Positions 1-64,000 of a stretch of 64,000 nt of DNA are shown piece after piece. This DNA is from Rhodohalobacter mucosus (lineage in GTDB: Bacteria; Bacteroidota; Rhodothermia; Balneolales; Balneolaceae): contig NZ_QGGB01000008.1 of the NCBI RefSeq assembly GCF_003150675.1, positions 186,001 to 250,000 of the forward strand, given 5' to 3'. The position numbers and the translations under genes were made by a program. How positions within the stretch are numbered: the first letter of the stretch is position 1; every line of letters starts with the position of its first letter. The notes beneath the pieces were generated by a model. The model saw only the letters and a list, made by a program, of their open reading frames with translations. It had not been told where the DNA came from and did no database searches.

Positions 1-17
1 TGCCATTATACAGAAAT

Positions 18-143
18 TTATTTCAATTCATAACCGGTAAAAGACGGATGCTCTCTGATCTCTTTATAGGTATCTTCTGACATTATTCTTATTTCGCTGC
101 TGCCTTTCTTACCTTTTAATCTCATTTTCACTGTTGTAACCAT
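18..143 (-). CDS. possible 41-residue small protein
   Basis: A short open frame on the minus strand fills the otherwise empty start of the window. It encodes a basic peptide with an alternation of charged and hydrophobic residues, and it ends in a TAA at 18-20. An internal ATG at 125 would give a 35-residue version. I do not recognise the family. Its ATG lies only 14 bases from the ATG of the divergent gene at 158, which leaves little room for two promoters. No clear ribosome binding site is visible. It may be a chance frame. Confidence 0.25.
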   Translation of the reverse strand: MVTTVKMRLKGKKGSSEIRIMSEDTYKEIREHPSFTGYELK

Positions 144-157
144 CACGCTTTTCTGCC

Positions 158-1690
158 ATGAAAAACATTGAAAAAATTGACCTTGAGTACCTTAAATTCA
201 GTGACTATAAGGAGCTGCAGGATCTGATGCATACGTGTTATCCCAAAATTAATGATCCGGCCTGGAGCAAAGAACAGATCCGAACCCTTACATCCATTTT
301 TCCGGAAGGTCAGGTTGTAATCAAGATTGACGGACGGCTGGTTGCCTGTGCGATGGCCATTATCATCGATTACTCCCGGTTTGATGATAACCATACCTAT
401 CTTGATGTCACCGGAAACGACTCCTTTAATACCCATACACCTGATGGTGACACACTTTACGGGCTTGATATGATGGTAGATCCGGAGTTTCGGGGGATGA
501 GGCTTGGCAGGCGGCTGTACGATTACCGGAAAGAGCTTTGCGAAGAACTGAACCTTCGGAGCATCATCATAGGCGGCAGGCTGCCCAGTTTTCATAAGTA
601 TGACGACCTTACAGCCAAACAGTACATCCGGAAGGTGAAAAGCAAGGAGATTCATGATCCCGTTCTCAACTTTCAGCTGTCAAACGACTTTCATGTGAAG
701 CGGGTGGTAAAAAACTATCTTCCCGAAGACGATGCTTCCGAATCTTTTGCCGCCATCCTGGAGTGGGCCAACATCTATTACTCCAAACCTGAAAAAAAGT
801 ATAAACCTGATAAATCCGTGGTGAGGCTTGGGCTGGTGCAGTGGGGCATGAGGCCATACAAGGGCTGGGACGATCTTACCGAGCAGATCGAATACTTTGT
901 GGATGCCGTATCTGGATACAGAGCAGACTTTCTGCTCTTCCCGGAATATGTAAATGCACCGCTGATGGCTGAATACAATCACCTCTCCGAGGCTGATGCC
1001 ATTCGTCAGCTTGCCGGTTATACCGATCGCATGCGCGATACCCTGGCAGAATTTGCCATCTCCTATAATGTGAACATTATTACGGGCAGCATGCCGGAGT
1101 TTAAGGATGATGTACTCAAAAATATCGGCTATCTCTGCAAACGGAACGGAGAGATTGAGAGATACGAAAAAATTCATCCCACTCCCGATGAAGTGAAGGT
1201 CTGGGGGATGAGCGGGGGTAACCAGATAAAGACCTTCGATACCGATGCCGGCAAGATAGGAATCCTTATCTGCTATGATGTGGAGTTCCCCGAACTGAGC
1301 CGTCTGCTTGCAAATCAGGGCATGGACATCCTTTTTGTTCCCTTTCTTACCGATACGCAGAATGGATATTCCAGGGTGCGCAACTGCGCCATTGCACGGT
1401 CCATTGAAAATGAATGCTATGTAGCCCTTGCAGGCAGCGTGGGTAACCTGCCCAAGGTTCACAACATGGATATCTCGTTTGCACAATCGGTGGTTTTTAC
1501 GCCCTGCGATTTTTCATTTCCCACAAACGGCATCAAGGCGGAAGCCACGCCAAACACGGAGATGATCCTGATTGTGGATGTGGATCTTGACCTGCTCAAG
1601 GAGCTTCACGAACAGGGCAGTGTGCGAACCATGAAAGATCGCCGCACGGATCTGTATGATGTGATTATCAAGAAGGCCGCCAATCGTTAA
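158..1690 (+). CDS. GNAT acetyltransferase fused to carbon-nitrogen hydrolase (nitrilase superfamily)
   Basis: This 510-residue protein has two enzyme domains. Residues about 10-190 form a GNAT N-acetyltransferase with an acetyl-CoA loop RGMRLGRRL beginning at residue 112. Residues about 224-500 form a nitrilase-superfamily amidase with the full Glu-Lys-Cys triad: Glu263 in FPEYVNAP, Lys338 in YEKIHPTP and Cys372 in ILICYDVEFPE. The nitrilase fold hydrolyses non-peptide C-N bonds through a thioester on the cysteine. The fusion is a known architecture in several bacterial groups, but its substrate is not established. Both active sites look intact. The gene stands alone, followed after 66 bases by the arsR-like gene on the same strand. 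The start at 158 gives the full GNAT domain. Confidence 0.9.
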   Translation: MKNIEKIDLEYLKFSDYKELQDLMHTCYPKINDPAWSKEQIRTLTSIFPEGQVVIKIDGRLVACAMAIIIDYSRFDDNHTYLDVTGNDSFNTHTPDGDTLYGLDMMVDPEFRGMRLGRRLYDYRKELCEELNLRSIIIGGRLPSFHKYDDLTAKQYIRKVKSKEIHDPVLNFQLSNDFHVKRVVKNYLPEDDASESFAAILEWANIYYSKPEKKYKPDKSVVRLGLVQWGMRPYKGWDDLTEQIEYFVDAVSGYRADFLLFPEYVNAPLMAEYNHLSEADAIRQLAGYTDRMRDTLAEFAISYNVNIITGSMPEFKDDVLKNIGYLCKRNGEIERYEKIHPTPDEVKVWGMSGGNQIKTFDTDAGKIGILICYDVEFPELSRLLANQGMDILFVPFLTDTQNGYSRVRNCAIARSIENECYVALAGSVGNLPKVHNMDISFAQSVVFTPCDFSFPTNGIKAEATPNTEMILIVDVDLDLLKELHEQGSVRTMKDRRTDLYDVIIKKAANR

Positions 1691-1756
1691 TGTAACGTCT
1701 GTTCTTTGATCCCGGTGCAGGTCTTCATAAGTTCATCGTAAAATCGCGATGATCTT

Positions 1757-2089
1757 ATGAATGAACCAGACCACCCAACTATATCGATTGATGATCCTTC
1801 CAACAAGCGGTCCGCCGAACTGGCCAGGGCGTTGGGGCACCCGGCCCGAATCGCCATTCTCAGGATACTGGCCAGCCGAAACACATGCTTTTGCGGTGAT
1901 ATCACCGAGCAGATTCCCCTGGCTCAATCCACGGTGTCACAGCACCTGAAAGCACTCAGGCGCGCCGGACTGATAAAGGGTGAGATAGAGGGGGTCCGCA
2001 CCTGCTACTGCCTCAATCCGGATGGAGTCCGTGAACTCCAATTCCTTTTGTCTGAACTTTCTGACGAACTCATAAAAACCTGTTGCTGA
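1757..2089 (+). CDS. ArsR/SmtB-family metal- or metalloid-responsive repressor
   Basis: This 110-residue protein is a winged helix-turn-helix regulator. It has the family's GHPARIAILRIL helix, and the recognition helix is near QSTVSQHLKALRRAGLI (residues 57-73). It carries six cysteines: Cys44 and Cys46 as a CFC pair just before the DNA-binding helices, Cys83 and Cys85, and a terminal Cys109-Cys110. A Cys-x-Cys pair at this place resembles the ELCVCDL site of As(III)-sensing ArsR proteins, so thiol sensing of a metalloid or metal is likely (inference). A weak inverted repeat (CATCG/CGATG, 1735-1752) sits just upstream and could be an operator. The next gene, a phosphate transporter, may be a target. 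Confidence 0.85.
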   Translation: MNEPDHPTISIDDPSNKRSAELARALGHPARIAILRILASRNTCFCGDITEQIPLAQSTVSQHLKALRRAGLIKGEIEGVRTCYCLNPDGVRELQFLLSELSDELIKTCC

Positions 2090-2277
2090 TCTTCAGGTTA
2101 CAGCGGTCGTTTAGTGAAACGTTGAACTTACGTCACTGCATAAATATCATCGATTACCCATGTAAGCTTTTTCAAGGTTCTCAAATAATTATTTAACTTG
2201 CAGACTACATTGCTTTATGCTCATATTCAGGGCTCATTTTGGTTCGGTTTTGCTCTGATCTGATATAATACAACTCA

Positions 2278-4017
2278 ATGACATATACGTTTTTTGATTT
2301 TCTCCAGCTGGTAGGAGCTTTGGGTATCTTCATATTCGGAATGAAAATATTCAGTGACGGGCTGCAAAAAGTTGCCGGTCACAGGCTAAGGGCTATTTTA
2401 AAGGGAATGACAACGAGCCGCTTCCGCGGCATACTCACCGGTTTCACAGCAACCACAATTACCCAGTCTTCATCCACCACAACCGTTATGGTGGTCAGTT
2501 TTGTTAATGCAGGCCTAATCACGTTTTTGGAATCTACCGGTGTGGTAATGGGGGCAAATATCGGAACTACCGTTACAGCCTGGATGGTTTCTGTATTTGG
2601 ATTCAAAATGCAAATCACTCCGGTAGCCATCAGCATGATTGGGATCTTTTTTCCTTTCATGTTTTTCGGCCGCGAAAAGCTTCAGAACCTGGCTGAGGCC
2701 ATGATCGGGTTTGGTATTCTGTTTATCGGCCTTGAGTTTATCAAAAACGGCGTACCCAATATTCAGGATAATCCGGAGATGTTTGCAGCCCTGGATGGCC
2801 TCACGGAATTCGGTTTCCTGTCGATTATCCTCTTTGTCTTTATTGGTACACTGCTTACCCTCCTCACGCAGTCATCATCCGCGGCAACCGCCATTACACT
2901 GGTTATGCTTTTTCAGGGATGGATCGATTTCCCCATTGCCGCGGCCATGGTACTTGGAGAAAATGTTGGTACGACCGTTACGGCAAACCTTGCTGCGATT
3001 GTGGGGAATGTTCACGCCAAACGGGCGGCACGCTTTCACTTTATATTCAATGTGTTCGGGGTGATTTGGATGATCACCCTCATTGGGCCCTTTCTGAACG
3101 GGATAGACAGTGTAATGCAGTACTTTACTCCCGAAGCCGGTTCCATCTTCGGGGATTCTGAAGCCGCCCGTGCCAGTGCAACCCTCGGGCTTTCCCTCTT
3201 TCATACTACATTTAACATCCTCAATGTGATTTTGCTGGTTGGCCTCACGCCACGGATTGTCAAATTTGTGGAACGCATGCAAAAAGATACGGACAAATCG
3301 GACGAAGCTTTCAGGCTGCAATATATTTCAACCGGGCTGATGTCGTCTGCCGAGCTATCCATAGCACAGGCTCACAAGGAGATAGAACTTTTTGGAAAAC
3401 TGATTGAGAAGATGCACTTCAGTTTCTCCGCACTCTTTTTCAAAAAGCAGAAAAAACACGAAAAATTTCTCAAGAAAATCGAGAAGAGGGAACAGATCAC
3501 GGACAATATTGAACTGGAGGTTGCCGAATATCTAACCAAGATCTCCAGCTCCAACCTTACCGATACATCCACGCGCAAAATCCGTGCAATGCACAGCATG
3601 ATTAATGACCTGGAACGTATCGGTGATCTCTATTTCCAGATGTCAAAAACCTTTCAGCAAATGGAGAGAGAAAATGTGCGATTGCCCGATGATGCCATGC
3701 ATGAGGTTAGCGACTACCTCGATCTGGTGCGTTCTGCAATCAAGCTGATGAGAAAGAACATGGACTCCTCGAATGGTGAACCGGTTAATCTCGACAAAGC
3801 AATAAAACTGGAAAACAAAATCAATGCTGCACGCGATACAATGAAAGATGCGCACTATGCACGGCTTGAACAGGGAGCCTACAGTACGAAAGCGGGTGTA
3901 TTCTTCCTCGATTTTGTGACCAGGCTCGAAAAGATCGGGGATCACCTTTTCAATGTGAATGAAGCCCTGGCGGGGAAAAAACTTAAGACCCACACAGATC
4001 TCGAAGTCGGCAGATAA
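2278..4017 (+). CDS. Na+/phosphate cotransporter with C-terminal PhoU-like domain (NptA/PNaS family)
   Basis: This 579-residue inner-membrane protein takes up inorganic phosphate with sodium. It shows the inverted duplicated signature of the family: TQSSSTTT near residue 62 in the first half and TQSSSAAT near residue 198 in the second, each in a hydrophobic segment. Residues about 340-560 are helical and charged and resemble PhoU, with ERIGDLYFQM and EKIGDHLF repeats typical of the PhoU three-helix bundles. The length is usual for bacterial members with a PhoU tail. It lies between the arsR-like gene and a second candidate phosphate permease, which suggests a phosphate- or arsenate-related neighbourhood. 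The ATG at 2278 has no evident Shine-Dalgarno sequence, as for most genes here. Confidence 0.9.
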   Translation: MTYTFFDFLQLVGALGIFIFGMKIFSDGLQKVAGHRLRAILKGMTTSRFRGILTGFTATTITQSSSTTTVMVVSFVNAGLITFLESTGVVMGANIGTTVTAWMVSVFGFKMQITPVAISMIGIFFPFMFFGREKLQNLAEAMIGFGILFIGLEFIKNGVPNIQDNPEMFAALDGLTEFGFLSIILFVFIGTLLTLLTQSSSAATAITLVMLFQGWIDFPIAAAMVLGENVGTTVTANLAAIVGNVHAKRAARFHFIFNVFGVIWMITLIGPFLNGIDSVMQYFTPEAGSIFGDSEAARASATLGLSLFHTTFNILNVILLVGLTPRIVKFVERMQKDTDKSDEAFRLQYISTGLMSSAELSIAQAHKEIELFGKLIEKMHFSFSALFFKKQKKHEKFLKKIEKREQITDNIELEVAEYLTKISSSNLTDTSTRKIRAMHSMINDLERIGDLYFQMSKTFQQMERENVRLPDDAMHEVSDYLDLVRSAIKLMRKNMDSSNGEPVNLDKAIKLENKINAARDTMKDAHYARLEQGAYSTKAGVFFLDFVTRLEKIGDHLFNVNEALAGKKLKTHTDLEVGR

Positions 4018-4316
4018 TCAGTTGCTCTGACATACGGCTTTCTGGTATTCACGGTGACGGTGACCCTGACCCTGCCCGCTTCGGTCCGATTGTGTTTTGT
4101 GTGTTGCCTGCTACAGCGTAACATCTCCTGATCATATCATGTACTCCTTTTTTTAAATAAGCCCCTCCCCGTTTGGTACCTCATGATAAGCGGTACATAA
4201 TCTTAGCATAACAGCGGCTTAATCATGCATTAGCAATTGTATGGTATGTTCGTGGCTTGCATAGCCCTGCAGGGCAAAAGATGCAGATCTGCCATCCATA
4301 CTGTATTTGCGTAGCC
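4018..4316. other. intergenic region between the two phosphate-transporter genes
   Basis: No gene-like frame or RNA was recognised in these 299 bases. The stretch near 4048-4078 is a simple C/G-rich run with repeated GTGACGG/TGACCCTG patterns. The promoter of the downstream permease presumably lies here, but no convincing -33/-7 pair was found. Confidence 0.4.
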
Positions 4317-5435
4317 ATGAAAGGTTTACAGGTTAAAAGGTCCCTTCTTACCACATATTATCAGTTCATCGAACTGATAAAAAAAGAGAGAATCTTTCTG
4401 ATTCTCATTGGCATATGCTTTTTTGCTGCGGGCTATTGGCATCCTTTTCCTGAATATGCCATGTGGATTGGGTTTATGCTTGCTGCCTACTCAGCAATCG
4501 CAAACGACAGTATCCAGACCATAGGCACATTTCTGGCATCGAATCACGATCGTGCATGGTACCAGCTCTGGTTCTTTATAGGAGGCATTTTTCTTTTTAC
4601 GGTAACCTATAGCTGGTTTACCTACAGCGGGGATGTAAGCTATCAGAGACTGGCCACACCGGCACTCGCCGAGGCACCGGACCGGTTCACCTTTCTGCAA
4701 ATAGCGGCACCCATTTTTCTGCTCATTATAACCCGGTTGCGGATGCCGGTCTCCACAACGTTTCTAATCCTGAGCTGCTTCTCAGCCGACCTTAACGGTA
4801 TTTTTGATATGCTGACAAAAAGCCTGGGCGGATACATCACCGCTTTTGTGGCCGGAATCACCGTTTGGACCCTCATTTCCCGATGGATATCAAGAAACTT
4901 TACCGGCACCGCAAAACCCTATTGGAGGGTTTTGCAATGGATTACTTCAGGCACGCTTTGGTCTGTATGGGTAATGCAGGACATTGCAAATGTAGCTGTT
5001 TATCTTCCCAGAAGCCTCTCCTCTGCTCAGTTTCTGGGTTTTGCCGGGTTTATATTTGCCGGATTGGGTGTTCTGTTTTATCTGCGGGGTGACAAAATTC
5101 AAGAAATTGTCACTGAAAAGTCTCACGTAACGGATGTGCGGGCAGCAACCATTATCGATTTTATTTATGCAATCTTACTTTTTTTCTTCAAGGAGCTGAG
5201 CAATGTACCCATGAGCACAACCTGGGTTTTTATCGGGTTGCTTGCCGGGCGCGAGCTGGCCATGAGCTTCATGGATCAGCATGGTCACGGTAAACCCTAT
5301 AAACGAACGTTTCGCCTGATTAAAAGAGATATTTTGTATGCAGCCATCGGCCTGGCGGTATCCATCATTCTGGCGATCTCAATTAATCCGGATATCAACC
5401 GTGAGCTAATGGAATGGATTGGCTGGCAGCAGTGA
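4317..5435 (+). CDS. divergent PiT-family-like inorganic phosphate permease (membrane protein)
   Basis: This protein has 372 residues and about ten hydrophobic segments. It would usually be called hypothetical, but it shows both halves of the PiT (PF01384) pattern. In the first half a loop reads ANDSIQTIGT, matching the PiT GxNDxANxxGT motif, and is followed by RMPVSTTFLIL, matching PxSTTH. In the second half a QDIANVAVYLP loop is followed by NVPMSTTWVFIGLLAG. The His after STT and some glycines are missing, so transport of phosphate is inferred rather than shown. The frame is open upstream to 4257, but ATG 4317 is preferred because the preceding 20 residues are Cys/His-rich and unlike a membrane protein start. 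It follows the Na+/Pi cotransporter on the same strand. Confidence 0.65.
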   Translation: MKGLQVKRSLLTTYYQFIELIKKERIFLILIGICFFAAGYWHPFPEYAMWIGFMLAAYSAIANDSIQTIGTFLASNHDRAWYQLWFFIGGIFLFTVTYSWFTYSGDVSYQRLATPALAEAPDRFTFLQIAAPIFLLIITRLRMPVSTTFLILSCFSADLNGIFDMLTKSLGGYITAFVAGITVWTLISRWISRNFTGTAKPYWRVLQWITSGTLWSVWVMQDIANVAVYLPRSLSSAQFLGFAGFIFAGLGVLFYLRGDKIQEIVTEKSHVTDVRAATIIDFIYAILLFFFKELSNVPMSTTWVFIGLLAGRELAMSFMDQHGHGKPYKRTFRLIKRDILYAAIGLAVSIILAISINPDINRELMEWIGWQQ

Positions 5436-5482
5436 CAGACCGATGATATCATGTTCGATTGGCCCTTTTCAGGTCTTCGGCA

Positions 5483-6373
5483 TCACGATTCCACATCGTC
5501 TTCCATATCCGTTTTCTTCGGTGGTTCATCAACATGTGTGCCTGCCTGGAAATTATTTGATGTGAGCACGTCTGCCAGAATAGCCTGTTCAATGAAGCTT
5601 CTCTGTCCCGATCGCGTGGGAATGCGAATGATTAAATGAACCTCTCCTGCAGCCGGAACCTGAATGGTGACACGCGGATCAACCGAAGGAACCTCAAGCC
5701 CTCGATTTTCACTCACGTCCTCCATATATCTGCGAACTTCCTCAATATAAGAACCGCAATGACGGTTTGCCGATTCCAGAAACATTTTTTGGGCCAGCCT
5801 CCAGTCATCCTGCATCTTGAATGGAACCGTAAAAACGTGCAGTACGTAATCGTGTGTGAAGCTTTCGTTTATAACCGGTTCCGACAGAAACAGCGCATTC
5901 GGAATGGTTGTCATCCGCCCGGTTCGCTGATGGGTTATTTTGCCCGGACCGACTTCAAGTATGGTTGTGGCCAGTAAATTCTGGTCGATAACATCACCCC
6001 GAAAATCCTTAACCTGAATGCGATCTCCGATATTGAAAGAGCGTGAACCCGTTTTCAGAATTGACCCGGTGAGACAAAGTATCAACTCTTTTGTGGCCAC
6101 TACAAACGCCACTGCAATGGCAACGATCGACAGCGCAAGTGTTCGCAATTCATCAGCCCAGATCAGAACAAGACCCAACAGTAAAATGAGTATCAATGCA
6201 TTGCGCGACTGGACCAGCCACCGGCGCCTGAGCTCAGCAGAGTGTACATTCTTTCGGATGTATCTTCCTGAAAGAGCCCGGATAATCACAAGAAACAGAA
6301 CCAGAATACCTGTTATGATTAACAGTTCGAGCAGCGTTTCTGAAACGGAAAGATCAAATGATTGGGGCATCAC
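5483..6373 (-). CDS. MscS-family small-conductance mechanosensitive channel
   Basis: This 296-residue inner-membrane channel opens under membrane tension to release osmolytes. Two hydrophobic segments near the N-terminus (about residues 12-32 and 50-90) lead into the pore helix and the MscS beta domain, with FNIGDRIQVKDFRGDV (about 118-135) marking the conserved turn. The cytoplasmic domain follows, and the tail is acidic. It is shorter than the second channel upstream on the same strand, and the two are separated by 24 bases, so they probably form one transcript. The protein starts MM; either ATG (6373 or 6370) is possible. Confidence 0.85.
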   Translation of the reverse strand: MMPQSFDLSVSETLLELLIITGILVLFLVIIRALSGRYIRKNVHSAELRRRWLVQSRNALILILLLGLVLIWADELRTLALSIVAIAVAFVVATKELILCLTGSILKTGSRSFNIGDRIQVKDFRGDVIDQNLLATTILEVGPGKITHQRTGRMTTIPNALFLSEPVINESFTHDYVLHVFTVPFKMQDDWRLAQKMFLESANRHCGSYIEEVRRYMEDVSENRGLEVPSVDPRVTIQVPAAGEVHLIIRIPTRSGQRSFIEQAILADVLTSNNFQAGTHVDEPPKKTDMEDDVES

Positions 6374-6397
6374 ATACTTATTTAATAGTTATTGGCT

Positions 6398-7522
6398 TCA
6401 GTTTTCATCCCCATTCCGGTCTCTGATGCCAATATCAAGCCGCCTGTCTTTATCCCCGGCCAGATAGATGGTTTGTGTGGGGAATGCAAAATCGATGCCT
6501 TCCTCATTAAACCTCCGGAAAATTTCACGGTTCACTTTTTGAGTGAACTCCATGTACTTCCAGTAATCTGCAGGGTGATACCAGTAAAAGCACTTTATGT
6601 TCAGTGAGTCGGCGTTCATGTTATCAAAATAGACCCTCGGCGGAAAATCCTCATTCATACCCTCATGATTATCCAGAATCTCCCGGAGCAGCTCAACAGC
6701 CCGATCCACCATATCTGCAGATGTATCGTACGTAACGGTTACATCAAACACCCTTCGGATATAGGGTCGTTTACCAATATTATGGATAGTCATATTGGCC
6801 AGGTTCCCGTTTGGCACAGAAAGAAGGTGACCGTCGAGCGTTTGAATACGTGTGGTTCGTACGCCCACTTCCACTACGCTTCCCAGCTTTCCTTCCAGGT
6901 CGATCAGCTCACCCACATTAAACGGTTTATCTGCAAAGATCATCAGTGACCCGAAGAAGTTACGTATGGTATCCTGTGCTGCAAGACCAAGGGCCAGGCC
7001 ACCGATACCGATACCGGCAAGAATACTTGTAATCGGTTGATCACTGAGTGATTGCGCTGCCTGTAGAACCACCAGGATAACTACCGCCACCCGTATTGAT
7101 TTGCCCACAATCGGTATGAGCATATCGTCAATATTTACGGAATCGTCCGATGAAAATCTCTTCAGCCAGATATCCACCACATCTACCTGCCTGTAGACAA
7201 AATGACCGATCGCCAGTATGACCAAAAGCTCAAGTATTGTATTCAGTAGATCCTGAAATGCTTCCGGAACAATCAGAAAAGAGATGGCAACTTTGAGTCC
7301 AAAAGCAAAAAAGAGAAACGTGACCGACATTCCCGCTGCATGAACAGCTACAGCAGCCAGTTTTCTGCCGCTCTCCTCCAGCTTCGGTTCCACCCGGTTC
7401 AGGAAAAATTTCAGTACTCTCCCTATAAGCAGCGAAAGTGCAATAACGGATACCAGAACAACAATTCTCCACACCTCATTGCCCGCAAAAACATACTCGG
7501 CGGGTTCAGTAAATATTTCCAT
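6398..7522 (-). CDS. MscS-family mechanosensitive channel
   Basis: This 374-residue protein is a second MscS channel. It has several N-terminal membrane spans (to about residue 150) and then a glycine/alanine-rich pore helix around AGIGIGGLALGLAAQDTIRN (about 168-190), the hallmark TM3 of the family. The beta domain with PFNVGELIDLEGKLGSV and a C-terminal alpha/beta domain follow. It is the first gene of a two-gene MscS operon. The two paralogues differ in length and N-terminal topology, so they are not a recent duplication and probably gate at different thresholds (inference). Confidence 0.9.
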   Translation of the reverse strand: MEIFTEPAEYVFAGNEVWRIVVLVSVIALSLLIGRVLKFFLNRVEPKLEESGRKLAAVAVHAAGMSVTFLFFAFGLKVAISFLIVPEAFQDLLNTILELLVILAIGHFVYRQVDVVDIWLKRFSSDDSVNIDDMLIPIVGKSIRVAVVILVVLQAAQSLSDQPITSILAGIGIGGLALGLAAQDTIRNFFGSLMIFADKPFNVGELIDLEGKLGSVVEVGVRTTRIQTLDGHLLSVPNGNLANMTIHNIGKRPYIRRVFDVTVTYDTSADMVDRAVELLREILDNHEGMNEDFPPRVYFDNMNADSLNIKCFYWYHPADYWKYMEFTQKVNREIFRRFNEEGIDFAFPTQTIYLAGDKDRRLDIGIRDRNGDEN

Positions 7523-7699
7523 ATCTCTTTTTTCTCACAGCATTTAATGAAAATTTCGACAGCACCGGACCAATCCTAAAAATAGCCAATTCTGATCAGG
7601 CTCAAAACGAGAGATGTACGCTGTACAACTCTTTCTGCAGAATGGTCAAATATGCGGTAAAATCGGCGAGAAACAGAAAGGGAGATCTGTTTACGCTAT

Positions 7700-8092
7700 T
7701 CAGGGTCGCTTCTTTCCTTCCTTCAGCCCGTTTAAGCAATCCTGAAAACCCGGTATAAAAATACCCTGATCCACCTTATCAGGCTTAATTTGCGGCATGG
7801 ATGAGGTAAGCTCCTCATCTGGTATTAAAACAGGCATGTTATAACCCAGGCCGTTACAGATTTCGGTAAACTTTTTGAACAGCAGAGAATCCGGAACTGC
7901 TGTTGTATCAGGAAGAACTGCGGCAATCTGCTCCTTATAATCTGAAACGGTCAGCGTATCCGGTACTTCAGTTGCAGATTCTTTACTGTGGTTAATATCC
8001 GTTTCTGAGTCATCAGCCAGTCCAGTGATAATGGTGAGTACAATGATTGCAGCTGCAGACAGTGCGTATTTCATAGGGCCGGATTTGTTCAT
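7700..8092 (-). CDS. hypothetical exported protein
   Basis: This 130-residue protein is of unknown family. It has a short basic start and one hydrophobic stretch (residues about 8-26, a signal peptide or anchor), followed by a Ser/Thr/Asp-rich linker and a small domain with two cysteines (near residues 90 and 120) that could form a disulfide. Met7 is an alternative start. It is divergent from the S10 peptidase gene, and the space between them holds a 15-bp inverted repeat. No function is proposed. Confidence 0.55.
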   Translation of the reverse strand: MNKSGPMKYALSAAAIIVLTIITGLADDSETDINHSKESATEVPDTLTVSDYKEQIAAVLPDTTAVPDSLLFKKFTEICNGLGYNMPVLIPDEELTSSMPQIKPDKVDQGIFIPGFQDCLNGLKEGKKRP

Positions 8093-8188
8093 CGTTAGAT
8101 CAATAACCCGGCATTCACGGTAAAATTGTGTAACCGCACTTTGATCCGCATGATACAGCGTTGCAATAGCTGAGTGTGGAATCTATAT

Positions 8189-8233
8189 TAACGTGAGTTT
8201 CCCGTGAGGGATCTACTTGGGAAACTCACGTTA
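8189..8233. repeat. 15-bp perfect inverted repeat between divergent genes
   Basis: The arms at 8189-8203 and 8219-8233 are exact reverse complements (core AACGTGAGTTTCCC) around a 15-base loop. No T-run follows on either side, so it is not a standard terminator. It lies upstream of both the exported protein gene (minus) and the S10 peptidase gene (plus). It could be an operator, a leader hairpin of the peptidase mRNA, or a dispersed repeat. Confidence 0.6.
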
Positions 8234-8289
8234 TATTACGTCACTTTACCGAATCGATATCAAACCATAACCATTTACACAGTCTTTTT

Positions 8290-9792
8290 ATGAAATTCTC
8301 TTATTCCGCACTGATTGGCCTTTTTATCCTGTTTTTGACCGGGTTTCCGGTATCTGAAGAGCTCATCGCTCAAAGCAGGCAGCTTGAAGCTGAAAGCGCC
8401 GTAACAACCGAGGGCCAGGTAACGATCAAAGGCGAACGTGTTCGATATGAAGCTACTGCCGGTACGCAGCCGGTATGGGGCGAGGATGGCAATCCCGTTG
8501 CATCCCTTTTTTATGTTTATTATCGCAAAACCGATGTATCCGATGTGGCTAACCGTCCGCTGGTTTTCTCTTTTAACGGCGGCCCCGGATCTGCTTCCGT
8601 CTGGATGCATATCGGATATACGGGTCCCAGGTTTCTTAAAATTGACGATGAGGGAAATCCGGTGCAGCCGTACGGCGTGGTTGAAAACAACCACTCTATT
8701 CTGGATGTAGCCGATATTGTGTACATCGATCCCGTTAATACGGGCTTTTCACGCATCTTGTCGGAGGATGCGGATCGGGACGACTTCTTCGGTGTGAATG
8801 CAGATATTGCATATCTGGCAGAATGGATAGATAATTTTGTAACGAGGCATGGCCGGTGGACCTCACCCAAATACCTTAAGGGCGAAAGTTACGGAACCAC
8901 CCGTGTATCGGGTCTTGCACGGCGCCTTCAGAGCGCTCACTGGATGTTCGTGAACGGTGTGATCTTGGTGTCTCCAACCGGACTCGGCCTTGAACCACCC
9001 GCAATGACACCACGGTCTCAAATTTTGAAGCTCCCTTACTATGCGGCTACCGCCTGGTATCATGACGCACTTTCAAATGACCTGCAGCAGCGTGATTTGT
9101 ACGACATTCTCCCTGAAGTGGAGCAGTTCACCATCGATGAATATCTCCCCGCGGTTGCAAAAGGTGGCATGCTGAACAGTGCTGAGCGTGAACGGATTGC
9201 GGAAACTGTCTCCAGATACTCAGGAATTGATAAGCAGCACATTCTCGATTATAACCTCACCATTCCCACATCGTTTTACTGGAAGGAGCTTTTACGGGAT
9301 GAGGGTCTTACGGTAGGCCGGCTTGATTCACGGTATCGCGGAATAGACCGAATGAATGCAGGCACCTCCTACGATCACGATCCGGCATTGACGGCCTGGA
9401 ATCATGCGTTTACCCCTGCAATCAACTACTATCTGAGAGAGGTTTTGGGATACGAAACCGATCTTCAGTACAACATTTTCGGCCCGGTGCGTCCGTGGGA
9501 TAACAGCAACGACAACACGGGCATTGACCTGCGTCGCGCGATGGGAGAAAATCCGTTTCTGCATGTAATGGTTCAGTCAGGCTATTATGACGGGGCCACC
9601 GATTATTTCTCGGCCAAGTACGTACTGTGGAATATGGACCGTAGCGGACGCGTTCAGGACCGCCTGAGGTTTGAGGGATACAGGAGCGGGCATATGATGT
9701 ACCTCCGTCAGGAAGATCTTGCCACATCGAACGAGCATATCCGTGAATTTATTCGCGAATCCACGACCAACGGGGAATCTGCCCGATACTGA
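8290..9792 (+). CDS. secreted S10-family serine carboxypeptidase
   Basis: This 500-residue protein begins with a signal peptide (hydrophobic residues about 6-20, cleavage likely after LIAQS). It belongs to peptidase family S10, which removes C-terminal residues. The oxyanion/substrate motif FNGGPGSASVWMH is near residue 97, and the nucleophile Ser200 sits in GESYGTTR. Asp434 in SGYYDGATDY and His468 in RSGHMMY complete the triad. The length matches bacterial S10 homologues. It is probably periplasmic or exported and used for scavenging peptides. The ATG at 8290 gives the complete signal peptide, and a large hairpin lies 57 bases upstream. Confidence 0.9.
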   Translation: MKFSYSALIGLFILFLTGFPVSEELIAQSRQLEAESAVTTEGQVTIKGERVRYEATAGTQPVWGEDGNPVASLFYVYYRKTDVSDVANRPLVFSFNGGPGSASVWMHIGYTGPRFLKIDDEGNPVQPYGVVENNHSILDVADIVYIDPVNTGFSRILSEDADRDDFFGVNADIAYLAEWIDNFVTRHGRWTSPKYLKGESYGTTRVSGLARRLQSAHWMFVNGVILVSPTGLGLEPPAMTPRSQILKLPYYAATAWYHDALSNDLQQRDLYDILPEVEQFTIDEYLPAVAKGGMLNSAERERIAETVSRYSGIDKQHILDYNLTIPTSFYWKELLRDEGLTVGRLDSRYRGIDRMNAGTSYDHDPALTAWNHAFTPAINYYLREVLGYETDLQYNIFGPVRPWDNSNDNTGIDLRRAMGENPFLHVMVQSGYYDGATDYFSAKYVLWNMDRSGRVQDRLRFEGYRSGHMMYLRQEDLATSNEHIREFIRESTTNGESARY

Positions 9793-9817
9793 TATTAATC
9801 TTGCAGGTCTAAGATGA

Positions 9818-9874
9818 ATAGCCACAGAGGCACGGAGAAAAAATAAATCTCTGTGTTTCCGTGGCTATTTTTTT
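9818..9874. terminator. bidirectional hairpin terminator
   Basis: An imperfect long inverted repeat runs from ATAGCCACAGAGGCACGGAGA to its near-complement ending CCGTGGCTAT, with A-runs inside and a T-run (9867-9874) after it. It separates the convergent S10 peptidase and NAD(P)-binding genes and would stop transcription from both sides. The GCCACAGAGGCAC-type stem resembles a hairpin that is common in unrelated bacterial genomes. Confidence 0.7.
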
Positions 9875-9892
9875 ATCCGGTACCAATTTAAA

Positions 9893-10543
9893 CTACTGTT
9901 CTTTCAACTCAGCTATAGCCTCATCCACCGGCTTTTCACCGCTCAGAACATCAAATTCGAGTCCCTTCGTCAGGTCGGGATGATCCAGTACGTAAGCGAT
10001 GACGCGGGCCACGTCCTCTCTCGGTATCTCACCGCGTTTCAGGTTACCTGCCTTTATTTTACCCGTTCCCGGATCATTGGTCAGCCTGCCCGGTTTTATG
10101 ATCGTATAATCCAGTCCGCTTTTTCTCAGAGCTTCATCCGCTTCTGCTTTTGCTTTCTGATAAACCTGAAAAACCTCACTTCCCCTGGGCGTATCCAGCC
10201 CCATCGCGCTGATTATTATAAAATGATTCACGCCAGATTTCTTTGCGGCTTCCATCAGCTTAACGGCCCCGTCGCGATCTACCGTCCACTTGCGCTCCTT
10301 GCCGCTTCCCGGCCCTGCTCCGGCTGCAAATACAACTGCATCGGCTGTATCAATCGCTTCAGAAAGCTGATCCGCTCCGTCTTCCTCAAGGTCGGCAATC
10401 ACCGGCTCAGCGCCGGCTTTTTTCAGATCATCTGCCTGTTTGGGGTCTCGTATAATTCCTCTTACCCGATGACCCCTTTTTGAAAGAATGGGATGTACGT
10501 GCATGGCAACTTGTCCATGAGCACCCGCTATAGCAATTTCCAT
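9893..10543 (-). CDS. NAD(P)-binding atypical short-chain dehydrogenase (NAD(P)H-binding, YwnB-like)
   Basis: This 216-residue protein has a Rossmann fold. The N-terminal glycine motif is GAHGQVAMHV (about residues 7-16), followed by a GAEPVIADLEE strand, AVVFAAGAGP and a KPGRLTND strand near the end of the core. This is the atypical SDR subgroup related to NmrA/YwnB-type proteins, often annotated as NAD(P)H-binding or sugar epimerase-like. The classical YxxxK active site is not evident, so it may act as a redox sensor or reductase of unknown substrate. It is monocistronic and convergent with the S10 gene. Confidence 0.85.
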   Translation of the reverse strand: MEIAIAGAHGQVAMHVHPILSKRGHRVRGIIRDPKQADDLKKAGAEPVIADLEEDGADQLSEAIDTADAVVFAAGAGPGSGKERKWTVDRDGAVKLMEAAKKSGVNHFIIISAMGLDTPRGSEVFQVYQKAKAEADEALRKSGLDYTIIKPGRLTNDPGTGKIKAGNLKRGEIPREDVARVIAYVLDHPDLTKGLEFDVLSGEKPVDEAIAELKEQ

Positions 10544-10733
10544 AGTAAATTCTGTTTATTTATCATTTTCAAAAAAACAGTCTCACACCTGATCCCGTTC
10601 AGAGCCAACGGTTTGAAAGATCATGGCCGGGCCGGATTACCTTTGTTCCTGAATTGGCATAAAACTAAATAACCGATACATTCGTCTTTAATATTGAATT
10701 ACCATCTAAAGCCAACGAAATCATAAAATAAAC

Positions 10734-11879
10734 ATGAAAAGCATATCCATCGATGCAATTAAATCGATCTCTATTTTAATAGCATCCTTTTTTATCCTCT
10801 GCGGTTGTTCATCTCAAGGCGAGTCAGATGATTTCAGCATTGAGTCGCTGCCAGTTCTCACCGCCGAAGAAACCCTTCGGTTTTCAGAGTCTGAGGATAT
10901 GCTTCTGGGAAGTATCACGCAGCTGCATACGGACTCTGAAGGGAATATTATTCTGGTTGACGGCCGGCAGCGTATCATTCATGCGGTGGATCCGCAGGGT
11001 AATTATATCCAGCAGATTGGCGCAACCGGTTCGGGGCCCGGTGAGTACCAGTTTCCCGGCCTCGTCTCTATCGGACCTGACGATGCACTTCACGTAATGG
11101 ATTGGTCAAGCCGCCGCGTAATTTCTTACCGGAAAAATGAGGGTCGGTGGACATTTCACTCAGATTTTATAGCCGATCAGGATAAAATCGGTTTCCTGTC
11201 AAGATTGTTTCCGCTGAATTCGGACGAATTTCATATTGTTACCGGCAGCATCTCCGCTAACAGCAACGACATGTCGGTGATCAGCAAGATCGACGGTACC
11301 GGGAATGTATTGGTCGACAGCATCCTGACCGTTCCTTCCAATCAGAATTTCACTATCCGAAACGGTGACACTGCGATGATGTCTCTTTCTCAGTCAGATA
11401 TGCACAGGCAGGCTCAGTATGCACATGATTATAACGGCGCAATCTACTACGGTTGGAGCGATTCATTAACGATCATGAAAATGACGCCTGACAACAACTC
11501 TTTTGAACTCCATGCAGACATCAAACTGCCCGACACTCCCTTTACGCAGGCCGATGCAGATTCTATTCTTTCCGGTTACGAATCACTTCTCGAGGGGAAT
11601 GCATCTGCACGAGAGGATCTCATATCCTCATTCCCCGAAACCAAACCGGCATTCAGTGAGCTGCAGGCCGATGAAACGGGGCGCCTCTGGGCTCAGCTTC
11701 AGCTGCCCGGGGCTAACAATGGAACCTGGCTGATCCTCGACCCGAATGGCAATCCGGCCTATCGGGCAATTTTTGATAGCGATCAGAACCTGAGTGCCGT
11801 ACGAAATGGTAAGGCGTACGTTGTAAGCCAATCCGATCTCGGCGTGCCCGAAGTTACGGTGTTTGAATTTGAATACTGA
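10734..11879 (+). CDS. 6-bladed beta-propeller lipoprotein
   Basis: This 381-residue protein has a lipoprotein signal peptide with lipobox LCGC (Cys about residue 24), so it is membrane-anchored. The mature part contains repeated blade-like units such as LHTDSEGNIILVDGRQR and VDPQGNYIQQIG, ending in a GxGPGEY motif typical of NHL/6-bladed propeller proteins of Bacteroidota. Such proteins are abundant in this group and their ligands are mostly unknown. It stands alone and is convergent with the CHRD gene. Confidence 0.8.
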   Translation: MKSISIDAIKSISILIASFFILCGCSSQGESDDFSIESLPVLTAEETLRFSESEDMLLGSITQLHTDSEGNIILVDGRQRIIHAVDPQGNYIQQIGATGSGPGEYQFPGLVSIGPDDALHVMDWSSRRVISYRKNEGRWTFHSDFIADQDKIGFLSRLFPLNSDEFHIVTGSISANSNDMSVISKIDGTGNVLVDSILTVPSNQNFTIRNGDTAMMSLSQSDMHRQAQYAHDYNGAIYYGWSDSLTIMKMTPDNNSFELHADIKLPDTPFTQADADSILSGYESLLEGNASAREDLISSFPETKPAFSELQADETGRLWAQLQLPGANNGTWLILDPNGNPAYRAIFDSDQNLSAVRNGKAYVVSQSDLGVPEVTVFEFEY

Positions 11880-11923
11880 TCTCATGCAACTGCCGAACTT
11901 CCACGCCTGGACATGCACATGGT

Positions 11924-12376
11924 TTACAATTCGGGAAGCTGACCCCGGATTTCGCCCTGGCGATGGGGTTCGGATGAAACAAGCAGATACAGATTGCCTT
12001 CACTCAGCGCCTCACGCACTGCATCACTCATTTTAAAGGCATTTTTTTGAGGGTCAAACCGCCCGCTCCTGTGATCGTCACTCACATCAGCATGCAGCTT
12101 AAGCAAACGGTTGCCTTTTTCACCCGGTGCGCCGTAGTGAATATATGCTGACCAATACCTGCCTTTCAGATCTTCAAAGTGTCCGGATATAATAAGTGAA
12201 TCCCTCCTTACGGTCGCCTCAGCCATACCGACAGCCGCCGTCCCAACCGGTTCCGTCACGTGGTATCCGGCAAGGTCAAACTCGGCGGAAATTTGTGCCT
12301 CAGCCTGATAAGGAATAATCAGGATGGCGCACAGGCCGAAGAGTGACACCAGTGCAGATTTAAATACGGACCTCAT
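11924..12376 (-). CDS. secreted CHRD-domain protein
   Basis: This protein has 150 residues: a signal peptide (about residues 1-28, ending QAEA) and then one CHRD (chordin-like) beta domain. The domain shows the typical pattern GTAAVGMAEATV, YWSAYIHYGAPGEKG and a terminal RQGEIRGQL. CHRD domains in bacteria are extracellular and of unclear role. ATG 12376 is chosen over ATG 12403 because a good Shine-Dalgarno sequence (GGAGG, complement of 12382-12390) lies just upstream of it, which is rare in this window. Confidence 0.85.
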   Translation of the reverse strand: MRSVFKSALVSLFGLCAILIIPYQAEAQISAEFDLAGYHVTEPVGTAAVGMAEATVRRDSLIISGHFEDLKGRYWSAYIHYGAPGEKGNRLLKLHADVSDDHRSGRFDPQKNAFKMSDAVREALSEGNLYLLVSSEPHRQGEIRGQLPEL

Positions 12377-12381
12377 ATCTC

Positions 12382-12392
12382 TCCTCCCAATT
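12382..12392 (-). promoter_or_regulatory. strong Shine-Dalgarno sequence of the CHRD gene
   Basis: On the minus strand the sequence GGGAGGAGAG precedes the ATG at 12376 by about five bases. It decides the start of the CHRD gene in favour of the downstream ATG. Confidence 0.65.
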
Positions 12393-12538
12393 TTTATTCT
12401 CATGTACTGTTCAACAAACTCCGCTACCTGCGAAGCACCAAATTCACCTTCGCAACATCCTCGTGAAATACATACATTCTATATCCATAACGAATATCTA
12501 AAGCATTTGTTGAAAATTATAAATAACAGATCCCCACT

Positions 12539-13354
12539 ATGAGGCCGATTACTTTTTGGATAACATCTACATTGGCTCTGTTTCTCATCATTCAGACAGC
12601 CTGTGCCCGACAAGGGCAGGTGGAATGGAGGCCGGAGCTTACCGAAGACTGGACACCCGTTTCAGATTCTGTCTACACCACCGGTCATTTTGCGGAACCT
12701 CCGTCAGATGCCATCATTCTTTTTGACGGAACCGGCCTTTCGCAGTGGGAGTCAGCTCCCGGGTATTTTCCAAGTATCCGAGGCGTCAGCGACTACCTGA
12801 ATGCACTGAGTAATGAATACGGAGATGCCGAATGGGATGTGGAAAACGGGATTATGACCGTCGTACCCGGCGCCGGAAACATCAAAACAAAACAATCATT
12901 CGGCGACATCCACCTCCATATTGAATGGCGAACACCAGAGGAGGTGGAAGGCAGCGGGCAGGGGCGCGGCAACAGCGGCGTATTTTTGATGGGGCTGTAT
13001 GAGATTCAGGTTCTGGACTCTTGGCAAAATCCAACATATTCCAACGGGCAGGCAGGTGCAATCTACAAACAAAAACCACCGGCGGTAAATGCCAGCCGGG
13101 CACCGGGAGAGTGGCAAAGCTACGATATCTTTTTTGAAGCACCCCGCTTTGATGAAGACGGCGAACTGATTAAGGCCGCATATATAACCGTGATGCATAA
13201 CGGCATATTGATTCATCACCGTGAAAAACTTGAGGGGCCCACCGTTTACATCGGCCTCTCCCATTACGAACCGCATGCCCCAATGCTTCCGATTGGCCTG
13301 CAGGATCATGATGATTACGTTAGCTTCAGAAATATCTGGGTGCGCGAACTCTAA
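12539..13354 (+). CDS. DUF1080 (3-keto-disaccharide hydrolase-like) lipoprotein
   Basis: This 271-residue protein is exported with a lipobox-like QTACA (Cys about residue 22). The rest is one DUF1080 concanavalin-like domain: IILFDGTGLSQWES near residue 60, then GDIHLHIEWRTPEE, GNSGVFLMGLYEIQVLDSW and a final FRNIWVREL. DUF1080 proteins are linked to hydrolysis of 3-keto-glucosides or related saccharide binding. The substrate here is unknown and no partner dehydrogenase is present. The downstream thioesterase gene is 69 bases away on the same strand. Confidence 0.85.
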   Translation: MRPITFWITSTLALFLIIQTACARQGQVEWRPELTEDWTPVSDSVYTTGHFAEPPSDAIILFDGTGLSQWESAPGYFPSIRGVSDYLNALSNEYGDAEWDVENGIMTVVPGAGNIKTKQSFGDIHLHIEWRTPEEVEGSGQGRGNSGVFLMGLYEIQVLDSWQNPTYSNGQAGAIYKQKPPAVNASRAPGEWQSYDIFFEAPRFDEDGELIKAAYITVMHNGILIHHREKLEGPTVYIGLSHYEPHAPMLPIGLQDHDDYVSFRNIWVREL

Positions 13355-13423
13355 CCATAACCATACGGCCCTGTCATTCAGAACGCTGCACCGCAATGAT
13401 ATCAGGCTGAAAGCTTCATAACT

Positions 13424-13834
13424 ATGAGCTCATATCAATTCGAACTGGAAATGGCTGTTCGCGACTACGAATTGGATACACAGGGTGTGGTAAACAATTC
13501 CGTCTATCAAAATTATCTTGAGCATGCACGCCATGAATACCTGAAATATATCGGAGTCAATTTTAATGAATTTCACCGGGACGGTCTTGATGCTGTGGTT
13601 CATAAAGTTGAATTAACCTATAAGCGTCCGCTCAAGGGTGATGATGCTTTTGTGGTCAGGATAAATGCACGTCCTAAAGGAAACGTGCGATTCATTTTTT
13701 ACCAGGATATTTACCGGATACCCGATAACGAGCTTATGCTGACCGGTGTGGTTACCGCGGTTTTTATGACCGATGAGCGGCCCGTTAGGCCACCGGAGAA
13801 GTTGCAGCGCGCCATGTCCCGATTCAGCACGTGA
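13424..13834 (+). CDS. acyl-CoA thioesterase, 4-hydroxybenzoyl-CoA thioesterase (hotdog) family
   Basis: This 136-residue single hotdog domain has the family pattern VRDYELDTQGVVNNSVYQNYLEHARHEY near the N-terminus. The catalytic aspartate of the YbgC/FadM group is at the DTQGVVNN position (about residue 18). Such enzymes hydrolyse short- or medium-chain acyl-CoA esters in the cytoplasm. It is complete and of normal length. Its position between the DUF1080 and phosphatase genes gives no hint of its substrate. Confidence 0.85.
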   Translation: MSSYQFELEMAVRDYELDTQGVVNNSVYQNYLEHARHEYLKYIGVNFNEFHRDGLDAVVHKVELTYKRPLKGDDAFVVRINARPKGNVRFIFYQDIYRIPDNELMLTGVVTAVFMTDERPVRPPEKLQRAMSRFST

Positions 13835-13984
13835 ATTTTTTCTGCCCGGTCGGGACTGTTTTCTGAGTATAACATCCGGAAGACCTTTACCATAAGTTAA
13901 TTCGACTTTATGGCAAGTTGTTCGTTTCTTTATCAGAACGTACATGTCCCAATAATTTCTCCCATCGAATATTGATCAACTATT

Positions 13985-15445
13985 ATGAGTAAAAACGGAT
14001 TCAGCCGGCGTGAATTCCTCCGAACCGGAGCAATATCAACCGTCGCACTAGGCAGCGGACTTATAGGCAGACAGAAGCAGGCTATTAAGAGCACGTCATC
14101 TCCCGGAGACGCTAAAAATGTGATTTTTTTGGTAAGTGACGGAATGAGCTCCGGCACCCTCTCTTTGGCAGATCTTTTAAAACAGCAGCAATTCGGAGAC
14201 AAGACAAACTGGATCAAGCTGTATGAGTCGGATAGCGAGTATCACCGGGGGCTGATGGATATGGCCTCACTCGATTCCGTGGTTACCGATTCGGCAGCTG
14301 CCTCTTCCTCCTGGGGAAGCGGAAAACGGATCAATAACGGTGGAGTAAACTGGGGCCCGTCCAATGAGCAGCACAAAACCATTTGTGAAATATTCAGGGA
14401 TGCGGGCAAGTCTACCGGGCTGGTCAGCACGGCCAGAATCACCCATGCAACACCCGCAGGGTTTGGCGCCAATGTACAGTCAAGAAGTATGGAAGACGAA
14501 ATTGCCGTGCAATATCTCGAGCGGGGGTATGATGTTTTGATGGGCGGAGGCAAAAGGCATTTTGATTCATCCAGGCGGCGGGACGGCAGGGATCTCTACA
14601 GCGACTATGAGCAACAGGGGTACACGGTTGTTAAATCCAGGGGTGAACTTACACGGGCCACCCGTAACAGCAAGCTTTTAGGTGTTTTTTATGACTCACA
14701 CCTACCCTACACCGTCGACCACAGAACTCTGCCCGAGCTTCAGCAATCGGTTCCAACATTAGCTGAAATGACCGATGCCGCGCTTGATCGGCTCAGCAGA
14801 AATGACGACGGATTTATTCTTCAAATTGAAGGGGGCAGAGTGGACCATGCGGCTCACGGAAACTGTCCGTCCGGACTCATATATGATCAGATCGCATTTG
14901 ATGATGCCGTAAAAACCGTCATGGATTTTACAGACGGGCGAGACGACACACTTGTGATTCTGACTACCGACCATGGAAATGCAAACCCGGGCCTGAGCGG
15001 GCTTGGATCCGGTTACAGAGAATCCCCCGGAATGCTGGCAACTCTCCAAAACTACCGTCACAGTTTTGAATGGATCTATGATCAGCTGGATTACAGCTAC
15101 TCCGATGAGTCGATAAGCGGAGTTACCGTTAAGCGGATTATGGATATTGTGGAATATGCCGCCAATACACAGATTACCCGAAGTGAGGCACTCATGGTTC
15201 AGCAGGCACTGATGGGTAAATTCAGCGCACCATTCAGAAACCGGCAGGGAACGGGTGCTGTGCTTGCAGGGGTGCTTGCAAACTACAACGGCATCTACTT
15301 TATCGGCACAAATCACACAGCGGATTATGTGGAGCTCTCCGCATGGGGACCTGGTAGCGACCGAATTCCCGGATTTGCGCGCAATACGGAACTGTTTGAC
15401 CTGATGGTAGATATGGCTGATGTACGCGCCTATGCACAGGGATAA
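13985..15445 (+). CDS. Tat-exported alkaline phosphatase (PhoA family)
   Basis: This 486-residue protein begins with a twin-arginine signal (SRREFLRTG, residues 7-15) followed by a hydrophobic stretch, so it is exported folded. It matches PhoA alkaline phosphatases. The first metal aspartate is in FLVSDGM, nucleophile Ser103 is in VTDSAAAS, and THATPAGF follows. EGGRVDHAAHGN and TTDHGN supply metal ligands, and a late NHTADYVELSAWGP supplies the third histidine. All expected ligands are visible. It releases phosphate from organic esters outside the cytoplasm and could feed the phosphate transporters at 2-5 kb, although it is not linked to them as an operon. Confidence 0.9.
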   Translation: MSKNGFSRREFLRTGAISTVALGSGLIGRQKQAIKSTSSPGDAKNVIFLVSDGMSSGTLSLADLLKQQQFGDKTNWIKLYESDSEYHRGLMDMASLDSVVTDSAAASSSWGSGKRINNGGVNWGPSNEQHKTICEIFRDAGKSTGLVSTARITHATPAGFGANVQSRSMEDEIAVQYLERGYDVLMGGGKRHFDSSRRRDGRDLYSDYEQQGYTVVKSRGELTRATRNSKLLGVFYDSHLPYTVDHRTLPELQQSVPTLAEMTDAALDRLSRNDDGFILQIEGGRVDHAAHGNCPSGLIYDQIAFDDAVKTVMDFTDGRDDTLVILTTDHGNANPGLSGLGSGYRESPGMLATLQNYRHSFEWIYDQLDYSYSDESISGVTVKRIMDIVEYAANTQITRSEALMVQQALMGKFSAPFRNRQGTGAVLAGVLANYNGIYFIGTNHTADYVELSAWGPGSDRIPGFARNTELFDLMVDMADVRAYAQG

Positions 15446-15470
15446 ATCAGCGGGCAAATTTTATGCCTGC

Positions 15471-15953
15471 TCATGGTGAGACCTCTTCAGCCAGTGCATC
15501 TTTCAGAAACCTGGACAGGCTTTGGGTATCCATATACCCGCGGCGGCGGTCAACCACGTTGCCTTCATTGTCAAGAACCACTGTAAAAGGAAATGCAGTC
15601 ACACCCATCAGGGCCGCAAACTCTTTTTCCATCATCTCTTCACCCTTGTAGGTAATCAGCGACTCGGAATTGCCGTTAATTTTTACTGATACAAAATCCC
15701 TGTCAAGAATTGCCCGTATCGTCGGGGAAGGATATACCTCACGGCTCATTTTTCTGCACCACTGGCATCCCACTTCAAATATATCAACCAGGATATACTT
15801 TTCTCCGTTTGAGGCCTGATCAATGGCCAAATTCAGGGGCTGCCAATCCGGTTCATTTTCAATCTCTTTCGGTATTACCTGGATAAAGGAGTAGTATGCA
15901 AATACAGCAAGAAAGGCCGCTATAAAAATTCCTATCAATGCTTTTCTGCTCAT
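15471..15953 (-). CDS. membrane-anchored thioredoxin-fold protein
   Basis: This 160-residue protein has one N-terminal hydrophobic segment (about residues 5-25) and then a thioredoxin fold with CQWC (Cys63, Cys66). It also has the TAFPFTVVLDNEG cis-proline strand. The motif GCQWCRKM and the fold resemble the DsbD C-terminal/thioredoxin_7 group, which reduces or oxidises protein thiols in the periplasm. It is complete. It stands alone between the convergent alkaline phosphatase gene and the hydrolase gene upstream on the same strand. Confidence 0.85.
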   Translation of the reverse strand: MSRKALIGIFIAAFLAVFAYYSFIQVIPKEIENEPDWQPLNLAIDQASNGEKYILVDIFEVGCQWCRKMSREVYPSPTIRAILDRDFVSVKINGNSESLITYKGEEMMEKEFAALMGVTAFPFTVVLDNEGNVVDRRRGYMDTQSLSRFLKDALAEEVSP

Positions 15954-16014
15954 GGATACAAAATTAAGGTTAACGTCTGAATACCTGTTTTATCAGAACT
16001 GAATATACGAAGAT

Positions 16015-17031
16015 TTATTTTCCCCGAATCCGGTTCATAAAAAGTGAAATATTTTGTGAACGTGTGTCGAATGAGGGAAGAATCTGCTCGAAACTGTGTG
16101 CTTCACCCTCTTCATTAAATAAAATTCTGTTTTTCCACACAAAATTACCCTCATCGGTCAGCCACAGATCATCCCTGCCGAACCTCAGATCATTGAAATA
16201 GAGCGAACTGTCGGTTTTTTCAACGGTATAATATCCTCGTGAGAACCATAAAAGTGTTTCCACGGCCCGGTCATCGATATACGGTTCTATCAGGTAGCTG
16301 TTCCTCGGGATGGCCAGGAAATTCAGTTCCTGCGACGTATCAAACAAAGAGTAGTTTGCATTGTAAACCGTATCATTTCTCACGGCATAGCCGGTCCATA
16401 AAAAAGTGTTCGGGCCATTTGGCGTGGTCTTAAGCATCTCGTGGTATCCAAACCGATTCTCGAATGATTCAGAAAAAACGGTATGCACATGCGATTTTAT
16501 TCCAAGTCCCCAGATAATATACAGAGTGCTGAGTGCTAGACCGCTTCCATTGGCCAGTCGCCTGAACCCTGAATCTCTTTTCATAAACAGTGACAGGATC
16601 AGTCCCGACAGCAGAGGCAGTGTATAAAACGGATCAATGATAAACATCGAATCAGTTGTAAAAGGTATATCCGACAGAGGATAAAGCACCTGCGTTCCGT
16701 AGGTGGTAATCGTATCAATCAGAATGTGTGTACCAAATATTAAAAAGACCATCCAGGACCATCTCTGCCACCCAACAGCCCGTTCTGCGTACCATCTGTT
16801 GAATGCGGATCCGATGATCGGTGAAAAAAGCAGACAAAAGAAGAGAGAATGTGTAAACCCCCTGTGATTGCGCATCTCCACAACGCCGTCTACAAATGGG
16901 TTGATAATGACGTCCAGATCGGGCAAAGTACCAAGTACAGCGCCCCAAAGTATTGCCCTGCCTCCAATTTTTTTTCCCAGAACCGCCTCACCGACGGCGG
17001 CACCCAGTGTCATTTGTGTGATGGTATCCAT
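16015..17031 (-). CDS. membrane-bound metal-dependent hydrolase (YdjM/DUF457 family)
   Basis: This 338-residue protein starts MDTITQMTLGAAVGEAVLG, the classical N-terminus of the DUF457 family. Conserved acidic and histidine residues follow in LGTLPDLDV, NHRGFTHSLFF and GTHILIDTITTYGTQ, which are thought to bind metal. About five membrane spans fill residues 1-190, and the C-terminal 150 residues are soluble. The biochemical reaction is not established. It is the only gene between the thioredoxin-like gene and the divergent RND operon. Confidence 0.85.
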   Translation of the reverse strand: MDTITQMTLGAAVGEAVLGKKIGGRAILWGAVLGTLPDLDVIINPFVDGVVEMRNHRGFTHSLFFCLLFSPIIGSAFNRWYAERAVGWQRWSWMVFLIFGTHILIDTITTYGTQVLYPLSDIPFTTDSMFIIDPFYTLPLLSGLILSLFMKRDSGFRRLANGSGLALSTLYIIWGLGIKSHVHTVFSESFENRFGYHEMLKTTPNGPNTFLWTGYAVRNDTVYNANYSLFDTSQELNFLAIPRNSYLIEPYIDDRAVETLLWFSRGYYTVEKTDSSLYFNDLRFGRDDLWLTDEGNFVWKNRILFNEEGEAHSFEQILPSFDTRSQNISLFMNRIRGK

Positions 17032-17209
17032 ATGATCTCGCCAATAACTGATTCATTAACTGCATTGTAAACAACCGGATGGCAATCAGTGTTCACAGTC
17101 TTCCCAAAAAGAGTGCCCTTATTCGGGCGTTTTATATTATTTAACATTAAAGCGGGAATGATCGGGTGTGAATATCGTTTGTTTACGACATCATTCAAAC
17201 AATTATTCC

Positions 17210-18511
17210 ATGAAAAATATTACCCTTTATTTTGCTGCATTGTCCGTTTTAATCATCATCTCAGCTTGCTCATCAAATGAGCAGCAGGGTGTGGAAAATT
17301 ACGGCGGAGAACGCACCGTTCCTGCCGTTGAAGCAGTTGAGGCACGATTCGGCTCCCTGCCGCTTGAAGAGAGACTCAGCGGAGTGGTAGCTGCCGCCAA
17401 TCAAATAGATATGTATCCCCGGATCTCAGCCCCGGTTCTTGAGGTCTTTGTTCAGGACGGCGATCGAGTACAGCAAAATGACGTGCTCATCAAACTGGAT
17501 GATTCGGAGTACAAGGAGCAGCTGAAGCAGGCCGAGGCCAATTTGCGAATCACACGTGCGCAACAGCGCCAGGCAGAAGCCGAGTTAAATGAAGTTGAAT
17601 CTCAAATGAGAAGACAGCTTGCTCTCAATGAACGGGATCTGACCAGTGAACTTGAAATGGAAAGAGTACAGGCTCTCCTCGAATCAGCTGAAGCAAGCTA
17701 TGAACTTGCCCGGGCAAGGGTAGAGCAGGCTCAGTCATCCGTCGATGAACAAAAACAGCTGCTGGGCCGCACGGAAATCCGAGCCCCAATCAGTGGTACC
17801 GTAGGACAGCGTTCAGTCGAACCGGGTATGCTGGTCAATACCGGAACAATGCTTTTTACCATAGGCGACCTTACACGCTCTAAAGTTACCATCAATCTCA
17901 CGGAGCGGATGATGCAGTACATTAACAGGGGACAATCGGTTCGTATTTTCTCTGAAACCCTTGGTGATACGGTGATAACAGCCAGTGTGTCGCGCATTTC
18001 ACCTTTTCTGGGAGCAGGAAGCTTCAGCACAACCGCTGAAATTGACATTCGAAATGAAAATATGGCCCTCATGCCGGGCATGTTCGTAAATGTCGATGTT
18101 CTCTACGGGGAAAGCGAGCAGGCAACGGTTATCCCGCTGAGCTCCATTTATCGGAACCCGAATACAGGTGAATCGGGTGTTTATGTAGCCACCGGATTTG
18201 GCATCGAATCTGAATTTCTCGAAAATTCTGAAAATGAGCTGGCTAACCTGAGCAATCCGGTAGATACTGAATTCAGACCCATCAACGTCATCGCCCGAGG
18301 GAGGGAAACGGCCGGCGTGGAGGGAATCAATCCCGGTGAATGGGTTGTAACGGTTGGGCAAAATCTGCTTGCACGCGATGCCCGCGACACGGCCCGCATC
18401 CGGCCAGTAGGCTGGAATAAAATCATTGCAATGCAGCGCATGCAGCCTGAAGACCTGTTAAAGGAAATCATGAATTCGGGTGTAGCACAGAATTCAGTCA
18501 ATAACCTTTAA
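17210..18511 (+). CDS. RND efflux periplasmic adaptor lipoprotein (HlyD/MFP family)
   Basis: This 433-residue protein has a lipoprotein signal ending ISAC (Cys about residue 22). It has the order of an RND membrane-fusion protein: a lipoyl half-motif near residues 60-90, and a coiled-coil hairpin rich in Glu/Ala/Gln (about 95-180). The second lipoyl half (TEIRAPISGTVGQRSVEPG) and beta-barrel and membrane-proximal domains follow. It links the inner-membrane permease to an outer-membrane channel. ATG 17210 is chosen over the upstream ATG 17168 because only the shorter form has a proper signal peptide. It lies 17 bases before the permease, so they are one operon. Confidence 0.9.
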   Translation: MKNITLYFAALSVLIIISACSSNEQQGVENYGGERTVPAVEAVEARFGSLPLEERLSGVVAAANQIDMYPRISAPVLEVFVQDGDRVQQNDVLIKLDDSEYKEQLKQAEANLRITRAQQRQAEAELNEVESQMRRQLALNERDLTSELEMERVQALLESAEASYELARARVEQAQSSVDEQKQLLGRTEIRAPISGTVGQRSVEPGMLVNTGTMLFTIGDLTRSKVTINLTERMMQYINRGQSVRIFSETLGDTVITASVSRISPFLGAGSFSTTAEIDIRNENMALMPGMFVNVDVLYGESEQATVIPLSSIYRNPNTGESGVYVATGFGIESEFLENSENELANLSNPVDTEFRPINVIARGRETAGVEGINPGEWVVTVGQNLLARDARDTARIRPVGWNKIIAMQRMQPEDLLKEIMNSGVAQNSVNNL

Positions 18512-18528
18512 TAGTCAGCCCTCTCACC

Positions 18529-21500
18529 ATGCCTATCACAGAAACTTCAGTAAAACGTCCCATTGCAACAACCATGGTCTATCTGATCGTGATTGTATTG
18601 GGTATTACAGGCTTTCGGTATCTTCCTGTCGACCTGCTGCCGCCGATTGATTTTCCGCGTCTTTCCGTATCCGTCGACTACCCTAATGTCGGGCCGGAAG
18701 AGATCGAGAACATCATAACCGATCAGCTCGAAAATGCGTTGGCAGGCGTAGCAAATGTAGAAGAAATGACCTCGCGGTCTTCTCAGGGTGAAAGTCAGGT
18801 TACACTCAATTTTTCTCAGAATACAAATCTTGATGAAGCTGCCAATGATGTGAGAGCTGCGCTTGACCGCGTGCGCCGCAGTTTGCCCGAGGAAGCAGAT
18901 GCTCCGCGGGTTCGCAAGTTCGACCCCAATGATTTTCCCGTTGTTATCCTTGGCGCTCAGTCCGTATATCCGCTGGATGAGCTCACACTTACTCTCGAAA
19001 GGGATATTGCCAAACGATTTGAACAGATTCCCGGTGTCGGATCAATAGATGTTTGGGGCGGCGTTTATCGTGAAATCAGGGTAAATCTGAAGCGCGACAG
19101 ACTCACAGGCAGCGGTCTCACCGCCAGTGATGTTCGCAATGCTATCGTTGCAGAAAACAATACCCTTCCGGGAGGAAATGTTAAAGACGGCCTGACGCAG
19201 CTCTATGTCCGTACACTGGGTGAGTTTACGTCCATCCGGCAAATTTCGGAAACCATTATTGCCCGCGACGATAACGGTTTTCCCATTCGCGTGCAGGATG
19301 TAGCCGATGTTGAGGATACCTATAGCGATATAAACAGGGTCGTATCGGTTAATGATCAGCCCATGATCCGAATGGGAATCCGAAAGCAGACAGGTGCAAA
19401 TACGGTTGCCATCGCTGAAGAGATTCAGCGGGAAGTAGAACGCGTAAACAGCGAACGCGATGATATCAACCTTCTGGTCATCATTGATCAAAGTGAATTT
19501 ATACAGGACTCTATAGATAATGTGCAGCAGGCCGCTATGTGGGGAGCCATACTGGCCATCTTTATTCTCTATCTTTTTCTGCGTAACGGCTCCACCACCT
19601 TTATCATCTCACTCGCCATACCTATTTCCATCATAGCCACATTTGGCCTTCTCTATTTTTCCGGCCTCACTCTCAATCAAATGAGTTTTGGCGGGCTCGC
19701 GCTCGGTGTCGGACTAATCGTTGACAACGCTATCGTGGTTCTGGAAAACATCGTTCGCCTCAGAAGCGGGGGCAAGTCTCTGTCAGAAAGTGCACTTACT
19801 GGAACAAGAGAGGTGGGTGGTGCCATTATCGCTTCAACCATAACAACCTCCGTTATCTTTCTGCCGGTAGTATTTATGCAAACCATTACCGGTACCATGT
19901 TCCAGCAGCTGGCGCTTGTCGTTGTATTCGCACTGCTCTGTTCGCTTCTGGTTGCATTATCGCTGGTTCCAATGCTGGCCAGTAAAATAATGACCATTAA
20001 ACCGGACTCGGAACTTACAGCAAAAGAGAAAGGCCGTTTTCAGAGGTTTTTTGAACGGTTTGAAAATCGCTACAGTACTTTTCTTGAAACTGCTATTCGC
20101 AGAAAATATACGGTTTTTGCTGTCACGGCTGTTCTGCTGGCTTCCTCTTTTTACGGCATACGTTTTATCCAGACGGAACTGGCTCCGCAAACAGAGGCAG
20201 ATGAAATCTCCATCAATTTTTATTTATCAGACGGCATGAATATTGCGGTCGCCAACGAGTACCTCAAAGAACTGAAAGCCAAAGTGGATGAGGTGGTTCC
20301 CCGGGACCAGGTTGAATACATCTCAACAGAAGTACGGAATGGCCGCGCGGAGGTGGAAATAACACTAATTGAAGCTTCTAAGCGAACCGTGAGTTCATAT
20401 GAGCTTGCCGATCAAATACGAAACAAAGTAGACGGTTCCATTCCCGGCGGTTTCTTTCGGGTAAATGCACAGAGCGGTTTGTGGATTCTGAGGCGAATTT
20501 TTGGCTCGGGTGGCGAGGAGGCGGTACAAATCCAGCTTCGCGGTTATGATATTGCTACGGCCGATGAAGTCTCTAATGAAATCAGACAGCGAATCGAACA
20601 GATTCCGGAAGTGAGAGGTGTACGGTCTGACCGGGAAGACCGGCGTCCGGAGCAAAATGTAGTGTTCGACAGGGAGCGTCTGGCCGAGCTGGGCCTAACA
20701 GGCCGTGAAGTGGCGCAGGCTATACAGGCGAATATTGGCGGCACACGTGCAGGATATTTCAGGGAAGGCGGAGATGAGTTCGACATAAATGTCCGTCTAC
20801 AGCAGGACGATCGCATGAGCACTCTCGATCTGAATAATATCTCCGTCAGAACTGCAAACGGAGATGTAATACCCGTGTCTACCGTAATCAGCCAGGAAAC
20901 TGCCCGCGGTCCTGAATCTATCAACCGGATTAACGGACAAAGGGTTACGAATATATCGGCCAACCTCGTAAGCGGTGTGCCTCTGGGCACCGCCGTCGAA
21001 AAAATTCAGGCAGAACTCGCAGATTATCAGCTGCCGCCCGGATTTTCCATTATCTATGGGGGTGAATATGAAGAGCAGCAAAAAGCTCAGCAGGATTTTA
21101 TCATCTCCATCATTATGGCCCTTATACTTATATACATGGTAATGGCTGCACAGTTTGAGCGTTTTCTGGACCCTCTTATCGTAATGTTCGCTGTTCCCGT
21201 AGCTGTGATAGGTGTCATTCCAACCATGCTGCTCACAGGCACAACATTCAACATGCAGAGCATAATGGGTGTTATTATGTTGATAGGCATTGTGGTAAAT
21301 AATGCCATTGTTCTGGTTGACTATATCAACCTGATGAGGCGCGAAAAGAACCTGTCTGTATTTGAAGCCGTTGTTCAGTCTGGCAAGCTTCGCCTTCGGC
21401 CAATACTGATGACAACACTGACAACGGTGCTCGGACTTCTGCCTCTTTCATTTGGATGGGGTGCCGGGGGAGAAATCCAGGCATCCCTTGCACGGGTCGT

Positions 21501-21660
21501 TATCGGCGGCCTTACTGCCTCAACGCTCATCACGCTGATTCTGGTACCGGTTGTCTATATAACTGCCAACCAGATCAAGGTATACGCTGTACAGAAAAAA
21601 GATGAATGGATTCCCTCTGCTTCTGAAAGTGAAGTAGCTCCGGCTCCGCAAACTACCTGA
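18529..21660 (+). CDS. RND-family multidrug efflux permease (HAE1/AcrB-like)
   Basis: This 1043-residue inner-membrane transporter is driven by the proton gradient. It has the duplicated RND plan: TM1 at about residues 12-32, a large periplasmic loop, TM2-6 from about 335, TM7 near 535, a second loop and TM8-12 at the end. The proton-relay aspartate motif GVGLIVDNAIVVLENI is in TM4, with the matching MIGIVVNNAIVLVDYI in TM10. The length is typical of HAE1 pumps. It forms a pair with the adaptor just upstream. No outer-membrane factor (TolC-like) gene is in the window, so one must be supplied elsewhere. Confidence 0.93.
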   Translation: MPITETSVKRPIATTMVYLIVIVLGITGFRYLPVDLLPPIDFPRLSVSVDYPNVGPEEIENIITDQLENALAGVANVEEMTSRSSQGESQVTLNFSQNTNLDEAANDVRAALDRVRRSLPEEADAPRVRKFDPNDFPVVILGAQSVYPLDELTLTLERDIAKRFEQIPGVGSIDVWGGVYREIRVNLKRDRLTGSGLTASDVRNAIVAENNTLPGGNVKDGLTQLYVRTLGEFTSIRQISETIIARDDNGFPIRVQDVADVEDTYSDINRVVSVNDQPMIRMGIRKQTGANTVAIAEEIQREVERVNSERDDINLLVIIDQSEFIQDSIDNVQQAAMWGAILAIFILYLFLRNGSTTFIISLAIPISIIATFGLLYFSGLTLNQMSFGGLALGVGLIVDNAIVVLENIVRLRSGGKSLSESALTGTREVGGAIIASTITTSVIFLPVVFMQTITGTMFQQLALVVVFALLCSLLVALSLVPMLASKIMTIKPDSELTAKEKGRFQRFFERFENRYSTFLETAIRRKYTVFAVTAVLLASSFYGIRFIQTELAPQTEADEISINFYLSDGMNIAVANEYLKELKAKVDEVVPRDQVEYISTEVRNGRAEVEITLIEASKRTVSSYELADQIRNKVDGSIPGGFFRVNAQSGLWILRRIFGSGGEEAVQIQLRGYDIATADEVSNEIRQRIEQIPEVRGVRSDREDRRPEQNVVFDRERLAELGLTGREVAQAIQANIGGTRAGYFREGGDEFDINVRLQQDDRMSTLDLNNISVRTANGDVIPVSTVISQETARGPESINRINGQRVTNISANLVSGVPLGTAVEKIQAELADYQLPPGFSIIYGGEYEEQQKAQQDFIISIIMALILIYMVMAAQFERFLDPLIVMFAVPVAVIGVIPTMLLTGTTFNMQSIMGVIMLIGIVVNNAIVLVDYINLMRREKNLSVFEAVVQSGKLRLRPILMTTLTTVLGLLPLSFGWGAGGEIQASLARVVIGGLTASTLITLILVPVVYITANQIKVYAVQKKDEWIPSASESEVAPAPQTT

Positions 21661-21764
21661 TTCGATACCCGATTCATTACCGTGAAGGAATGTTGTGAAT
21701 TGAATATCCCGAAGGATTGTTGACAATAACACACCTACTATGTCTTGTCATCAATCCTTTTATT

Positions 21765-22385
21765 ATGTGGACTCTATCGATACTATTACTGAATCTTTTT
21801 CTCAACGGCCAGCCGGTATTTCAAACAAGTTTAAGTGATTCCGTTCTCGTCAGCCCGGAAAGTAGTATTACGGTAACCGGCTCATCAACCCTGCATGACT
21901 GGGATGCGGTGTCATCAAATATTGAGCTCAGTGCAGACCTTCCGGAAAGTTGGTTTCAGTCGGAAGAGGAGTGGAATACAGAAGCGTTGACAGGAATTGT
22001 GGCTGAAATGCCCATAGAGAGCCTTGAGAGCGGACGCCGCAAAATGAACCGAGACATACGGGAAGCACTGCGCTCGGAGCAGTACCCCAAAATCAGATTC
22101 ACCTCTTCAGTTGCTGAGGTTCTATCCTATCAGAAAGAAAACGGGGTGTATGAGTTCAGGCTGAACGGGAACCTGGCTCTTGCGGGAGAAGAGAGAGACA
22201 CGCAGTTTGTATGCACGATAGATGAGCATGAAAATCAAACTTTACGCGCCACATGTGAAACGGATATTGATATGACTGATTTTAACATTAACCCGCCAAC
22301 TGCTTTTTTCGGGGCACTGAAAACGGATGAAATGGTCACAATTATGGTTGATTTAATTCTGCTATCTTCGAGGGGAAAGGACTGA
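21765..22385 (+). CDS. exported YceI-family lipid-binding-like protein
   Basis: This 206-residue protein has a signal peptide (hydrophobic residues about 3-13) and a YceI domain. Typical features are ITVTGSSTLHDWDAVS near the start, NRDIREALRSEQYPKIRFTS in the middle and TAFFGALKTDEMVTIMVDLIL at the end. YceI folds as a lipocalin-like barrel that binds isoprenoid chains. ATG 21765 gives a clean signal peptide; a TTG at 21717 would add 16 residues. It lies downstream of the RND permease on the same strand with a gap of about 100 bases. Confidence 0.85.
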   Translation: MWTLSILLLNLFLNGQPVFQTSLSDSVLVSPESSITVTGSSTLHDWDAVSSNIELSADLPESWFQSEEEWNTEALTGIVAEMPIESLESGRRKMNRDIREALRSEQYPKIRFTSSVAEVLSYQKENGVYEFRLNGNLALAGEERDTQFVCTIDEHENQTLRATCETDIDMTDFNINPPTAFFGALKTDEMVTIMVDLILLSSRGKD

Positions 22386-22566
22386 AAAGAGAGTCTTGAC
22401 CGTTGGGAAGTGCCTTTTTGTTTCGATCAATTGCAACCAATATAAGGGTATAGGGCACTCACGACCAAAAGAGATTTGAAATGGATACATGATATATAAG
22501 TAATGTTAGTTAATAATATTCTTTATATATTTAATGGCAGTTATCAATAGATAAAAATTTACACAA

Positions 22567-22983
22567 ATGCCCAGAAAAATTGGATCTCTGACCCTTTATT
22601 CTGTAGATGATCTGCATGAGATGCTTGGGGTCAGTAAAATGACTCTCCGCGCTTATCTTCGGGAAGGAAGATTAAAGGGGCGAAAGCTTGGAGTGCAGTG
22701 GTATGTTACTGAAGAGTCTATTCGTTCCTATTTTGACGAAAGCGGGCCTGAAAATGTTCAGGCCAAAAAAGCACAGTCTGACAAGGAAATCATGTATGTT
22801 GTACAGGGAGTGAACGACCTTGTGAGTGAAACTGAAATCTGTACGTCTGTAGAGGAGACGCTTGAGTGCCTGAAAAACCAGGCGATTATCAGTCTTTTCC
22901 AGGTTGAAATCAAAGATGCAGATAACGGTGAAGTAATTGAAATTGTGAAAGCACGTGATTTTTTGGAACGCTATTCCGGTTAA
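22567..22983 (+). CDS. helix-turn-helix (MerR/excisionase-type) DNA-binding protein
   Basis: This 138-residue protein has an N-terminal single-domain helix-turn-helix (residues about 8-58) of the MerR/excisionase fold: YSVDDLHEMLGVSKMTLRAY, then a wing GRLKGRKLGVQWYVTEESIRSYF. The C-terminal 75 residues form an acidic alpha/beta region that I do not recognise; it could be a ligand-binding or dimerisation domain. The start ATG 22567 follows an A/T-rich leader that is more A/T-rich than the neighbours. It is followed after three bases by a small unknown gene, so the two are almost certainly co-transcribed. Confidence 0.75.
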   Translation: MPRKIGSLTLYSVDDLHEMLGVSKMTLRAYLREGRLKGRKLGVQWYVTEESIRSYFDESGPENVQAKKAQSDKEIMYVVQGVNDLVSETEICTSVEETLECLKNQAIISLFQVEIKDADNGEVIEIVKARDFLERYSG

Positions 22984-22986
22984 ACC

Positions 22987-23274
22987 ATGAACCTGCCTTT
23001 GAAAAAAACCGCCCTGCAGATTATTGAATTCGGAAACCTCCCGGAAGATCAGTTCTACTGCCTGATCAATTTAAATATCAGTCCGGACGGCATGAATATT
23101 GAAAAACTGCGCTTGACTGATCCCCGGAATTTCGACCTGCAGTTCAGGGAAAGCGGTTGTCTGCTAATGCTTACCGAAGATGAGATTGAAGAGCTGATTC
23201 GCAGGAAAGAAATTGACCGGGATTCAATACATGAATCGCTTTACAAGCTTGCCCGTCAGGAAGGTGTAATCTAA
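22987..23274 (+). CDS. hypothetical 95-residue protein
   Basis: This is a small soluble acidic protein of unknown family with no signal peptide or membrane span. The ATG lies three bases after the stop of the helix-turn-helix gene, so it is probably translated from the same message and may work with that regulator. It ends with a helical, charged segment (EDEIEELIRRKEID). Confidence 0.65.
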   Translation: MNLPLKKTALQIIEFGNLPEDQFYCLINLNISPDGMNIEKLRLTDPRNFDLQFRESGCLLMLTEDEIEELIRRKEIDRDSIHESLYKLARQEGVI

Positions 23275-23293
23275 CTATACCGGTTCGGCATTC

Positions 23294-23896
23294 TCATGTA
23301 AAGGCAACCGGGAAAGGACCGTTATCCTCCCACCAAAGCCACGTCTTTATTAATGAACAGATTGTTTTTCCATCCATAATCTCACCCTCCCTGACCATTC
23401 GCAGAGCCTCCGAATAGGGAATTCTGTAGGTGATAAGAAATTCATCATCGTCAGACTTTTGTTGCTGCTCGGCAAAGCCCCAGGCGGCATAAATGTGGAT
23501 TAGCTCATCAGCATACCCGATGGCAGGATAAAACTCTCCTGTTTTTACCAGGTTTGAACAAATCAGGCCGCTCTCTTCCGTCAGCTCTCTTTTTGCCGTC
23601 GTTTCCGGACTTTCACCCGGATCAAGTTTTCCGGCCGGAACTTCAGCAAATATTCTGCGCGGTGGATAGCGATACTGTTTCAGAAGCATTACTGTGCCGT
23701 CCTCGAACACAGGCACTACGGCGCTCGCTCCCGGATGCTTGATCCAGTCTCTTGTAGATGTTGAGCCGTCTGGAAGACGCACCTCATCAACATACACGTC
23801 CAGGAGTACTCCGTCGAACACATTTTTTGAACGAATAGGTGTTTCTTCCAGCTTGTCGCTGATCGAATTGCGGGATTGTCGTTCTTTATCTTCCAT
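23294..23896 (-). CDS. NUDIX hydrolase, ADP-ribose pyrophosphatase-like
   Basis: This 200-residue protein has a complete Nudix box at residues 89-111: Gly89, Glu95, Arg103-Glu104-Leu105, Glu107-Glu108, Gly110. The N-terminal strand FDGVLLDVYVDEVRLPDG and the PGASAVVPVFEDG segment match the ADP-ribose/nucleoside diphosphate sugar pyrophosphatase subgroup. It would hydrolyse a nucleoside diphosphate linked to a sugar, with Mg2+. The gene is convergent with the hypothetical gene upstream and divergent from the phosphatidyltransferase gene. Confidence 0.88.
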   Translation of the reverse strand: MEDKERQSRNSISDKLEETPIRSKNVFDGVLLDVYVDEVRLPDGSTSTRDWIKHPGASAVVPVFEDGTVMLLKQYRYPPRRIFAEVPAGKLDPGESPETTAKRELTEESGLICSNLVKTGEFYPAIGYADELIHIYAAWGFAEQQQKSDDDEFLITYRIPYSEALRMVREGEIMDGKTICSLIKTWLWWEDNGPFPVAFT

Positions 23897-23964
23897 TTAA
23901 ATATAAATTAAGTCGTATAAAGCGTATTTTCTGAATCAATGATTACAGATTGAAAGCGTCTTAT

Positions 23965-24555
23965 ATGGGAGAAGTTATAAATATTGACGGCAAGAAGATA
24001 AAAGTGCGCGACTATATTTACACATGGTCGAACTTTATCTCCTTTACCAGGATCCTTGTGGTAATTCCCATCATATGGCTTCATATCAATAATGGGTTTG
24101 AAACGGATGTCTGGATTATCGTACTCATTATCTACGGCGTAATTTCGGACTACCTCGACGGTCTTGTTGCCCGATGGCGCGATGAAATATCAGAATTGGG
24201 GAAGATTCTGGATCCGATTGCGGATAAGCTGATGGCCTTCTTCCTTTTTCTTTATACAGTTATTCTGGGCTGGATCCCCCTCTGGTATTTTTTTCTGGGA
24301 GTAGTCAGGGATCTGCTCATAATGGCCGGATCTGCACATATTAAACGAAAACGCGGCAAAGTTGCCATGTCGATTATGTCGGGCAAAATAACGGTGAATG
24401 CAATGGCTCTATACTGGATCTCCGTGTTCTTCTTCCGTGAAGCGGAAACAGCACAGACGTTTCTGATGGTTGTATCCGCACTGATGATGATTGTATCTTT
24501 CATAGAATACAAGCGCAGGTACTATAAAATTATAAACGGGGCAGACTTTAATTGA
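23965..24555 (+). CDS. CDP-alcohol phosphatidyltransferase (PgsA-like)
   Basis: This protein has 196 residues with about five membrane helices. It carries the complete CDP-alcohol phosphotransferase signature D-x2-D-G-x2-A-R-x8-G-x3-D-x3-D as DYLDGLVAR then GKILDPIAD, in the cytoplasmic half of TM2-3. It most likely makes phosphatidylglycerol phosphate from CDP-diacylglycerol, but other head groups cannot be excluded. ATG 23965 is preferred to a TTG at 23950. It is followed after 37 bases by ftsY on the same strand, which fits a membrane-biogenesis transcript. Confidence 0.85.
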   Translation: MGEVINIDGKKIKVRDYIYTWSNFISFTRILVVIPIIWLHINNGFETDVWIIVLIIYGVISDYLDGLVARWRDEISELGKILDPIADKLMAFFLFLYTVILGWIPLWYFFLGVVRDLLIMAGSAHIKRKRGKVAMSIMSGKITVNAMALYWISVFFFREAETAQTFLMVVSALMMIVSFIEYKRRYYKIINGADFN

Positions 24556-24592
24556 TCTCCGTTTTACTGAATAAATTTTTGGTTTAAACAAC

Positions 24593-25552
24593 ATGAGCTG
24601 GTTACAGAAACTTGGTTTAAAAAAGCAGGAAAAACTGGAACAGGGTGTTGAGAAAAGCCGTGACGGTTTGCTCAATAAAATCGGGAAAAGCATTGCCGGT
24701 AAAAATACGGTGGACGCCGAAACCCTCGATGATCTCGAAGATGCCCTCATTTCCTCGGATGTGGGCGTGAAGACCACAATCGAAATAATCGACCGCATTG
24801 AGGCTCGTGTGGCCCGGGATAAGTTTATTACCCAAAATGAGCTACAGCAAATACTTCGTGAAGAAATTGCAGATCTGCTCAAAGAGAACAGGCCTGAACA
24901 GCCGGCTGAATTTGACGCTGATTTTCAACACAAGCCACACGTGGTGATGGTAGTGGGTGTAAATGGAGTGGGAAAAACCACAACCATAGGCAAACTTGCG
25001 CACCTTTATAAAAATGCAGGCAAGCTTGTTGTTTTGGGTGCAGCCGACACCTTCAGGGCGGCGGCCGTAGACCAGCTTACTATTTGGGGTGAACGGGCCG
25101 GTGTGCCAATTGTTCAGCAGGGACAAAATGCCGATCCGGCCGCCGTTGCTTTTGATACGGTTGCTGCCGCAAAATCAAGAGGTGCGGATGTGGCGCTTGT
25201 TGATACGGCCGGCCGCCTTCACAATAAAAAATCGCTGATGGAAGAGCTTGGCAAAATCAAGAGGGTTATGGGGAAGGTAACAGATGGAGCCCCGCACGAA
25301 ATCCTGTTGGTTCTGGATGCCTCAACAGGTCAAAACGCCATGCAACAGGCAAAAGCCTTTACGGAGGTGGTTGACGTAACCGGCCTGGTTCTTACCAAGC
25401 TGGACGGAACAGCCAAGGGAGGCATTGTTATTGGAATATCCAATGAGCTCAGTGTACCCGTAAAATATATAGGCGTTGGAGAGAAGATCGAGGACCTGCA
25501 GATATTTGACCGGGTTGCCTTTGTAAATGCCCTCTTTGGGTCAGATGAATGA
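24593..25552 (+). CDS. ftsY: signal recognition particle receptor FtsY
   Basis: This 319-residue SRP-family GTPase targets ribosomes making membrane proteins to the translocon. It has a short N-terminal region of about 30 residues (little of the long acidic A domain of E. coli), then the helical N domain and the G domain. Motifs are GVNGVGKTTTIGKLA (G1), DTFRAAAVDQL (insertion box), DTAGRLHNKKSLMEEL (G3) and TKLDGTAKGG (G4/closing loop). A short A domain is usual in this phylum. All nucleotide-binding residues are present. Confidence 0.95.
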   Translation: MSWLQKLGLKKQEKLEQGVEKSRDGLLNKIGKSIAGKNTVDAETLDDLEDALISSDVGVKTTIEIIDRIEARVARDKFITQNELQQILREEIADLLKENRPEQPAEFDADFQHKPHVVMVVGVNGVGKTTTIGKLAHLYKNAGKLVVLGAADTFRAAAVDQLTIWGERAGVPIVQQGQNADPAAVAFDTVAAAKSRGADVALVDTAGRLHNKKSLMEELGKIKRVMGKVTDGAPHEILLVLDASTGQNAMQQAKAFTEVVDVTGLVLTKLDGTAKGGIVIGISNELSVPVKYIGVGEKIEDLQIFDRVAFVNALFGSDE

Positions 25553-25775
25553 ACGAAAGTTTATTTATCCGCAACTGAACCATAAAATACACCTCTTCCG
25601 CAGCTACCCTCAGGAGGAGAAGAAAACGGGATTTTGAAGTCAGAGCCCTGGAAATAATGTCGCGCCCTCCGGGATCCGTGAAAGCGAATGGCGATACGTT
25701 AATTTGGTATTGGCGTAAACGGCTTTACAATTAACCTCCCGTTGATTAACATATCAGGCCTTAATCGTGTTTGAT

Positions 25776-28700
25776 ATGCTCACTGCTCATACGCCTTTTT
25801 TTACAAACCTGACGAGCCGGGCCGCATTGGCAACAGTTTTCTGTCTCTGCTTTGCTTTGCTGACTATCTGTCCGGCCTTTATGCTGGCCGCACAGGAGAG
25901 TAATAATCCCGACCAACTCTTTCTTGAAGCCAAACAGCTTTTTTTAAACAACGAGAAACAAGAGGCCGACCGGCTTTTTCGTTCGTACTATCGTGACCGG
26001 TGCACATCACCCGAAAACATTGAACGGTGTGCAGAAACCGAAATCTATCTCGGTTCAATCACCCGTTCCGGAGGTGAATACGATCAGGCTGAAGAGTTTT
26101 ATACTCTCGCCAGATCGCGCATTACAGATAGCCGGGAGCAACACGGTTCATTGCTTGTCTGGATCTATTCACAGCTTTTTTATCTGGAGGACGAACTGGA
26201 AAATATCTCACTGGCTGAGTCATGGGTAAATAAAGCCCTGGAGCTTGTCGATGAAGAGCAAATGAATGGAGTTCCTGCCGCAAGGGCCTATCTGGCAAAT
26301 GGCTCCCTCCAGATTACATTGGGCAACTACCAGGATGCGGTTGACGCCTTTGAACTCGCTCTGGATCAAATTCATACCGATCCCGAAAGCGACAATTATG
26401 AAACTAAACGGCTTTTATCGCAGGGCTATACAAATATGGGCATCGCATACGGCCGGCTCGGACTATACGATAGTGCTCTGCGGCAGTATGAAAATGCAAG
26501 ACAAATCATCCTGGATACATTCGGCTCCCAGGACCGTGAAATGGCACTCATTTATAATAGCCTGGGATCGATCAGTTATTTCAGCGGCGATCACGGAACC
26601 GCTGCTCAATATTTCCTGAGATCAGGTTCCATTTTATCTGACATTCATGGTGAGATTCATGAAGGAGTTGCTATAGCGTATAACAATGCAGGCTCATCCT
26701 TTATGAGCCTGGGCGATATTGTTTCGGCAACCGAATATCTTGAAAAAGCTCAGCAAATAAAGGAAAGCCTGTATGGTTTTGAAAACTTTGATATAGCCGT
26801 GGGCTATAACAATCTGGCATATTTGTACGTACAAAGAGAAGAGTACGGGCAAGCGGAGGAGTATTACAGGCTTTCAATTGAAATCCGGGAAAAGCTTTTT
26901 GACAAAACACACCCTTCACTCACCGCACCATTGCTGCAGCTTTCAAGTATGTACATACAAATTGAAAACTATTCCGAGGCTCGTGAGCTGCTGGAACGCG
27001 TTGTCGAAATTGCAGAATTACGTCTTGACGCTTCACATCCGGATGCAATTGAGGCAATGATGCTGATCGCAAGTTCGTATATGGCACAGGGTCAACTGGA
27101 TGATGCGGAGCGCGGCTACATTGCGTTGATCAATTTACTTACCGAAAACGCACTGGCCGGTGATGGAGACTTCTTAACCGTTCAGCCTGAACGCGTCAGG
27201 TACCCCGTAAAACTGGTAGAATCGATACGGGGATACACGGCAACCCTTTACAGCAAGTATCTGAGTAATTTGAATGAGGGCGCCCTTACAACAATTCTGG
27301 ACGCAGCAGAACTTGCTTCCCGAACCATCGACTTTTTGCAAACAACGTATCAGAGCGAAGCCTCCAAGCTGAACCTGCTGGATAAAAACCACGATATCTA
27401 TGCAACAGCGATCGATGCAATTTATGAGCTCTACTCCATGAACAATAATCCGGACAGAATTGACCAGATGGTTTACTACTCGGAGAAAAGCAGGGCCAGA
27501 ATTGCCATGGAGTACCTCCAAACCGTTGAAGCAAGGAACTTTGGAAGCATTCCGCAAGAGGTTATTGACGACGAGCTCAAATTAAACCTGCGGGTAACCG
27601 AACTCTTTCAACGGGTAAACCTTGAAAAAGAGAAAGGCGATGAAGCCGACTCCGTATTGGTTGGTACGTTAACGGACTCCCTCTTTCATGCGCGGCGGGA
27701 GCTGCAGGAGTTTACAGCAGCCCTGGAGCACAACTATCCCTCATATTTTGAGCTTAAGTACAAACAGCACATCGCAGGAATCACCGATATTCAATCTTTT
27801 TTATCTGAAGATGAGACAGCCATCCTTTACTCGTTTGGGCGCAATCACCTGTATGCAACCGTTCTTGGAAAGAATAGTAAGTCACTGCATAAACTGGATG
27901 TTGATACCGGTGAAAGCGTTACCGGCCAGATTAACAGCCTGAGAAGTACGCTGGAAACCGGAAACAGGGAAGAATACAGGCAGCAAGCTTATCTTTTGTA
28001 TGAGCAACTGTTTGCTCCCTTACGGCCTGATATCCGTTCTGAATCTTTGATCCTGTTGCCCGACCAGGTTCTGCAATACCTGCCATTCGAACTGCTTCTC
28101 ACGGACGAAAGCGAAGCCTCAGAGCCTGATCATGAACTGCCTTTTTTGATCAGGGAATTTGATTTCCGTTACTCTCCTTCAGCAACCGTCATGCTTTCTG
28201 AGCGCTCTGCTGAAGAAGAAGGTTCTCCGCAAAATCTGCTTGCTCTTGCTCCCTTTGAACAGGACGGTGTGAGTTATTCGACTCAAACCGAAATATCCCG
28301 TGCTCAAAACAGCCTGGGCGCCCTTCCTCTAACGGGATATGAAGCAAGAGAAATAGCTTCGTTGTTCAGACAGAGGGATACGGCCTGGAACTTCTTTTTT
28401 CCTGAACAAGCCGAAGTGCTTACCGGCCGGCGGGCTTCGAAAAACAGAGTGCTAACCGGCGTGATGGATGATTACGGTTTCATCCATTTTGCCACGCACG
28501 CGTTTATTCACGAAACAAACCCTTCACTATCAGGAATTGCACTCCACCGGGGAGATGATGAAAACGGAATGGTATATATAAGCGATATTTATAATCTCAG
28601 AATGAATGCAGACCTCGTCGTGCTAGGAGCCTGTGAAACAGGTCTGGGAGAACTGCATCGTGGTGAAGGGCTGATCGGATTTACACGCGCATTTTTCTTT

Positions 28701-28907
28701 GCCGGTGTCTCCAACCTGGTTGTATCCATGTGGAAAGTGGATGATCAGTCCACAGCGAATCTGATGGTTAATTTCTATCGCAATATCCGTAACGACAACA
28801 TGGACTATGCAGCTGCACTGCGTAATGCCAAACTTGAGCTTATAAATCACCCGGAATATGCATTCCCTTCAAACTGGGCCGCATTCATTCTGAATGTGCG
28901 CCAGTAG
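25776..28907 (+). CDS. exported TPR-CHAT protease-like protein
   Basis: This 1043-residue protein begins with a long hydrophobic signal (residues about 15-40), then many tetratricopeptide repeats (about 45-480), a helical linker and a C-terminal CHAT domain (about 700-1040). CHAT is a caspase-related cysteine peptidase fold. The expected dyad is present: His908 in IHFATHAF and Cys953 in LGACETGLGE, followed by the conserved GEGLIGFTRAFFFAGV and SMWKVDDQST. TPRs usually sense or bind a partner and CHAT then cleaves it. The substrate is unknown. An apparent signal peptide places it outside the cytoplasm. ATG 25776 is preferred to GTG 25767. Confidence 0.85.
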   Translation: MLTAHTPFFTNLTSRAALATVFCLCFALLTICPAFMLAAQESNNPDQLFLEAKQLFLNNEKQEADRLFRSYYRDRCTSPENIERCAETEIYLGSITRSGGEYDQAEEFYTLARSRITDSREQHGSLLVWIYSQLFYLEDELENISLAESWVNKALELVDEEQMNGVPAARAYLANGSLQITLGNYQDAVDAFELALDQIHTDPESDNYETKRLLSQGYTNMGIAYGRLGLYDSALRQYENARQIILDTFGSQDREMALIYNSLGSISYFSGDHGTAAQYFLRSGSILSDIHGEIHEGVAIAYNNAGSSFMSLGDIVSATEYLEKAQQIKESLYGFENFDIAVGYNNLAYLYVQREEYGQAEEYYRLSIEIREKLFDKTHPSLTAPLLQLSSMYIQIENYSEARELLERVVEIAELRLDASHPDAIEAMMLIASSYMAQGQLDDAERGYIALINLLTENALAGDGDFLTVQPERVRYPVKLVESIRGYTATLYSKYLSNLNEGALTTILDAAELASRTIDFLQTTYQSEASKLNLLDKNHDIYATAIDAIYELYSMNNNPDRIDQMVYYSEKSRARIAMEYLQTVEARNFGSIPQEVIDDELKLNLRVTELFQRVNLEKEKGDEADSVLVGTLTDSLFHARRELQEFTAALEHNYPSYFELKYKQHIAGITDIQSFLSEDETAILYSFGRNHLYATVLGKNSKSLHKLDVDTGESVTGQINSLRSTLETGNREEYRQQAYLLYEQLFAPLRPDIRSESLILLPDQVLQYLPFELLLTDESEASEPDHELPFLIREFDFRYSPSATVMLSERSAEEEGSPQNLLALAPFEQDGVSYSTQTEISRAQNSLGALPLTGYEAREIASLFRQRDTAWNFFFPEQAEVLTGRRASKNRVLTGVMDDYGFIHFATHAFIHETNPSLSGIALHRGDDENGMVYISDIYNLRMNADLVVLGACETGLGELHRGEGLIGFTRAFFFAGVSNLVVSMWKVDDQSTANLMVNFYRNIRNDNMDYAAALRNAKLELINHPEYAFPSNWAAFILNVRQ

Positions 28908-29067
28908 GTGAAGTTGGGTTAGAAAAAAGACCTGAACGTCAAAAATTTGTCTCATCCATAGCTGCCTTGTAGCGAACGGCATATGGTCTTTATTTTACAC
29001 TTTGAAATTGAAAAGACGTTACGCTACCTATCCGGAAATAAGCCTCTCAAAGGCAGCATGATTTCTT

Positions 29068-30750
29068 TTAACGTCGCGTAATTTCAATAAACTGCTGATT
29101 ATCAACAACCGGCCGGCCGTCGTAATTTGCCACTTCAACTGATGACGTGTAGATAAGCCGTGCCACCCTTGAAAGTTTATCATAGTCGATCTTGTCGGAG
29201 TGGTCGGAGGGACGGTGATAATCTTCATGTACACCGGTAAAAAAGAATACAAAAGGTACCTCGAGACGTCCGAAATTCCAGTGATCGCTTCGGCGGTAGA
29301 ACTGATTTGGGTCATCAAGATCGTTATAGCTGCGATCGAGCCTCATGTTAACAGATTTTCTGTTTCCCGCCTGCACAAGGCTGTCAAGTCCGGAAGAGAT
29401 AATCTCACCTCCAATCAGGTACACATAATCCGTATCTCCCTTTTCAATATTCTCGGGGTCACTTCTTCCCACCATGTCCGTATTAAAATTAGCCACCGTC
29501 TTTTCTATAGGAATAACGGGATGGTCTGAATAATATCTTGAACCCAGCAGCCCGTTTTCTTCACCGGATACGTGAAGAAAAAGCACGCTTCGCCCGGGCC
29601 GGTATCCCCGGTCGGCCGCTTCCTGAAAAGCATTGGCGATAGCCATTAATGCCACCGTGCCGCTTCCGTTATCATCCGCCCCGTTGTTGATTGCATCTCC
29701 TTCATCATTAGGTTGTGTTACCCCGATATGATCGTAGTGTGCCATAAGAACCAACACCTCTTCTTTTAATACAGGATCGGCTCCCTCCAGCAAGGCAATG
29801 ACATTCTGTGTCTCAATATAGCCCGGTCCTTCAAATGGTGTATATTCCAGGTAATAACCGGTTTCCCGGGCCCTGAATTCATGGGCATCTTCGATCAGGC
29901 TTTGACGAAATGCCTCCAGATCCTCCTGATCATCAAGTTCCAGCATGGTGGCTGCCATTCTCGGGCTGATCTGATTGATGCCTTTGTATACCCTGTTGGT
30001 GCTTCGGTTCCCATCCCGGTAGGCAAGGCTCATGGAAGACGGTTTGCTCATAAGCGATGAACTAACGGCCGCAAGATCCTCAAATTCATCCTGCGAATAA
30101 TCGGAAATCAGTAAAATACCTGCAGCATCTCTTTCGCCGAGAATGGCTTGAATTCGGCTGTTGCTTGTAATCTCTGGTGAAATAAGAGTGTCGCCGTCTT
30201 GCACATAGGGTATATCCTCAAAAATAAGTACCCACTTTTCTTCAAGGTCCGTGCCCTCTAAATGATTGATGTTATATTCGGGATCATTCAGACCAAATCC
30301 TGCAAAAACCACATCCCCGGTCAGCGAACGGGTGCCTCCGTACAAACGAATATATTCGCCCTGCGAGTCGGCAGATTCCTTGGTATGATTAATTTTTACA
30401 AGCTCTTCTCCTTCAATTCTGAACGTATCGTATAGCAGGCTGTCGGTGAATTCCGCATTTATCCGGTACGTCTGATAGTAGCTTCCGTTATCGCCCATAG
30501 GCTTTATTCCCAGCTCTTCATAATATCCGGACAGATACGATGCAGCTTTCTTCAGGCCGGGAGTGCCGGTAGCTCGTCCCCGTAGTGAATCGTGTGCAAT
30601 AATCTGCAGGTGTGTTTGAAGAAACCCGGGCGTAATGTGTTCGGAGAAACTGTAAATATTTTGCCCGCCGGCATCTTTGCTGCCCGTTTTCTCCTGAGCG
30701 GCACAGCCTGCGAGAATGATAACCGCTGCAGCTAAAATTGAATGTCTCAT
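29068..30750 (-). CDS. M28-family metallopeptidase lipoprotein
   Basis: This 560-residue protein has a lipobox ILAGCA (Cys about residue 15) and a protease-associated (PA) domain in the first third. A C-terminal M28 di-zinc aminopeptidase domain follows. Metal and catalytic residues appear in order: AHYDHIG, GADDNGSGT, SGEENGLLGS, NTDMVGRSD and RRSDHWNF. It removes N-terminal residues from peptides at the cell envelope. ATG 30750 is chosen because it begins the signal peptide and directly follows the ScpA stop (30752-30754), with one base between. The two genes are therefore translationally linked. Confidence 0.88.
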   Translation of the reverse strand: MRHSILAAAVIILAGCAAQEKTGSKDAGGQNIYSFSEHITPGFLQTHLQIIAHDSLRGRATGTPGLKKAASYLSGYYEELGIKPMGDNGSYYQTYRINAEFTDSLLYDTFRIEGEELVKINHTKESADSQGEYIRLYGGTRSLTGDVVFAGFGLNDPEYNINHLEGTDLEEKWVLIFEDIPYVQDGDTLISPEITSNSRIQAILGERDAAGILLISDYSQDEFEDLAAVSSSLMSKPSSMSLAYRDGNRSTNRVYKGINQISPRMAATMLELDDQEDLEAFRQSLIEDAHEFRARETGYYLEYTPFEGPGYIETQNVIALLEGADPVLKEEVLVLMAHYDHIGVTQPNDEGDAINNGADDNGSGTVALMAIANAFQEAADRGYRPGRSVLFLHVSGEENGLLGSRYYSDHPVIPIEKTVANFNTDMVGRSDPENIEKGDTDYVYLIGGEIISSGLDSLVQAGNRKSVNMRLDRSYNDLDDPNQFYRRSDHWNFGRLEVPFVFFFTGVHEDYHRPSDHSDKIDYDKLSRVARLIYTSSVEVANYDGRPVVDNQQFIEITRR

Positions 30751-30751
30751 G

Positions 30752-31525
30752 TCAGTCAAATTCTGATTTAAACGAACCGGAAGAAGCACCGATAATCTCA
30801 TCAACCGGTTTCAGGTCAATGTAAAAATCTGTTGAACTATCTTCCTCTATAAATAAATTAATCTGCTGTTCTTTAAGCATTTCAAGAATGGCCAGAAATG
30901 TTACTACAATGGCCATCCTGGATTTCAGTTCCATACAGAATGAAATAAATGATGTTCTGCCGGCTGACTGGAGCCGATTCAGCACATACTCTGCCTGTTC
31001 TTCAACAGTGTATTGTACTTTTTCAACTTTATGATAAGTATGCTGTCGCTTAATATCGGCAAGCACTTTTCGAAAAGCGGCCATCAGGTCAAAAAGGGTC
31101 ACATCTTTCAATGCTTCACCTGTTGCCTGTTTCTCCACCTCGTCTGCTTCTGCATAACCGCGATAATACTTCTGACGTGCTTCCTCATCAATCACGGTCA
31201 GCTTTTCCGCCATCTCCTTGTAGCGTTTGTACTCCAAAAGCTTTTGGACCAGCTCATATCGGGGGTCATCTTCATCCAGGTCCTCGTCATGCTCATTCTC
31301 CCTGGGCAGCATCATTCTGGCCTTGATCGACATCAGCAGACTGGCCATAAAAATAAACTCGCTGGCAACATCCAGATCCAGCTCTTCCATAAGCCTGATA
31401 TAATCCAGAAACTCATGAGTTATATGCGAGATGGGAATGTCGTAGATATTGAGCTCATCTCTTTTGATAAAAAAGAGAAGCAAGTCCAGCGGACCTTCGA
31501 AATTTTTTAGTTGAACTCTGTACAT
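30752..31525 (-). CDS. scpA: segregation and condensation protein A (ScpA)
   Basis: This 257-residue protein is the kleisin partner of SMC in chromosome condensation. The N-terminus MYRVQLKNFEGPLDLLL and the following RDELNIYDIPISHITHEFLDYI are the classical ScpA start, and a helical middle and a winged-helix C-terminus follow. ATG 31525 is chosen because it begins the conserved N-terminus; the frame continues upstream to 31624 without family similarity. scpB, often adjacent, is not found here. The gene is followed at once by an unrelated M28 peptidase. Confidence 0.9.
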   Translation of the reverse strand: MYRVQLKNFEGPLDLLLFFIKRDELNIYDIPISHITHEFLDYIRLMEELDLDVASEFIFMASLLMSIKARMMLPRENEHDEDLDEDDPRYELVQKLLEYKRYKEMAEKLTVIDEEARQKYYRGYAEADEVEKQATGEALKDVTLFDLMAAFRKVLADIKRQHTYHKVEKVQYTVEEQAEYVLNRLQSAGRTSFISFCMELKSRMAIVVTFLAILEMLKEQQINLFIEEDSSTDFYIDLKPVDEIIGASSGSFKSEFD

Positions 31526-31641
31526 GATGGGTTTTAGCCTGTGTAAAGATCGGAAAATGATCATTAAAAAAGAAGCTTCACGGTTGATTCTCTCTTTAAG
31601 ATTGAGCAGGTTATTATTGCACATACAAACTAAGGGGTATT

Positions 31642-32052
31642 ATGCATTCAGCCGCAAATCACTTTAGCCGGGAAATCAGCCGTTTCTTCGATTCTTACTT
31701 TGATGAACACAAGCTTGCCACCTCCTACGTACAGGTGCTGCGTTTGATTGACGAGCAACAATCAATAACTCAGAAAGAGATTGCAGACAGAATGAACCTG
31801 GCTCCATCCACCATAACAAGATTTATCGGAAAGCTGAACAAAATGGGGCTTATTGAGAAAACCAGATCAGGTAAGGAAATGTCGGTCCATATCAGTGAAG
31901 GCGAAAAAAATACTGTACGGAACATGATTTCTTTGCTTAAAAAGGCCGAAAAGGATCTTGAAGCACTACTGGGCAGTAAGTATATCGAAACCACGTCTGC
32001 TCTGCTCAATTACGGAGCAAATGAGATTCAGTCAAGGCTTGATGAGTCATGA
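31642..32052 (+). CDS. MarR-family transcriptional regulator
   Basis: This 136-residue winged helix-turn-helix protein has the recognition helix in the segment TQKEIADRMNLAPSTITRF and the wing near SGKEMSVHISEGEKN, as in MarR. It probably controls the permease that follows: its TGA stop overlaps the permease ATG by four bases (ATGA at 32049-32052). The ligand is unknown. Confidence 0.85.
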   Translation: MHSAANHFSREISRFFDSYFDEHKLATSYVQVLRLIDEQQSITQKEIADRMNLAPSTITRFIGKLNKMGLIEKTRSGKEMSVHISEGEKNTVRNMISLLKKAEKDLEALLGSKYIETTSALLNYGANEIQSRLDES

Positions 32053-33371
32053 CCGCTTTTCTATGGCTCTTGCTGGTTGTCGGTTTAATTATCTGGATGA
32101 CAAGCCGTCTCAAAGTTCATCCATTCCTGGCGCTTCTTTTTGGGTCCATCATGATGGGCGTTGTATCCGGCATTCCCGTAAACACACTTCTTACTACACT
32201 TGCAGGTGGATTTGGTACTACCCTCCAGAGTATCGGCATCGTCATCGCTTGCGGCACCATTATCGGTGAATATTTGAACCGGTCGGGCGGTGCTGCCGTA
32301 CTCGCGAACAGGCTGCTCCGGCTAACGGGTGAAAAAAAGGCCCCTTTGGCCATGAGTATGACCGGTTATATCGTTTCTATTCCCGTTTTCTGCGACTCCG
32401 GTTTCATTGTTCTCTCTTCCCTGATGAAAGCCGTTGGGAAAAAGACGGGCACTGCCGTAACCGTACTTGCCATTGCGCTTGCTTCCGGCCTGTATGCCAC
32501 ACATGTTTTCGTGCCGCCAACACCGGGCCCCCTGGCCGCTGCCGCAACGCTGGGGGCCGACATCGGTCGTGTCCTGCTTCTGGGGCTCTGCGTATCCGTG
32601 CCGGTAATGCTAACCGCTCTTGCATGGGCATATTACTGGTGCGGCAGGTATCGCATCGAATTGGATTTATCAGAAAAACAGGAACCGTCCACCAATCATC
32701 CGCCATCATTTTCTATTGCTGCCGCTCCGATATTGATACCTATCCTGCTCATTGCCCTAAAATCGTTTGCAGAATACCCCTCTGCACCTTTTGGTGAGTC
32801 AGTACTGTTTTCATCGATTGTCTTTATCGGCGATCCCATCATGGCCCTTTTAATCGCTGTAATTCTGTCTTTTTTCATGGTTGGCAGGGGCGAAAAAAGG
32901 ATCAAAAACCTATGGCTCGAAGAAGCCCTGATGAAAGCAGGGATTATCATTCTTATTACCGGTGCGGGCGGTGCATTCGGTGCTATACTGAGAGAGACCG
33001 GGATCGGTGATTTTGCCGCCCGTTTTGCCACAGCCGGCGGGCTTGGCATTATCATCCCGTTCCTTATCGCTGCCTTTCTCAAGACCGCACAGGGCTCCTC
33101 AACCGTCTCCATAATCACTGCGGCCGGAATCTGTGTACCTCTGCTGGAACCCCTGGGTCTGAGCTCGGAAACCGGTATTGCGCTCGCGGTACTAGCGATC
33201 GGGGCAGGTGCGCTTACCGTATCGCATGTAAATGACAGCTACTTTTGGGTGGTAGCCAAATTTTCGGATATGGACACCTCTACAGCACTGAAAACACATA
33301 CCTCTACAACCCTGGTAATGGGCGTAACGGGATATCTTATCATCCAGCTGATGGCCTGGTTTCTTCTTTGA
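32049..33371 (+). CDS. GntP-family permease (gluconate or related sugar acid)
   Basis: This 440-residue protein has about twelve membrane spans. It matches the GntP family: an N-terminal HPFLALLFGSIMMGVVSG, then FCDSGFIVLSSLMKA, THVFVPPTPGPLAAA and a C-terminal KTAQGSSTVSI and HVNDSYFWVVAKF. These permeases take up gluconate, glycerate or similar hydroxy acids by proton symport. The overlap with the marR gene makes a regulator-transporter operon. No catabolic kinase or dehydratase is adjacent, so the substrate stays open. Confidence 0.9.
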   Translation: MTAFLWLLLVVGLIIWMTSRLKVHPFLALLFGSIMMGVVSGIPVNTLLTTLAGGFGTTLQSIGIVIACGTIIGEYLNRSGGAAVLANRLLRLTGEKKAPLAMSMTGYIVSIPVFCDSGFIVLSSLMKAVGKKTGTAVTVLAIALASGLYATHVFVPPTPGPLAAAATLGADIGRVLLLGLCVSVPVMLTALAWAYYWCGRYRIELDLSEKQEPSTNHPPSFSIAAAPILIPILLIALKSFAEYPSAPFGESVLFSSIVFIGDPIMALLIAVILSFFMVGRGEKRIKNLWLEEALMKAGIIILITGAGGAFGAILRETGIGDFAARFATAGGLGIIIPFLIAAFLKTAQGSSTVSIITAAGICVPLLEPLGLSSETGIALAVLAIGAGALTVSHVNDSYFWVVAKFSDMDTSTALKTHTSTTLVMGVTGYLIIQLMAWFLL

Positions 33372-33418
33372 TCACCGGTACGTTTCCGCAGATCAGGCCG
33401 GAAATTCAACTCCGGCCA

Positions 33419-35971
33419 CTATTTCACAATCATAAACTTCTTCAGTTGTGTATCCCTGCCGGAATAGACTCTGGCGAAATAGACACCTGACGGCGCAGAA
33501 GGCAAAGAAATGCTGGCCTGGGTTGAGTTTACGTTCACTTCATAAAGTTTCTGTCCGGTAATGGTAAAGAATTCAATCCGGTCGATGACGGAAGAAGCAC
33601 GAATTGTAAACTGATTGTTACTTGGATTCGGATAAAGCGACACAAAACCGTCGCCCACCGGCGTACCTTCCACATTCAGGTGGACATGTACGGGTTCCGA
33701 AACATGTGAACCTGCGCGAACACGATAGAGAAATGCGTCATCGCCGGTAAATCCCGCCTCCGGCGCATATGAAAAGCTTCCATCCGCCCCGATTTGAATC
33801 AATCCGTGCTGAGGAGGCTGAACCAGGATTGCCTCCATGGGTGAACCGTCCGGTGAGAGATCATTCAACAATACACCCTCGTCGCCGCCTATACGGTTTA
33901 TGCCTTCAACCCCCACCCGATATGAATCTGTAACCGCTATAGGGTTGCCCGGAAGTGAACGGAGCCGCTCTTTGATAACGTAATAGCTATCTTTTTTATA
34001 CTCTTCTGTATCGTCCGGCAGGTTCCACGGCTGCCAGTTAAATCTGGTTGTCGCTGTTCCCGCAAATCCATTGTAAAAAATAACCGCTTTTATACCATCG
34101 GATATTTGGGTTTGGATTCCGGGAACCGTGCGGTCATCGTGCATCGCTTCCAGCCTGGACGGATCGGTAAATTGAAGCAGTGACCATGGCAGCCTTACAA
34201 CAATCCGGTCTTCGTATAAAAATACAGCATCGGTACTTTTAGGCGGAGTTCCGAGCCTGTTTACTCCCAGGTTGCCGATGTCCTGCGTCTCCTGATCTTT
34301 CACATTATTTTTCCACCTTACCAGTTTCCACGGAGCGCCATCGGTGGGAACCGAGCGGTATAGCTGCTCAGGCGCAGAGGTACCGTGCCATATTCCAAAC
34401 AGGTCATAGGCCTCCGTCACGAACAGTTTGGCCGAGTAGTTCGTGATCATAAGTGCAAACTCGGCGCGATCGGCCACAATATCGCCTGAAGGTAATATGG
34501 ACTCTCCCAGGTTTGAATCATAGGAATCTATTGAAATCCAGACCGTATCATCCTCAGCAATATGCTGCTGAAGGTCGAGTTGCATCTTAAAATAGGCGTA
34601 GCCGGCGTCAGCATGCAATGCCGTGATGGGTTCCTGCTCTCCAAATGCTTCCCACTGCTGCATCTCACGTTCCGGTGTGCGAAAGCCGATAAGCCCGAAA
34701 TTTTGTTCTGCAGCGGTAACATTATGCCAGAGCACCCTGCGATTGATATCAAAATCGAAGGGGTTGGTAATCCAGGTCTGTTTGAACCATTCGTCCATCC
34801 AGGAAAATTGCATACCCCCTCCTGCACCTGCCTGATGAATATTCATAAGCATTCGAATATTGTTCTCTCCCTGCTCTGTTTCGGGGTAGCCTCCGTGATG
34901 GATACCGTTCTGGGCATATTGAGCCACTCCCCAGCTGGAGGAACCGCCAAACTCTGCTAAAATCAGTGGGAATTCCGGATAGTGCTCTTTCAATTTAGTC
35001 AGATATCCAAGGTAGCTGTTTTGGCCCAGATGGTCGAAGTAGGACGTATATTCAGGATGGCGGCTGATATAATTGGGGTAGTACGGATACGCGTGATACG
35101 ATACAAAAAAACCGGCATCTGCATTGCTGTAGTCAATACCGCTAACGTCTATGGATGCACTTACCTCATATAGATTTTCCTCAAACGGGTGCTCAAGAGG
35201 ATCCAGGGTTGGCCAGCTGGAAGCTGAAACCGGACGCTGGGTGCCATAGTTTTCCATTTCGAAGCTCAACAGGTGGTCCAGGCGTGCAGTTATCCAGGCC
35301 TCGGACGCCTGTGTATTGGAAATTGAAAGATACTCTCCTTCATATGACGTAATACCGGGACGGGTTTGGTTGGTATGAAGCACTTCCGGAGGATGGATTT
35401 CCCTTCCTGCGATGTACCCGATCACCCAGGGTGATACATCCGCATCAAAAACACCGTGCGCTTTTCCCAGACGCGGAGCAATCGTTATGTCACCGTGAAT
35501 GGCACGAATATTTTCACGCGTCTCCTGCTCAAAGGTTTCCGTCAGAAAAAACAGGTCCTCATCGTACCCTTCAATCTGTTCTTCCAGCCAGATGCCCTGG
35601 AAGAGAAAGAGCGGATATTGAGGATTCTCCAGGTTATAGCGGCGCAGCTCTCTGTAAAAGCGCGGATAGTGCAGCGTGTATATACGTATGCTGTTAAAGC
35701 CGGCTTCACGCATCATATGAAACCATCGCCGGTAATCATCTGCGCTTGCGGCAAGACTGCCCGCAAATGTGCCGGGAACAGCAATTCCCAGATTAATCCC
35801 TTTTATAAAAAGAGGCGTATAGTTCTCGCCGTTCCAAACGGTTATATGTGTACTGTCGGTGGAAAAAGGGAAAGGATGATCGCCTGCAGACTGAGCTGCT
35901 CCCTCAACTACGGAGCATACCGTAATTAAGAAAACAAATAGCCAATGCCGATACGGTTCATGAATAATCAT
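33419..35971 (-). CDS. secreted clan GH-A glycoside hydrolase-like protein with T9SS sorting domain
   Basis: This 850-residue protein begins with a signal peptide (residues about 9-27). A TIM-barrel domain follows (about 45-400): FIKGINLG, REAGFNSIRIYTLHYPRFY and a late LAEFGGSSSWG, whose Glu fits the nucleophile of clan GH-A glycosidases. The middle region is beta-rich. Residues about 690-780 form an Ig/cadherin-like domain (VAVTDSYRV to SYAPEAGFTGDDAFLYRV). The last 75 residues are a type A Por/T9SS sorting domain (SLYPNPSNNQFTI to LKKFMIVK). It is exported to the cell surface or medium; the glycan substrate is unknown. Confidence 0.8.
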   Translation of the reverse strand: MIIHEPYRHWLFVFLITVCSVVEGAAQSAGDHPFPFSTDSTHITVWNGENYTPLFIKGINLGIAVPGTFAGSLAASADDYRRWFHMMREAGFNSIRIYTLHYPRFYRELRRYNLENPQYPLFLFQGIWLEEQIEGYDEDLFFLTETFEQETRENIRAIHGDITIAPRLGKAHGVFDADVSPWVIGYIAGREIHPPEVLHTNQTRPGITSYEGEYLSISNTQASEAWITARLDHLLSFEMENYGTQRPVSASSWPTLDPLEHPFEENLYEVSASIDVSGIDYSNADAGFFVSYHAYPYYPNYISRHPEYTSYFDHLGQNSYLGYLTKLKEHYPEFPLILAEFGGSSSWGVAQYAQNGIHHGGYPETEQGENNIRMLMNIHQAGAGGGMQFSWMDEWFKQTWITNPFDFDINRRVLWHNVTAAEQNFGLIGFRTPEREMQQWEAFGEQEPITALHADAGYAYFKMQLDLQQHIAEDDTVWISIDSYDSNLGESILPSGDIVADRAEFALMITNYSAKLFVTEAYDLFGIWHGTSAPEQLYRSVPTDGAPWKLVRWKNNVKDQETQDIGNLGVNRLGTPPKSTDAVFLYEDRIVVRLPWSLLQFTDPSRLEAMHDDRTVPGIQTQISDGIKAVIFYNGFAGTATTRFNWQPWNLPDDTEEYKKDSYYVIKERLRSLPGNPIAVTDSYRVGVEGINRIGGDEGVLLNDLSPDGSPMEAILVQPPQHGLIQIGADGSFSYAPEAGFTGDDAFLYRVRAGSHVSEPVHVHLNVEGTPVGDGFVSLYPNPSNNQFTIRASSVIDRIEFFTITGQKLYEVNVNSTQASISLPSAPSGVYFARVYSGRDTQLKKFMIVK

Positions 35972-35987
35972 TATTCCCTCTGTTGCT

Positions 35988-36638
35988 TTAACGTCCGCTT
36001 TCGGGGATTTCTCTGTGTAATTGTTTTATGAATTCTTTCATAAAATCAACTCGTTTGCGGGCCTCTTTTTTACCTGTTTCAGTTTTCATGAGGTCAGGAA
36101 GCTTAAACAGCTTGGAATAGAAGTGATCTACGGTGAACCGTGTATCATCGGGCTCTCTGCTTACACAGAAAGGATCCATTCGATTATAGAGTGACCGATT
36201 GAGGCTGCCGCCCACTAAAAAGCATCGTGCCAGTCCAATAGCTCCCAAAGCATCCAGTCGATCCGCATCCTGTACGATTTTTGCTTCCAGGGTCCTGGGT
36301 TTCATATCGGCTGAAAAGCTGTGAACTTTAATGGCATGGGCTATATCTTCATGTTTTTTTTCGTCGAACCCGATCTTCTGTAAAAACTGGATCGCCTTAT
36401 TTGCAGCCATTGTTGATGCCGCATGTCTGTCGGGGTCATTTTTAGGAAGCACTACACAATCGTGAAGCCAGGCCGCTGCGATCGTAACTTCCTCGTCTGC
36501 ATTTTCTTTACTCAAAATCAGTTTGGCGTTTTCCACCACACGTTCAGTGTGATTCAGGTCATGTGCAGTGTCTGTATTTGCATCTGCTAGTGAAGAAATG
36601 TATTCCCGGCATCTTTTTTCAAGCAGCTGAATATCCAT
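35988..36638 (-). CDS. HD-domain phosphohydrolase
   Basis: This 216-residue protein has an HD metal-binding core: H in DLNHTERV, the HD pair in AAWLHDCV and a later aspartate in VQDADRLDALGAIGLAR. It belongs to the YfbR/YedJ-like small HD hydrolases, which cleave phosphate from nucleotides or related compounds. It lies three bases upstream of nothing essential: its ATG is followed on the far side by the YaiO gene, whose stop is four bases away, so both are co-transcribed on the minus strand. Confidence 0.85.
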   Translation of the reverse strand: MDIQLLEKRCREYISSLADANTDTAHDLNHTERVVENAKLILSKENADEEVTIAAAWLHDCVVLPKNDPDRHAASTMAANKAIQFLQKIGFDEKKHEDIAHAIKVHSFSADMKPRTLEAKIVQDADRLDALGAIGLARCFLVGGSLNRSLYNRMDPFCVSREPDDTRFTVDHFYSKLFKLPDLMKTETGKKEARKRVDFMKEFIKQLHREIPESGR

Positions 36639-36641
36639 ATC

Positions 36642-37469
36642 TCAGAAGCGGTAACGTATTCCGGTTTCAAATGTGTAAATGCTTACAAACTGATCTGTAA
36701 ACGGAAACTCCTGGCTGCTTGCTTTTACTTCTCCAAAAAGCTCAAACCTATTCTGAACAAGATAATTGCCGATCAGCCCGACATACCGGGTTTTGAGAAG
36801 GCGCTCCTCAGGTACCCCGTCTATCAGACTTCGTTCATCCGGTGAAAAACCAAACCCTGCAATTACTGATGCAAATTTTTCGGGATTTCCAAAATAGCGC
36901 CTGGCTGTAACATTCAATGAAGCAGACACTCCCGAATCCTGTGGCGTAATGAACGGCCTCGCTATTAAAAGCCAGCTTCCGGCGTACTTATTCAGGGAGC
37001 CTGTAAAAATGAAAACATCATCTGTACTGAATTTTAAATAGCGAACCCCTGCTGAGGCTTCAAATCCCCCGGGAATCACCCGGTACAATTCTCCGCTTCC
37101 CTTAAACTCAGGAAAGAGGTCGCCTCCTGAGAGCCCCAGGTTGAAATTACCGTACCATTTCCCGCTGAATATGGGCCATAGATCTATTTCTCCCTGGTAA
37201 TCCGTGAGCCTAAAACGATTCCCCACATTCAGCCTGCCGATATACGTATTTTTCTCCGTAAACTTTCTGTACTCAAGGTACATACGCTGCCAGTCCTCAA
37301 AGTCATCGCCATACCGGTCGTAGGTAAAGGCCGTGGCCACCATATTGCCAAGGCCGCGATACGGTTGATTCGGGGCTGAAGATGTCTGTGCCAATACCGG
37401 CTGTATATTTGTGCTTATCAGAACGGCAAAAATGCCGGCCCAAATGATTTTCCCTTTTGTTAAATCCAA
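36642..37469 (-). CDS. YaiO-family outer-membrane beta-barrel protein
   Basis: This 275-residue protein has a signal peptide (residues about 8-27) followed by alternating amphipathic strands and a terminal aromatic residue (GIRYRF), as in outer-membrane barrels. The pattern AGVRYLKF, FTGSLNKYAGSWLLIARPFIT and SLNVTARRYFG matches the YaiO family. In E. coli yaiO is clustered with a GT2 gene; here a PgaC-like GT2 lies 2 kb away in the divergent operon. A role in exopolysaccharide passage is therefore a reasonable inference. It is the first gene of a pair with the HD hydrolase. Confidence 0.8.
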   Translation of the reverse strand: MDLTKGKIIWAGIFAVLISTNIQPVLAQTSSAPNQPYRGLGNMVATAFTYDRYGDDFEDWQRMYLEYRKFTEKNTYIGRLNVGNRFRLTDYQGEIDLWPIFSGKWYGNFNLGLSGGDLFPEFKGSGELYRVIPGGFEASAGVRYLKFSTDDVFIFTGSLNKYAGSWLLIARPFITPQDSGVSASLNVTARRYFGNPEKFASVIAGFGFSPDERSLIDGVPEERLLKTRYVGLIGNYLVQNRFELFGEVKASSQEFPFTDQFVSIYTFETGIRYRF

Positions 37470-37815
37470 AATCCTATTGTCTGTAGATGTTATTACACTT
37501 CAAAAATATGGCTTTTGATCAATAAATAATCACTCATAAAACCGTTCTTCCCTAAGTGGAAAAGCAGGTTAGAATTGTTTTATACGCATGATCCAATTCT
37601 CTGCCAATGCGCAGATCATCATTTTTGCCCATTTACATTCTTCAGGGCTGATAATCCAACCTGTATCTCACATAGACAAAGAGTTGGAAAGAGCCGTTTA
37701 GTTACATAATCGACAGATCATTAATATAAATTAAAGTTCTCTCCCTGAAATATTTCATACATTCTGTATACAAGAAAGAATACGCAGTATATATAGATCA
37801 TCAACAGAGAGTTAC
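37470..37815. other. intergenic region between divergent YaiO and response-regulator operons
   Basis: These 346 bases hold no gene-like frame or recognised RNA. The part near the response regulator is A/T-rich with TATA-like stretches (37720-37733, 37788-37797). Promoters for both operons must lie here; a short palindrome TGTATACA at 37764-37771 is the only symmetric site noted. Confidence 0.4.
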
Positions 37816-38199
37816 ATGAAAACACGTACACCGTCTATCCTTTTGATCGAGGACGACCCGGTTGTTGCCAAGCTCATCGAGCATCGCCTGACTAAAAACC
37901 AATTTCGGTTTGAGCGCCGGAATAACGGGTTGGATGGCCTGAAAGCCATCAGAGAATTGAGCCCCGACCTGGTACTTCTTGACGTTATGCTGCCAAGCAT
38001 GAACGGACTGGAACTTCTGAGACAGATTCGGAGCGAAAAACAGATCAGGGATACAAGGGTTATTATGCTCAGCGCATCCATGAAAATCAAAGACAAAGAA
38101 AAGGCGTTCAGCTACGAGGCAATGGATTATGTTGAGAAACCCTTTCAGACGGACGAATTGATAATACGCATTAACAAAGCACTGGCACCGGTAAAATAA
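37816..38199 (+). CDS. single-domain response regulator (CheY-like receiver)
   Basis: This 127-residue protein is a complete receiver domain without an output domain. The acidic pair Asp13-Asp14, phospho-acceptor Asp56 in LVLLDVMLP, the Ser of MLSASMK and the Lys of VEKPFQ are all present. It must act by binding a partner. It is first in an apparent operon with a HEAT-repeat membrane protein and a processive glycosyltransferase, so control of polysaccharide synthesis is the likely output (inference). No histidine kinase is nearby. Confidence 0.9.
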   Translation: MKTRTPSILLIEDDPVVAKLIEHRLTKNQFRFERRNNGLDGLKAIRELSPDLVLLDVMLPSMNGLELLRQIRSEKQIRDTRVIMLSASMKIKDKEKAFSYEAMDYVEKPFQTDELIIRINKALAPVK

Positions 38200-38299
38200 C
38201 GCAATCCACATTTATACCGGACTACATAAAAAAGGTACTCCGGTTCATTTTTAAGAGCTGCCGGATAAAACCGATAAGCAGATCAGGAGAACATCATCT

Positions 38300-39301
38300 A
38301 TGGAAAATTTTCAGCTGATTATCACAGCACAGTCTTCCCTTTTCTGGGATCCGTCTACACGCCTTTTATGGCTCGTGACCATGGCGCTGCTGGGGTCCAC
38401 ACTTTTTCTTTTTATATACACACTTGGGCTGCGATATCTTCAGATACGGAAGCAACGGCAAACTGAACGATTTGAGAGAACCCTTTTGCCCGCCCTTTTC
38501 CAGTATCTGGATGGAGATATTGGCAGAAGGGAACTGGAAAAGCTTACAGGCACAGACAAACTGAAGTGCAAGGTGTTTAAGGAGAATGTTATCGAGCTTC
38601 TGAAAAACCTGGAAGGCGATGAAGCCGTTAAACTACGGTCCGCACTGGTCATAAAGCCAATTTATGATTATCACCTGCAGCTTCTTCAGTCGAACGACCC
38701 CGAATTGAAAATCAAGGCTTGTTCGTACTTCAGGTATATGGATCTCAATGTTCCGTTCATAATCCGTTTACTGAAAAAAGAGGTACTCTCGGACAACACG
38801 TTTCTTGCGTTCTCTGCAGCCTCCGCGCTGATGGGGAGCCCTGATTTGGCCACCAGGAGTTATGCATTGGGTTCCCTCGCGAAAAACAGAAAATTGTCAG
38901 AAATGGCCATAATGGAGATGTTTTACAGATTCAGAAATGAAGATCTGAATCAGGAAGAGGAAGAGTCGGATGCACTAATGCACATTGTTTCTGATCCTGA
39001 AATCACGCCTGAAAACAGGGCTGTACTTATTCGGTGTGCAGCGGAATCCAATTTCTGCCACCTGGCTGATACTTTCTATCAGTGGCTCAGAAGTAAAGAG
39101 GACATGTGGAACAACCCGGTGGTATTAACTGCGCTCATCGACTCGCAACGGATATTTCTGAATCTGGATGCAGCCGACTATATTGTCCGTTTTTTATACC
39201 ACAGTGATAAAAAGATAGCTTTGGCTGCCGAAAATTCGGTTGGCGAGCTCACGTCAAGAGAGTTTGCTTCCGCAATAGGGCACCCGATCGTCTTGAATTA
39301 A
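38300..39301 (+). CDS. membrane-anchored HEAT-repeat-like protein
   Basis: This 333-residue protein has one N-terminal membrane span (residues about 18-42). A cytoplasmic array of helical pairs follows, consistent with HEAT repeats, for example DPELKIKACSYFRYM, NTFLAFSAASALMG and KIALAAENSVGEL. Such arrays bind proteins. Its place between a lone receiver protein and a PgaC-like transferase suggests it links the signal to the synthase at the membrane (inference). A GGAG sequence 11 bases before the ATG is a weak ribosome site. Confidence 0.75.
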   Translation: MENFQLIITAQSSLFWDPSTRLLWLVTMALLGSTLFLFIYTLGLRYLQIRKQRQTERFERTLLPALFQYLDGDIGRRELEKLTGTDKLKCKVFKENVIELLKNLEGDEAVKLRSALVIKPIYDYHLQLLQSNDPELKIKACSYFRYMDLNVPFIIRLLKKEVLSDNTFLAFSAASALMGSPDLATRSYALGSLAKNRKLSEMAIMEMFYRFRNEDLNQEEEESDALMHIVSDPEITPENRAVLIRCAAESNFCHLADTFYQWLRSKEDMWNNPVVLTALIDSQRIFLNLDAADYIVRFLYHSDKKIALAAENSVGELTSREFASAIGHPIVLN

Positions 39302-39419
39302 CCTGCTACGGACCATGAGACAGGACAGTGAGTCTGAATAAGCTGGATTGAGCCTGAAAAGCTCAGCCATAAACTGGATATCCCGTAATGGAGAACGAAT
39401 TAATTTACAGTAATACAAA

Positions 39420-40994
39420 ATGACCGAATTTGCAGGACATATTCTTCCTTATCTCTACCAGTTTCTGAACTATCTGGACTCCATTGGGTGGCTGTTCATC
39501 ACCTATTTTTTTGTTGTGAACTCCATCTATATCGTGATGGTGTTCATTTCCCTTTTCTACATTCGCAAACTTCAAAATTACTACTCGGTTTTTGAGCCTG
39601 AGGGGGTGTTTCAGTCCGACCTCTACAAGACCATTACGGTCATCGCGCCCGCTTATAACGAAGAGGTGAATATCATTGATTCCGTTGAAACAATGATGCA
39701 GATGCACTACAGGGACCTTGAGTTGGTGGTAGTGAATGACGGCAGTACCGACCGGACAATGGAGAAGCTGATTAACCACTTCGAACTGAGAGAGGATACG
39801 GTTCCTGTTTATTCTGATTTACCGCACCGGAAAATCAATAAAACGTACCGGTCTGCGCGCTATGACAATCTTATTGTTGTGGACAAGGAGAATGGAGGCA
39901 AATCCGATGCCCTGAACGCAGGGATTAATTTCACAAATCGCGATCTTTTCTGTTCAATTGATGCGGATTCCATCCTGGAACCCGACGCGCTCAATAAAAT
40001 GCTTCGTGCATTTGTTGAGGACAAAAAACTCGTGGCGGCGGGCGGGATTGTACGGATTGCAAACGGCTGTCACATTTCAGACTATGAAATCAGGAAGGTG
40101 GATATTCCAAAAAGTTTTCTGGCCCGGCTGCAAACTGTTGAATATCTGCGCTCATTCCTGTTCGGACGAGTGGGCTGGGATTTTTTCAACAGCCTTTTCA
40201 TTATCTCGGGAGCATTCGGCATTTTCGACCGTAAGGCGGTTATCAGGGCCGGAGGCTACAGCCGCGACTCCGTCGGGGAAGATATGGAGCTGGTGGTTCG
40301 CCTTCACAGGTTTTTCAGGGAGCAAAAGGAAGAGTACCGCATACGCTATATTCCAGAACCCGTATGCTGGACGGAAGTACCCGAAAACTGGCTTGACCTT
40401 TCTTCCCAGCGAAATCGCTGGCAGCGGGGACTGGCGGACTCGCTTTGGAGGCACAAAACCATGTTTTTTAACCGGAAATATGGAAGAATCGGAAACCTTA
40501 CCATGCCCTACTTCTTTTTTATAGAGTTTCTGGGCCCAATTATTGAGATGCTGGGCTATTTCTATTTAATAAGTGTTATTCTCACTTTTGGCGTCTATGA
40601 AACCTTTGTGGTTCTGTTCCTCTCTGTTTCCATCCTTCTTGGCATGATGCTTTCCATCTCATCCCTTATCAGTGAGGAGGCTACATTCAGGCGCTACGGC
40701 AGTGCAAAAAATATCATAACGCTCACCCTGTATGCAATTCTTGAAAACCTCGGATACAGGCAAATCAATACCTGGTGGAGGTTTAAAGGGGTTTTCGACT
40801 ACATCAGGGGCAAGCGGGGCTGGGGCAGCATACAACGGCAGGGATTTAAGCAGGATTCAAAGCCAAGGCAGCCCGTTAAATCTCCAAAAACAGACTGGCG
40901 GATAAAAATGCGTAAAGCCTCCTACTGGATACTGGTTTCCACAATACCTCCTGCCGCGATCTATCTGCTGCTCAAGCTTATGTTTCAATTCTGA
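39420..40994 (+). CDS. processive family 2 glycosyltransferase (PgaC/poly-GlcNAc synthase-like)
   Basis: This 524-residue membrane enzyme has an N-terminal span (about residues 20-45), a GT2 catalytic domain (about 75-330) and three or more C-terminal spans. All signature residues of processive synthases are visible: VVNDGSTD, the DAD metal motif in SIDADSILEPDAL, the GED base motif in VGEDMELVVRL and QRNRW. It would polymerise and extrude a beta-linked polysaccharide such as poly-N-acetylglucosamine. No PgaA/B homologues or deacetylase are in the window. It follows the receiver and HEAT genes on the same strand. Confidence 0.88.
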   Translation: MTEFAGHILPYLYQFLNYLDSIGWLFITYFFVVNSIYIVMVFISLFYIRKLQNYYSVFEPEGVFQSDLYKTITVIAPAYNEEVNIIDSVETMMQMHYRDLELVVVNDGSTDRTMEKLINHFELREDTVPVYSDLPHRKINKTYRSARYDNLIVVDKENGGKSDALNAGINFTNRDLFCSIDADSILEPDALNKMLRAFVEDKKLVAAGGIVRIANGCHISDYEIRKVDIPKSFLARLQTVEYLRSFLFGRVGWDFFNSLFIISGAFGIFDRKAVIRAGGYSRDSVGEDMELVVRLHRFFREQKEEYRIRYIPEPVCWTEVPENWLDLSSQRNRWQRGLADSLWRHKTMFFNRKYGRIGNLTMPYFFFIEFLGPIIEMLGYFYLISVILTFGVYETFVVLFLSVSILLGMMLSISSLISEEATFRRYGSAKNIITLTLYAILENLGYRQINTWWRFKGVFDYIRGKRGWGSIQRQGFKQDSKPRQPVKSPKTDWRIKMRKASYWILVSTIPPAAIYLLLKLMFQF

Positions 40995-41010
40995 ATTGCG
41001 GTGTTTGAAT

Positions 41011-41922
41011 TTATTCTGAAACTGTTGACTGTACCACCGTTTCCGAACTGTTACCGTATTCAGACCATGAACCCTCATAGGCTCTCACTGAATCGTACCC
41101 CATCAGCCGCAGTGTGAAGTAAGCATGAGATCCGCGTACATTCGATTGGCAATGCGTAATAATCTCTTTGTCCCATGTAATGCCCATTGCATTTAATTTG
41201 TCCTGAATCTCGGCTGCGGAAAGAAAATAGGGTACGCCTTCCGACTCAATCAGGTTATTCCACTCCAGATTTATCGCATTAGGAATATGGCCATTTTTTT
41301 CCGCACGATCCGTTTCACCCCTGTACTCTTCGGGTGAGCGTACGTCAAAAATGATTTTATCCGGGTCATTTGAAGCTTCTACAATGTAATTGATGTCGCA
41401 AATTTTTGCCTCCTGAACAGCAACTGTAAACATCCCGGATTCCGGAGATTCCGGTTCTTTTGCAAAGGGCAGTGCCTCTTCCATCCATGCCTCAAATCCA
41501 CCATTCAGTATGGCAGCGTTTGAAAACCCATAATAGTCCAGCGCGTAAAACAGCCTGGCTGCCGCAAGGGAGTTTCCGCCGTCGTACAGCACAAGCCTGT
41601 CCTCGTTATCCAGTCCCAGTGCCCTCATTTTTTCCTCAAAAGCCTCAGGCCCGATCAGGTAGGATTCAACAGGGTGATCCGGATCAATCAGTTCCGAAAC
41701 AGCCTGAAAGTGAACAGCTCCTGGAATCAGTGAATCCGGCTCTTCAGCTCTTGTGTCAATCACTACCGGATCATCACCGCCGTTAATCTGTTCATTCAGC
41801 TCAGCAGCGCTGATCAGCAGTTCGGAGTTTGGATAATCCGTAAGCGGCTGATCAACTTGTTGTGAACATGCCGTGATTAGAAGAAGCGGGAGGAGAAAAG
41901 TGACAATGTATTTTACCTTCAT
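41011..41922 (-). CDS. lipoprotein with two rhodanese domains (sulfurtransferase)
   Basis: This 303-residue protein has a lipobox LITAC (Cys19) and two rhodanese domains, as in thiosulfate/3-mercaptopyruvate sulfurtransferases. The active cysteine is Cys258 in ITHCQSNVRGS of the second domain; the first domain (VVIDTRAEEP to GGFEAWMEE) lacks one, which is normal for the family. It transfers sulfane sulfur at the cell envelope. ATG 41922 is chosen because it begins the signal peptide. It is convergent with the glycosyltransferase gene, with only 16 bases between them. Confidence 0.88.
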   Translation of the reverse strand: MKVKYIVTFLLPLLLITACSQQVDQPLTDYPNSELLISAAELNEQINGGDDPVVIDTRAEEPDSLIPGAVHFQAVSELIDPDHPVESYLIGPEAFEEKMRALGLDNEDRLVLYDGGNSLAAARLFYALDYYGFSNAAILNGGFEAWMEEALPFAKEPESPESGMFTVAVQEAKICDINYIVEASNDPDKIIFDVRSPEEYRGETDRAEKNGHIPNAINLEWNNLIESEGVPYFLSAAEIQDKLNAMGITWDKEIITHCQSNVRGSHAYFTLRLMGYDSVRAYEGSWSEYGNSSETVVQSTVSE

Positions 41923-42177
41923 GATGGTATTCAGGTTTAAAGTTGGCAAACTGATACGTGAATGATCTGTTCCGAAACTAACAATTACATAGCAGGGCTG
42001 CGTTCATGGCTTCCCCGGAATGGCCGAAGTAAAGAAAATAACATTTTTTGATTTCACAGCAGGATCTCTTCATCAGCAGGCAGCTACAGAATCTCCGAAA
42101 TGATTTTCAGCAAATATTCCTGATATGTATCTTGATGGAATAAGAGGATATAAACCGAAATATTTAATCACCAGAAT

Positions 42178-44244
42178 ATGAAGATAATGACTAGAGATGC
42201 TGACAGGTTGACGGTTTTCATGACCCTCATCCTATCATTTTTATTTATACACAGTATATCTTTTGCGCAGACTGAGATTACGCCGCAGCACATCTCAAAA
42301 GTGACCGCTGTAACAGGGTCGGCTATATCAGATGACGGCAACCACATTGCCTATACGGTAAGTGTTCCATCTGATCCTTATCTCGAGAATGCGGGCAGCC
42401 AGACAGAGCTGCACGTCTACTCCGTCAGTGAGGGCATATCCAAACCTTATTATACGAGTGGTTCAGTGAGCGGTGTGCAATTCAGACCGGAAAATAACTC
42501 CGTCTCATTTCTGGCCAGTCAGAGCGGCGACAACGGAAGGGCATTGTATGAGGTGCCCCTTGACGGTGGAGAGGCCGTGAAGCTCTTCGGGTTTGAGCGA
42601 AGCATTCTAAGCTACTCCTGGCATAATGATGGAAATCACATTGTATTTACGGCATTCGATGCTGCAGAAAGTTCAGATTCACCTCTTCCCTATACTGCAG
42701 ACGTATATGAAGAGAACCGGCCAAATCGTAAGGCGTATATTACCAACGTAATGCACAGCAACCATACCCCACACCTCATCGACCTGGAGGGATCCGTGTA
42801 CATGATGGCGTGGAGTCCGGAGGGGAGCCGAATTGCCGTTTCAGCAGCTCCCACGCCTACTGTTGACGACTTCTATATGGCGCAGCAGGTATTTGTTATC
42901 GATTACCGCACGCGGGAGGTTGTTGCGGAAGTGAACAATGAAGGAAAAATCGGCCAGATTGTATGGAGTCCCGATGGTACGCAGCTCGCTCTTCGTGCAG
43001 GCATGGATATTCATGATCCTATTGACGGAAGAATCCTGATTGTGTCTGCGGAAGGCGGTACGCCCCGCATCATCGATCGGGGTTTTGAAGGAAAGTATGA
43101 GCACATAGACTGGACAGATACCAATGAGATCTCATTCCTGGCAAGCATCAGCACAAGCACAGCCATTGGAACTATTCGTCCCGACGGGCGCTCTAAAAAT
43201 TACGTGCTGGAGGCAGACGCCCATGCCATCACATCCTTTTCAAAAGCAACCGGCGGCGCGGTCTCTTTTACGGCCAGCACACCCGCTCATCCCACCGAGC
43301 TCTTCCATCTGTCAGCACGCAGAAACGCTGAACCTGAACGCTTAACCCATCACAACCCCTGGCTTGAGGAAGCAGAGCTTGGCAGGCAGGAAGTGGTTCG
43401 ATATACGGCAAGAGATGGTGAATTCGATATTGAGGGCATGTTGATTTATCCGGTCAATTACAGTGAAGGAACCAGGGTGCCGGTCATTACCGTGGTGCAT
43501 GGCGGACCTGAAGCACATTACAGCAATGGCTGGCTTACATCCTATTCCATGCCGGGGCAGATGGCTGCAGCAAAGGGGTACGCTGTTTTTTATCCTAACT
43601 ATCGGGGCAGCACAGGCCGCGGAGTGGATTTTGCCTACAGCAGCCAATCGGATCTGGCCGGCAAAGAGTTTGATGATGTGGTAGACGGAGTTGACTACCT
43701 GATTGAGCAGGGAGTTGCGGATCGTGACAGAATTGGTGTTACAGGAGGCTCTTACGGCGGATATGCCTCTGCCTGGATGAGCACCTACTACTCCGACAGG
43801 TTTGCAGCTTCAGTTATGTTCGTTGGGATCAGCAACAACCTCTCAAAATGGGGTACCAGCGACATCCCGGATGAGCTGTTTCTTGTACACTCACGAGAGC
43901 GCATGTGGGAATCCGACGATATGTGGATGAACTACCTGAAACGAAGTCCCGTATATTATGTAGACCGTTCACAGACACCTATTCTGATTATGCACGGGGC
44001 AGAAGATACGCGAGTGCACCCTGCACAGTCTCTTGAACTCTATCGCCACATTAAAGTGAGAAAACCGGATGTACCCGTTCGGCTTGTGTGGTATCCAGGT
44101 GAAGGACACGGGAATACACGTGCGTCATCCCGGCTGGATTATGCATACCGTATGCTCCGGTGGTTTGACACGTACCTGATGACCGGCGATGCAGATGCGG
44201 AGCTGCCCCACTGGGATGCTCCCATACCTGAAGCAGGAGAATAA
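42178..44244 (+). CDS. exported S9-family prolyl oligopeptidase/dipeptidyl peptidase-like
   Basis: This 688-residue protein has a signal peptide (about residues 12-30, ending FAQ). An N-terminal WD40-like beta-propeller follows (about 35-400), with repeats such as MAWSPEGSRIAV and IVWSPDGTQLAL. The C-terminal alpha/beta-hydrolase domain carries the triad Ser525 (GGSYGGY), Asp610 (GAEDTRVHP) and His644 (GEGHGN). The family cleaves short peptides, often after proline, in the periplasm. Architecture and length are standard, and all catalytic residues are present. Confidence 0.92.
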   Translation: MKIMTRDADRLTVFMTLILSFLFIHSISFAQTEITPQHISKVTAVTGSAISDDGNHIAYTVSVPSDPYLENAGSQTELHVYSVSEGISKPYYTSGSVSGVQFRPENNSVSFLASQSGDNGRALYEVPLDGGEAVKLFGFERSILSYSWHNDGNHIVFTAFDAAESSDSPLPYTADVYEENRPNRKAYITNVMHSNHTPHLIDLEGSVYMMAWSPEGSRIAVSAAPTPTVDDFYMAQQVFVIDYRTREVVAEVNNEGKIGQIVWSPDGTQLALRAGMDIHDPIDGRILIVSAEGGTPRIIDRGFEGKYEHIDWTDTNEISFLASISTSTAIGTIRPDGRSKNYVLEADAHAITSFSKATGGAVSFTASTPAHPTELFHLSARRNAEPERLTHHNPWLEEAELGRQEVVRYTARDGEFDIEGMLIYPVNYSEGTRVPVITVVHGGPEAHYSNGWLTSYSMPGQMAAAKGYAVFYPNYRGSTGRGVDFAYSSQSDLAGKEFDDVVDGVDYLIEQGVADRDRIGVTGGSYGGYASAWMSTYYSDRFAASVMFVGISNNLSKWGTSDIPDELFLVHSRERMWESDDMWMNYLKRSPVYYVDRSQTPILIMHGAEDTRVHPAQSLELYRHIKVRKPDVPVRLVWYPGEGHGNTRASSRLDYAYRMLRWFDTYLMTGDADAELPHWDAPIPEAGE

Positions 44245-44274
44245 ACAGCGCCGTTATTAACGGTTTTTATTTCT

Positions 44275-44313
44275 ATAAAAAAACCCCGCAGGAGTACCTT
44301 GCGGGGTTTTTTG
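44275..44313. terminator. rho-independent terminator
   Basis: The stem ACCCCGCA(A/G)G...TTGCGGGGT is flanked by A-run and T-run (44307-44312), so it works in both directions. It separates the convergent S9 peptidase and TPR lipoprotein genes. Confidence 0.85.
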
Positions 44314-44337
44314 TCTTTCAGGATCCAGAATCCATTT

Positions 44338-45504
44338 CTAACTTTCAAGAACCCTGCGGTTTCTGGCAACAATCGCCTTTGATCGGTCCTTAAGTAATTC
44401 CGCAGCGTCCATCATCATCTCTTCATTGGCCGGAAAGGGCACTTCCCTTCCCCTCATAACCGCCTGTAACTCTTCACTCAGTGCACGCCTGTCGCCGCTA
44501 TATTCGCCAAACCGGTGACGAAATACAGCTTCGACGCCGATATTATCGGTTTTCACAAGCTGATCGGTTCTCAAATCATACACGTTCAGAGACCCACCCA
44601 CAACGGCCGATTTCAACTGAACCGTTTCCGTAATCTCTGCAGATACCGTTATCATATTGGGCACACGGATATCCGTTCCGGTTGAGTCTTTCATCACATT
44701 TCCATTGTCGTCCAGTTGATACCTCATTCCGTCCTGTATTTCACGTGACTCCGTAAATGTTCTGCGCTCAATGGTTTCAGGTGAAAAGGAGATATCGGTA
44801 ATATTAAGGATTACAAAATGATCGTAATCGATTGATTCATTTTCATAGGTATCGATATTCAACCACAGAGTGTTCAGCTCTTTCAGCGTCACTTTTTTGA
44901 TTTCAGAGTCAAAGAATTCAGGAACTACCATTCCGGAATTATTCTCTATAAGAAAAAGTGCATTGTTTCTGCCGGCAATCTCTGCTTCGGCCATTTTCTG
45001 TACAACATCCCTGTATCCCGGATAAATTAAATCGGCCTGTTCAAACTCATTATACGCCTGCCTCGCGCTTAATTTATCCCCTGCAGCCAGAAACTCTTCA
45101 CCGCGGCGATACGATACATCCGCTGCCGCCGCCTTGGAGTCAACTATCTTCTGATCGTAGTTTACAAATGTAAACTGACTTCTAACCTGTGAAGGCAGAC
45201 GGCGAACCTTATTTTGCCGAATGTTCATCTCCTCATATAGCAGGTATATCTCCACCCAGCTCTCTTCAAGTCCTTCCAGTTCCAGAAAGTCGATTCTTTC
45301 CTGGTCAAAGGTGTTTGCCAGCTCGTATGCTTCTTTCAGAACCGCAAGTTCCTTGCCGTTGTCCGGCTTTTTCATCAGCTTTTCTGATGCCTTGTCAATT
45401 GCCCTGTCATATTGGCCCCGCTGAAGCATCTTCTGAGATGATGCGCACGAAGCGGCTATCAATGCGACAAGAAGTATTGGGAATACTTTTTTCATTTCAT
45501 TCAC
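44338..45504 (-). CDS. conserved hypothetical lipoprotein with TPR-like N-terminus
   Basis: This 388-residue protein has a lipobox AASCAS (Cys about residue 20). A helical region with TPR-like units follows (RGQYDRAIDKASEKLMKKP; SYRRGEEFLAAGDKLSARQAY), then a beta-rich C-terminal half (about 200-350). I do not know its function. The architecture suggests an envelope scaffold protein. It is convergent with the S9 peptidase gene and divergent from the large glycosyltransferase gene. Confidence 0.7.
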   Translation of the reverse strand: MNEMKKVFPILLVALIAASCASSQKMLQRGQYDRAIDKASEKLMKKPDNGKELAVLKEAYELANTFDQERIDFLELEGLEESWVEIYLLYEEMNIRQNKVRRLPSQVRSQFTFVNYDQKIVDSKAAAADVSYRRGEEFLAAGDKLSARQAYNEFEQADLIYPGYRDVVQKMAEAEIAGRNNALFLIENNSGMVVPEFFDSEIKKVTLKELNTLWLNIDTYENESIDYDHFVILNITDISFSPETIERRTFTESREIQDGMRYQLDDNGNVMKDSTGTDIRVPNMITVSAEITETVQLKSAVVGGSLNVYDLRTDQLVKTDNIGVEAVFRHRFGEYSGDRRALSEELQAVMRGREVPFPANEEMMMDAAELLKDRSKAIVARNRRVLES

Positions 45505-45710
45505 CGCCGTAGATTAATTTTCGTATTAGCCTGTATCACGTATCCTTACGCGTGTCCGGATATAAATCGCCATTTGCCGTCTTTGTTTCCAAAAGGATAC
45601 AGTTTAATAGCTGATGTTACTTAAAAAAACTGTATGCATTGTATTCTTACCTGTATTTTTCCGTCTTCACATTTTATTTAATTCCCTTTTTATCCCCCCT
45701 CGCGATCTTT

Positions 45711-45718
45711 TATATTTG
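45711..45718 (+). promoter_or_regulatory. possible Bacteroidota-type -7 element
   Basis: TATATTTG fits the TAnnTTTG consensus and lies 20 bases before the ATG of the GT2-GT2-TPR gene. No matching TTTG -33 element is present, so this is weak. Confidence 0.25.
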
Positions 45719-45737
45719 AGCTAAATTGTACCACATC

Positions 45738-48125
45738 ATGCACGGACCCGTTGCCCTCTCCGTTATTCTTACAACTCATGCCGCCAAGAGTCATTTTGAA
45801 GCTCTTCTGCTCACCCTTACGCGTATTGGCCACCCCGGTATTGAGCTTATAGTAATTAATGATGCTGCGGATTCAGATCTGTCGCTTTTCATTCAAAAAA
45901 CGCTTGGGCAGACCGACAGCGAGCAGGTGTACTACTTTGAGCATGATGCTCCCTGCGGGCGCGGGTATTGTCTTAACGAGGGTTTGATACAATCATCCGG
46001 TATGCTTATTTGGGCACCTCTCCAGGCCAGCAGGCTCAACGAATCGCTGCTTACGGATGCCATCAGGAGGTTCAAGTCGGATCCTGCCGCTTTTTGGGCT
46101 CTCGATTTTTCGTTACCGGGATCGCCTGAGCGATGGATTGACGCCGCCGAAGATGCAGGCCTTCCGGATGATACCTGCCTTGTATGGAATCGCAGCGTGA
46201 TTGGTATGGGAAACATGATCTTCAATCCCTTTTTAAAAGAGCTTCACGGTGCTGAATTGGCAATGCGCCTTTCAGAAGAGAATACCTGGCACAGAACAGA
46301 CCCGTTTTTCGTACTCTCTGAAAATCAGTCTATTTTTGCAAAACCGGACGATATAAGAGAGTTCACCCTGTCAGCCATTCGCCTGAGTACGGATCCCGAT
46401 GAGCAGGCTGCTCTTTTCGAAAAACTGCAAACCCTCGACCGTTCCGAACCATCCCTTTCACGAGACGAGCAGCTGCTGATCGATGCCAGAAAGTATCTTA
46501 ATACAGGAGATGCCAACAAGTCGCTTGAGTTTATTTCAACCTACTTGCGCAAATATCCAAATCATCTGGAAGCCAATCGAATTAAGATAACATCTCTTGA
46601 AAAGTTGAGGCGGCACGTGGAGGCCGCAGAACTGAAGCACCGGCTGCAGAAGCGTCAAAAGGAACAGCAGGAACAGATAAGGCAAGAACAGCCCGAACCG
46701 CCGCCGCCACCGAAGACTGAAAGCAGCAGTGATGAAAAACCTGCACGGGCAGACTCACGGTTCACATTCGATTTCGACTCGAATGACGTTCAGGAGGATG
46801 AAGAAGACTCCGTAACCACAGAATCCTCGGCCACAACCAATGAGGACGAAAAACCTCTCTATTCTGTGATCATACCCACAACCGGAGCCGGCAAGCCTTT
46901 CCTTGAGCAGACACTTATCCGGCTTTCTGAAACCGTGGATTCAAAGCTCACAGAATTAGTTGTTATTGATAATGCCAGTATTGACGATACATTCGAATAT
47001 CTTGAGCAGCTGGCTGAAAAAGATTTTCTGAACATCCGCATTCTGACCAATTCAAACAATAAGGGATTTGCAGCGTCCGTCAATCAAGGGCTCGATGCAG
47101 CCTTGGGAGACTATCTTGTTGTTATGCATAACGATTTACTGCCTTCAGAGAATCTGCTTCCGCTTCTGAAGGGAGCTTTTGAAAATCGCAGCAACGTTGG
47201 TCTTGCAGCGCCGGTACTGAATAAAAGCAGTGAACCGGCCCAGGTGGCCAGCCCGGATGAAACCGTATCCCATTTATCAGCCTCTTCTGCCGACAGCTGC
47301 TGTTTTATGTTGAAAAAAGAGCATGATTTTCGATTTGATGAAGATTACGGTCTCTCTTATTACGATATGAATGACTTGTGCATGCTGGTAAAAGATTCAG
47401 GGTATGAGATCTCTATCGTTACGGCAGCCCTGTGCAATCATGCTGAAGCCAAAACAACCACTATGCTCGGCCTCCAGATGATCCCCTTTCTGAAATGGTC
47501 GAACAAAGACCGCTTCTACCGCAAGTGGGGTACAACCGGCGAGAAAAAAATTCCTGACCAGGGGTCCCATCCTGATCGGCTTCGAAAATTGGGCATTCCA
47601 CACGACCCCTTCAATCCCGACATTGATTGGGTGGATGCCGTACAGTCCTATCTTACCAGTGAAGTAAAAACGGAAATACTTCGAAGCAATTGGAGTAAAG
47701 ACGATCTGATTACAATCGTGTCGGCTCTGACCATTGCCGACGAACGGGAGTTACTGCGTACACTGGAGGACCGGCTGGATAAACTGGATCTGCCGGTCGC
47801 ATTTCTGCTCCTGATGATCGAATATTATTTTTCTAAAAATATCTTTTCACGCTGTAAACACTATCTGGAGAAAGGAGGTAAGTCGCACCCTGCATTCGAT
47901 CTCTATCGCCTTAAAATTATGGTAGCTGATAAAGAGATAAAAAAAGCAACTCCGCTTCTAACCTCTATGCTCGACAAATATCCTGCCAGTCCCGATCTGA
48001 TGAGCCTTGCGGGCGATATGTACAGGCAGAGCGGAGATCTGGACGAAGCGAAATCTTTTTACGCTTTGGCAAGTCAGATCGATCCGTTCCGTTTCTCTAT
48101 GGATGAATCAGCTTTTCAGATTTAG
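45738..48125 (+). CDS. large protein with two GT2 folds and C-terminal TPR-like repeats
   Basis: This protein has 795 residues. Residues about 4-115 resemble a GT2 nucleotide-sugar fold (VALSVILTTHAAKSHFEALL, LIVINDAADSD), but the metal motif position reads WAPLQAS, so this copy is probably inactive. A TPR-like region and an acidic, proline-rich linker (about 240-375) follow. Residues about 378-560 form a second GT2 domain (YSVIIPTTGAG, LVVIDNASIDDT, NNKGFAASVNQGL, MHNDLLPSE). C-terminal TPR-like repeats cover about 690-790. It may glycosylate a surface protein or glycan. ATG 45738 is preferred to TTG 45726. Confidence 0.75.
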   Translation: MHGPVALSVILTTHAAKSHFEALLLTLTRIGHPGIELIVINDAADSDLSLFIQKTLGQTDSEQVYYFEHDAPCGRGYCLNEGLIQSSGMLIWAPLQASRLNESLLTDAIRRFKSDPAAFWALDFSLPGSPERWIDAAEDAGLPDDTCLVWNRSVIGMGNMIFNPFLKELHGAELAMRLSEENTWHRTDPFFVLSENQSIFAKPDDIREFTLSAIRLSTDPDEQAALFEKLQTLDRSEPSLSRDEQLLIDARKYLNTGDANKSLEFISTYLRKYPNHLEANRIKITSLEKLRRHVEAAELKHRLQKRQKEQQEQIRQEQPEPPPPPKTESSSDEKPARADSRFTFDFDSNDVQEDEEDSVTTESSATTNEDEKPLYSVIIPTTGAGKPFLEQTLIRLSETVDSKLTELVVIDNASIDDTFEYLEQLAEKDFLNIRILTNSNNKGFAASVNQGLDAALGDYLVVMHNDLLPSENLLPLLKGAFENRSNVGLAAPVLNKSSEPAQVASPDETVSHLSASSADSCCFMLKKEHDFRFDEDYGLSYYDMNDLCMLVKDSGYEISIVTAALCNHAEAKTTTMLGLQMIPFLKWSNKDRFYRKWGTTGEKKIPDQGSHPDRLRKLGIPHDPFNPDIDWVDAVQSYLTSEVKTEILRSNWSKDDLITIVSALTIADERELLRTLEDRLDKLDLPVAFLLLMIEYYFSKNIFSRCKHYLEKGGKSHPAFDLYRLKIMVADKEIKKATPLLTSMLDKYPASPDLMSLAGDMYRQSGDLDEAKSFYALASQIDPFRFSMDESAFQI

Positions 48126-48150
48126 TGTAACGTGAGTGCGGCCTGACAGT

Positions 48151-49002
48151 TTATCCTTTAAGTTCGATAATCTGGAGAAGCTCTCTCAAGTCGCGAACCC
48201 TTCTGTCCTGATTTGATTTGCCGTAGCTGTGTATCAGATTTCGAATGCACCTTGCCAGTATATCGGCCTCATCAGCCTTTTGCAGATGTTCGGGTCTGGG
48301 TTCAATGCCGTTTTTCTTCAGGAAGTAGTAGCACTGATCATACGTCACAATCGTACCCCCGTCGAACGGGTCGATCAGTATGTTCTGATTGTGTGTTTGA
48401 TACATCAGCATAAAATGTATCGGCATGTTAACACCGTAGAAGGGCAGGTTCAACCTTCGGGCTATAAAGATGACCACCAGGCTGAGCATTATCGGCAGAC
48501 CTTTCCGCCGGTCAATCACCCGGTCAATAAACGCGTTCTCCGGGCTGTGATAGTCTTTAGAGTCACCCCTGAATCTAAGTTCCCGGAAAACAAACTGTAA
48601 CAGGATCTGCATTTTCTCCTGTATGGATGGTGTGTAAGCAATATCCGTTCCGATCTGCCGGGCCATCTGGTCCAGTTTTCGCTCATACTCCCCGATGCGG
48701 ATAGTTGGATTTCCAAATCGTGAAAGCATCAATACCGCTTTTTCCAGAGTACCTGAATTTTGTACACCATTTTCGAGCAGCATTGAAAACTCTTCCATTA
48801 GTGAGCCAATGGTGATATTGTAGATAATCTCATTAATGGTATTGCGTTCTGAATCATGAATTGATTCACTGCGAAACTGGTCCAATAAAGGCACAGCTTG
48901 TTCCCCGAGCTCCCTGAACCTTCTTTTCACACCCATCTGAACTTCAGGGTCGGGATCTTCAAGCAGGTAAATGAGAGATTCTATTTCTGACTTGGTTGTC
49001 AT
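48151..49002 (-). CDS. SirB1/transglutaminase-like family protein
   Basis: This 283-residue protein is cytoplasmic. The N-terminal 70 residues are helical and HEAT-like (LLEDPDPEVQMGVKRRFRELG). The centre is the SirB1 transglutaminase-like region with YHSPENAFIDRVIDRRKGLPIML, FYGVNMPIHFMLMY and ILIDPFDGG. The family is conserved but its reaction is unknown, and the cysteine of true transglutaminases is not seen. It diverges from the arginine deiminase gene. Confidence 0.8.
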   Translation of the reverse strand: MTTKSEIESLIYLLEDPDPEVQMGVKRRFRELGEQAVPLLDQFRSESIHDSERNTINEIIYNITIGSLMEEFSMLLENGVQNSGTLEKAVLMLSRFGNPTIRIGEYERKLDQMARQIGTDIAYTPSIQEKMQILLQFVFRELRFRGDSKDYHSPENAFIDRVIDRRKGLPIMLSLVVIFIARRLNLPFYGVNMPIHFMLMYQTHNQNILIDPFDGGTIVTYDQCYYFLKKNGIEPRPEHLQKADEADILARCIRNLIHSYGKSNQDRRVRDLRELLQIIELKG

Positions 49003-49228
49003 TTCTATTTATAAATTCAGTGTCTCTGTTGATCGTGATCGCACTCTGGAGAACGAACGCACTGTAACAACAAAGTATTCCAAAAATGAATTCTTTTTAA
49101 ATGGTTCGGCGAAAAGATACACTTCTTTTTTAAAGATTTCCGAGAGAATCGGCCCAACCTGAACCTCCAATCTCTTGGGATATTTTGTATCTTCTCCTTC
49201 CGTCTCAATAAACGTTAAACCCATTTGT

Positions 49229-50461
49229 ATGAAGGCCGGTATTTCGTCTGAAACCGATATTCTAAAAAAAGTGATCGTCCATACCCCCGGAAGTGAGGTA
49301 TCGCTGGTAAATCCGAGCAAAAAGGAAGATCTCCTTTTTGATGACATCATTTTTGAAAATGATGCACGCATCGAGCACCTTGATATGCTCAAGCTCTTTC
49401 AAACAGCTATGCCTTCCGGTGGTGAGATAATTGAAATCCTCGACCTTGCGCTTCATTGCTTTCAGGCTGAGGATGTACGCCATCAGTTTATTGAGATGAT
49501 GATCAAAGAGCTGGCGGATGAAAATATTCATCCTATCGAAAAGGACTTAAAAAAACTGGATGCCGAAACGCTTTTGCAATTTGTGGTTGAAGGCTCCATT
49601 CCTCCCAGTCGTCATTTTGATTTAAATCCAGCGCCAAACCTCCTGTTTACACGAGATCTTGCAGCGGTCGTTGGCAACAATATCATTATTTCAAAGGCAG
49701 CCAAAAAAGCCCGGGCCCGGGAATTTCTTCTGATGGAAACCATCGTCATGCACCACCCGCTTTTCAACGAGCTGAAAAAAAACGCCATTCATACCAGTCC
49801 GCAGCAATCCATTGAAGGGGGCGACGTTATTGTTGTCAGCGAAAACATTGTAATGATCGGGATGAGTGAACGCACTTCATTTAGCGGACTCATGGGCGTA
49901 GCAGAACAGCTTTTAGATTCTGGAATCAGCCATGTTCTGGCTGTCGATATACCGAAGCAGCGCTCCTCCATGCATCTGGACACCATTTTTACATTTGCTG
50001 ATCATGATGAGTGTGTTGTGTTTCCTCCCGCCATTGAGGAGAAAACTGATAATGTAGTTCATCTGCATTCGGTTAATGGGTCTGTACATGCCAAGAAGAA
50101 AACGTCTCTGAAAGCAACACTCGAAGAGCTGACCGAAAAAGAGTTTACTTTCATTAAGTGTGGTGGCGCCGACCGTATCAACCAGTTTCGCGAACAATGG
50201 ACCGATGGTGCCAACGTATTTGCCCTGGCTCCCGGCGTTATCGTTGGGTATGAACGCAATACCCGAACTTTTGAAGCCCTGGCCGATCACGGATACACGC
50301 ACATGGATCAGTTTTCTTTTATTGAAAAGTTTTCAGATAAACCTTTCAACCAGCAAGTAGAAGGGAAGATCGCGATCAGCTTTCAGGGTCACGAGCTCTG
50401 CAGGGGCCGCGGCGGGGCCCGCTGCATGACCCTGCCGGTTCTGAGGGAGAAAGATCAATAA
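49229..50461 (+). CDS. arginine deiminase family protein
   Basis: This 410-residue protein matches arginine deiminase, which converts arginine to citrulline and ammonia. Motifs appear in order: KKVIVHTPGSEVSLVNP near the start, FTRDLAAVVGNNIII, EGGDVIVVSENIVMIGMSERT, HLDTIFTFADHDE and the active Cys399 in GGARCMTLP. Thus Asp, His and Cys of the guanidino-modifying fold are all present. ATG 49229 is chosen because it begins the family N-terminus. Ornithine carbamoyltransferase and carbamate kinase genes of a classical ADI pathway are absent here. It is followed by an M50 protease gene 61 bases downstream. Confidence 0.88.
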   Translation: MKAGISSETDILKKVIVHTPGSEVSLVNPSKKEDLLFDDIIFENDARIEHLDMLKLFQTAMPSGGEIIEILDLALHCFQAEDVRHQFIEMMIKELADENIHPIEKDLKKLDAETLLQFVVEGSIPPSRHFDLNPAPNLLFTRDLAAVVGNNIIISKAAKKARAREFLLMETIVMHHPLFNELKKNAIHTSPQQSIEGGDVIVVSENIVMIGMSERTSFSGLMGVAEQLLDSGISHVLAVDIPKQRSSMHLDTIFTFADHDECVVFPPAIEEKTDNVVHLHSVNGSVHAKKKTSLKATLEELTEKEFTFIKCGGADRINQFREQWTDGANVFALAPGVIVGYERNTRTFEALADHGYTHMDQFSFIEKFSDKPFNQQVEGKIAISFQGHELCRGRGGARCMTLPVLREKDQ

Positions 50462-50522
50462 ATATTCATTTGTACACGATATCGTCTATTCGTTTTTATG
50501 AAATCAAGTAATCTCCGATAAG

Positions 50523-51731
50523 TTGTCATTCCCCCAGCCATATTCGTCACAAGATGAAATTGAAACCAGCGCGCCTGTTAACAGGAAAAACCGGCCCGGT
50601 TATGTTGCCATCCTTAAACACCTTGCGCTATTTGTTGTTACGTTCGTATGCGTGACCTATGTAGGGATTTTCTGGACCGGTCAAACCGCAAATGCAGAAT
50701 CATATCTCGAGATGTGGCCCCAGGGCGCCCTTTTTGCGGTATTGCTGCTTGGCTTTCTGGCAACACACGAATTCGGGCACTATTTTGCGGCCGTCTATCA
50801 CAATGTAAAAGTGACCCTTCCCTACTTTATTCCTTTGCCCGCGGGTATCGGGACCCTGGGTGCGGTCATTAAGATTGAGGAGAAAATTCGGGACACCGTC
50901 AAACTCTTTGATATCGGAATTGCAGGCCCAATTGCGGGTTTCATTGTTTCCCTTGTCATCCTTCTGTACGGTTTTTCCACGCTTCCCGAACCTTCATTCA
51001 TTGAAAACTTTGCCGGTCACGAGGAAATTGTCGCTCATGTTCAGGATACGGGCAGCTATCCCGACACACCTCCAGAGGTGCCCGAATCGGAAGTAAATGC
51101 AACCATCATTCTGGGTGAAACACTGCTTTATACGTTTTTGGCTGGCTTTTTTGACAATGTTCCCCCCATGTATGAGATGTATCACTTTCCGTTTCTTTTC
51201 GCCGGCTGGCTGGGGCTCTTTTTCACCGCTCTGAATCTGACGCCGATCGGTCAACTTGACGGAGGGCATATTTTGTATGCATTGGTCGGATACAGAAAGC
51301 ATCAATGGACAGCCAGGATTGGGCTGGGTTTAATTACCACACTTGCAGGTTTGGAGGCCATACCTTTTCTATTTCTGAATATCAGTGACTGGCTGCCGGG
51401 CTATGGATACAGCGCTTTTGTTCTATGGGCCCTGGTTCTGTTTGCGATACTGAGGAAAGGATATCACAACGACCACCTGTGGATTGCGCCGGTTTGGGCG
51501 GTATCTCTGATTATCTCCTCAGCAACCATCTATTTCACCGGCTCTCTTGATCAGGCAGGCTCCCTAATATGGGTAGTATGGAGTCTCTTTCTCGTATTTT
51601 TTGTTAAAGTTGAACATCCGCCTGTAACGTACGAGCAGCCATTAACAAAGGGCCGGCGGATTCTGGGATGGGCCAGTATGGCCGTATTTGTGCTATGCAT
51701 AAGCCCCACACCCATCTACTTTTTGAACTGA
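50523..51731 (+). CDS. site-2-protease-like M50 family metalloprotease
   Basis: This 402-residue membrane protein has about seven spans. The zinc motif HEFGH (His82, Glu83, His86) lies in a hydrophobic segment, and the second metal motif LTPIGQLDGGHIL comes late. This matches the plant EGY/bacterial M50 group, which cuts substrates inside the membrane. No PDZ domain is visible. The start appears to be TTG at 50523. The frame is open back only to a TGA at 50499-50501, contains no ATG or GTG before it, and the first internal ATG would remove the first membrane span. Confidence 0.85.
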   Translation: MSFPQPYSSQDEIETSAPVNRKNRPGYVAILKHLALFVVTFVCVTYVGIFWTGQTANAESYLEMWPQGALFAVLLLGFLATHEFGHYFAAVYHNVKVTLPYFIPLPAGIGTLGAVIKIEEKIRDTVKLFDIGIAGPIAGFIVSLVILLYGFSTLPEPSFIENFAGHEEIVAHVQDTGSYPDTPPEVPESEVNATIILGETLLYTFLAGFFDNVPPMYEMYHFPFLFAGWLGLFFTALNLTPIGQLDGGHILYALVGYRKHQWTARIGLGLITTLAGLEAIPFLFLNISDWLPGYGYSAFVLWALVLFAILRKGYHNDHLWIAPVWAVSLIISSATIYFTGSLDQAGSLIWVVWSLFLVFFVKVEHPPVTYEQPLTKGRRILGWASMAVFVLCISPTPIYFLN

Positions 51732-51750
51732 CAATTATTTAAAATCAATC

Positions 51751-52200
51751 ATGCCTAAATACAGACTGTTTTTATCAATTATAGTACTGAGTGCCGTAAG
51801 CTCTCTTTTTACGGGGTGTAATAATGAATCTTCGGAAATTGTGGATGAAAATCTGCCCCTTCCCCAAAAAATAGACCGCCTTATTGAGGCCAACGAATAT
51901 GAAACTGCTCTCAGCCTGCTCAGTAATGAAGACCGTGAAGATCCAGACATCAGGCTGCTTCTTGAAAAGACGCATCTTAATTATGGGCTTCACAGCATGA
52001 ATACGTTTGATCAGACCGAAATGCGAACCCGGATGAATAACGCACTGACCCAGTTCACGGAAGTGCTTAAAATCAACCCGCAAAACCAGGTGGCCAGAGA
52101 CCAGATAGAGCAGATTATGGCGATCTACTCCACCATACCCAACCGCCAGCCCGAACCTGAGGTACTTGAGGGACTTAGAGAGGTTGGTTTTGATTATTAA
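51751..52200 (+). CDS. hypothetical lipoprotein, TPR-like
   Basis: This 149-residue protein has a lipobox FTGC (Cys about residue 24) and a short helical domain (about 45-120) whose pattern LIEANEYETALSLLSNE and NALTQFTEVLKINPQNQ resembles one or two tetratricopeptide repeats. It ends with a tyrosine. It lies 19 bases after the M50 gene and 72 before smpB on the same strand, so it could be part of either unit. The function is unknown. Confidence 0.7.
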   Translation: MPKYRLFLSIIVLSAVSSLFTGCNNESSEIVDENLPLPQKIDRLIEANEYETALSLLSNEDREDPDIRLLLEKTHLNYGLHSMNTFDQTEMRTRMNNALTQFTEVLKINPQNQVARDQIEQIMAIYSTIPNRQPEPEVLEGLREVGFDY

Positions 52201-52272
52201 TAAGCTAAACCATTGTTTTATTGCCTGAAGCTTTATCGCCCGTGTTAAACATTTCAGACACAGGCGAACCTT

Positions 52273-52788
52273 ATGACTCAAAATCAGTTCGATTTGGCTA
52301 AAAAAACAGATACCAGCAGTAAAAAGAACCAATCTCCCAAAATTGAAAACCGCAAGGCGCGGTTCAATTTTCATATAGATGACACCTACGAGGCGGGCAT
52401 TGCACTTAAGGGTACGGAGGTCAAATCCATCAGGGCGGGAAAAGCCAGCCTGAATGAATCATTCGCGTACATGAAGAATGGTGAGATCTGGCTCCGAAAC
52501 ATGTACATCAAGCCTTATGAGTTCGGCTCATTTTATAATCACGATGAACGCCGCGACAGGAAACTGCTGCTGAAAAGAAAAGAAATACGTGAGATCGACA
52601 GGTATATGAACCAAAAGGGGTATACCCTTGTACCTCTCAAGCTCTATTTTAAGGGCGGCTATGCAAAAATTCTGCTTGGTCTGGCAAGAGGAAAGAAACA
52701 GTATGACAAGAGGGAAGATATCAGGGAAAAGGATATGAAAAGAGAACTCGACAGAAAGATTAAGGGGTCCTACAAAGTTAATTTATAG
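52273..52788 (+). CDS. smpB: tmRNA-binding protein SmpB
   Basis: This 171-residue protein is needed for trans-translation, where it carries tmRNA to stalled ribosomes. The core from IENRKARFNFHI through GIALKGTEVKSIRAGKASL and IKPYEF to YDKREDIREKDMKRELDR is standard. It has a 22-residue polar N-terminal extension compared with shorter homologues. No ssrA (tmRNA) gene was found in this window. Confidence 0.95.
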   Translation: MTQNQFDLAKKTDTSSKKNQSPKIENRKARFNFHIDDTYEAGIALKGTEVKSIRAGKASLNESFAYMKNGEIWLRNMYIKPYEFGSFYNHDERRDRKLLLKRKEIREIDRYMNQKGYTLVPLKLYFKGGYAKILLGLARGKKQYDKREDIREKDMKRELDRKIKGSYKVNL

Positions 52789-52831
52789 CTCTTTTCGAGT
52801 GGTAAATACGTTTTAATCAATCAGTTTCGAT

Positions 52832-52870
52832 AAAAAAAGGCCGGATCCTTGCGGAAACCGGCCTTTGTTC
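52832..52870. terminator. hairpin terminator after smpB
   Basis: The nine-base arms AAAGGCCGG (52836-52844) and CCGGCCTTT (52858-52866) form a perfect stem with an A-run before it and Ts after it. It lies between the convergent smpB and DUF4168 genes and probably serves both. Confidence 0.8.
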
Positions 52871-52888
52871 TAATACCAAGATAGTTTG

Positions 52889-53407
52889 TTACTGTGTCTC
52901 TTCGCTTTCTTCCTCTTCAAGAAGCGTTTCGATACGGTTCCGAAGTTCCGGGTCTTGCTGTGCTCCCATCATAATGCTTTGGTAGCGTTGCGTTGTAAAA
53001 CCGTTCTCTTCAATTTTAGCAACGATTTCCTGTTGTGCTTCAGTCTGAATCTGCATTAGTGCAGGCTGCAGAGACTGCAGAGTCTGCATCTCCTCGTCCG
53101 TGATATCGGAGCCGCCGGCCATTTGGGGATTTTGCATGGTTGCAACTATCTGTCGAAATCTCTCAACTTCAATGCCTCCTTCCACAACTGCTTCCTCCAT
53201 CTTGCGCTCAGCTTCCTGCTGAATTGGAGTAAGGTCCATAATGGTTTGAACAACATTGTCAATTTCTTCATCGGTTACATCAGCTGATGTGGGCAGATCG
53301 GGCATCTGCGGCATTTGCTGCTGATTTTGCTGTACCTGAGCAAAAGCTCCGGCAGTTGTAAAAAGCGTTACTGCCAGAAGCAGCGTTACATTCCTTAAAA
53401 GTGTCAT
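52889..53407 (-). CDS. exported DUF4168-like protein, Gln-rich
   Basis: This 172-residue protein has a signal peptide (residues about 6-23, ending AFAQ). A Gln/Met/Pro-rich linker follows (QQNQQQMPQMPDLP), then a helical region repeated in style: TDEEIDNVVQTIMDLTP and TDEEMQTLQSLQPALM, then a Gln-rich helix. This resembles DUF4168, a small periplasmic helical domain of unknown role. The tail is acidic. Confidence 0.7.
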   Translation of the reverse strand: MTLLRNVTLLLAVTLFTTAGAFAQVQQNQQQMPQMPDLPTSADVTDEEIDNVVQTIMDLTPIQQEAERKMEEAVVEGGIEVERFRQIVATMQNPQMAGGSDITDEEMQTLQSLQPALMQIQTEAQQEIVAKIEENGFTTQRYQSIMMGAQQDPELRNRIETLLEEEESEETQ

Positions 53408-53554
53408 ATATGCGTTTTCTTTGATTAATGCCCTATCATAGTGGTTAGTACTACAATAAAGTTCATGGTTGTTGCTTGAGTATCAAGGTCCCCTTTTTGG
53501 CTTCCAATCACAAAAATTTGGCTGTGATTGATAAAAAAGAGACCCTTTGAAAAG

Positions 53555-53968
53555 TTGTTAAATGCTTCCTGTAAGCCGAATTCTGTATCCCGATGTGTGT
53601 CGGGATGGCAATCATTTATCTGGCCTTTCGGTCACCCGAAAGATCTGAGCGTTCTACCCGGCTGTATTGTGACGGGTGGCACACAGCCTGCGTGAACTTG
53701 CACCCCGTGAGGTTTTCCATGCACACTGCCGTCACCGGCAGCGACGGTGAGCTCTTACCTCACCTTTTCACCTTTACCTTCCGGTGCATCAACGGATGAG
53801 GGCTAACCCTCACCCTCCGCATCAAAAGGAAGTCTGTTTTCTGTGGCACTGTCTGTTCCCTGCGTCAAACGCAGAGACCTTCCCGTTAGGAAGCACGGTA
53901 CCCGCTGGTGTTCGGACTTTCCTCCCACCGCCAAAAGCGGTGAGCGATTGCCCGGAAGCATTTAACAA
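53555..53968 (-). ncRNA. rnpB: RNase P RNA (bacterial type A)
   Basis: On the minus strand this 414-base region carries the conserved cores of RNase P RNA. The 5' part contains GAGGAAAGTCCG (complement near 53918-53930), and the 3' part contains AGATAAATGATTGCC and the ACAGAATTCGGCTTACAG element (complement near 53569-53588). The two ends pair as a perfect 15-bp P1 helix: 53954-53968 with 53555-53569. The RNA processes the 5' ends of tRNAs. It lies between the DUF4168 gene and the coiled-coil gene upstream on the same strand. Confidence 0.95.
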
Positions 53969-54071
53969 TCTTCACTGAATAGAATATACGCTTAAGATGT
54001 CACATTAGTATGCAGATACGGCACTGCACAACGTCCCGACACATGTGCAGGTTTAAAAAACGTATCCGATA

Positions 54072-54806
54072 TCAGACGTTAAGCTGCTTCTTTGCTTCTT
54101 CAAAAAAGGAGGGGTCAATAACGATCCGGCCGCTGTGCTCATCGATGATTACCTTGTTTTTTCGCCTTACCTCCACCTGAGTCTGTGGTGGAAGAGCCAT
54201 TCCCAGCGCAGCGCCACGCTCCATTGCCACTACCGCGATGCCGTTGGAAAGACCGTTTCTGAGACGATTGTAGCTTCTCACGTAGCGGGAATCCAGCTCC
54301 TCTTCAAGTTCTTCACGTTTTTCGAGGAGTTTGTCTTCTTCCGTCTTGGTGCTTTCGATCACCTTATCGAGATTTTCCTTCTTGTCTTTGTGAAGCTCTT
54401 CCGTTTCTTCCAGATCGCCGCGAACAGCCTCCAATTCAGCCTCCAGTTCTTCCTGGCGCTTTTCAATCTCTTCGATTCGTTTTTCAGAGGTTTCAACAAA
54501 CTGCTTTTGAGCCTCAATCTCTTTTGTCAGGGCGTCATATTCACGATTGTTGCGAACAGATAACTGCTGCTCCTCATACTTCTTCGTTTTCTCTTTCGAT
54601 ACTTCGATATCGTTCTCAAGCTTTGCCTTCTCCTCCTTCAGGCTGTCTTCTTCTTCTTCAAGTTGATTTAATTTAGCCTGATACCGGTTTATATTGGTTT
54701 CGATATCCAGCACTTCTTCGGGCAGATCGCCGCGAAGCTGCCTGATCTCATCGATACGGCTATCTATGTACTGTAAATTTGCGAGTTGTTGAAGTACCTC
54801 TTGCAT
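54072..54806 (-). CDS. coiled-coil protein of the C4-zinc-ribbon (DUF164/CdsZ) family, zinc cysteines lost
   Basis: This 244-residue cytoplasmic protein is a long coiled coil (residues about 5-180) followed by a short C-terminal domain. The register, SVRNNREYDALTKEIE and the final MALPPQTQVEVRRKN-HSGRIVIDPSF pattern match the DUF164/CdsZ zinc-ribbon family. The four cysteines that normally bind zinc (CGGC and CxxCGR) are all replaced here: GAALG in place of the first pair and IDEHSGRIV in place of the second. There is not one cysteine in the whole protein. Its stop is followed by rnpB downstream, and the Nif3-like gene lies 17 bases upstream, so they are one operon. Confidence 0.8.
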   Translation of the reverse strand: MQEVLQQLANLQYIDSRIDEIRQLRGDLPEEVLDIETNINRYQAKLNQLEEEEDSLKEEKAKLENDIEVSKEKTKKYEEQQLSVRNNREYDALTKEIEAQKQFVETSEKRIEEIEKRQEELEAELEAVRGDLEETEELHKDKKENLDKVIESTKTEEDKLLEKREELEEELDSRYVRSYNRLRNGLSNGIAVVAMERGAALGMALPPQTQVEVRRKNKVIIDEHSGRIVIDPSFFEEAKKQLNV

Positions 54807-54823
54807 GATGGTGAATCGGAAAT

Positions 54824-55876
54824 TTAGATGTTTTTATTTTCAAAGTCGGTTACATAGATCTTCATCGGGTTTGTAACTACCCCGGTCGCATCTACCTCTA
54901 TATGCTCAAAAGCCTCTGAAAGTTCTTTTCTGACGGCTTCAACCACTGGAAACTCACTCTCATAATGACCTGTATCTACCAGCAGAAAGTTTCTTTTTTC
55001 GGTAAAATAGTCATGGTATTTAATGTCGGACGTGACAAAAGCGTCCGCCCCGGCCCTTACAGCCGCATCTTTTAAAAACACGCCTGCACCGCCGCAAACA
55101 GCCACTTTCCGAATTCTTTCAGCCTGACCGGAAAACCGCACGGACGGTACATCCAGCGCGCGACAAACAAGGTGTAAAAATTCATTCGTTGCAATACCCT
55201 CGTCAGGATAATATCCGATGACCCCCATGCCGAAATTATTGGTTGGGGTACTCATCTCCATTTCCTGAAAGCTGCCCTTTTTCAGGAGGCCTTCCTTTTC
55301 GAGTGCAGTGCGAAGCTGATTTACATTGTGCCGGTCGATAATGGCTTCAAAGCACTTTTGACCCTCTTTGCGGCTGTCAACCTCATAAAAGTGTGCTTCT
55401 TCGGCTGAGTAGTAGTTGAGCAGCTTTAACACAGCCTGCGTGTCATCCACATTGGTGGTAAGAGATATTTTTCGGCTTATGTTGTAGTTCCTGTCCAGAA
55501 ACTGAAGTTCGTCAAGACCCAGATTGTTGGCCAGAACAAATGATACACCATCCAGCGCTGCATCCAGGTTGGTATGGACGGAAAGCAACGCAATATTATT
55601 GCGAATCATTTTATAGATGATTCGCCCCTGCTCATGCACCGGGTTGATCTTTTTCAGTTCATTGAAGATAAGCGGATGGTGCGACACAATAAGCTCGCAT
55701 TTCTTCTTGAGAGCCTCGTCTACTACTTCCTCCGTAACATCGAGGCAAACAAGAATTCTGGAGACGGGTGCAGAAGGATCACCAAGCAGTAGACCTACAT
55801 TGTCATAACTCATCTTTATGCCGGGTGGCGCCCATTGGTGCATAAAGTTGGTTATATGCCTGACCTGGGTATTCAA
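54824..55876 (-). CDS. Nif3-like dinuclear metal-centre protein (YbgI/DUF34)
   Basis: This 350-residue protein matches the NIF3/YbgI family, which forms a hexameric ring with a two-metal site. Metal-binding segments are visible: SHHPLIF (about 64-70), HTNLDAALDGVS and, at the C-terminal half, DTGHYESEF. The insert of about 100 residues between the two halves is the PII/CutA-like domain common in longer members. A GTP cyclohydrolase-like or hydrolase role has been proposed for the family, but the reaction is unsettled. It is upstream of the coiled-coil gene on the same strand. Confidence 0.88.
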   Translation of the reverse strand: MNTQVRHITNFMHQWAPPGIKMSYDNVGLLLGDPSAPVSRILVCLDVTEEVVDEALKKKCELIVSHHPLIFNELKKINPVHEQGRIIYKMIRNNIALLSVHTNLDAALDGVSFVLANNLGLDELQFLDRNYNISRKISLTTNVDDTQAVLKLLNYYSAEEAHFYEVDSRKEGQKCFEAIIDRHNVNQLRTALEKEGLLKKGSFQEMEMSTPTNNFGMGVIGYYPDEGIATNEFLHLVCRALDVPSVRFSGQAERIRKVAVCGGAGVFLKDAAVRAGADAFVTSDIKYHDYFTEKRNFLLVDTGHYESEFPVVEAVRKELSEAFEHIEVDATGVVTNPMKIYVTDFENKNI

Positions 55877-56159
55877 GTCTGTTTACCTCCGGCTTTAGGA
55901 TGTGCCTTTCGTGCAACCGGGCAGACAAGGTTTAAACCCGTCTTTATGTAAAAGTATGGCTTGAGTGTCATATTCATTTTCACAGATATCAAAAATACGA
56001 TTATTTTTCTTGCCTTAAAAACAATTTATGGGCAAGATATACACAGGGTTTGTGTCCGGGGATTCAGTACGCCGTTGTTGGAACCGGCAGGCTGAATTCC
56101 TCGTTTTTATTAGTCAAGCTAATCCGACAACCATAAATGCTTAGCCCAATCACTATACA

Positions 56160-56861
56160 ATGAGTGAAGATATTATTTCAAGATATGAAGCCGTTAAAGA
56201 CCGAATCCGAAAAGCCTGTGAGAATTGCGGCAGGGATCCCGATTCCATCACTCTAGTCGCAGTAAGCAAAACCAAACCCGACGAGGATGTTCTCCGGCTC
56301 CTGCAGCATGGTCAGTTTCACTTTGGAGAGAACAGGGCGAAAGCTCTCGAAGATCGCATGGAGTCGATTGGCAATACGTCAGCAGTCTGGCATTTTATTG
56401 GCAACCTGCAAACCAATAAAATTAAATATATGGTTCACCGTGTGAACTGGATTGAATCAATTCACAAAAAAAAGGCCCTTAAAGAGGTCGAAAAACGAGC
56501 CTCAGAAATTGAACGAATCATCAATGTCCTGATACAGGTAAATATCAGCGGCGAGGGGCAGAAAAGCGGGTGTGAACCGGAGGAACTGGAAGGTATCCTC
56601 ACTTACGCACAAAAGCTCAGGTATACGCGGGTCAGAGGCTTAATGGGAATGGCCACCTTTGCTGATGATCCCGAGACGGTTCGTCCGGAATTCCGGCTTC
56701 TGAAAGATTTGCGCGACCGCCATCGCCACCTTGAAAATGACACTGCCGTACAGCTACAGCATCTGTCCATGGGAATGACCAACGATCTCGAGGTGGCAAT
56801 CAGTGAAGGGGCAACCATGGTGCGCATTGGTACGGCAATTTTCGGGGAGCGCAACTATTGA
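56160..56861 (+). CDS. YggS-family pyridoxal-phosphate homeostasis protein (PLPBP)
   Basis: This 233-residue protein is a PLP-binding TIM-barrel protein with no known catalytic reaction. Lys37 in LVAVSKTKP binds PLP. HFGENRAK, WHFIGNLQTNK, VQVNISGEGQKSG and LSMGMTNDLEVAISEGATMVRIGTAIFG are all present. It balances vitamin B6 and amino-acid pools. In Firmicutes a yggS homologue (ylmE) lies in the divIVA cluster; here two small membrane proteins and a DivIVA gene follow on the same strand, so the linkage may be ancient or functional. Confidence 0.92.
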   Translation: MSEDIISRYEAVKDRIRKACENCGRDPDSITLVAVSKTKPDEDVLRLLQHGQFHFGENRAKALEDRMESIGNTSAVWHFIGNLQTNKIKYMVHRVNWIESIHKKKALKEVEKRASEIERIINVLIQVNISGEGQKSGCEPEELEGILTYAQKLRYTRVRGLMGMATFADDPETVRPEFRLLKDLRDRHRHLENDTAVQLQHLSMGMTNDLEVAISEGATMVRIGTAIFGERNY

Positions 56862-56935
56862 TTTATTGGATCGTTATAATAGTGCTTTTTTGATAGGTTT
56901 TACTATTTTAACAGTCTCAGTTACTCATTCTGCTT

Positions 56936-57250
56936 ATGTCCTCATTCATTTGGATACTCATACCGCTCGTTGCTATTATCGGTGGTTATATCATCGACTA
57001 CCAAAAGAATAAGCTCAAATGGCAGTCCAGATACAATCGTACTGATGAGGAGGTTGATGATCTAAGGGATGTGGTTTCATCACTGAAGCAGCGTATTGAG
57101 AATCTGGAAGCGATTGCTGCAGGTTCACCTGAGACGTTCTCGGATTACCACTCAGACTCGTATGATAGAATTGACTTTGAAAAAGCAAATTCCATCAAAT
57201 CAGAAAATGAACAAACTGTCGCCAAAAAGGCGAAAATGAAAGGTGATTGA
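56936..57250 (+). CDS. small membrane protein with PspB-like coiled coil (first copy)
   Basis: This 104-residue protein has one N-terminal membrane span (about residues 3-21), a short basic linker and a heptad-like helix ending LKQRIENLEAIAAGSPE. That ending resembles the C-terminal signature of phage-shock protein B (a short span, then RIxxLExIxxxxxP). The tail is polar. It may sense or stabilise the membrane. It lies before a second protein of the same design; its TGA (57248-57250) is two bases before the ATG of that gene. Confidence 0.6.
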   Translation: MSSFIWILIPLVAIIGGYIIDYQKNKLKWQSRYNRTDEEVDDLRDVVSSLKQRIENLEAIAAGSPETFSDYHSDSYDRIDFEKANSIKSENEQTVAKKAKMKGD

Positions 57251-57252
57251 AT

Positions 57253-57609
57253 ATGGGACCGGAAGAAATAACTTTTTTTGCAATTATTTTCGGAAGTGCA
57301 ATCGTCATTACGTTTTTGGGAGTGGTTGGGAGCATTATCAAAACTGCCATGAAGCGTAAATCAGGAAACCTCTCTGAAAACAAAGAGTTTTTGATGGCTC
57401 TTCGTGAGTTTAAGGAAAAAACGGATCGCCGGCTTTCAAACCTGGAAGCCATTGTAACGGATGAAAATCCCGCTACAGAAAGAAAATCTGTCACCTCCGC
57501 AAAAAAGAAGGAACCAAAAAACTCAATTGAAATAGAAATTGAGGATAGGGAAGAAGGTGACAGCGAGAGGCAGCAAAGCGGTAAATTAAAAAATATGTTA
57601 AATCAATAA
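57253..57609 (+). CDS. small membrane protein with PspB-like coiled coil (second copy)
   Basis: This 118-residue protein has the same plan as the preceding one. A membrane span (about residues 6-28) is followed by a helix ending KEKTDRRLSNLEAIVTDENP, which is very close to the PspB ending (LESILDAEHP in E. coli). A charged Lys/Glu tail follows. ATG 57253 is chosen over TTG 57247 because it lies directly after the previous stop. The divIVA gene follows after 14 bases, which makes a tight operon. Confidence 0.65.
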   Translation: MGPEEITFFAIIFGSAIVITFLGVVGSIIKTAMKRKSGNLSENKEFLMALREFKEKTDRRLSNLEAIVTDENPATERKSVTSAKKKEPKNSIEIEIEDREEGDSERQQSGKLKNMLNQ

Positions 57610-57623
57610 GGTGTTCTCAGAAT

Positions 57624-58229
57624 ATGAAACTTACTGCACTCGAAATTAAACAGCAGCAATTTGAAAAATCACTCCGCGGCTACGATGTTGCGGAAGTTCA
57701 GGCCTACCTGAACCTCATAGCGAGCGAATGGGAGCATATGGTTGGCAAAATGCGTGAGCTGGAGGACCAAATTCAGAGAATGGAAGATAAGCTGCGCCAT
57801 TATGAACGAGTTGAGGAAGCCCTCCATGAAACCCTTCAGACGGCAAAAGACAGTGCAGAACAAAAGCTGACAGGTGCCCGCAAAGAAGCAAAGAATACGA
57901 TTGAAAAAGCAGAAATAGAGGCCGACTCCATTATAAGAGAAGCAAGCCAGCAAAGGCAGCAGATACGGCAAAGCATTCTGCGTCTGCTGGACCGCCGTGA
58001 TGAGATCATCAGCGGCATCCGATCCTATCTTGATATTGCGCAGGAATCGCTTCAGCACTTCAGTAAGGATGAAGCATCTATGTTCACACTGCCTAAAGAG
58101 GCTGCCGAAGAGGTTGAGTTCCGATTCACCAAAAACAATAAAACCGGCCACTACGAAGAAGATCCGGAGATCGAAGAAAAAGAACACACACCTCAGAGCC
58201 TTGATGACATCCTTGATGAACTGGACTGA
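57624..58229 (+). CDS. DivIVA-domain cell-division/polarity protein
   Basis: This 201-residue protein has the DivIVA N-terminus: MKLTALEIKQQQFEKSLRGYDVAEVQAYL fits the pattern TPxDIxxxxFxxxxRGYxxxEVxxFL. A long coiled coil follows (about 30-140) and then an acidic tail. DivIVA proteins sense negatively curved membrane and recruit division or wall factors. The membrane-contact Phe/Arg of B. subtilis (F17, R18) align with the Lys-Ser-Leu-Arg-Gly region but are not clear-cut. The purine phosphorylase gene follows after 49 bases. Confidence 0.85.
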   Translation: MKLTALEIKQQQFEKSLRGYDVAEVQAYLNLIASEWEHMVGKMRELEDQIQRMEDKLRHYERVEEALHETLQTAKDSAEQKLTGARKEAKNTIEKAEIEADSIIREASQQRQQIRQSILRLLDRRDEIISGIRSYLDIAQESLQHFSKDEASMFTLPKEAAEEVEFRFTKNNKTGHYEEDPEIEEKEHTPQSLDDILDELD

Positions 58230-58278
58230 TTCTCACCTCTGCCGTCTCCATTCACTTTTTACCTCTTAGCGCCTGCCA

Positions 58279-59115
58279 ATGACGTTCGACTCTCTCGAAA
58301 CTTTTCGACGTAAACGAAAAGAAGCCATCGACTACATTCGCTCGGTTACAGATTTGCAACCGGAGTATCTGCTGATTCTTGGTACAGGCCTGGGGCAGCT
58401 GGCAGATGAGATGGATACGGAGGTCGAAATTCCTTACGACGATCTTCCTCATTTTCCGGTCTCTACTGTCGAATCTCACCACGGCAAACTTCTTTTCGGC
58501 ACATTGGGCGGAAAATCAGTTGTGGCCATGCAGGGGCGATTTCACTACTACGAAGGCTATACCATGCAGCAAATTGTATTTCCGCTGCGGGTTTTACGTG
58601 CTACTGGAACATCGTCACTGATTGTGAGCAACGCCTGTGGCGGAATGAACTCCAACTACAGAAAAGGGGATATCATGCTGATCCGCGACCATATCAATCT
58701 TCTGGGCGACAACCCACTGATAGGGCCAAATGATGATGAGCTCGGGCCGCGGTTTCCTGACATGAGCGAACCCTACACGGAACGGCTCGTTGAAATCGCG
58801 CAGACCGTTGCGCTTGAAGAAGCCATTCGGATGCATGAAGGCATCTATGCGGCCGTAGCCGGACCTATGCTCGAAACCCGGGCCGAATACAGGTATTTGC
58901 GGCTTATCGGTGCCGACGCGGTTGGAATGAGTACCGTACCCGAAGTGATCGCTGCTATTCACATGGGCATGGAAGTCCTGGGAATTTCCGCGATTACGGA
59001 CGAGTGCTTTCCGGATGCTCTCGAACCGGTGAGAATTGAAGATGTTCTGGAAGCTGCAGCCATCGCTGAACCCAAAATGACCCGCGTCATTGTCCGGTTG
59101 CTGGAGAAACTCTGA
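58279..59115 (+). CDS. purine-nucleoside phosphorylase (trimeric PNP family)
   Basis: This 278-residue enzyme splits inosine and guanosine with phosphate. Phosphate-binding GTGLGQLA, then HHGKLLFG, MQGRFHYYEGY, VSNACGGMN and the base-binding loop VAGPMLETRAEYRYLR with Glu, then GADAVGMSTVPEVIAA are all present, as in the trimeric family II PNPs. Length and spacing are standard. It is part of the downstream end of the YggS-DivIVA transcript, though a separate promoter cannot be excluded. Confidence 0.92.
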   Translation: MTFDSLETFRRKRKEAIDYIRSVTDLQPEYLLILGTGLGQLADEMDTEVEIPYDDLPHFPVSTVESHHGKLLFGTLGGKSVVAMQGRFHYYEGYTMQQIVFPLRVLRATGTSSLIVSNACGGMNSNYRKGDIMLIRDHINLLGDNPLIGPNDDELGPRFPDMSEPYTERLVEIAQTVALEEAIRMHEGIYAAVAGPMLETRAEYRYLRLIGADAVGMSTVPEVIAAIHMGMEVLGISAITDECFPDALEPVRIEDVLEAAAIAEPKMTRVIVRLLEKL

Positions 59116-59208
59116 CGCCAAAAAAAGAACTGACCATTGTACCAAATTTATAACGCTGCCCGTTATAAATGGCATACCGGCAGAAGAGACTTTTATTTAT
59201 AAAAGTCG

Positions 59209-59216
59209 TAATTTTG
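59209..59216 (+). promoter_or_regulatory. possible -7 promoter element for the acidic protein gene
   Basis: TAATTTTG fits the TAnnTTTG -7 consensus of Bacteroidota and would give a leader of about 58 bases. The -33 TTTG is not clear. Confidence 0.3.
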
Positions 59217-59280
59217 CCTTGTATTTAAATTGCAGTTTTGTTTAAATACTGTAACCTGTAATTCCTTAGCACATCAGTGA

Positions 59281-60057
59281 ATGAGCTTTGACGATTTTGA
59301 TGACGGCCCCGTTTGGAATGAACATCAATGGGAGTCTCACCTGAACGAGATCGAGAAACGTAGCGAGCAACTCCGTCGATTTATTACTTCAGATCCCAAG
59401 GGAAATAAGCCGCGCTGGATAACCCTTCTTCAGGAAAGCCTGGATGAACTGGATGCTGTTGAAGCATTTATAGAAGAAGAGCTGCTTCTTGATGAAGCCT
59501 ATTTTCCAGAGGACGAAGACGATTGGGAAGATGAGGACGACTGGGATGACGATGATTTCTTTTTTCAGGATGACACATTTCCCTTCACGGATGGCGAAGA
59601 CGATGATGATGACGATTTTGACTATGGCGAAGAGTGGAAAGAACTCAGTGAAGACTTTACGCTCTCCGATTACGGCTCTATTGAAAACCTGATCGTATAT
59701 CAGAACGCCCGTGCGCTGGCCGTGGATGTGCTTAAATGGGCCGAGACCATACCCGATAATCTGCAGACTCGCCAGGTTCATGAATTTGTAAGCAATGTGC
59801 TGAAAATTACGGCTAAACTGGCCGGCGGATACTCCTTCGGTTTTGAACAGGATGTGCTGGGCGGGAACATTGCCTACACGAAAAAAGCGCTCTACAGTGC
59901 AAATGAGGCGCTCGATTACCTCCAAAATATGAAACGGGAACCGTTCATCGTTAAAGCCGTTTACTCACGGTTTCACGGAAGGCTATTCGACATACGCAAC
60001 GATATTGGCATATATGTTCAGGAGCTGAGAGAACGATTCAACCTGGGAATGGAATAA
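59281..60057 (+). CDS. hypothetical acidic protein
   Basis: This 258-residue cytoplasmic protein is of unknown family. Residues about 65-125 are extremely acidic: runs of Asp and Glu broken by Trp and Phe (EDEDDWEDEDDWDDDDFFF near residue 80). The C-terminal half (about 135-258) is helical and more ordinary, with YQNARALAVDVLKWAE and VYSRFHGRLFDIRNDIG. The acidic stretch could mimic nucleic acid or bind metal, but no function can be assigned. It is the last gene before tRNA-Asp. Confidence 0.65.
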   Translation: MSFDDFDDGPVWNEHQWESHLNEIEKRSEQLRRFITSDPKGNKPRWITLLQESLDELDAVEAFIEEELLLDEAYFPEDEDDWEDEDDWDDDDFFFQDDTFPFTDGEDDDDDDFDYGEEWKELSEDFTLSDYGSIENLIVYQNARALAVDVLKWAETIPDNLQTRQVHEFVSNVLKITAKLAGGYSFGFEQDVLGGNIAYTKKALYSANEALDYLQNMKREPFIVKAVYSRFHGRLFDIRNDIGIYVQELRERFNLGME

Positions 60058-60080
60058 AATCCCTTTTCTTCCCGTCTCTC

Positions 60081-60110
60081 TTGACTTCCTGTTGCAAGGC
60101 TCACTATATT
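60081..60110 (+). promoter_or_regulatory. sigma-70-like promoter of tRNA-Asp
   Basis: TTGACT (60081-60086) and TATATT (60105-60110) are separated by 18 bases and end 18 bases before the tRNA. This is the best promoter match in the window. Confidence 0.65.
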
Positions 60111-60128
60111 TAAATCTGTCAAAAAATT

Positions 60129-60202
60129 GGTCCGGTAGTTCAGCTGGTTAGAACGCCTGCCTGTCACGCAGGAGGTCGCGAGTTCGAATCTCGTCCGGAT
60201 CG
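60129..60202 (+). tRNA. tRNA-Asp (anticodon GTC)
   Basis: This is a complete 74-base cloverleaf. The acceptor arms GGTCCGG and CCGGATC pair with one G-U, the anticodon loop is CTGTCAC with GTC, the anticodon stem is CCTGC/GCAGG, and the T arm GTTCGAATC is standard. The 3' CCA is not encoded. The gene is directly followed by its own terminator and then by a tandem array derived in part from its own 3' half. Confidence 0.96.
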
Positions 60203-60210
60203 CAGATAAA

Positions 60211-60239
60211 AGGTTGCTAGTAATAGCAGCCTTTTTTTG
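60211..60239 (+). terminator. terminator of tRNA-Asp
   Basis: AGGTTGCT pairs with AGCAGCCT (one wobble) and is followed by seven Ts. It ends the tRNA transcript before the tandem array starts. Confidence 0.85.
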
Positions 60240-60246
60240 TTTTTAT

Positions 60247-60782
60247 GAGACCTGTCATGCAGGAGGCCGTCCCGAGGCTTCGGGAAATCTCGTCCGGATC
60301 GCTTAATGAAGCCATACATCGTTTGATGGGTGGCTTTTTCTATTTCCGAGACCTGTCATGAAGGAGGCCGTCCCGAGACTTCGGGAAATCTCGTCCGGAT
60401 CGCTTAATGAAGCCATACATCGTTTGATGGGTGGCTTTTTCTATTTCTGAGACCTGTCATACAGGAGGCCGTCCCGAGGCTTCGGGAAATCTCGTCCGGA
60501 TCGCTTATCAAAAGCCGCTCATCGTTTGATGGGTGGCTTTTTCTATTTCTGAGACCTGTCATACAGGAGGCCGTCCCGAGGCTTCGGGAAATCTCGTCCG
60601 GATCGCTTAATGAAGCCATTCATCATTTGATGGATGGCTTTTTCTATTTTGAGACCTGTCATGCAGGAGGCCGTCCCGAGGCTTCGGGAAATCTCGTCCG
60701 GATCGCTTAATGAAGCCATTCATCATTTGATGGGTGGCTTTTTCTATTTCTGAGACCTGTCATGCAGAAGGTCGTCCCGAGG
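60247..60782 (+). repeat. tandem array of five full and one truncated ~101-bp units containing tRNA-Asp 3'-half sequence plus terminator hairpin
   Basis: Units begin at 60247, 60348, 60449, 60551, 60651 and 60752; lengths are 101, 101, 102, 100 and 101, and the sixth stops at about 60782. Each has three parts. First is CCTGTCAT(G/A)CAGGAGGCCG, close to the tRNA anticodon arm. Second is a hairpin CCCGAGGCTTCGGG followed by AATCTCGTCCGGATCGC, identical to the last 17 bases of tRNA-Asp plus one base. Third is a terminator-like hairpin AGCCA...TGGCT with Ts. Bases differ among units mostly in loops or as wobble/compensating pairs in the third hairpin, which suggests constraint. The acceptor 5' strand and D arm are absent, so the units cannot make tRNA. 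Confidence 0.9.
60310..60340 (+). terminator. terminator-like hairpin of array unit 1 (repeated in units 2-5)
   Basis: AGCCATACATC pairs with GATGGGTGGCT around a GTTT loop and is followed by five Ts. The same element ends each full unit. Unit 3 (AGCCGCTCATC) and unit 4 (AGCCATTCATC with GATGGATGGCT) keep the stem with changed bases, unit 4 being the most complete. Confidence 0.7.
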
Positions 60783-60961
60783 ATTTGATTTGGTTACAAG
60801 CTCATAATTAATCTAGATTTTCATCACCTACTGTTACACGTAACCATTTTAAGTCATTTCTTATCATCAAATGATAAACGAAGTTTGTTAAAAATAGTCA
60901 TTCTTCCTTGATAATTGGGGTGATATGAAGAATATTAACATATAAAGAAAACCACAAAGCA
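60783..60961. other. A/T-rich leader of accessory patch with two small inverted repeats
   Basis: This sequence begins abruptly where the sixth array unit breaks off. It contains GTTAC-AC-GTAAC (60833-60844) and a perfect TTATCAT-CAA-ATGATAA hairpin or palindrome (60861-60877), which could be operators for the gene at 60962. No coding frame was seen. Confidence 0.45.
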
Positions 60962-61237
60962 ATGGCTACTGCGGAAACTGCTGAAGATTTACTTAATAGA
61001 TTACCAGAGTCACTCGGAGAAAACAATGAGTATATTCGACGGATAATGGTTCTAGATAATTTTGTTGTTATCGAGTATTCGAAACGTCAACTTTTCATAC
61101 GACATATTCATCCAAATTCATTTTCTAGTGAAGAAGTTGAAGAAAATTTATTATTTGATGTTATAGCACCAACTGTTGCAGAAGCTGTGACGAAAATGGA
61201 ATTAAAAGTTAAATCATTTGAAGATTCAGTTGATTGA
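60962..61237 (+). CDS. hypothetical 91-residue protein
   Basis: This is a small acidic cytoplasmic protein of unknown family. It contains a short beta-like core (NFVVIEYSKRQLFIRHIH) and a helical acidic C-terminus. Codon choice is A/T-rich (TTA, AAT, ATA, AAA) and unlike the chromosome genes on either side, so it was probably acquired. It is 50 bases before the DUF2971 gene on the same strand and may be its partner. Confidence 0.6.
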   Translation: MATAETAEDLLNRLPESLGENNEYIRRIMVLDNFVVIEYSKRQLFIRHIHPNSFSSEEVEENLLFDVIAPTVAEAVTKMELKVKSFEDSVD

Positions 61238-61287
61238 TTTTTTAATTAGAATCCAGATCAAGAGTGCATTGACTAATAGCTTACACA

Positions 61288-62172
61288 ATGATAACACGAT
61301 CACAAACTCTCAATGAAAGATTAAAAATACCTTCTCCTTCTCATTTATTTCACTATACGGACTCTACAGGTCTTATCGGTATTTTGGATTCTGAAGAAAT
61401 TTGGGCCACAAATATTAGGTTTTTAAATGATATTAATGAAGTAATTGAAGCCACTGAAGCAGCGCAAAAAATTTTACTCGAGCTGCATAAATCTTCAAAT
61501 AATCATAAAGAAAAGTCACTATTCAAGTCGATGCTTGATAACATAAATGAAGTGGCTAGCCATACCTATGTATGTTCTTTTTCTGAAGACGACGACTCTT
61601 TATCACAATGGAGGGCATACTGTCCTCCTTCCGGTGGTGGTTATGCTTTGGGCATACCAAGCCTCCAACTAAGTGCTCAGGCAAAAGAGCAAGGTTGGAT
61701 GTTTATTAAATGTATTTATGATGACGTCACTAAGAATCAAGTAGTCAAGGAAATTATAGATTCAATGCTTATTGATTTTAAAGATGGCTTAAAGCAAAAT
61801 ATATCTTTAAAGGAGCAAGATGAATTAACTGAAAAAGTTGCGTCCAATTTTCAGTTAAACTTATTAGCTATAAGCGGGGCAATCAAAAACAAGGCCTTTA
61901 AAATCGAATCTGAATGGAGGTTAATTTCACCATTATCCACAGATGAGAAGAAGATAAGGTTTCGTAAAGGTAAAAGTGGCATTATTCCATATTGTACTTT
62001 TAAGTTGCTTTCAAATCTGAATCCCAAAACTAAAAACCTAATCAAATTAGTTGCTGGGCCGACACCTCAAAATGACTCAGAATCGAGACAAGCTGCTAGG
62101 TACATTTTGAGTAGATATTTAGATAACTCAACCGGAGAGTCACTATCTAAAATTCCTTATAAAGGATGGTAA
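61288..62172 (+). CDS. DUF2971 family protein
   Basis: This 294-residue protein has the DUF2971 signature: HLFHYTDSTGLIGILDSEEIWATNIRFLNDINE at residues about 20-52, then CSFSEDDDSLSQWRAYCPPSGGGYALGI (about 106-133) and a late ESEWRLISP. The family is widespread on mobile or variable chromosome regions and its activity is unknown. The N-terminal HYT...WATN...LND pattern is reminiscent of ADP-ribosyl-transferase-like folds, but that is only an impression. Base composition is A/T-rich like the small gene before it. Both lie between the tRNA-Asp array and glutathione peroxidase, which suggests a recently acquired accessory pair. Confidence 0.8.
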   Translation: MITRSQTLNERLKIPSPSHLFHYTDSTGLIGILDSEEIWATNIRFLNDINEVIEATEAAQKILLELHKSSNNHKEKSLFKSMLDNINEVASHTYVCSFSEDDDSLSQWRAYCPPSGGGYALGIPSLQLSAQAKEQGWMFIKCIYDDVTKNQVVKEIIDSMLIDFKDGLKQNISLKEQDELTEKVASNFQLNLLAISGAIKNKAFKIESEWRLISPLSTDEKKIRFRKGKSGIIPYCTFKLLSNLNPKTKNLIKLVAGPTPQNDSESRQAARYILSRYLDNSTGESLSKIPYKGW

Positions 62173-62173
62173 A

Positions 62174-62208
62174 AAAAGGGCCGCAGGATCAACTGCAGCC
62201 CTTTTATC
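62174..62208. terminator. hairpin terminator
   Basis: AAGGGCCGCAG pairs with CTGCAGCCCTT (one mismatch) and is followed by Ts. A-run on the other side lets it act in both directions between the convergent DUF2971 and glutathione peroxidase genes. Confidence 0.8.
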
Positions 62209-62267
62209 GGGATGGTGATGGGATGTATGTAAGATGTTGAAATTTTTTCTAAATGTGCCCTGACTAT

Positions 62268-62813
62268 TTATTTCAGCAGGGCTTCAACAGCACTTATCAG
62301 TTCTTCGCTTTCAGGTGCTACATTACTCTTAAACCTTCTTACAAGATTTCCGTTCCGATCAACCAAAAATTTTTCAAAATTCCATCCGATGTCTCCTGTA
62401 AAGTCGGGATTCTCCGTGGTTGTGAGATCGCTGAACAGCGGATGAATGTCGTCTCCCCTTACTGATACTTTCTCAAACATTGGAAAGGTAACTCCATAAT
62501 TGAGCTGGCAAAACTCTGCAATCTCCTCATTCGTACCCGGTTCCTGTCCGCCAAAATTGTTCGCCGGAAAACCCAGAATCGTTAATCCTTCGTCACTGTA
62601 CGTCTCATAAAGTGTCTGAAGCCCTTCATACTGGGGAGTGTAGCCGCACCTGGATGCCGTATTCACAATCAGAATGACATCGTTTTCATATTCTTTCAGT
62701 AAAATATTTTCACCCTCAATTGTGTTTACCTGATACTCGTAAATGGTTTTCATGTGCAGTGAGTCCGTTATCATAAAAGATGCGAGCGTTAGCAGCAGTA
62801 TTATTGTTTTCAT
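62268..62813 (-). CDS. exported glutathione peroxidase-family thiol peroxidase
   Basis: This 181-residue protein has an N-terminal hydrophobic signal (about residues 3-16) and a glutathione peroxidase fold. The peroxidatic Cys56 is in NTASRCGYTPQYEGLQ (cysteine, not selenocysteine), with the Gln of NNFGGQEPGTNEEI and the Trp of GWNFEKFLVD completing the active site. It reduces peroxides, probably with thioredoxin rather than glutathione. The signal suggests a periplasmic place. It is convergent with the accessory gene and divergent from the barrel gene. Confidence 0.9.
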   Translation of the reverse strand: MKTIILLLTLASFMITDSLHMKTIYEYQVNTIEGENILLKEYENDVILIVNTASRCGYTPQYEGLQTLYETYSDEGLTILGFPANNFGGQEPGTNEEIAEFCQLNYGVTFPMFEKVSVRGDDIHPLFSDLTTTENPDFTGDIGWNFEKFLVDRNGNLVRRFKSNVAPESEELISAVEALLK

Positions 62814-62869
62814 ATCCTTATCGGTTTATTTTGACGAGTTAACTTAATTTTTCGCAACACCATTCCATA

Positions 62870-63622
62870 ATGAACAGCAATTCACCTGTATCCGGCCTTT
62901 TAATTTCCGTACTTTTTTTAACGTTATCCATGTTTTTTCTGCCCGGCGCTGCAAATGCCCAGATGTTCTCCATTGGGGATCAGTCAACAGAGCAGAGGCC
63001 AAATGCTCCCGGCATTTATACCATCGCAGGCTTCAGCTGGGAACCGGCTTCATTCAGCTTCCAGGGAAATGGTGTACCGGTCTCTGAACGGGTTGATTTT
63101 GATGATTCCATTTTGCGTCTTCGCCTCGAAACTCCCGGCCTTGAGCTTTCGCTGGGCATGGGCGGAGAACTGACCGGAATGGATGAAACAACGTTTACCA
63201 ACGTCAGCGCCAGAATACTGAATCAGTTCTATATCTACAGAAAAGAGAACATGAACGTATTTCTTCCTGTTCAGATATCGACCGACCTATTGCGTGTACG
63301 GCGTGCAAATACGCGGTTTGAGTTTCAGCAAAGCTCATTTATTATCGGTTCAGGCATAGGGTCATCGTTTCGGGTCGGTGACCGGATTGATTTTACCCTT
63401 CGCGCAACGCCAAATTACGGCTTCAGTTTCTCACAGGGCAACCTTTTTGGCGGCAGCCTGTTTCGTTTCGACGGCAAAAGCTACCTGGTTATCCGCAATG
63501 TGATTGGGCGCCGGTCTCTGGCTCTGGGTTATCATTTCGACTTTCGAAGGTATGATGTTGAAGAGGAGCTTAACGATTACGACTTTACAAGCCACTCATT
63601 TACGCTGGGTATTGCCTTTTAA
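62870..63622 (+). CDS. exported protein, outer-membrane barrel-like
   Basis: This 250-residue protein has a signal peptide (about residues 8-30, ending ANAQ). It then has alternating hydrophobic/polar strands with aromatic girdles (FYIYRKENMNVFLPVQIS, IDFTLRATPNYGFSFS, YHFDFRRYDV) and ends in a Phe (FTLGIAF), as in small outer-membrane barrels. I do not recognise the family. It is followed after ten bases by a small conserved gene on the same strand. Confidence 0.65.
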   Translation: MNSNSPVSGLLISVLFLTLSMFFLPGAANAQMFSIGDQSTEQRPNAPGIYTIAGFSWEPASFSFQGNGVPVSERVDFDDSILRLRLETPGLELSLGMGGELTGMDETTFTNVSARILNQFYIYRKENMNVFLPVQISTDLLRVRRANTRFEFQQSSFIIGSGIGSSFRVGDRIDFTLRATPNYGFSFSQGNLFGGSLFRFDGKSYLVIRNVIGRRSLALGYHFDFRRYDVEEELNDYDFTSHSFTLGIAF

Positions 63623-63632
63623 AAAATATTCT

Positions 63633-63935
63633 ATGAAAACGGAAAAACTGATACTTGAACTGGAGTCGCTTTGTGAAAAGTACGGATACACTATCCGTAA
63701 AGAGCGCGGTACGTTCAGGGGGGATCAGTGCGTGATCGAAGGCGACAAGCTGATTGTAGTCAACAAAAACCGTCCCCTTGAATCTCAGGCAGCCATACTC
63801 GCCAAGGTTCTCAAAAACAGCGGTACAGACGATACCTACATCAAACCCGCTGTGCGGAAAAAACTGGAAGAGTTATGGGACAGAATCGACAGGTTTGAGA
63901 CAGCCGGCGACTCTGCAGAAAGCGACATGTTATGA
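63633..63935 (+). CDS. conserved hypothetical 100-residue protein
   Basis: This small soluble protein has a basic middle (YTIRKERGTFRGDQCVIEGDKLIVV) and a helical C-terminus. Similar proteins appear to be conserved in Bacteroidota beside an MBL-fold hydrolase, from memory. The frame extends upstream to 63504, but ATG 63633 is chosen because the region before it overlaps the barrel gene. Its stop overlaps the next ATG by four bases (ATGA, 63932-63935), so the two are translationally coupled. Confidence 0.7.
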   Translation: MKTEKLILELESLCEKYGYTIRKERGTFRGDQCVIEGDKLIVVNKNRPLESQAAILAKVLKNSGTDDTYIKPAVRKKLEELWDRIDRFETAGDSAESDML

Positions 63936-64000
63936 AGGTTACGTTTTTGGGGACCGGAACATCCATGGGAGTGCCCGTTGCAGGCGGTTTCGGGAAAGAG
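63932..64000 (+). CDS. MBL-fold metallohydrolase (PhnP-like), N-terminal fragment, cut by window end
   Basis: Only the first 23 residues are in the window. They read MKVTFLGTGTSMGVPVAGGF, which is the typical start of PhnP/MBL-fold phosphodiesterases (FLGTGTSxGVP). The rest, including the HxHxDH motif, lies beyond the end. It overlaps the preceding gene by four bases. Confidence 0.75.
   Translation, partial: MKVTFLGTGTSMGVPVAGGFGKE

Follow-up and report, generated by a model that had tools for sequence, protein, structure and literature searches.

The tandem array behind the tRNA-Asp gene of Rhodohalobacter mucosus, located in a window of 64,000 nucleotides of contig NZ_QGGB01000008.1, very probably belongs to a family of elements in which a small GIY-YIG nuclease is linked to a tRNA gene. 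From comparison with related genomes we conclude that it was built from a module of such an element that carries no open reading frame (ORF), and on balance we favour the full proposal, its mechanism included, that the array is the nuclease-less relic of an element targeting tRNA genes. In its complete form, as found in relatives, the element comprises an intact tRNA gene with its terminator, an ORF encoding a GIY-YIG protein of 80–95 residues, a displaced partial copy of the same tRNA, here termed tRNA', one loop of which contains a G+C hairpin, and a copy of the terminator, and the part consisting of ORF, tRNA' and terminator can repeat in tandem. The array in the window shares with it a tRNA' that matches the gene in isotype, carries a G+C hairpin in a loop and is followed by a terminator, but the tRNA is not accompanied by an ORF for a nuclease of 80–95 residues with intact GIY-YIG residues, and we thus term it a relic or derivative rather than a full member of the family. 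Neither a nuclease ORF nor a remnant of it is left within the array, which counts against its assignment to the element.

The array consists of five full units and a truncated sixth, which follow the tRNA-Asp gene and its terminator (Table 1). TRF detects a 101-bp unit in 5.4 copies (60234–60782, 93% matches), and the full units measure 101, 101, 102, 100 and 101 bp. Each unit joins a piece of tRNA-Asp, extending from the anticodon arm to the 3' end, to an intrinsic terminator. The stretch AATCTCGTCCGGATCGC that closes each tRNA part equals positions 59–75 of tRNA-Asp, and the T-loop CGAGTTCG is swapped for a palindrome of the form TCCCGA-nnnn-TCGGGA. The description given in the initial annotation, of a tandem array whose units derive from the neighbouring tRNA-Asp and are not tRNAs but remodelled tRNA pieces joined to a terminator hairpin, is thus borne out. 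None of the five units is identical to another, which argues against a duplication introduced during assembly. The array is the sole copy of the 101-bp unit in the 3.9-Mb genome.

Table 1. Features of the tRNA-Asp locus, in window coordinates.
Feature	Position	Strand	Remark
Promoter-like site of tRNA-Asp (TTGACT, 18, TATATT)	60081..60110	+	no other good site of this kind precedes the array
Intact tRNA-Asp (GTC), from which the repeats derive	60129..60203	+	
Intrinsic terminator of tRNA-Asp	60208..60235	+	
Unit 1	60247..60347	+	tRNA-Asp' (from anticodon arm), T-loop hairpin 60270–60285, tRNA 3' end, terminator
Unit 2	60348..60448	+	hairpin 60371–60386
Unit 3	60449..60550	+	hairpin 60472–60487, terminator 60510–60541
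Unit 4	60551..60650	+	hairpin 60574–60589, terminator 60612–60641
Unit 5	60651..60751	+	hairpin 60674–60689, terminator 60712–60741
Unit 6	60752..60782	+	truncated within the hairpin
Array-side stretch in place of the GIY-YIG nuclease ORF of syntenic G024 (L035 111–383)	60266..60882	+	homology to L035 breaks, resumes at 60883
Flanking ORF, function unassigned	60962..61237	+	homologue 3' of the nuclease in G024 (79% identity)
Flanking DUF2971 gene	61288..62172	+	syntenic in G024 (74% identity)

Several other assignments of the locus were rejected. No ORF of at least 80 amino acids is listed within the array, which is thus not regarded as protein-coding, and integration of the integrase type was discarded as no integrase gene was found among the flanking ORFs scanned. 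PADLOC returned only weak matches, to the DUF2971 protein and to the nuclease, and a defence island was set aside. The acidic protein encoded 5' of tRNA-Asp (59281–60057) shows a weak match below the cut-off to proteins of 23S rRNA intervening sequences (E 4e-4).

The initial annotation had interpreted the units as a family of small structured RNAs, a reading that we regard as highly improbable for functional products of the array. It draws on the stable hairpins and terminators present in every unit and on the precedent of rttR, an annotated small RNA from a comparable array in E. coli, but a scan for sites of the sigma-70 type detected no promoter within the units, while a terminator is located before the array and a further one inside each unit. 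The predicted fold of the unit is ordinary (z -1.03, with 31 of 200 shuffles as good), the real tRNA gene is the only match in Rfam at the gathering threshold, and the rtT RNA family has no match in the window even in a permissive Rfam search. As for the pair changes described in the last hairpin, the variants themselves are present but do not amount to covariation: in an alignment whose five sequences afford low power, no pair changes on both sides relative to the commonest type, and a score as high as the one obtained was seen in 396 of 500 shuffles. The unit is also not kept as a free gene in relatives. A covariance model of it, as the initial annotation had suggested for a search of related genomes, matches the 3' halves of real tRNA-Asp genes and, in other genera, tRNA-Gly' modules located 14–43 bp behind nuclease ORFs. 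This position behind GIY-YIG ORFs identifies the unit as part of a DNA element rather than as a free RNA gene.

The connection to a nuclease became apparent in a search of 59 relatives with the tRNA and the first unit, where many tRNA-Asp loci contain extra pieces of tRNA-Asp, located 5' or 3' of the gene and bearing a palindrome in one of their loops, and several of them are followed by a small GIY-YIG (PF01541) ORF. In G024, the closest relative that shares the upstream gene (88%) and whose locus was reconstructed from an overlap of two pieces on two contigs, tRNA-Asp and its terminator are followed by a GIY-YIG ORF at +68 and by homologues of the two flanking ORFs of the window starting at 60962 and 61288. 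The alignment of both loci spans the tRNA and the terminator, breaks and resumes at 60883, with 617 bp containing the array in the window standing in place of the nuclease ORF in the relative. We infer that the ORF was lost at the window locus rather than never present. Within the genus, a nuclease is found at tRNA-Asp in about half of the genomes with enough sequence and lacking in the other half. The genomes of the relatives are in part drafts and several contigs end just 3' of tRNA-Asp, so that arrays are undercounted. Such ends, close behind or inside the locus, were observed for the tRNA-Asp contigs of G003, G006, G010, G013, G017, G019, G040 and G052, and they are expected if unresolved repeats follow.

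A counterpart of the array that carries an ORF is found in G336, a genome in one contig from outside the window's class, where five units of 315 bp with 99% identity stand behind tRNA-Asp. Each of these contains the ORF, followed by AGGAGGTCG, the palindrome TCCCGACTAGTCGGGA, AGTCTCGTC and a terminator, whereas the unit of the window, which is devoid of an ORF, reads AGGAGGCCG, palindrome TCCCGAGGCTTCGGGA, AATCTCGTC and terminator. In both, the palindrome has the same arms and resides at the same position of the tRNA. These features are difficult to reconcile with ordinary tandem duplication at a tRNA gene by slippage or unequal crossing-over, without participation of a nuclease. Such duplication would not account for the presence of a nuclease at the locus of the syntenic relative, for the recurrence of the module between nuclease ORFs of other genera or for the hairpins at identical tRNA positions in distant genomes, and we thus consider it improbable. 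Duplication of this kind is the usual assumption for the repeats behind tyrTV in E. coli (NC_000913), where three copies at 178-bp spacing, each holding the last 19 bases of the tRNA, follow the gene. As in that case, the window contains tandem repeats directly behind a tRNA gene that include its 3' end. The E. coli locus contains no GIY-YIG gene and encodes Tpr, which illustrates that arrays can exist without such a nuclease now, and to our knowledge no swap of a loop for a hairpin has been described there; the window, in turn, has no match to the rtT family. Arrays now lacking a nuclease are also found elsewhere in the genome of R. mucosus, where tRNA 3' ends with T-loop palindromes follow Ala-GGC (L159, 175 bp), Arg-ACG (L157, 121 bp), Glu (L148, 198 bp) and Leu-TAA (L099), and these, together with the array at Asp, are compatible with duplication alone.

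The same genome illustrates how closely the nucleases are associated with tRNAs, as all of its small GIY-YIG genes but one are located at a tRNA (Gly, Leu-GAG, two Met and Ser-TGA). At the tRNA-Gly locus, four 101-bp units precede the real tRNA and its terminator, behind which two nuclease genes are separated by a palindrome-bearing tRNA' with the same terminator. For 14 of the 40 tRNA genes, as counted on loci fetched from this genome, self-derived fragments are present at a distance of up to 800 bp, compared to 11 of 372 comparisons in a cross-isotype control. A heptamer tandem repeat, GGACGAT, was observed 5' of the tRNA-Met array (L096 1710–1780, G000 C5). In 19 genomes of the genus we identified 79 small GIY-YIG ORFs. 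The tree calculated from 75 of these 79 sequences divides into clades of 58 and 17 members, and its basis of 94 alignment columns counts against the interpretation as elements. A tRNA gene or fragment adjoins 56 of 58 nucleases in the large clade but only 1 of 17 in the other (Fisher p 3e-13), and in the large clade both are always on the same strand. The ORF mostly starts 40–80 bp 3' of the tRNA, except for the Ser-TGA type, where it is located just before it. When mapped on the large clade, the isotypes require 17 changes, close to the possible minimum of 13 and far below the mean of 51.5 obtained after shuffling. The sequences thus document a linkage of nucleases to tRNA genes in isotype-specific clades, although vertical descent at the individual tRNA loci would produce such clades as well, which counts against the assignment as an element. 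In the smaller clade, whose members are not at tRNAs, similar dispersed repeats flank both sides in 12 of 17 loci (L088, L113, L115, L136, L175, L177, L194, L199, L200, L202, L203 and L207, from R. mucosus and other genomes of the genus), compared to 10 of 228 in a cross-genome control, which suggests the existence of intergenic repeats linked to nucleases around this clade.

With 80–95 residues, the PF01541 proteins of the relatives are small, and Y5, Y16, G18, R26, H30 and E62 are invariant among them. The AF2 model (pLDDT 94) assigns the entire protein to a bare catalytic GIY-YIG domain and contains no separate domain for binding a long DNA target. Among solved structures, UPF0213 proteins and SLX1 resemble it most closely, I-TevI being more remote, and sequence-specific cutting of a tRNA gene is thus not obvious for such a protein, which counts against the proposed element. 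Sequence comparison reveals purifying selection on the nuclease, with dN/dS values between genomes of 0.06–0.2 for most pairs, and a relaxed constraint on most second copies in tandem, where values within one genome are 0.57–0.84 for three of four pairs and 0.18 for the fourth.

The bare domain favours structure-guided recognition over recognition of a long site, and it lends weight to an alternative that we regard as unlikely, where a small SLX1-like nuclease would act on hairpins or cruciforms instead of sequence. Such an enzyme would open tRNA genes and other inverted repeats at their arms in the single-stranded state, upon which repair would add short palindromes and neighbouring DNA. In function, this would parallel REP elements and the RAYT transposase that acts on them. 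The properties of the inserted hairpins are in line with this possibility: among 82 inserts in tRNA' copies, the arms reach a length of 6 or more in 52, and their mean is 5.8 compared to 3.3 after shuffling. A recount comprises 87 inserts, which are placed in the D, anticodon or T/variable-loop regions, 31 of them showing the TCCCGA..TCGGGA form. The TCCCGA palindrome occurs 41 times in the genome and never in a reversed control, with 17 sites at tRNA loci and 24 elsewhere, latter of which, like the repeats on both sides of the unlinked nucleases, agree with an activity directed at hairpins. The isotype-specific clades speak for recognition of sequence instead, or for plain descent at one locus. 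The location of the inserts relates to the side of the gene, with those on the T-side found almost exclusively in downstream tRNA' copies (31 to 1), those on the D-side in upstream copies (19 to 1) and anticodon inserts in both. Away from tRNAs, the palindromes are often found 3' of a stretch resembling CTGCTGCGTGCAGTTCGCAG, among short tandem repeats such as GCCTGAA (G000 C7:13560, C5:181127, C6:396964, C10:264042 and others; L101, L105, L107, L108).

Returning to the tRNA-gene-targeting element that we favour, its nuclease would break DNA at or near the tRNA gene, and repair or recombination would insert a cassette carrying a replacement for one tRNA half, so that the tRNA would remain whole while the old half would be displaced outward as tRNA'. 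Repeated rounds in combination with unequal recombination might then generate arrays, in which copies farther from the tRNA would decay, and the raised dN/dS of three of the four tandem pairs is expected if this is the case. In the window, the nuclease ORF would have been lost, with only the short module of tRNA', hairpin and terminator being multiplied. The hairpins in the displaced copies may be destroyed cutting sites, or the enzyme may itself act on hairpins. The intact tRNA gene ought to be a target too, and its escape counts against the proposed mechanism. The frequent placement of hairpins at the anticodon loop, and upstream arrays such as that at tRNA-Gly that repeat a promoter-like stretch, would also fit a nuclease that cuts the tRNA itself, with the hairpin-bearing tRNA' expressed as uncleavable decoy or immunity RNA. 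We consider this very unlikely, since entire arms are missing from most tRNA' copies, which are unable to adopt a tRNA fold, no promoter-like site was detected in the downstream units of the window and the nearest relatives of known activity act on DNA.

The elements extend well beyond the genus. A profile of twelve tRNA-linked nucleases finds a match in 192 of 296 genomes of the phylum, and a tRNA is located beside the nuclease in 25 of the best 30 loci. Genomes in a single contig contain tandem units that include the ORF at Leu-CAG (450 bp, 5.3 copies), Asp, Ser-TGA and Ser-GCT, and near-identical GIY-YIG units at tRNA genes, up to five in tandem, were observed in L242 (G280), L243 (G336), L244 (G180) and L245–L248. 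Such near-identical copies in one-contig genomes are a sign of recent amplification. With a single Asp-type protein as query, three named loci were obtained, in a Balneolaceae MAG, in Galbibacter pacificus at tRNA-Pro and in a Calditrichota MAG at tRNA-Asn, and the family thus reaches into Flavobacteriaceae and a Calditrichota MAG. In Galbibacter pacificus, two short 3' units without ORF are located behind tRNA-Pro. The Asp-type nuclease has no phage match and a single plasmid match, which counts against its interpretation as a mobile element, and an origin from phages or plasmids was rejected on these grounds.

The nearest known cases are the phage endonuclease SegB and the tyrT repeats of E. 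coli. SegB of T6, a GIY-YIG homing endonuclease encoded beside tRNA genes, drives the tandem amplification of a tRNA segment (PMC13096335). Its similarity to the system described here concerns the free-standing GIY-YIG gene beside tRNA genes of many isotypes and the amplification of the segment that contains them, as found in T4 and T6, whereas SegB is borne by a phage and amplifies whole tRNA genes (PMC13096335), in contrast to the chromosomal tRNA fragments with inserted hairpins found here. The relatives' proteins share the GIY-YIG catalytic domain with its conserved residues but not a separate DNA-binding domain, and with their 80–95 residues, isotype-specific clades, lack of a phage match and putative cutting activity they differ from SegB. 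REP elements are short dispersed palindromes possibly mobilised in trans by RAYT, a Y1 transposase. Dispersed palindromes are likewise present in the genome of R. mucosus, but here the enzyme is of the GIY-YIG type and the palindromes reside inside tRNA-derived copies. The palindromic elements of Rickettsia also form hairpins and are inserted at positions that RNA structure can accommodate, though they are larger, located in genes and without linked nuclease, whereas the inserts described here are found in non-functional tRNA copies. Finally, integrative elements at tRNA genes replace the end of the tRNA and displace the old end by means of tyrosine recombinases, whereas the unit described here has a size of 0.1–0.45 kb and contains either a GIY-YIG ORF or none.

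None of the open-access papers searched describes tRNA-linked GIY-YIG arrays on bacterial chromosomes, a weak indication of novelty. Bacteroidota and related phyla are rich in small GIY-YIG genes, which are functionally unnamed there, and the lasting partnership of a nuclease with one isotype provides a likely target and makes the tandem repeats behind tRNA genes, an oddity known for a long time, amenable to experiment. If these nucleases spread by cutting tRNA genes, they would be among the smallest protein-coding selfish elements, attacking an essential gene without breaking it and creating repeats at places where draft assemblies break. As a wider proposal, which we put forward tentatively and judge to fall somewhat short of probable, the phylum would harbour tiny selfish elements with minimal SLX1-like GIY-YIG nucleases, each devoted to one tRNA gene, that restore the invaded tRNA, stamp hairpins into loops of the displaced halves and reshape about one third of the tRNA loci of a bacterium. 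If true, they would constitute a third kind of system, next to intron-borne homing endonucleases and REP/RAYT, and would account for the tandem tRNA-derived arrays found in bacteria.
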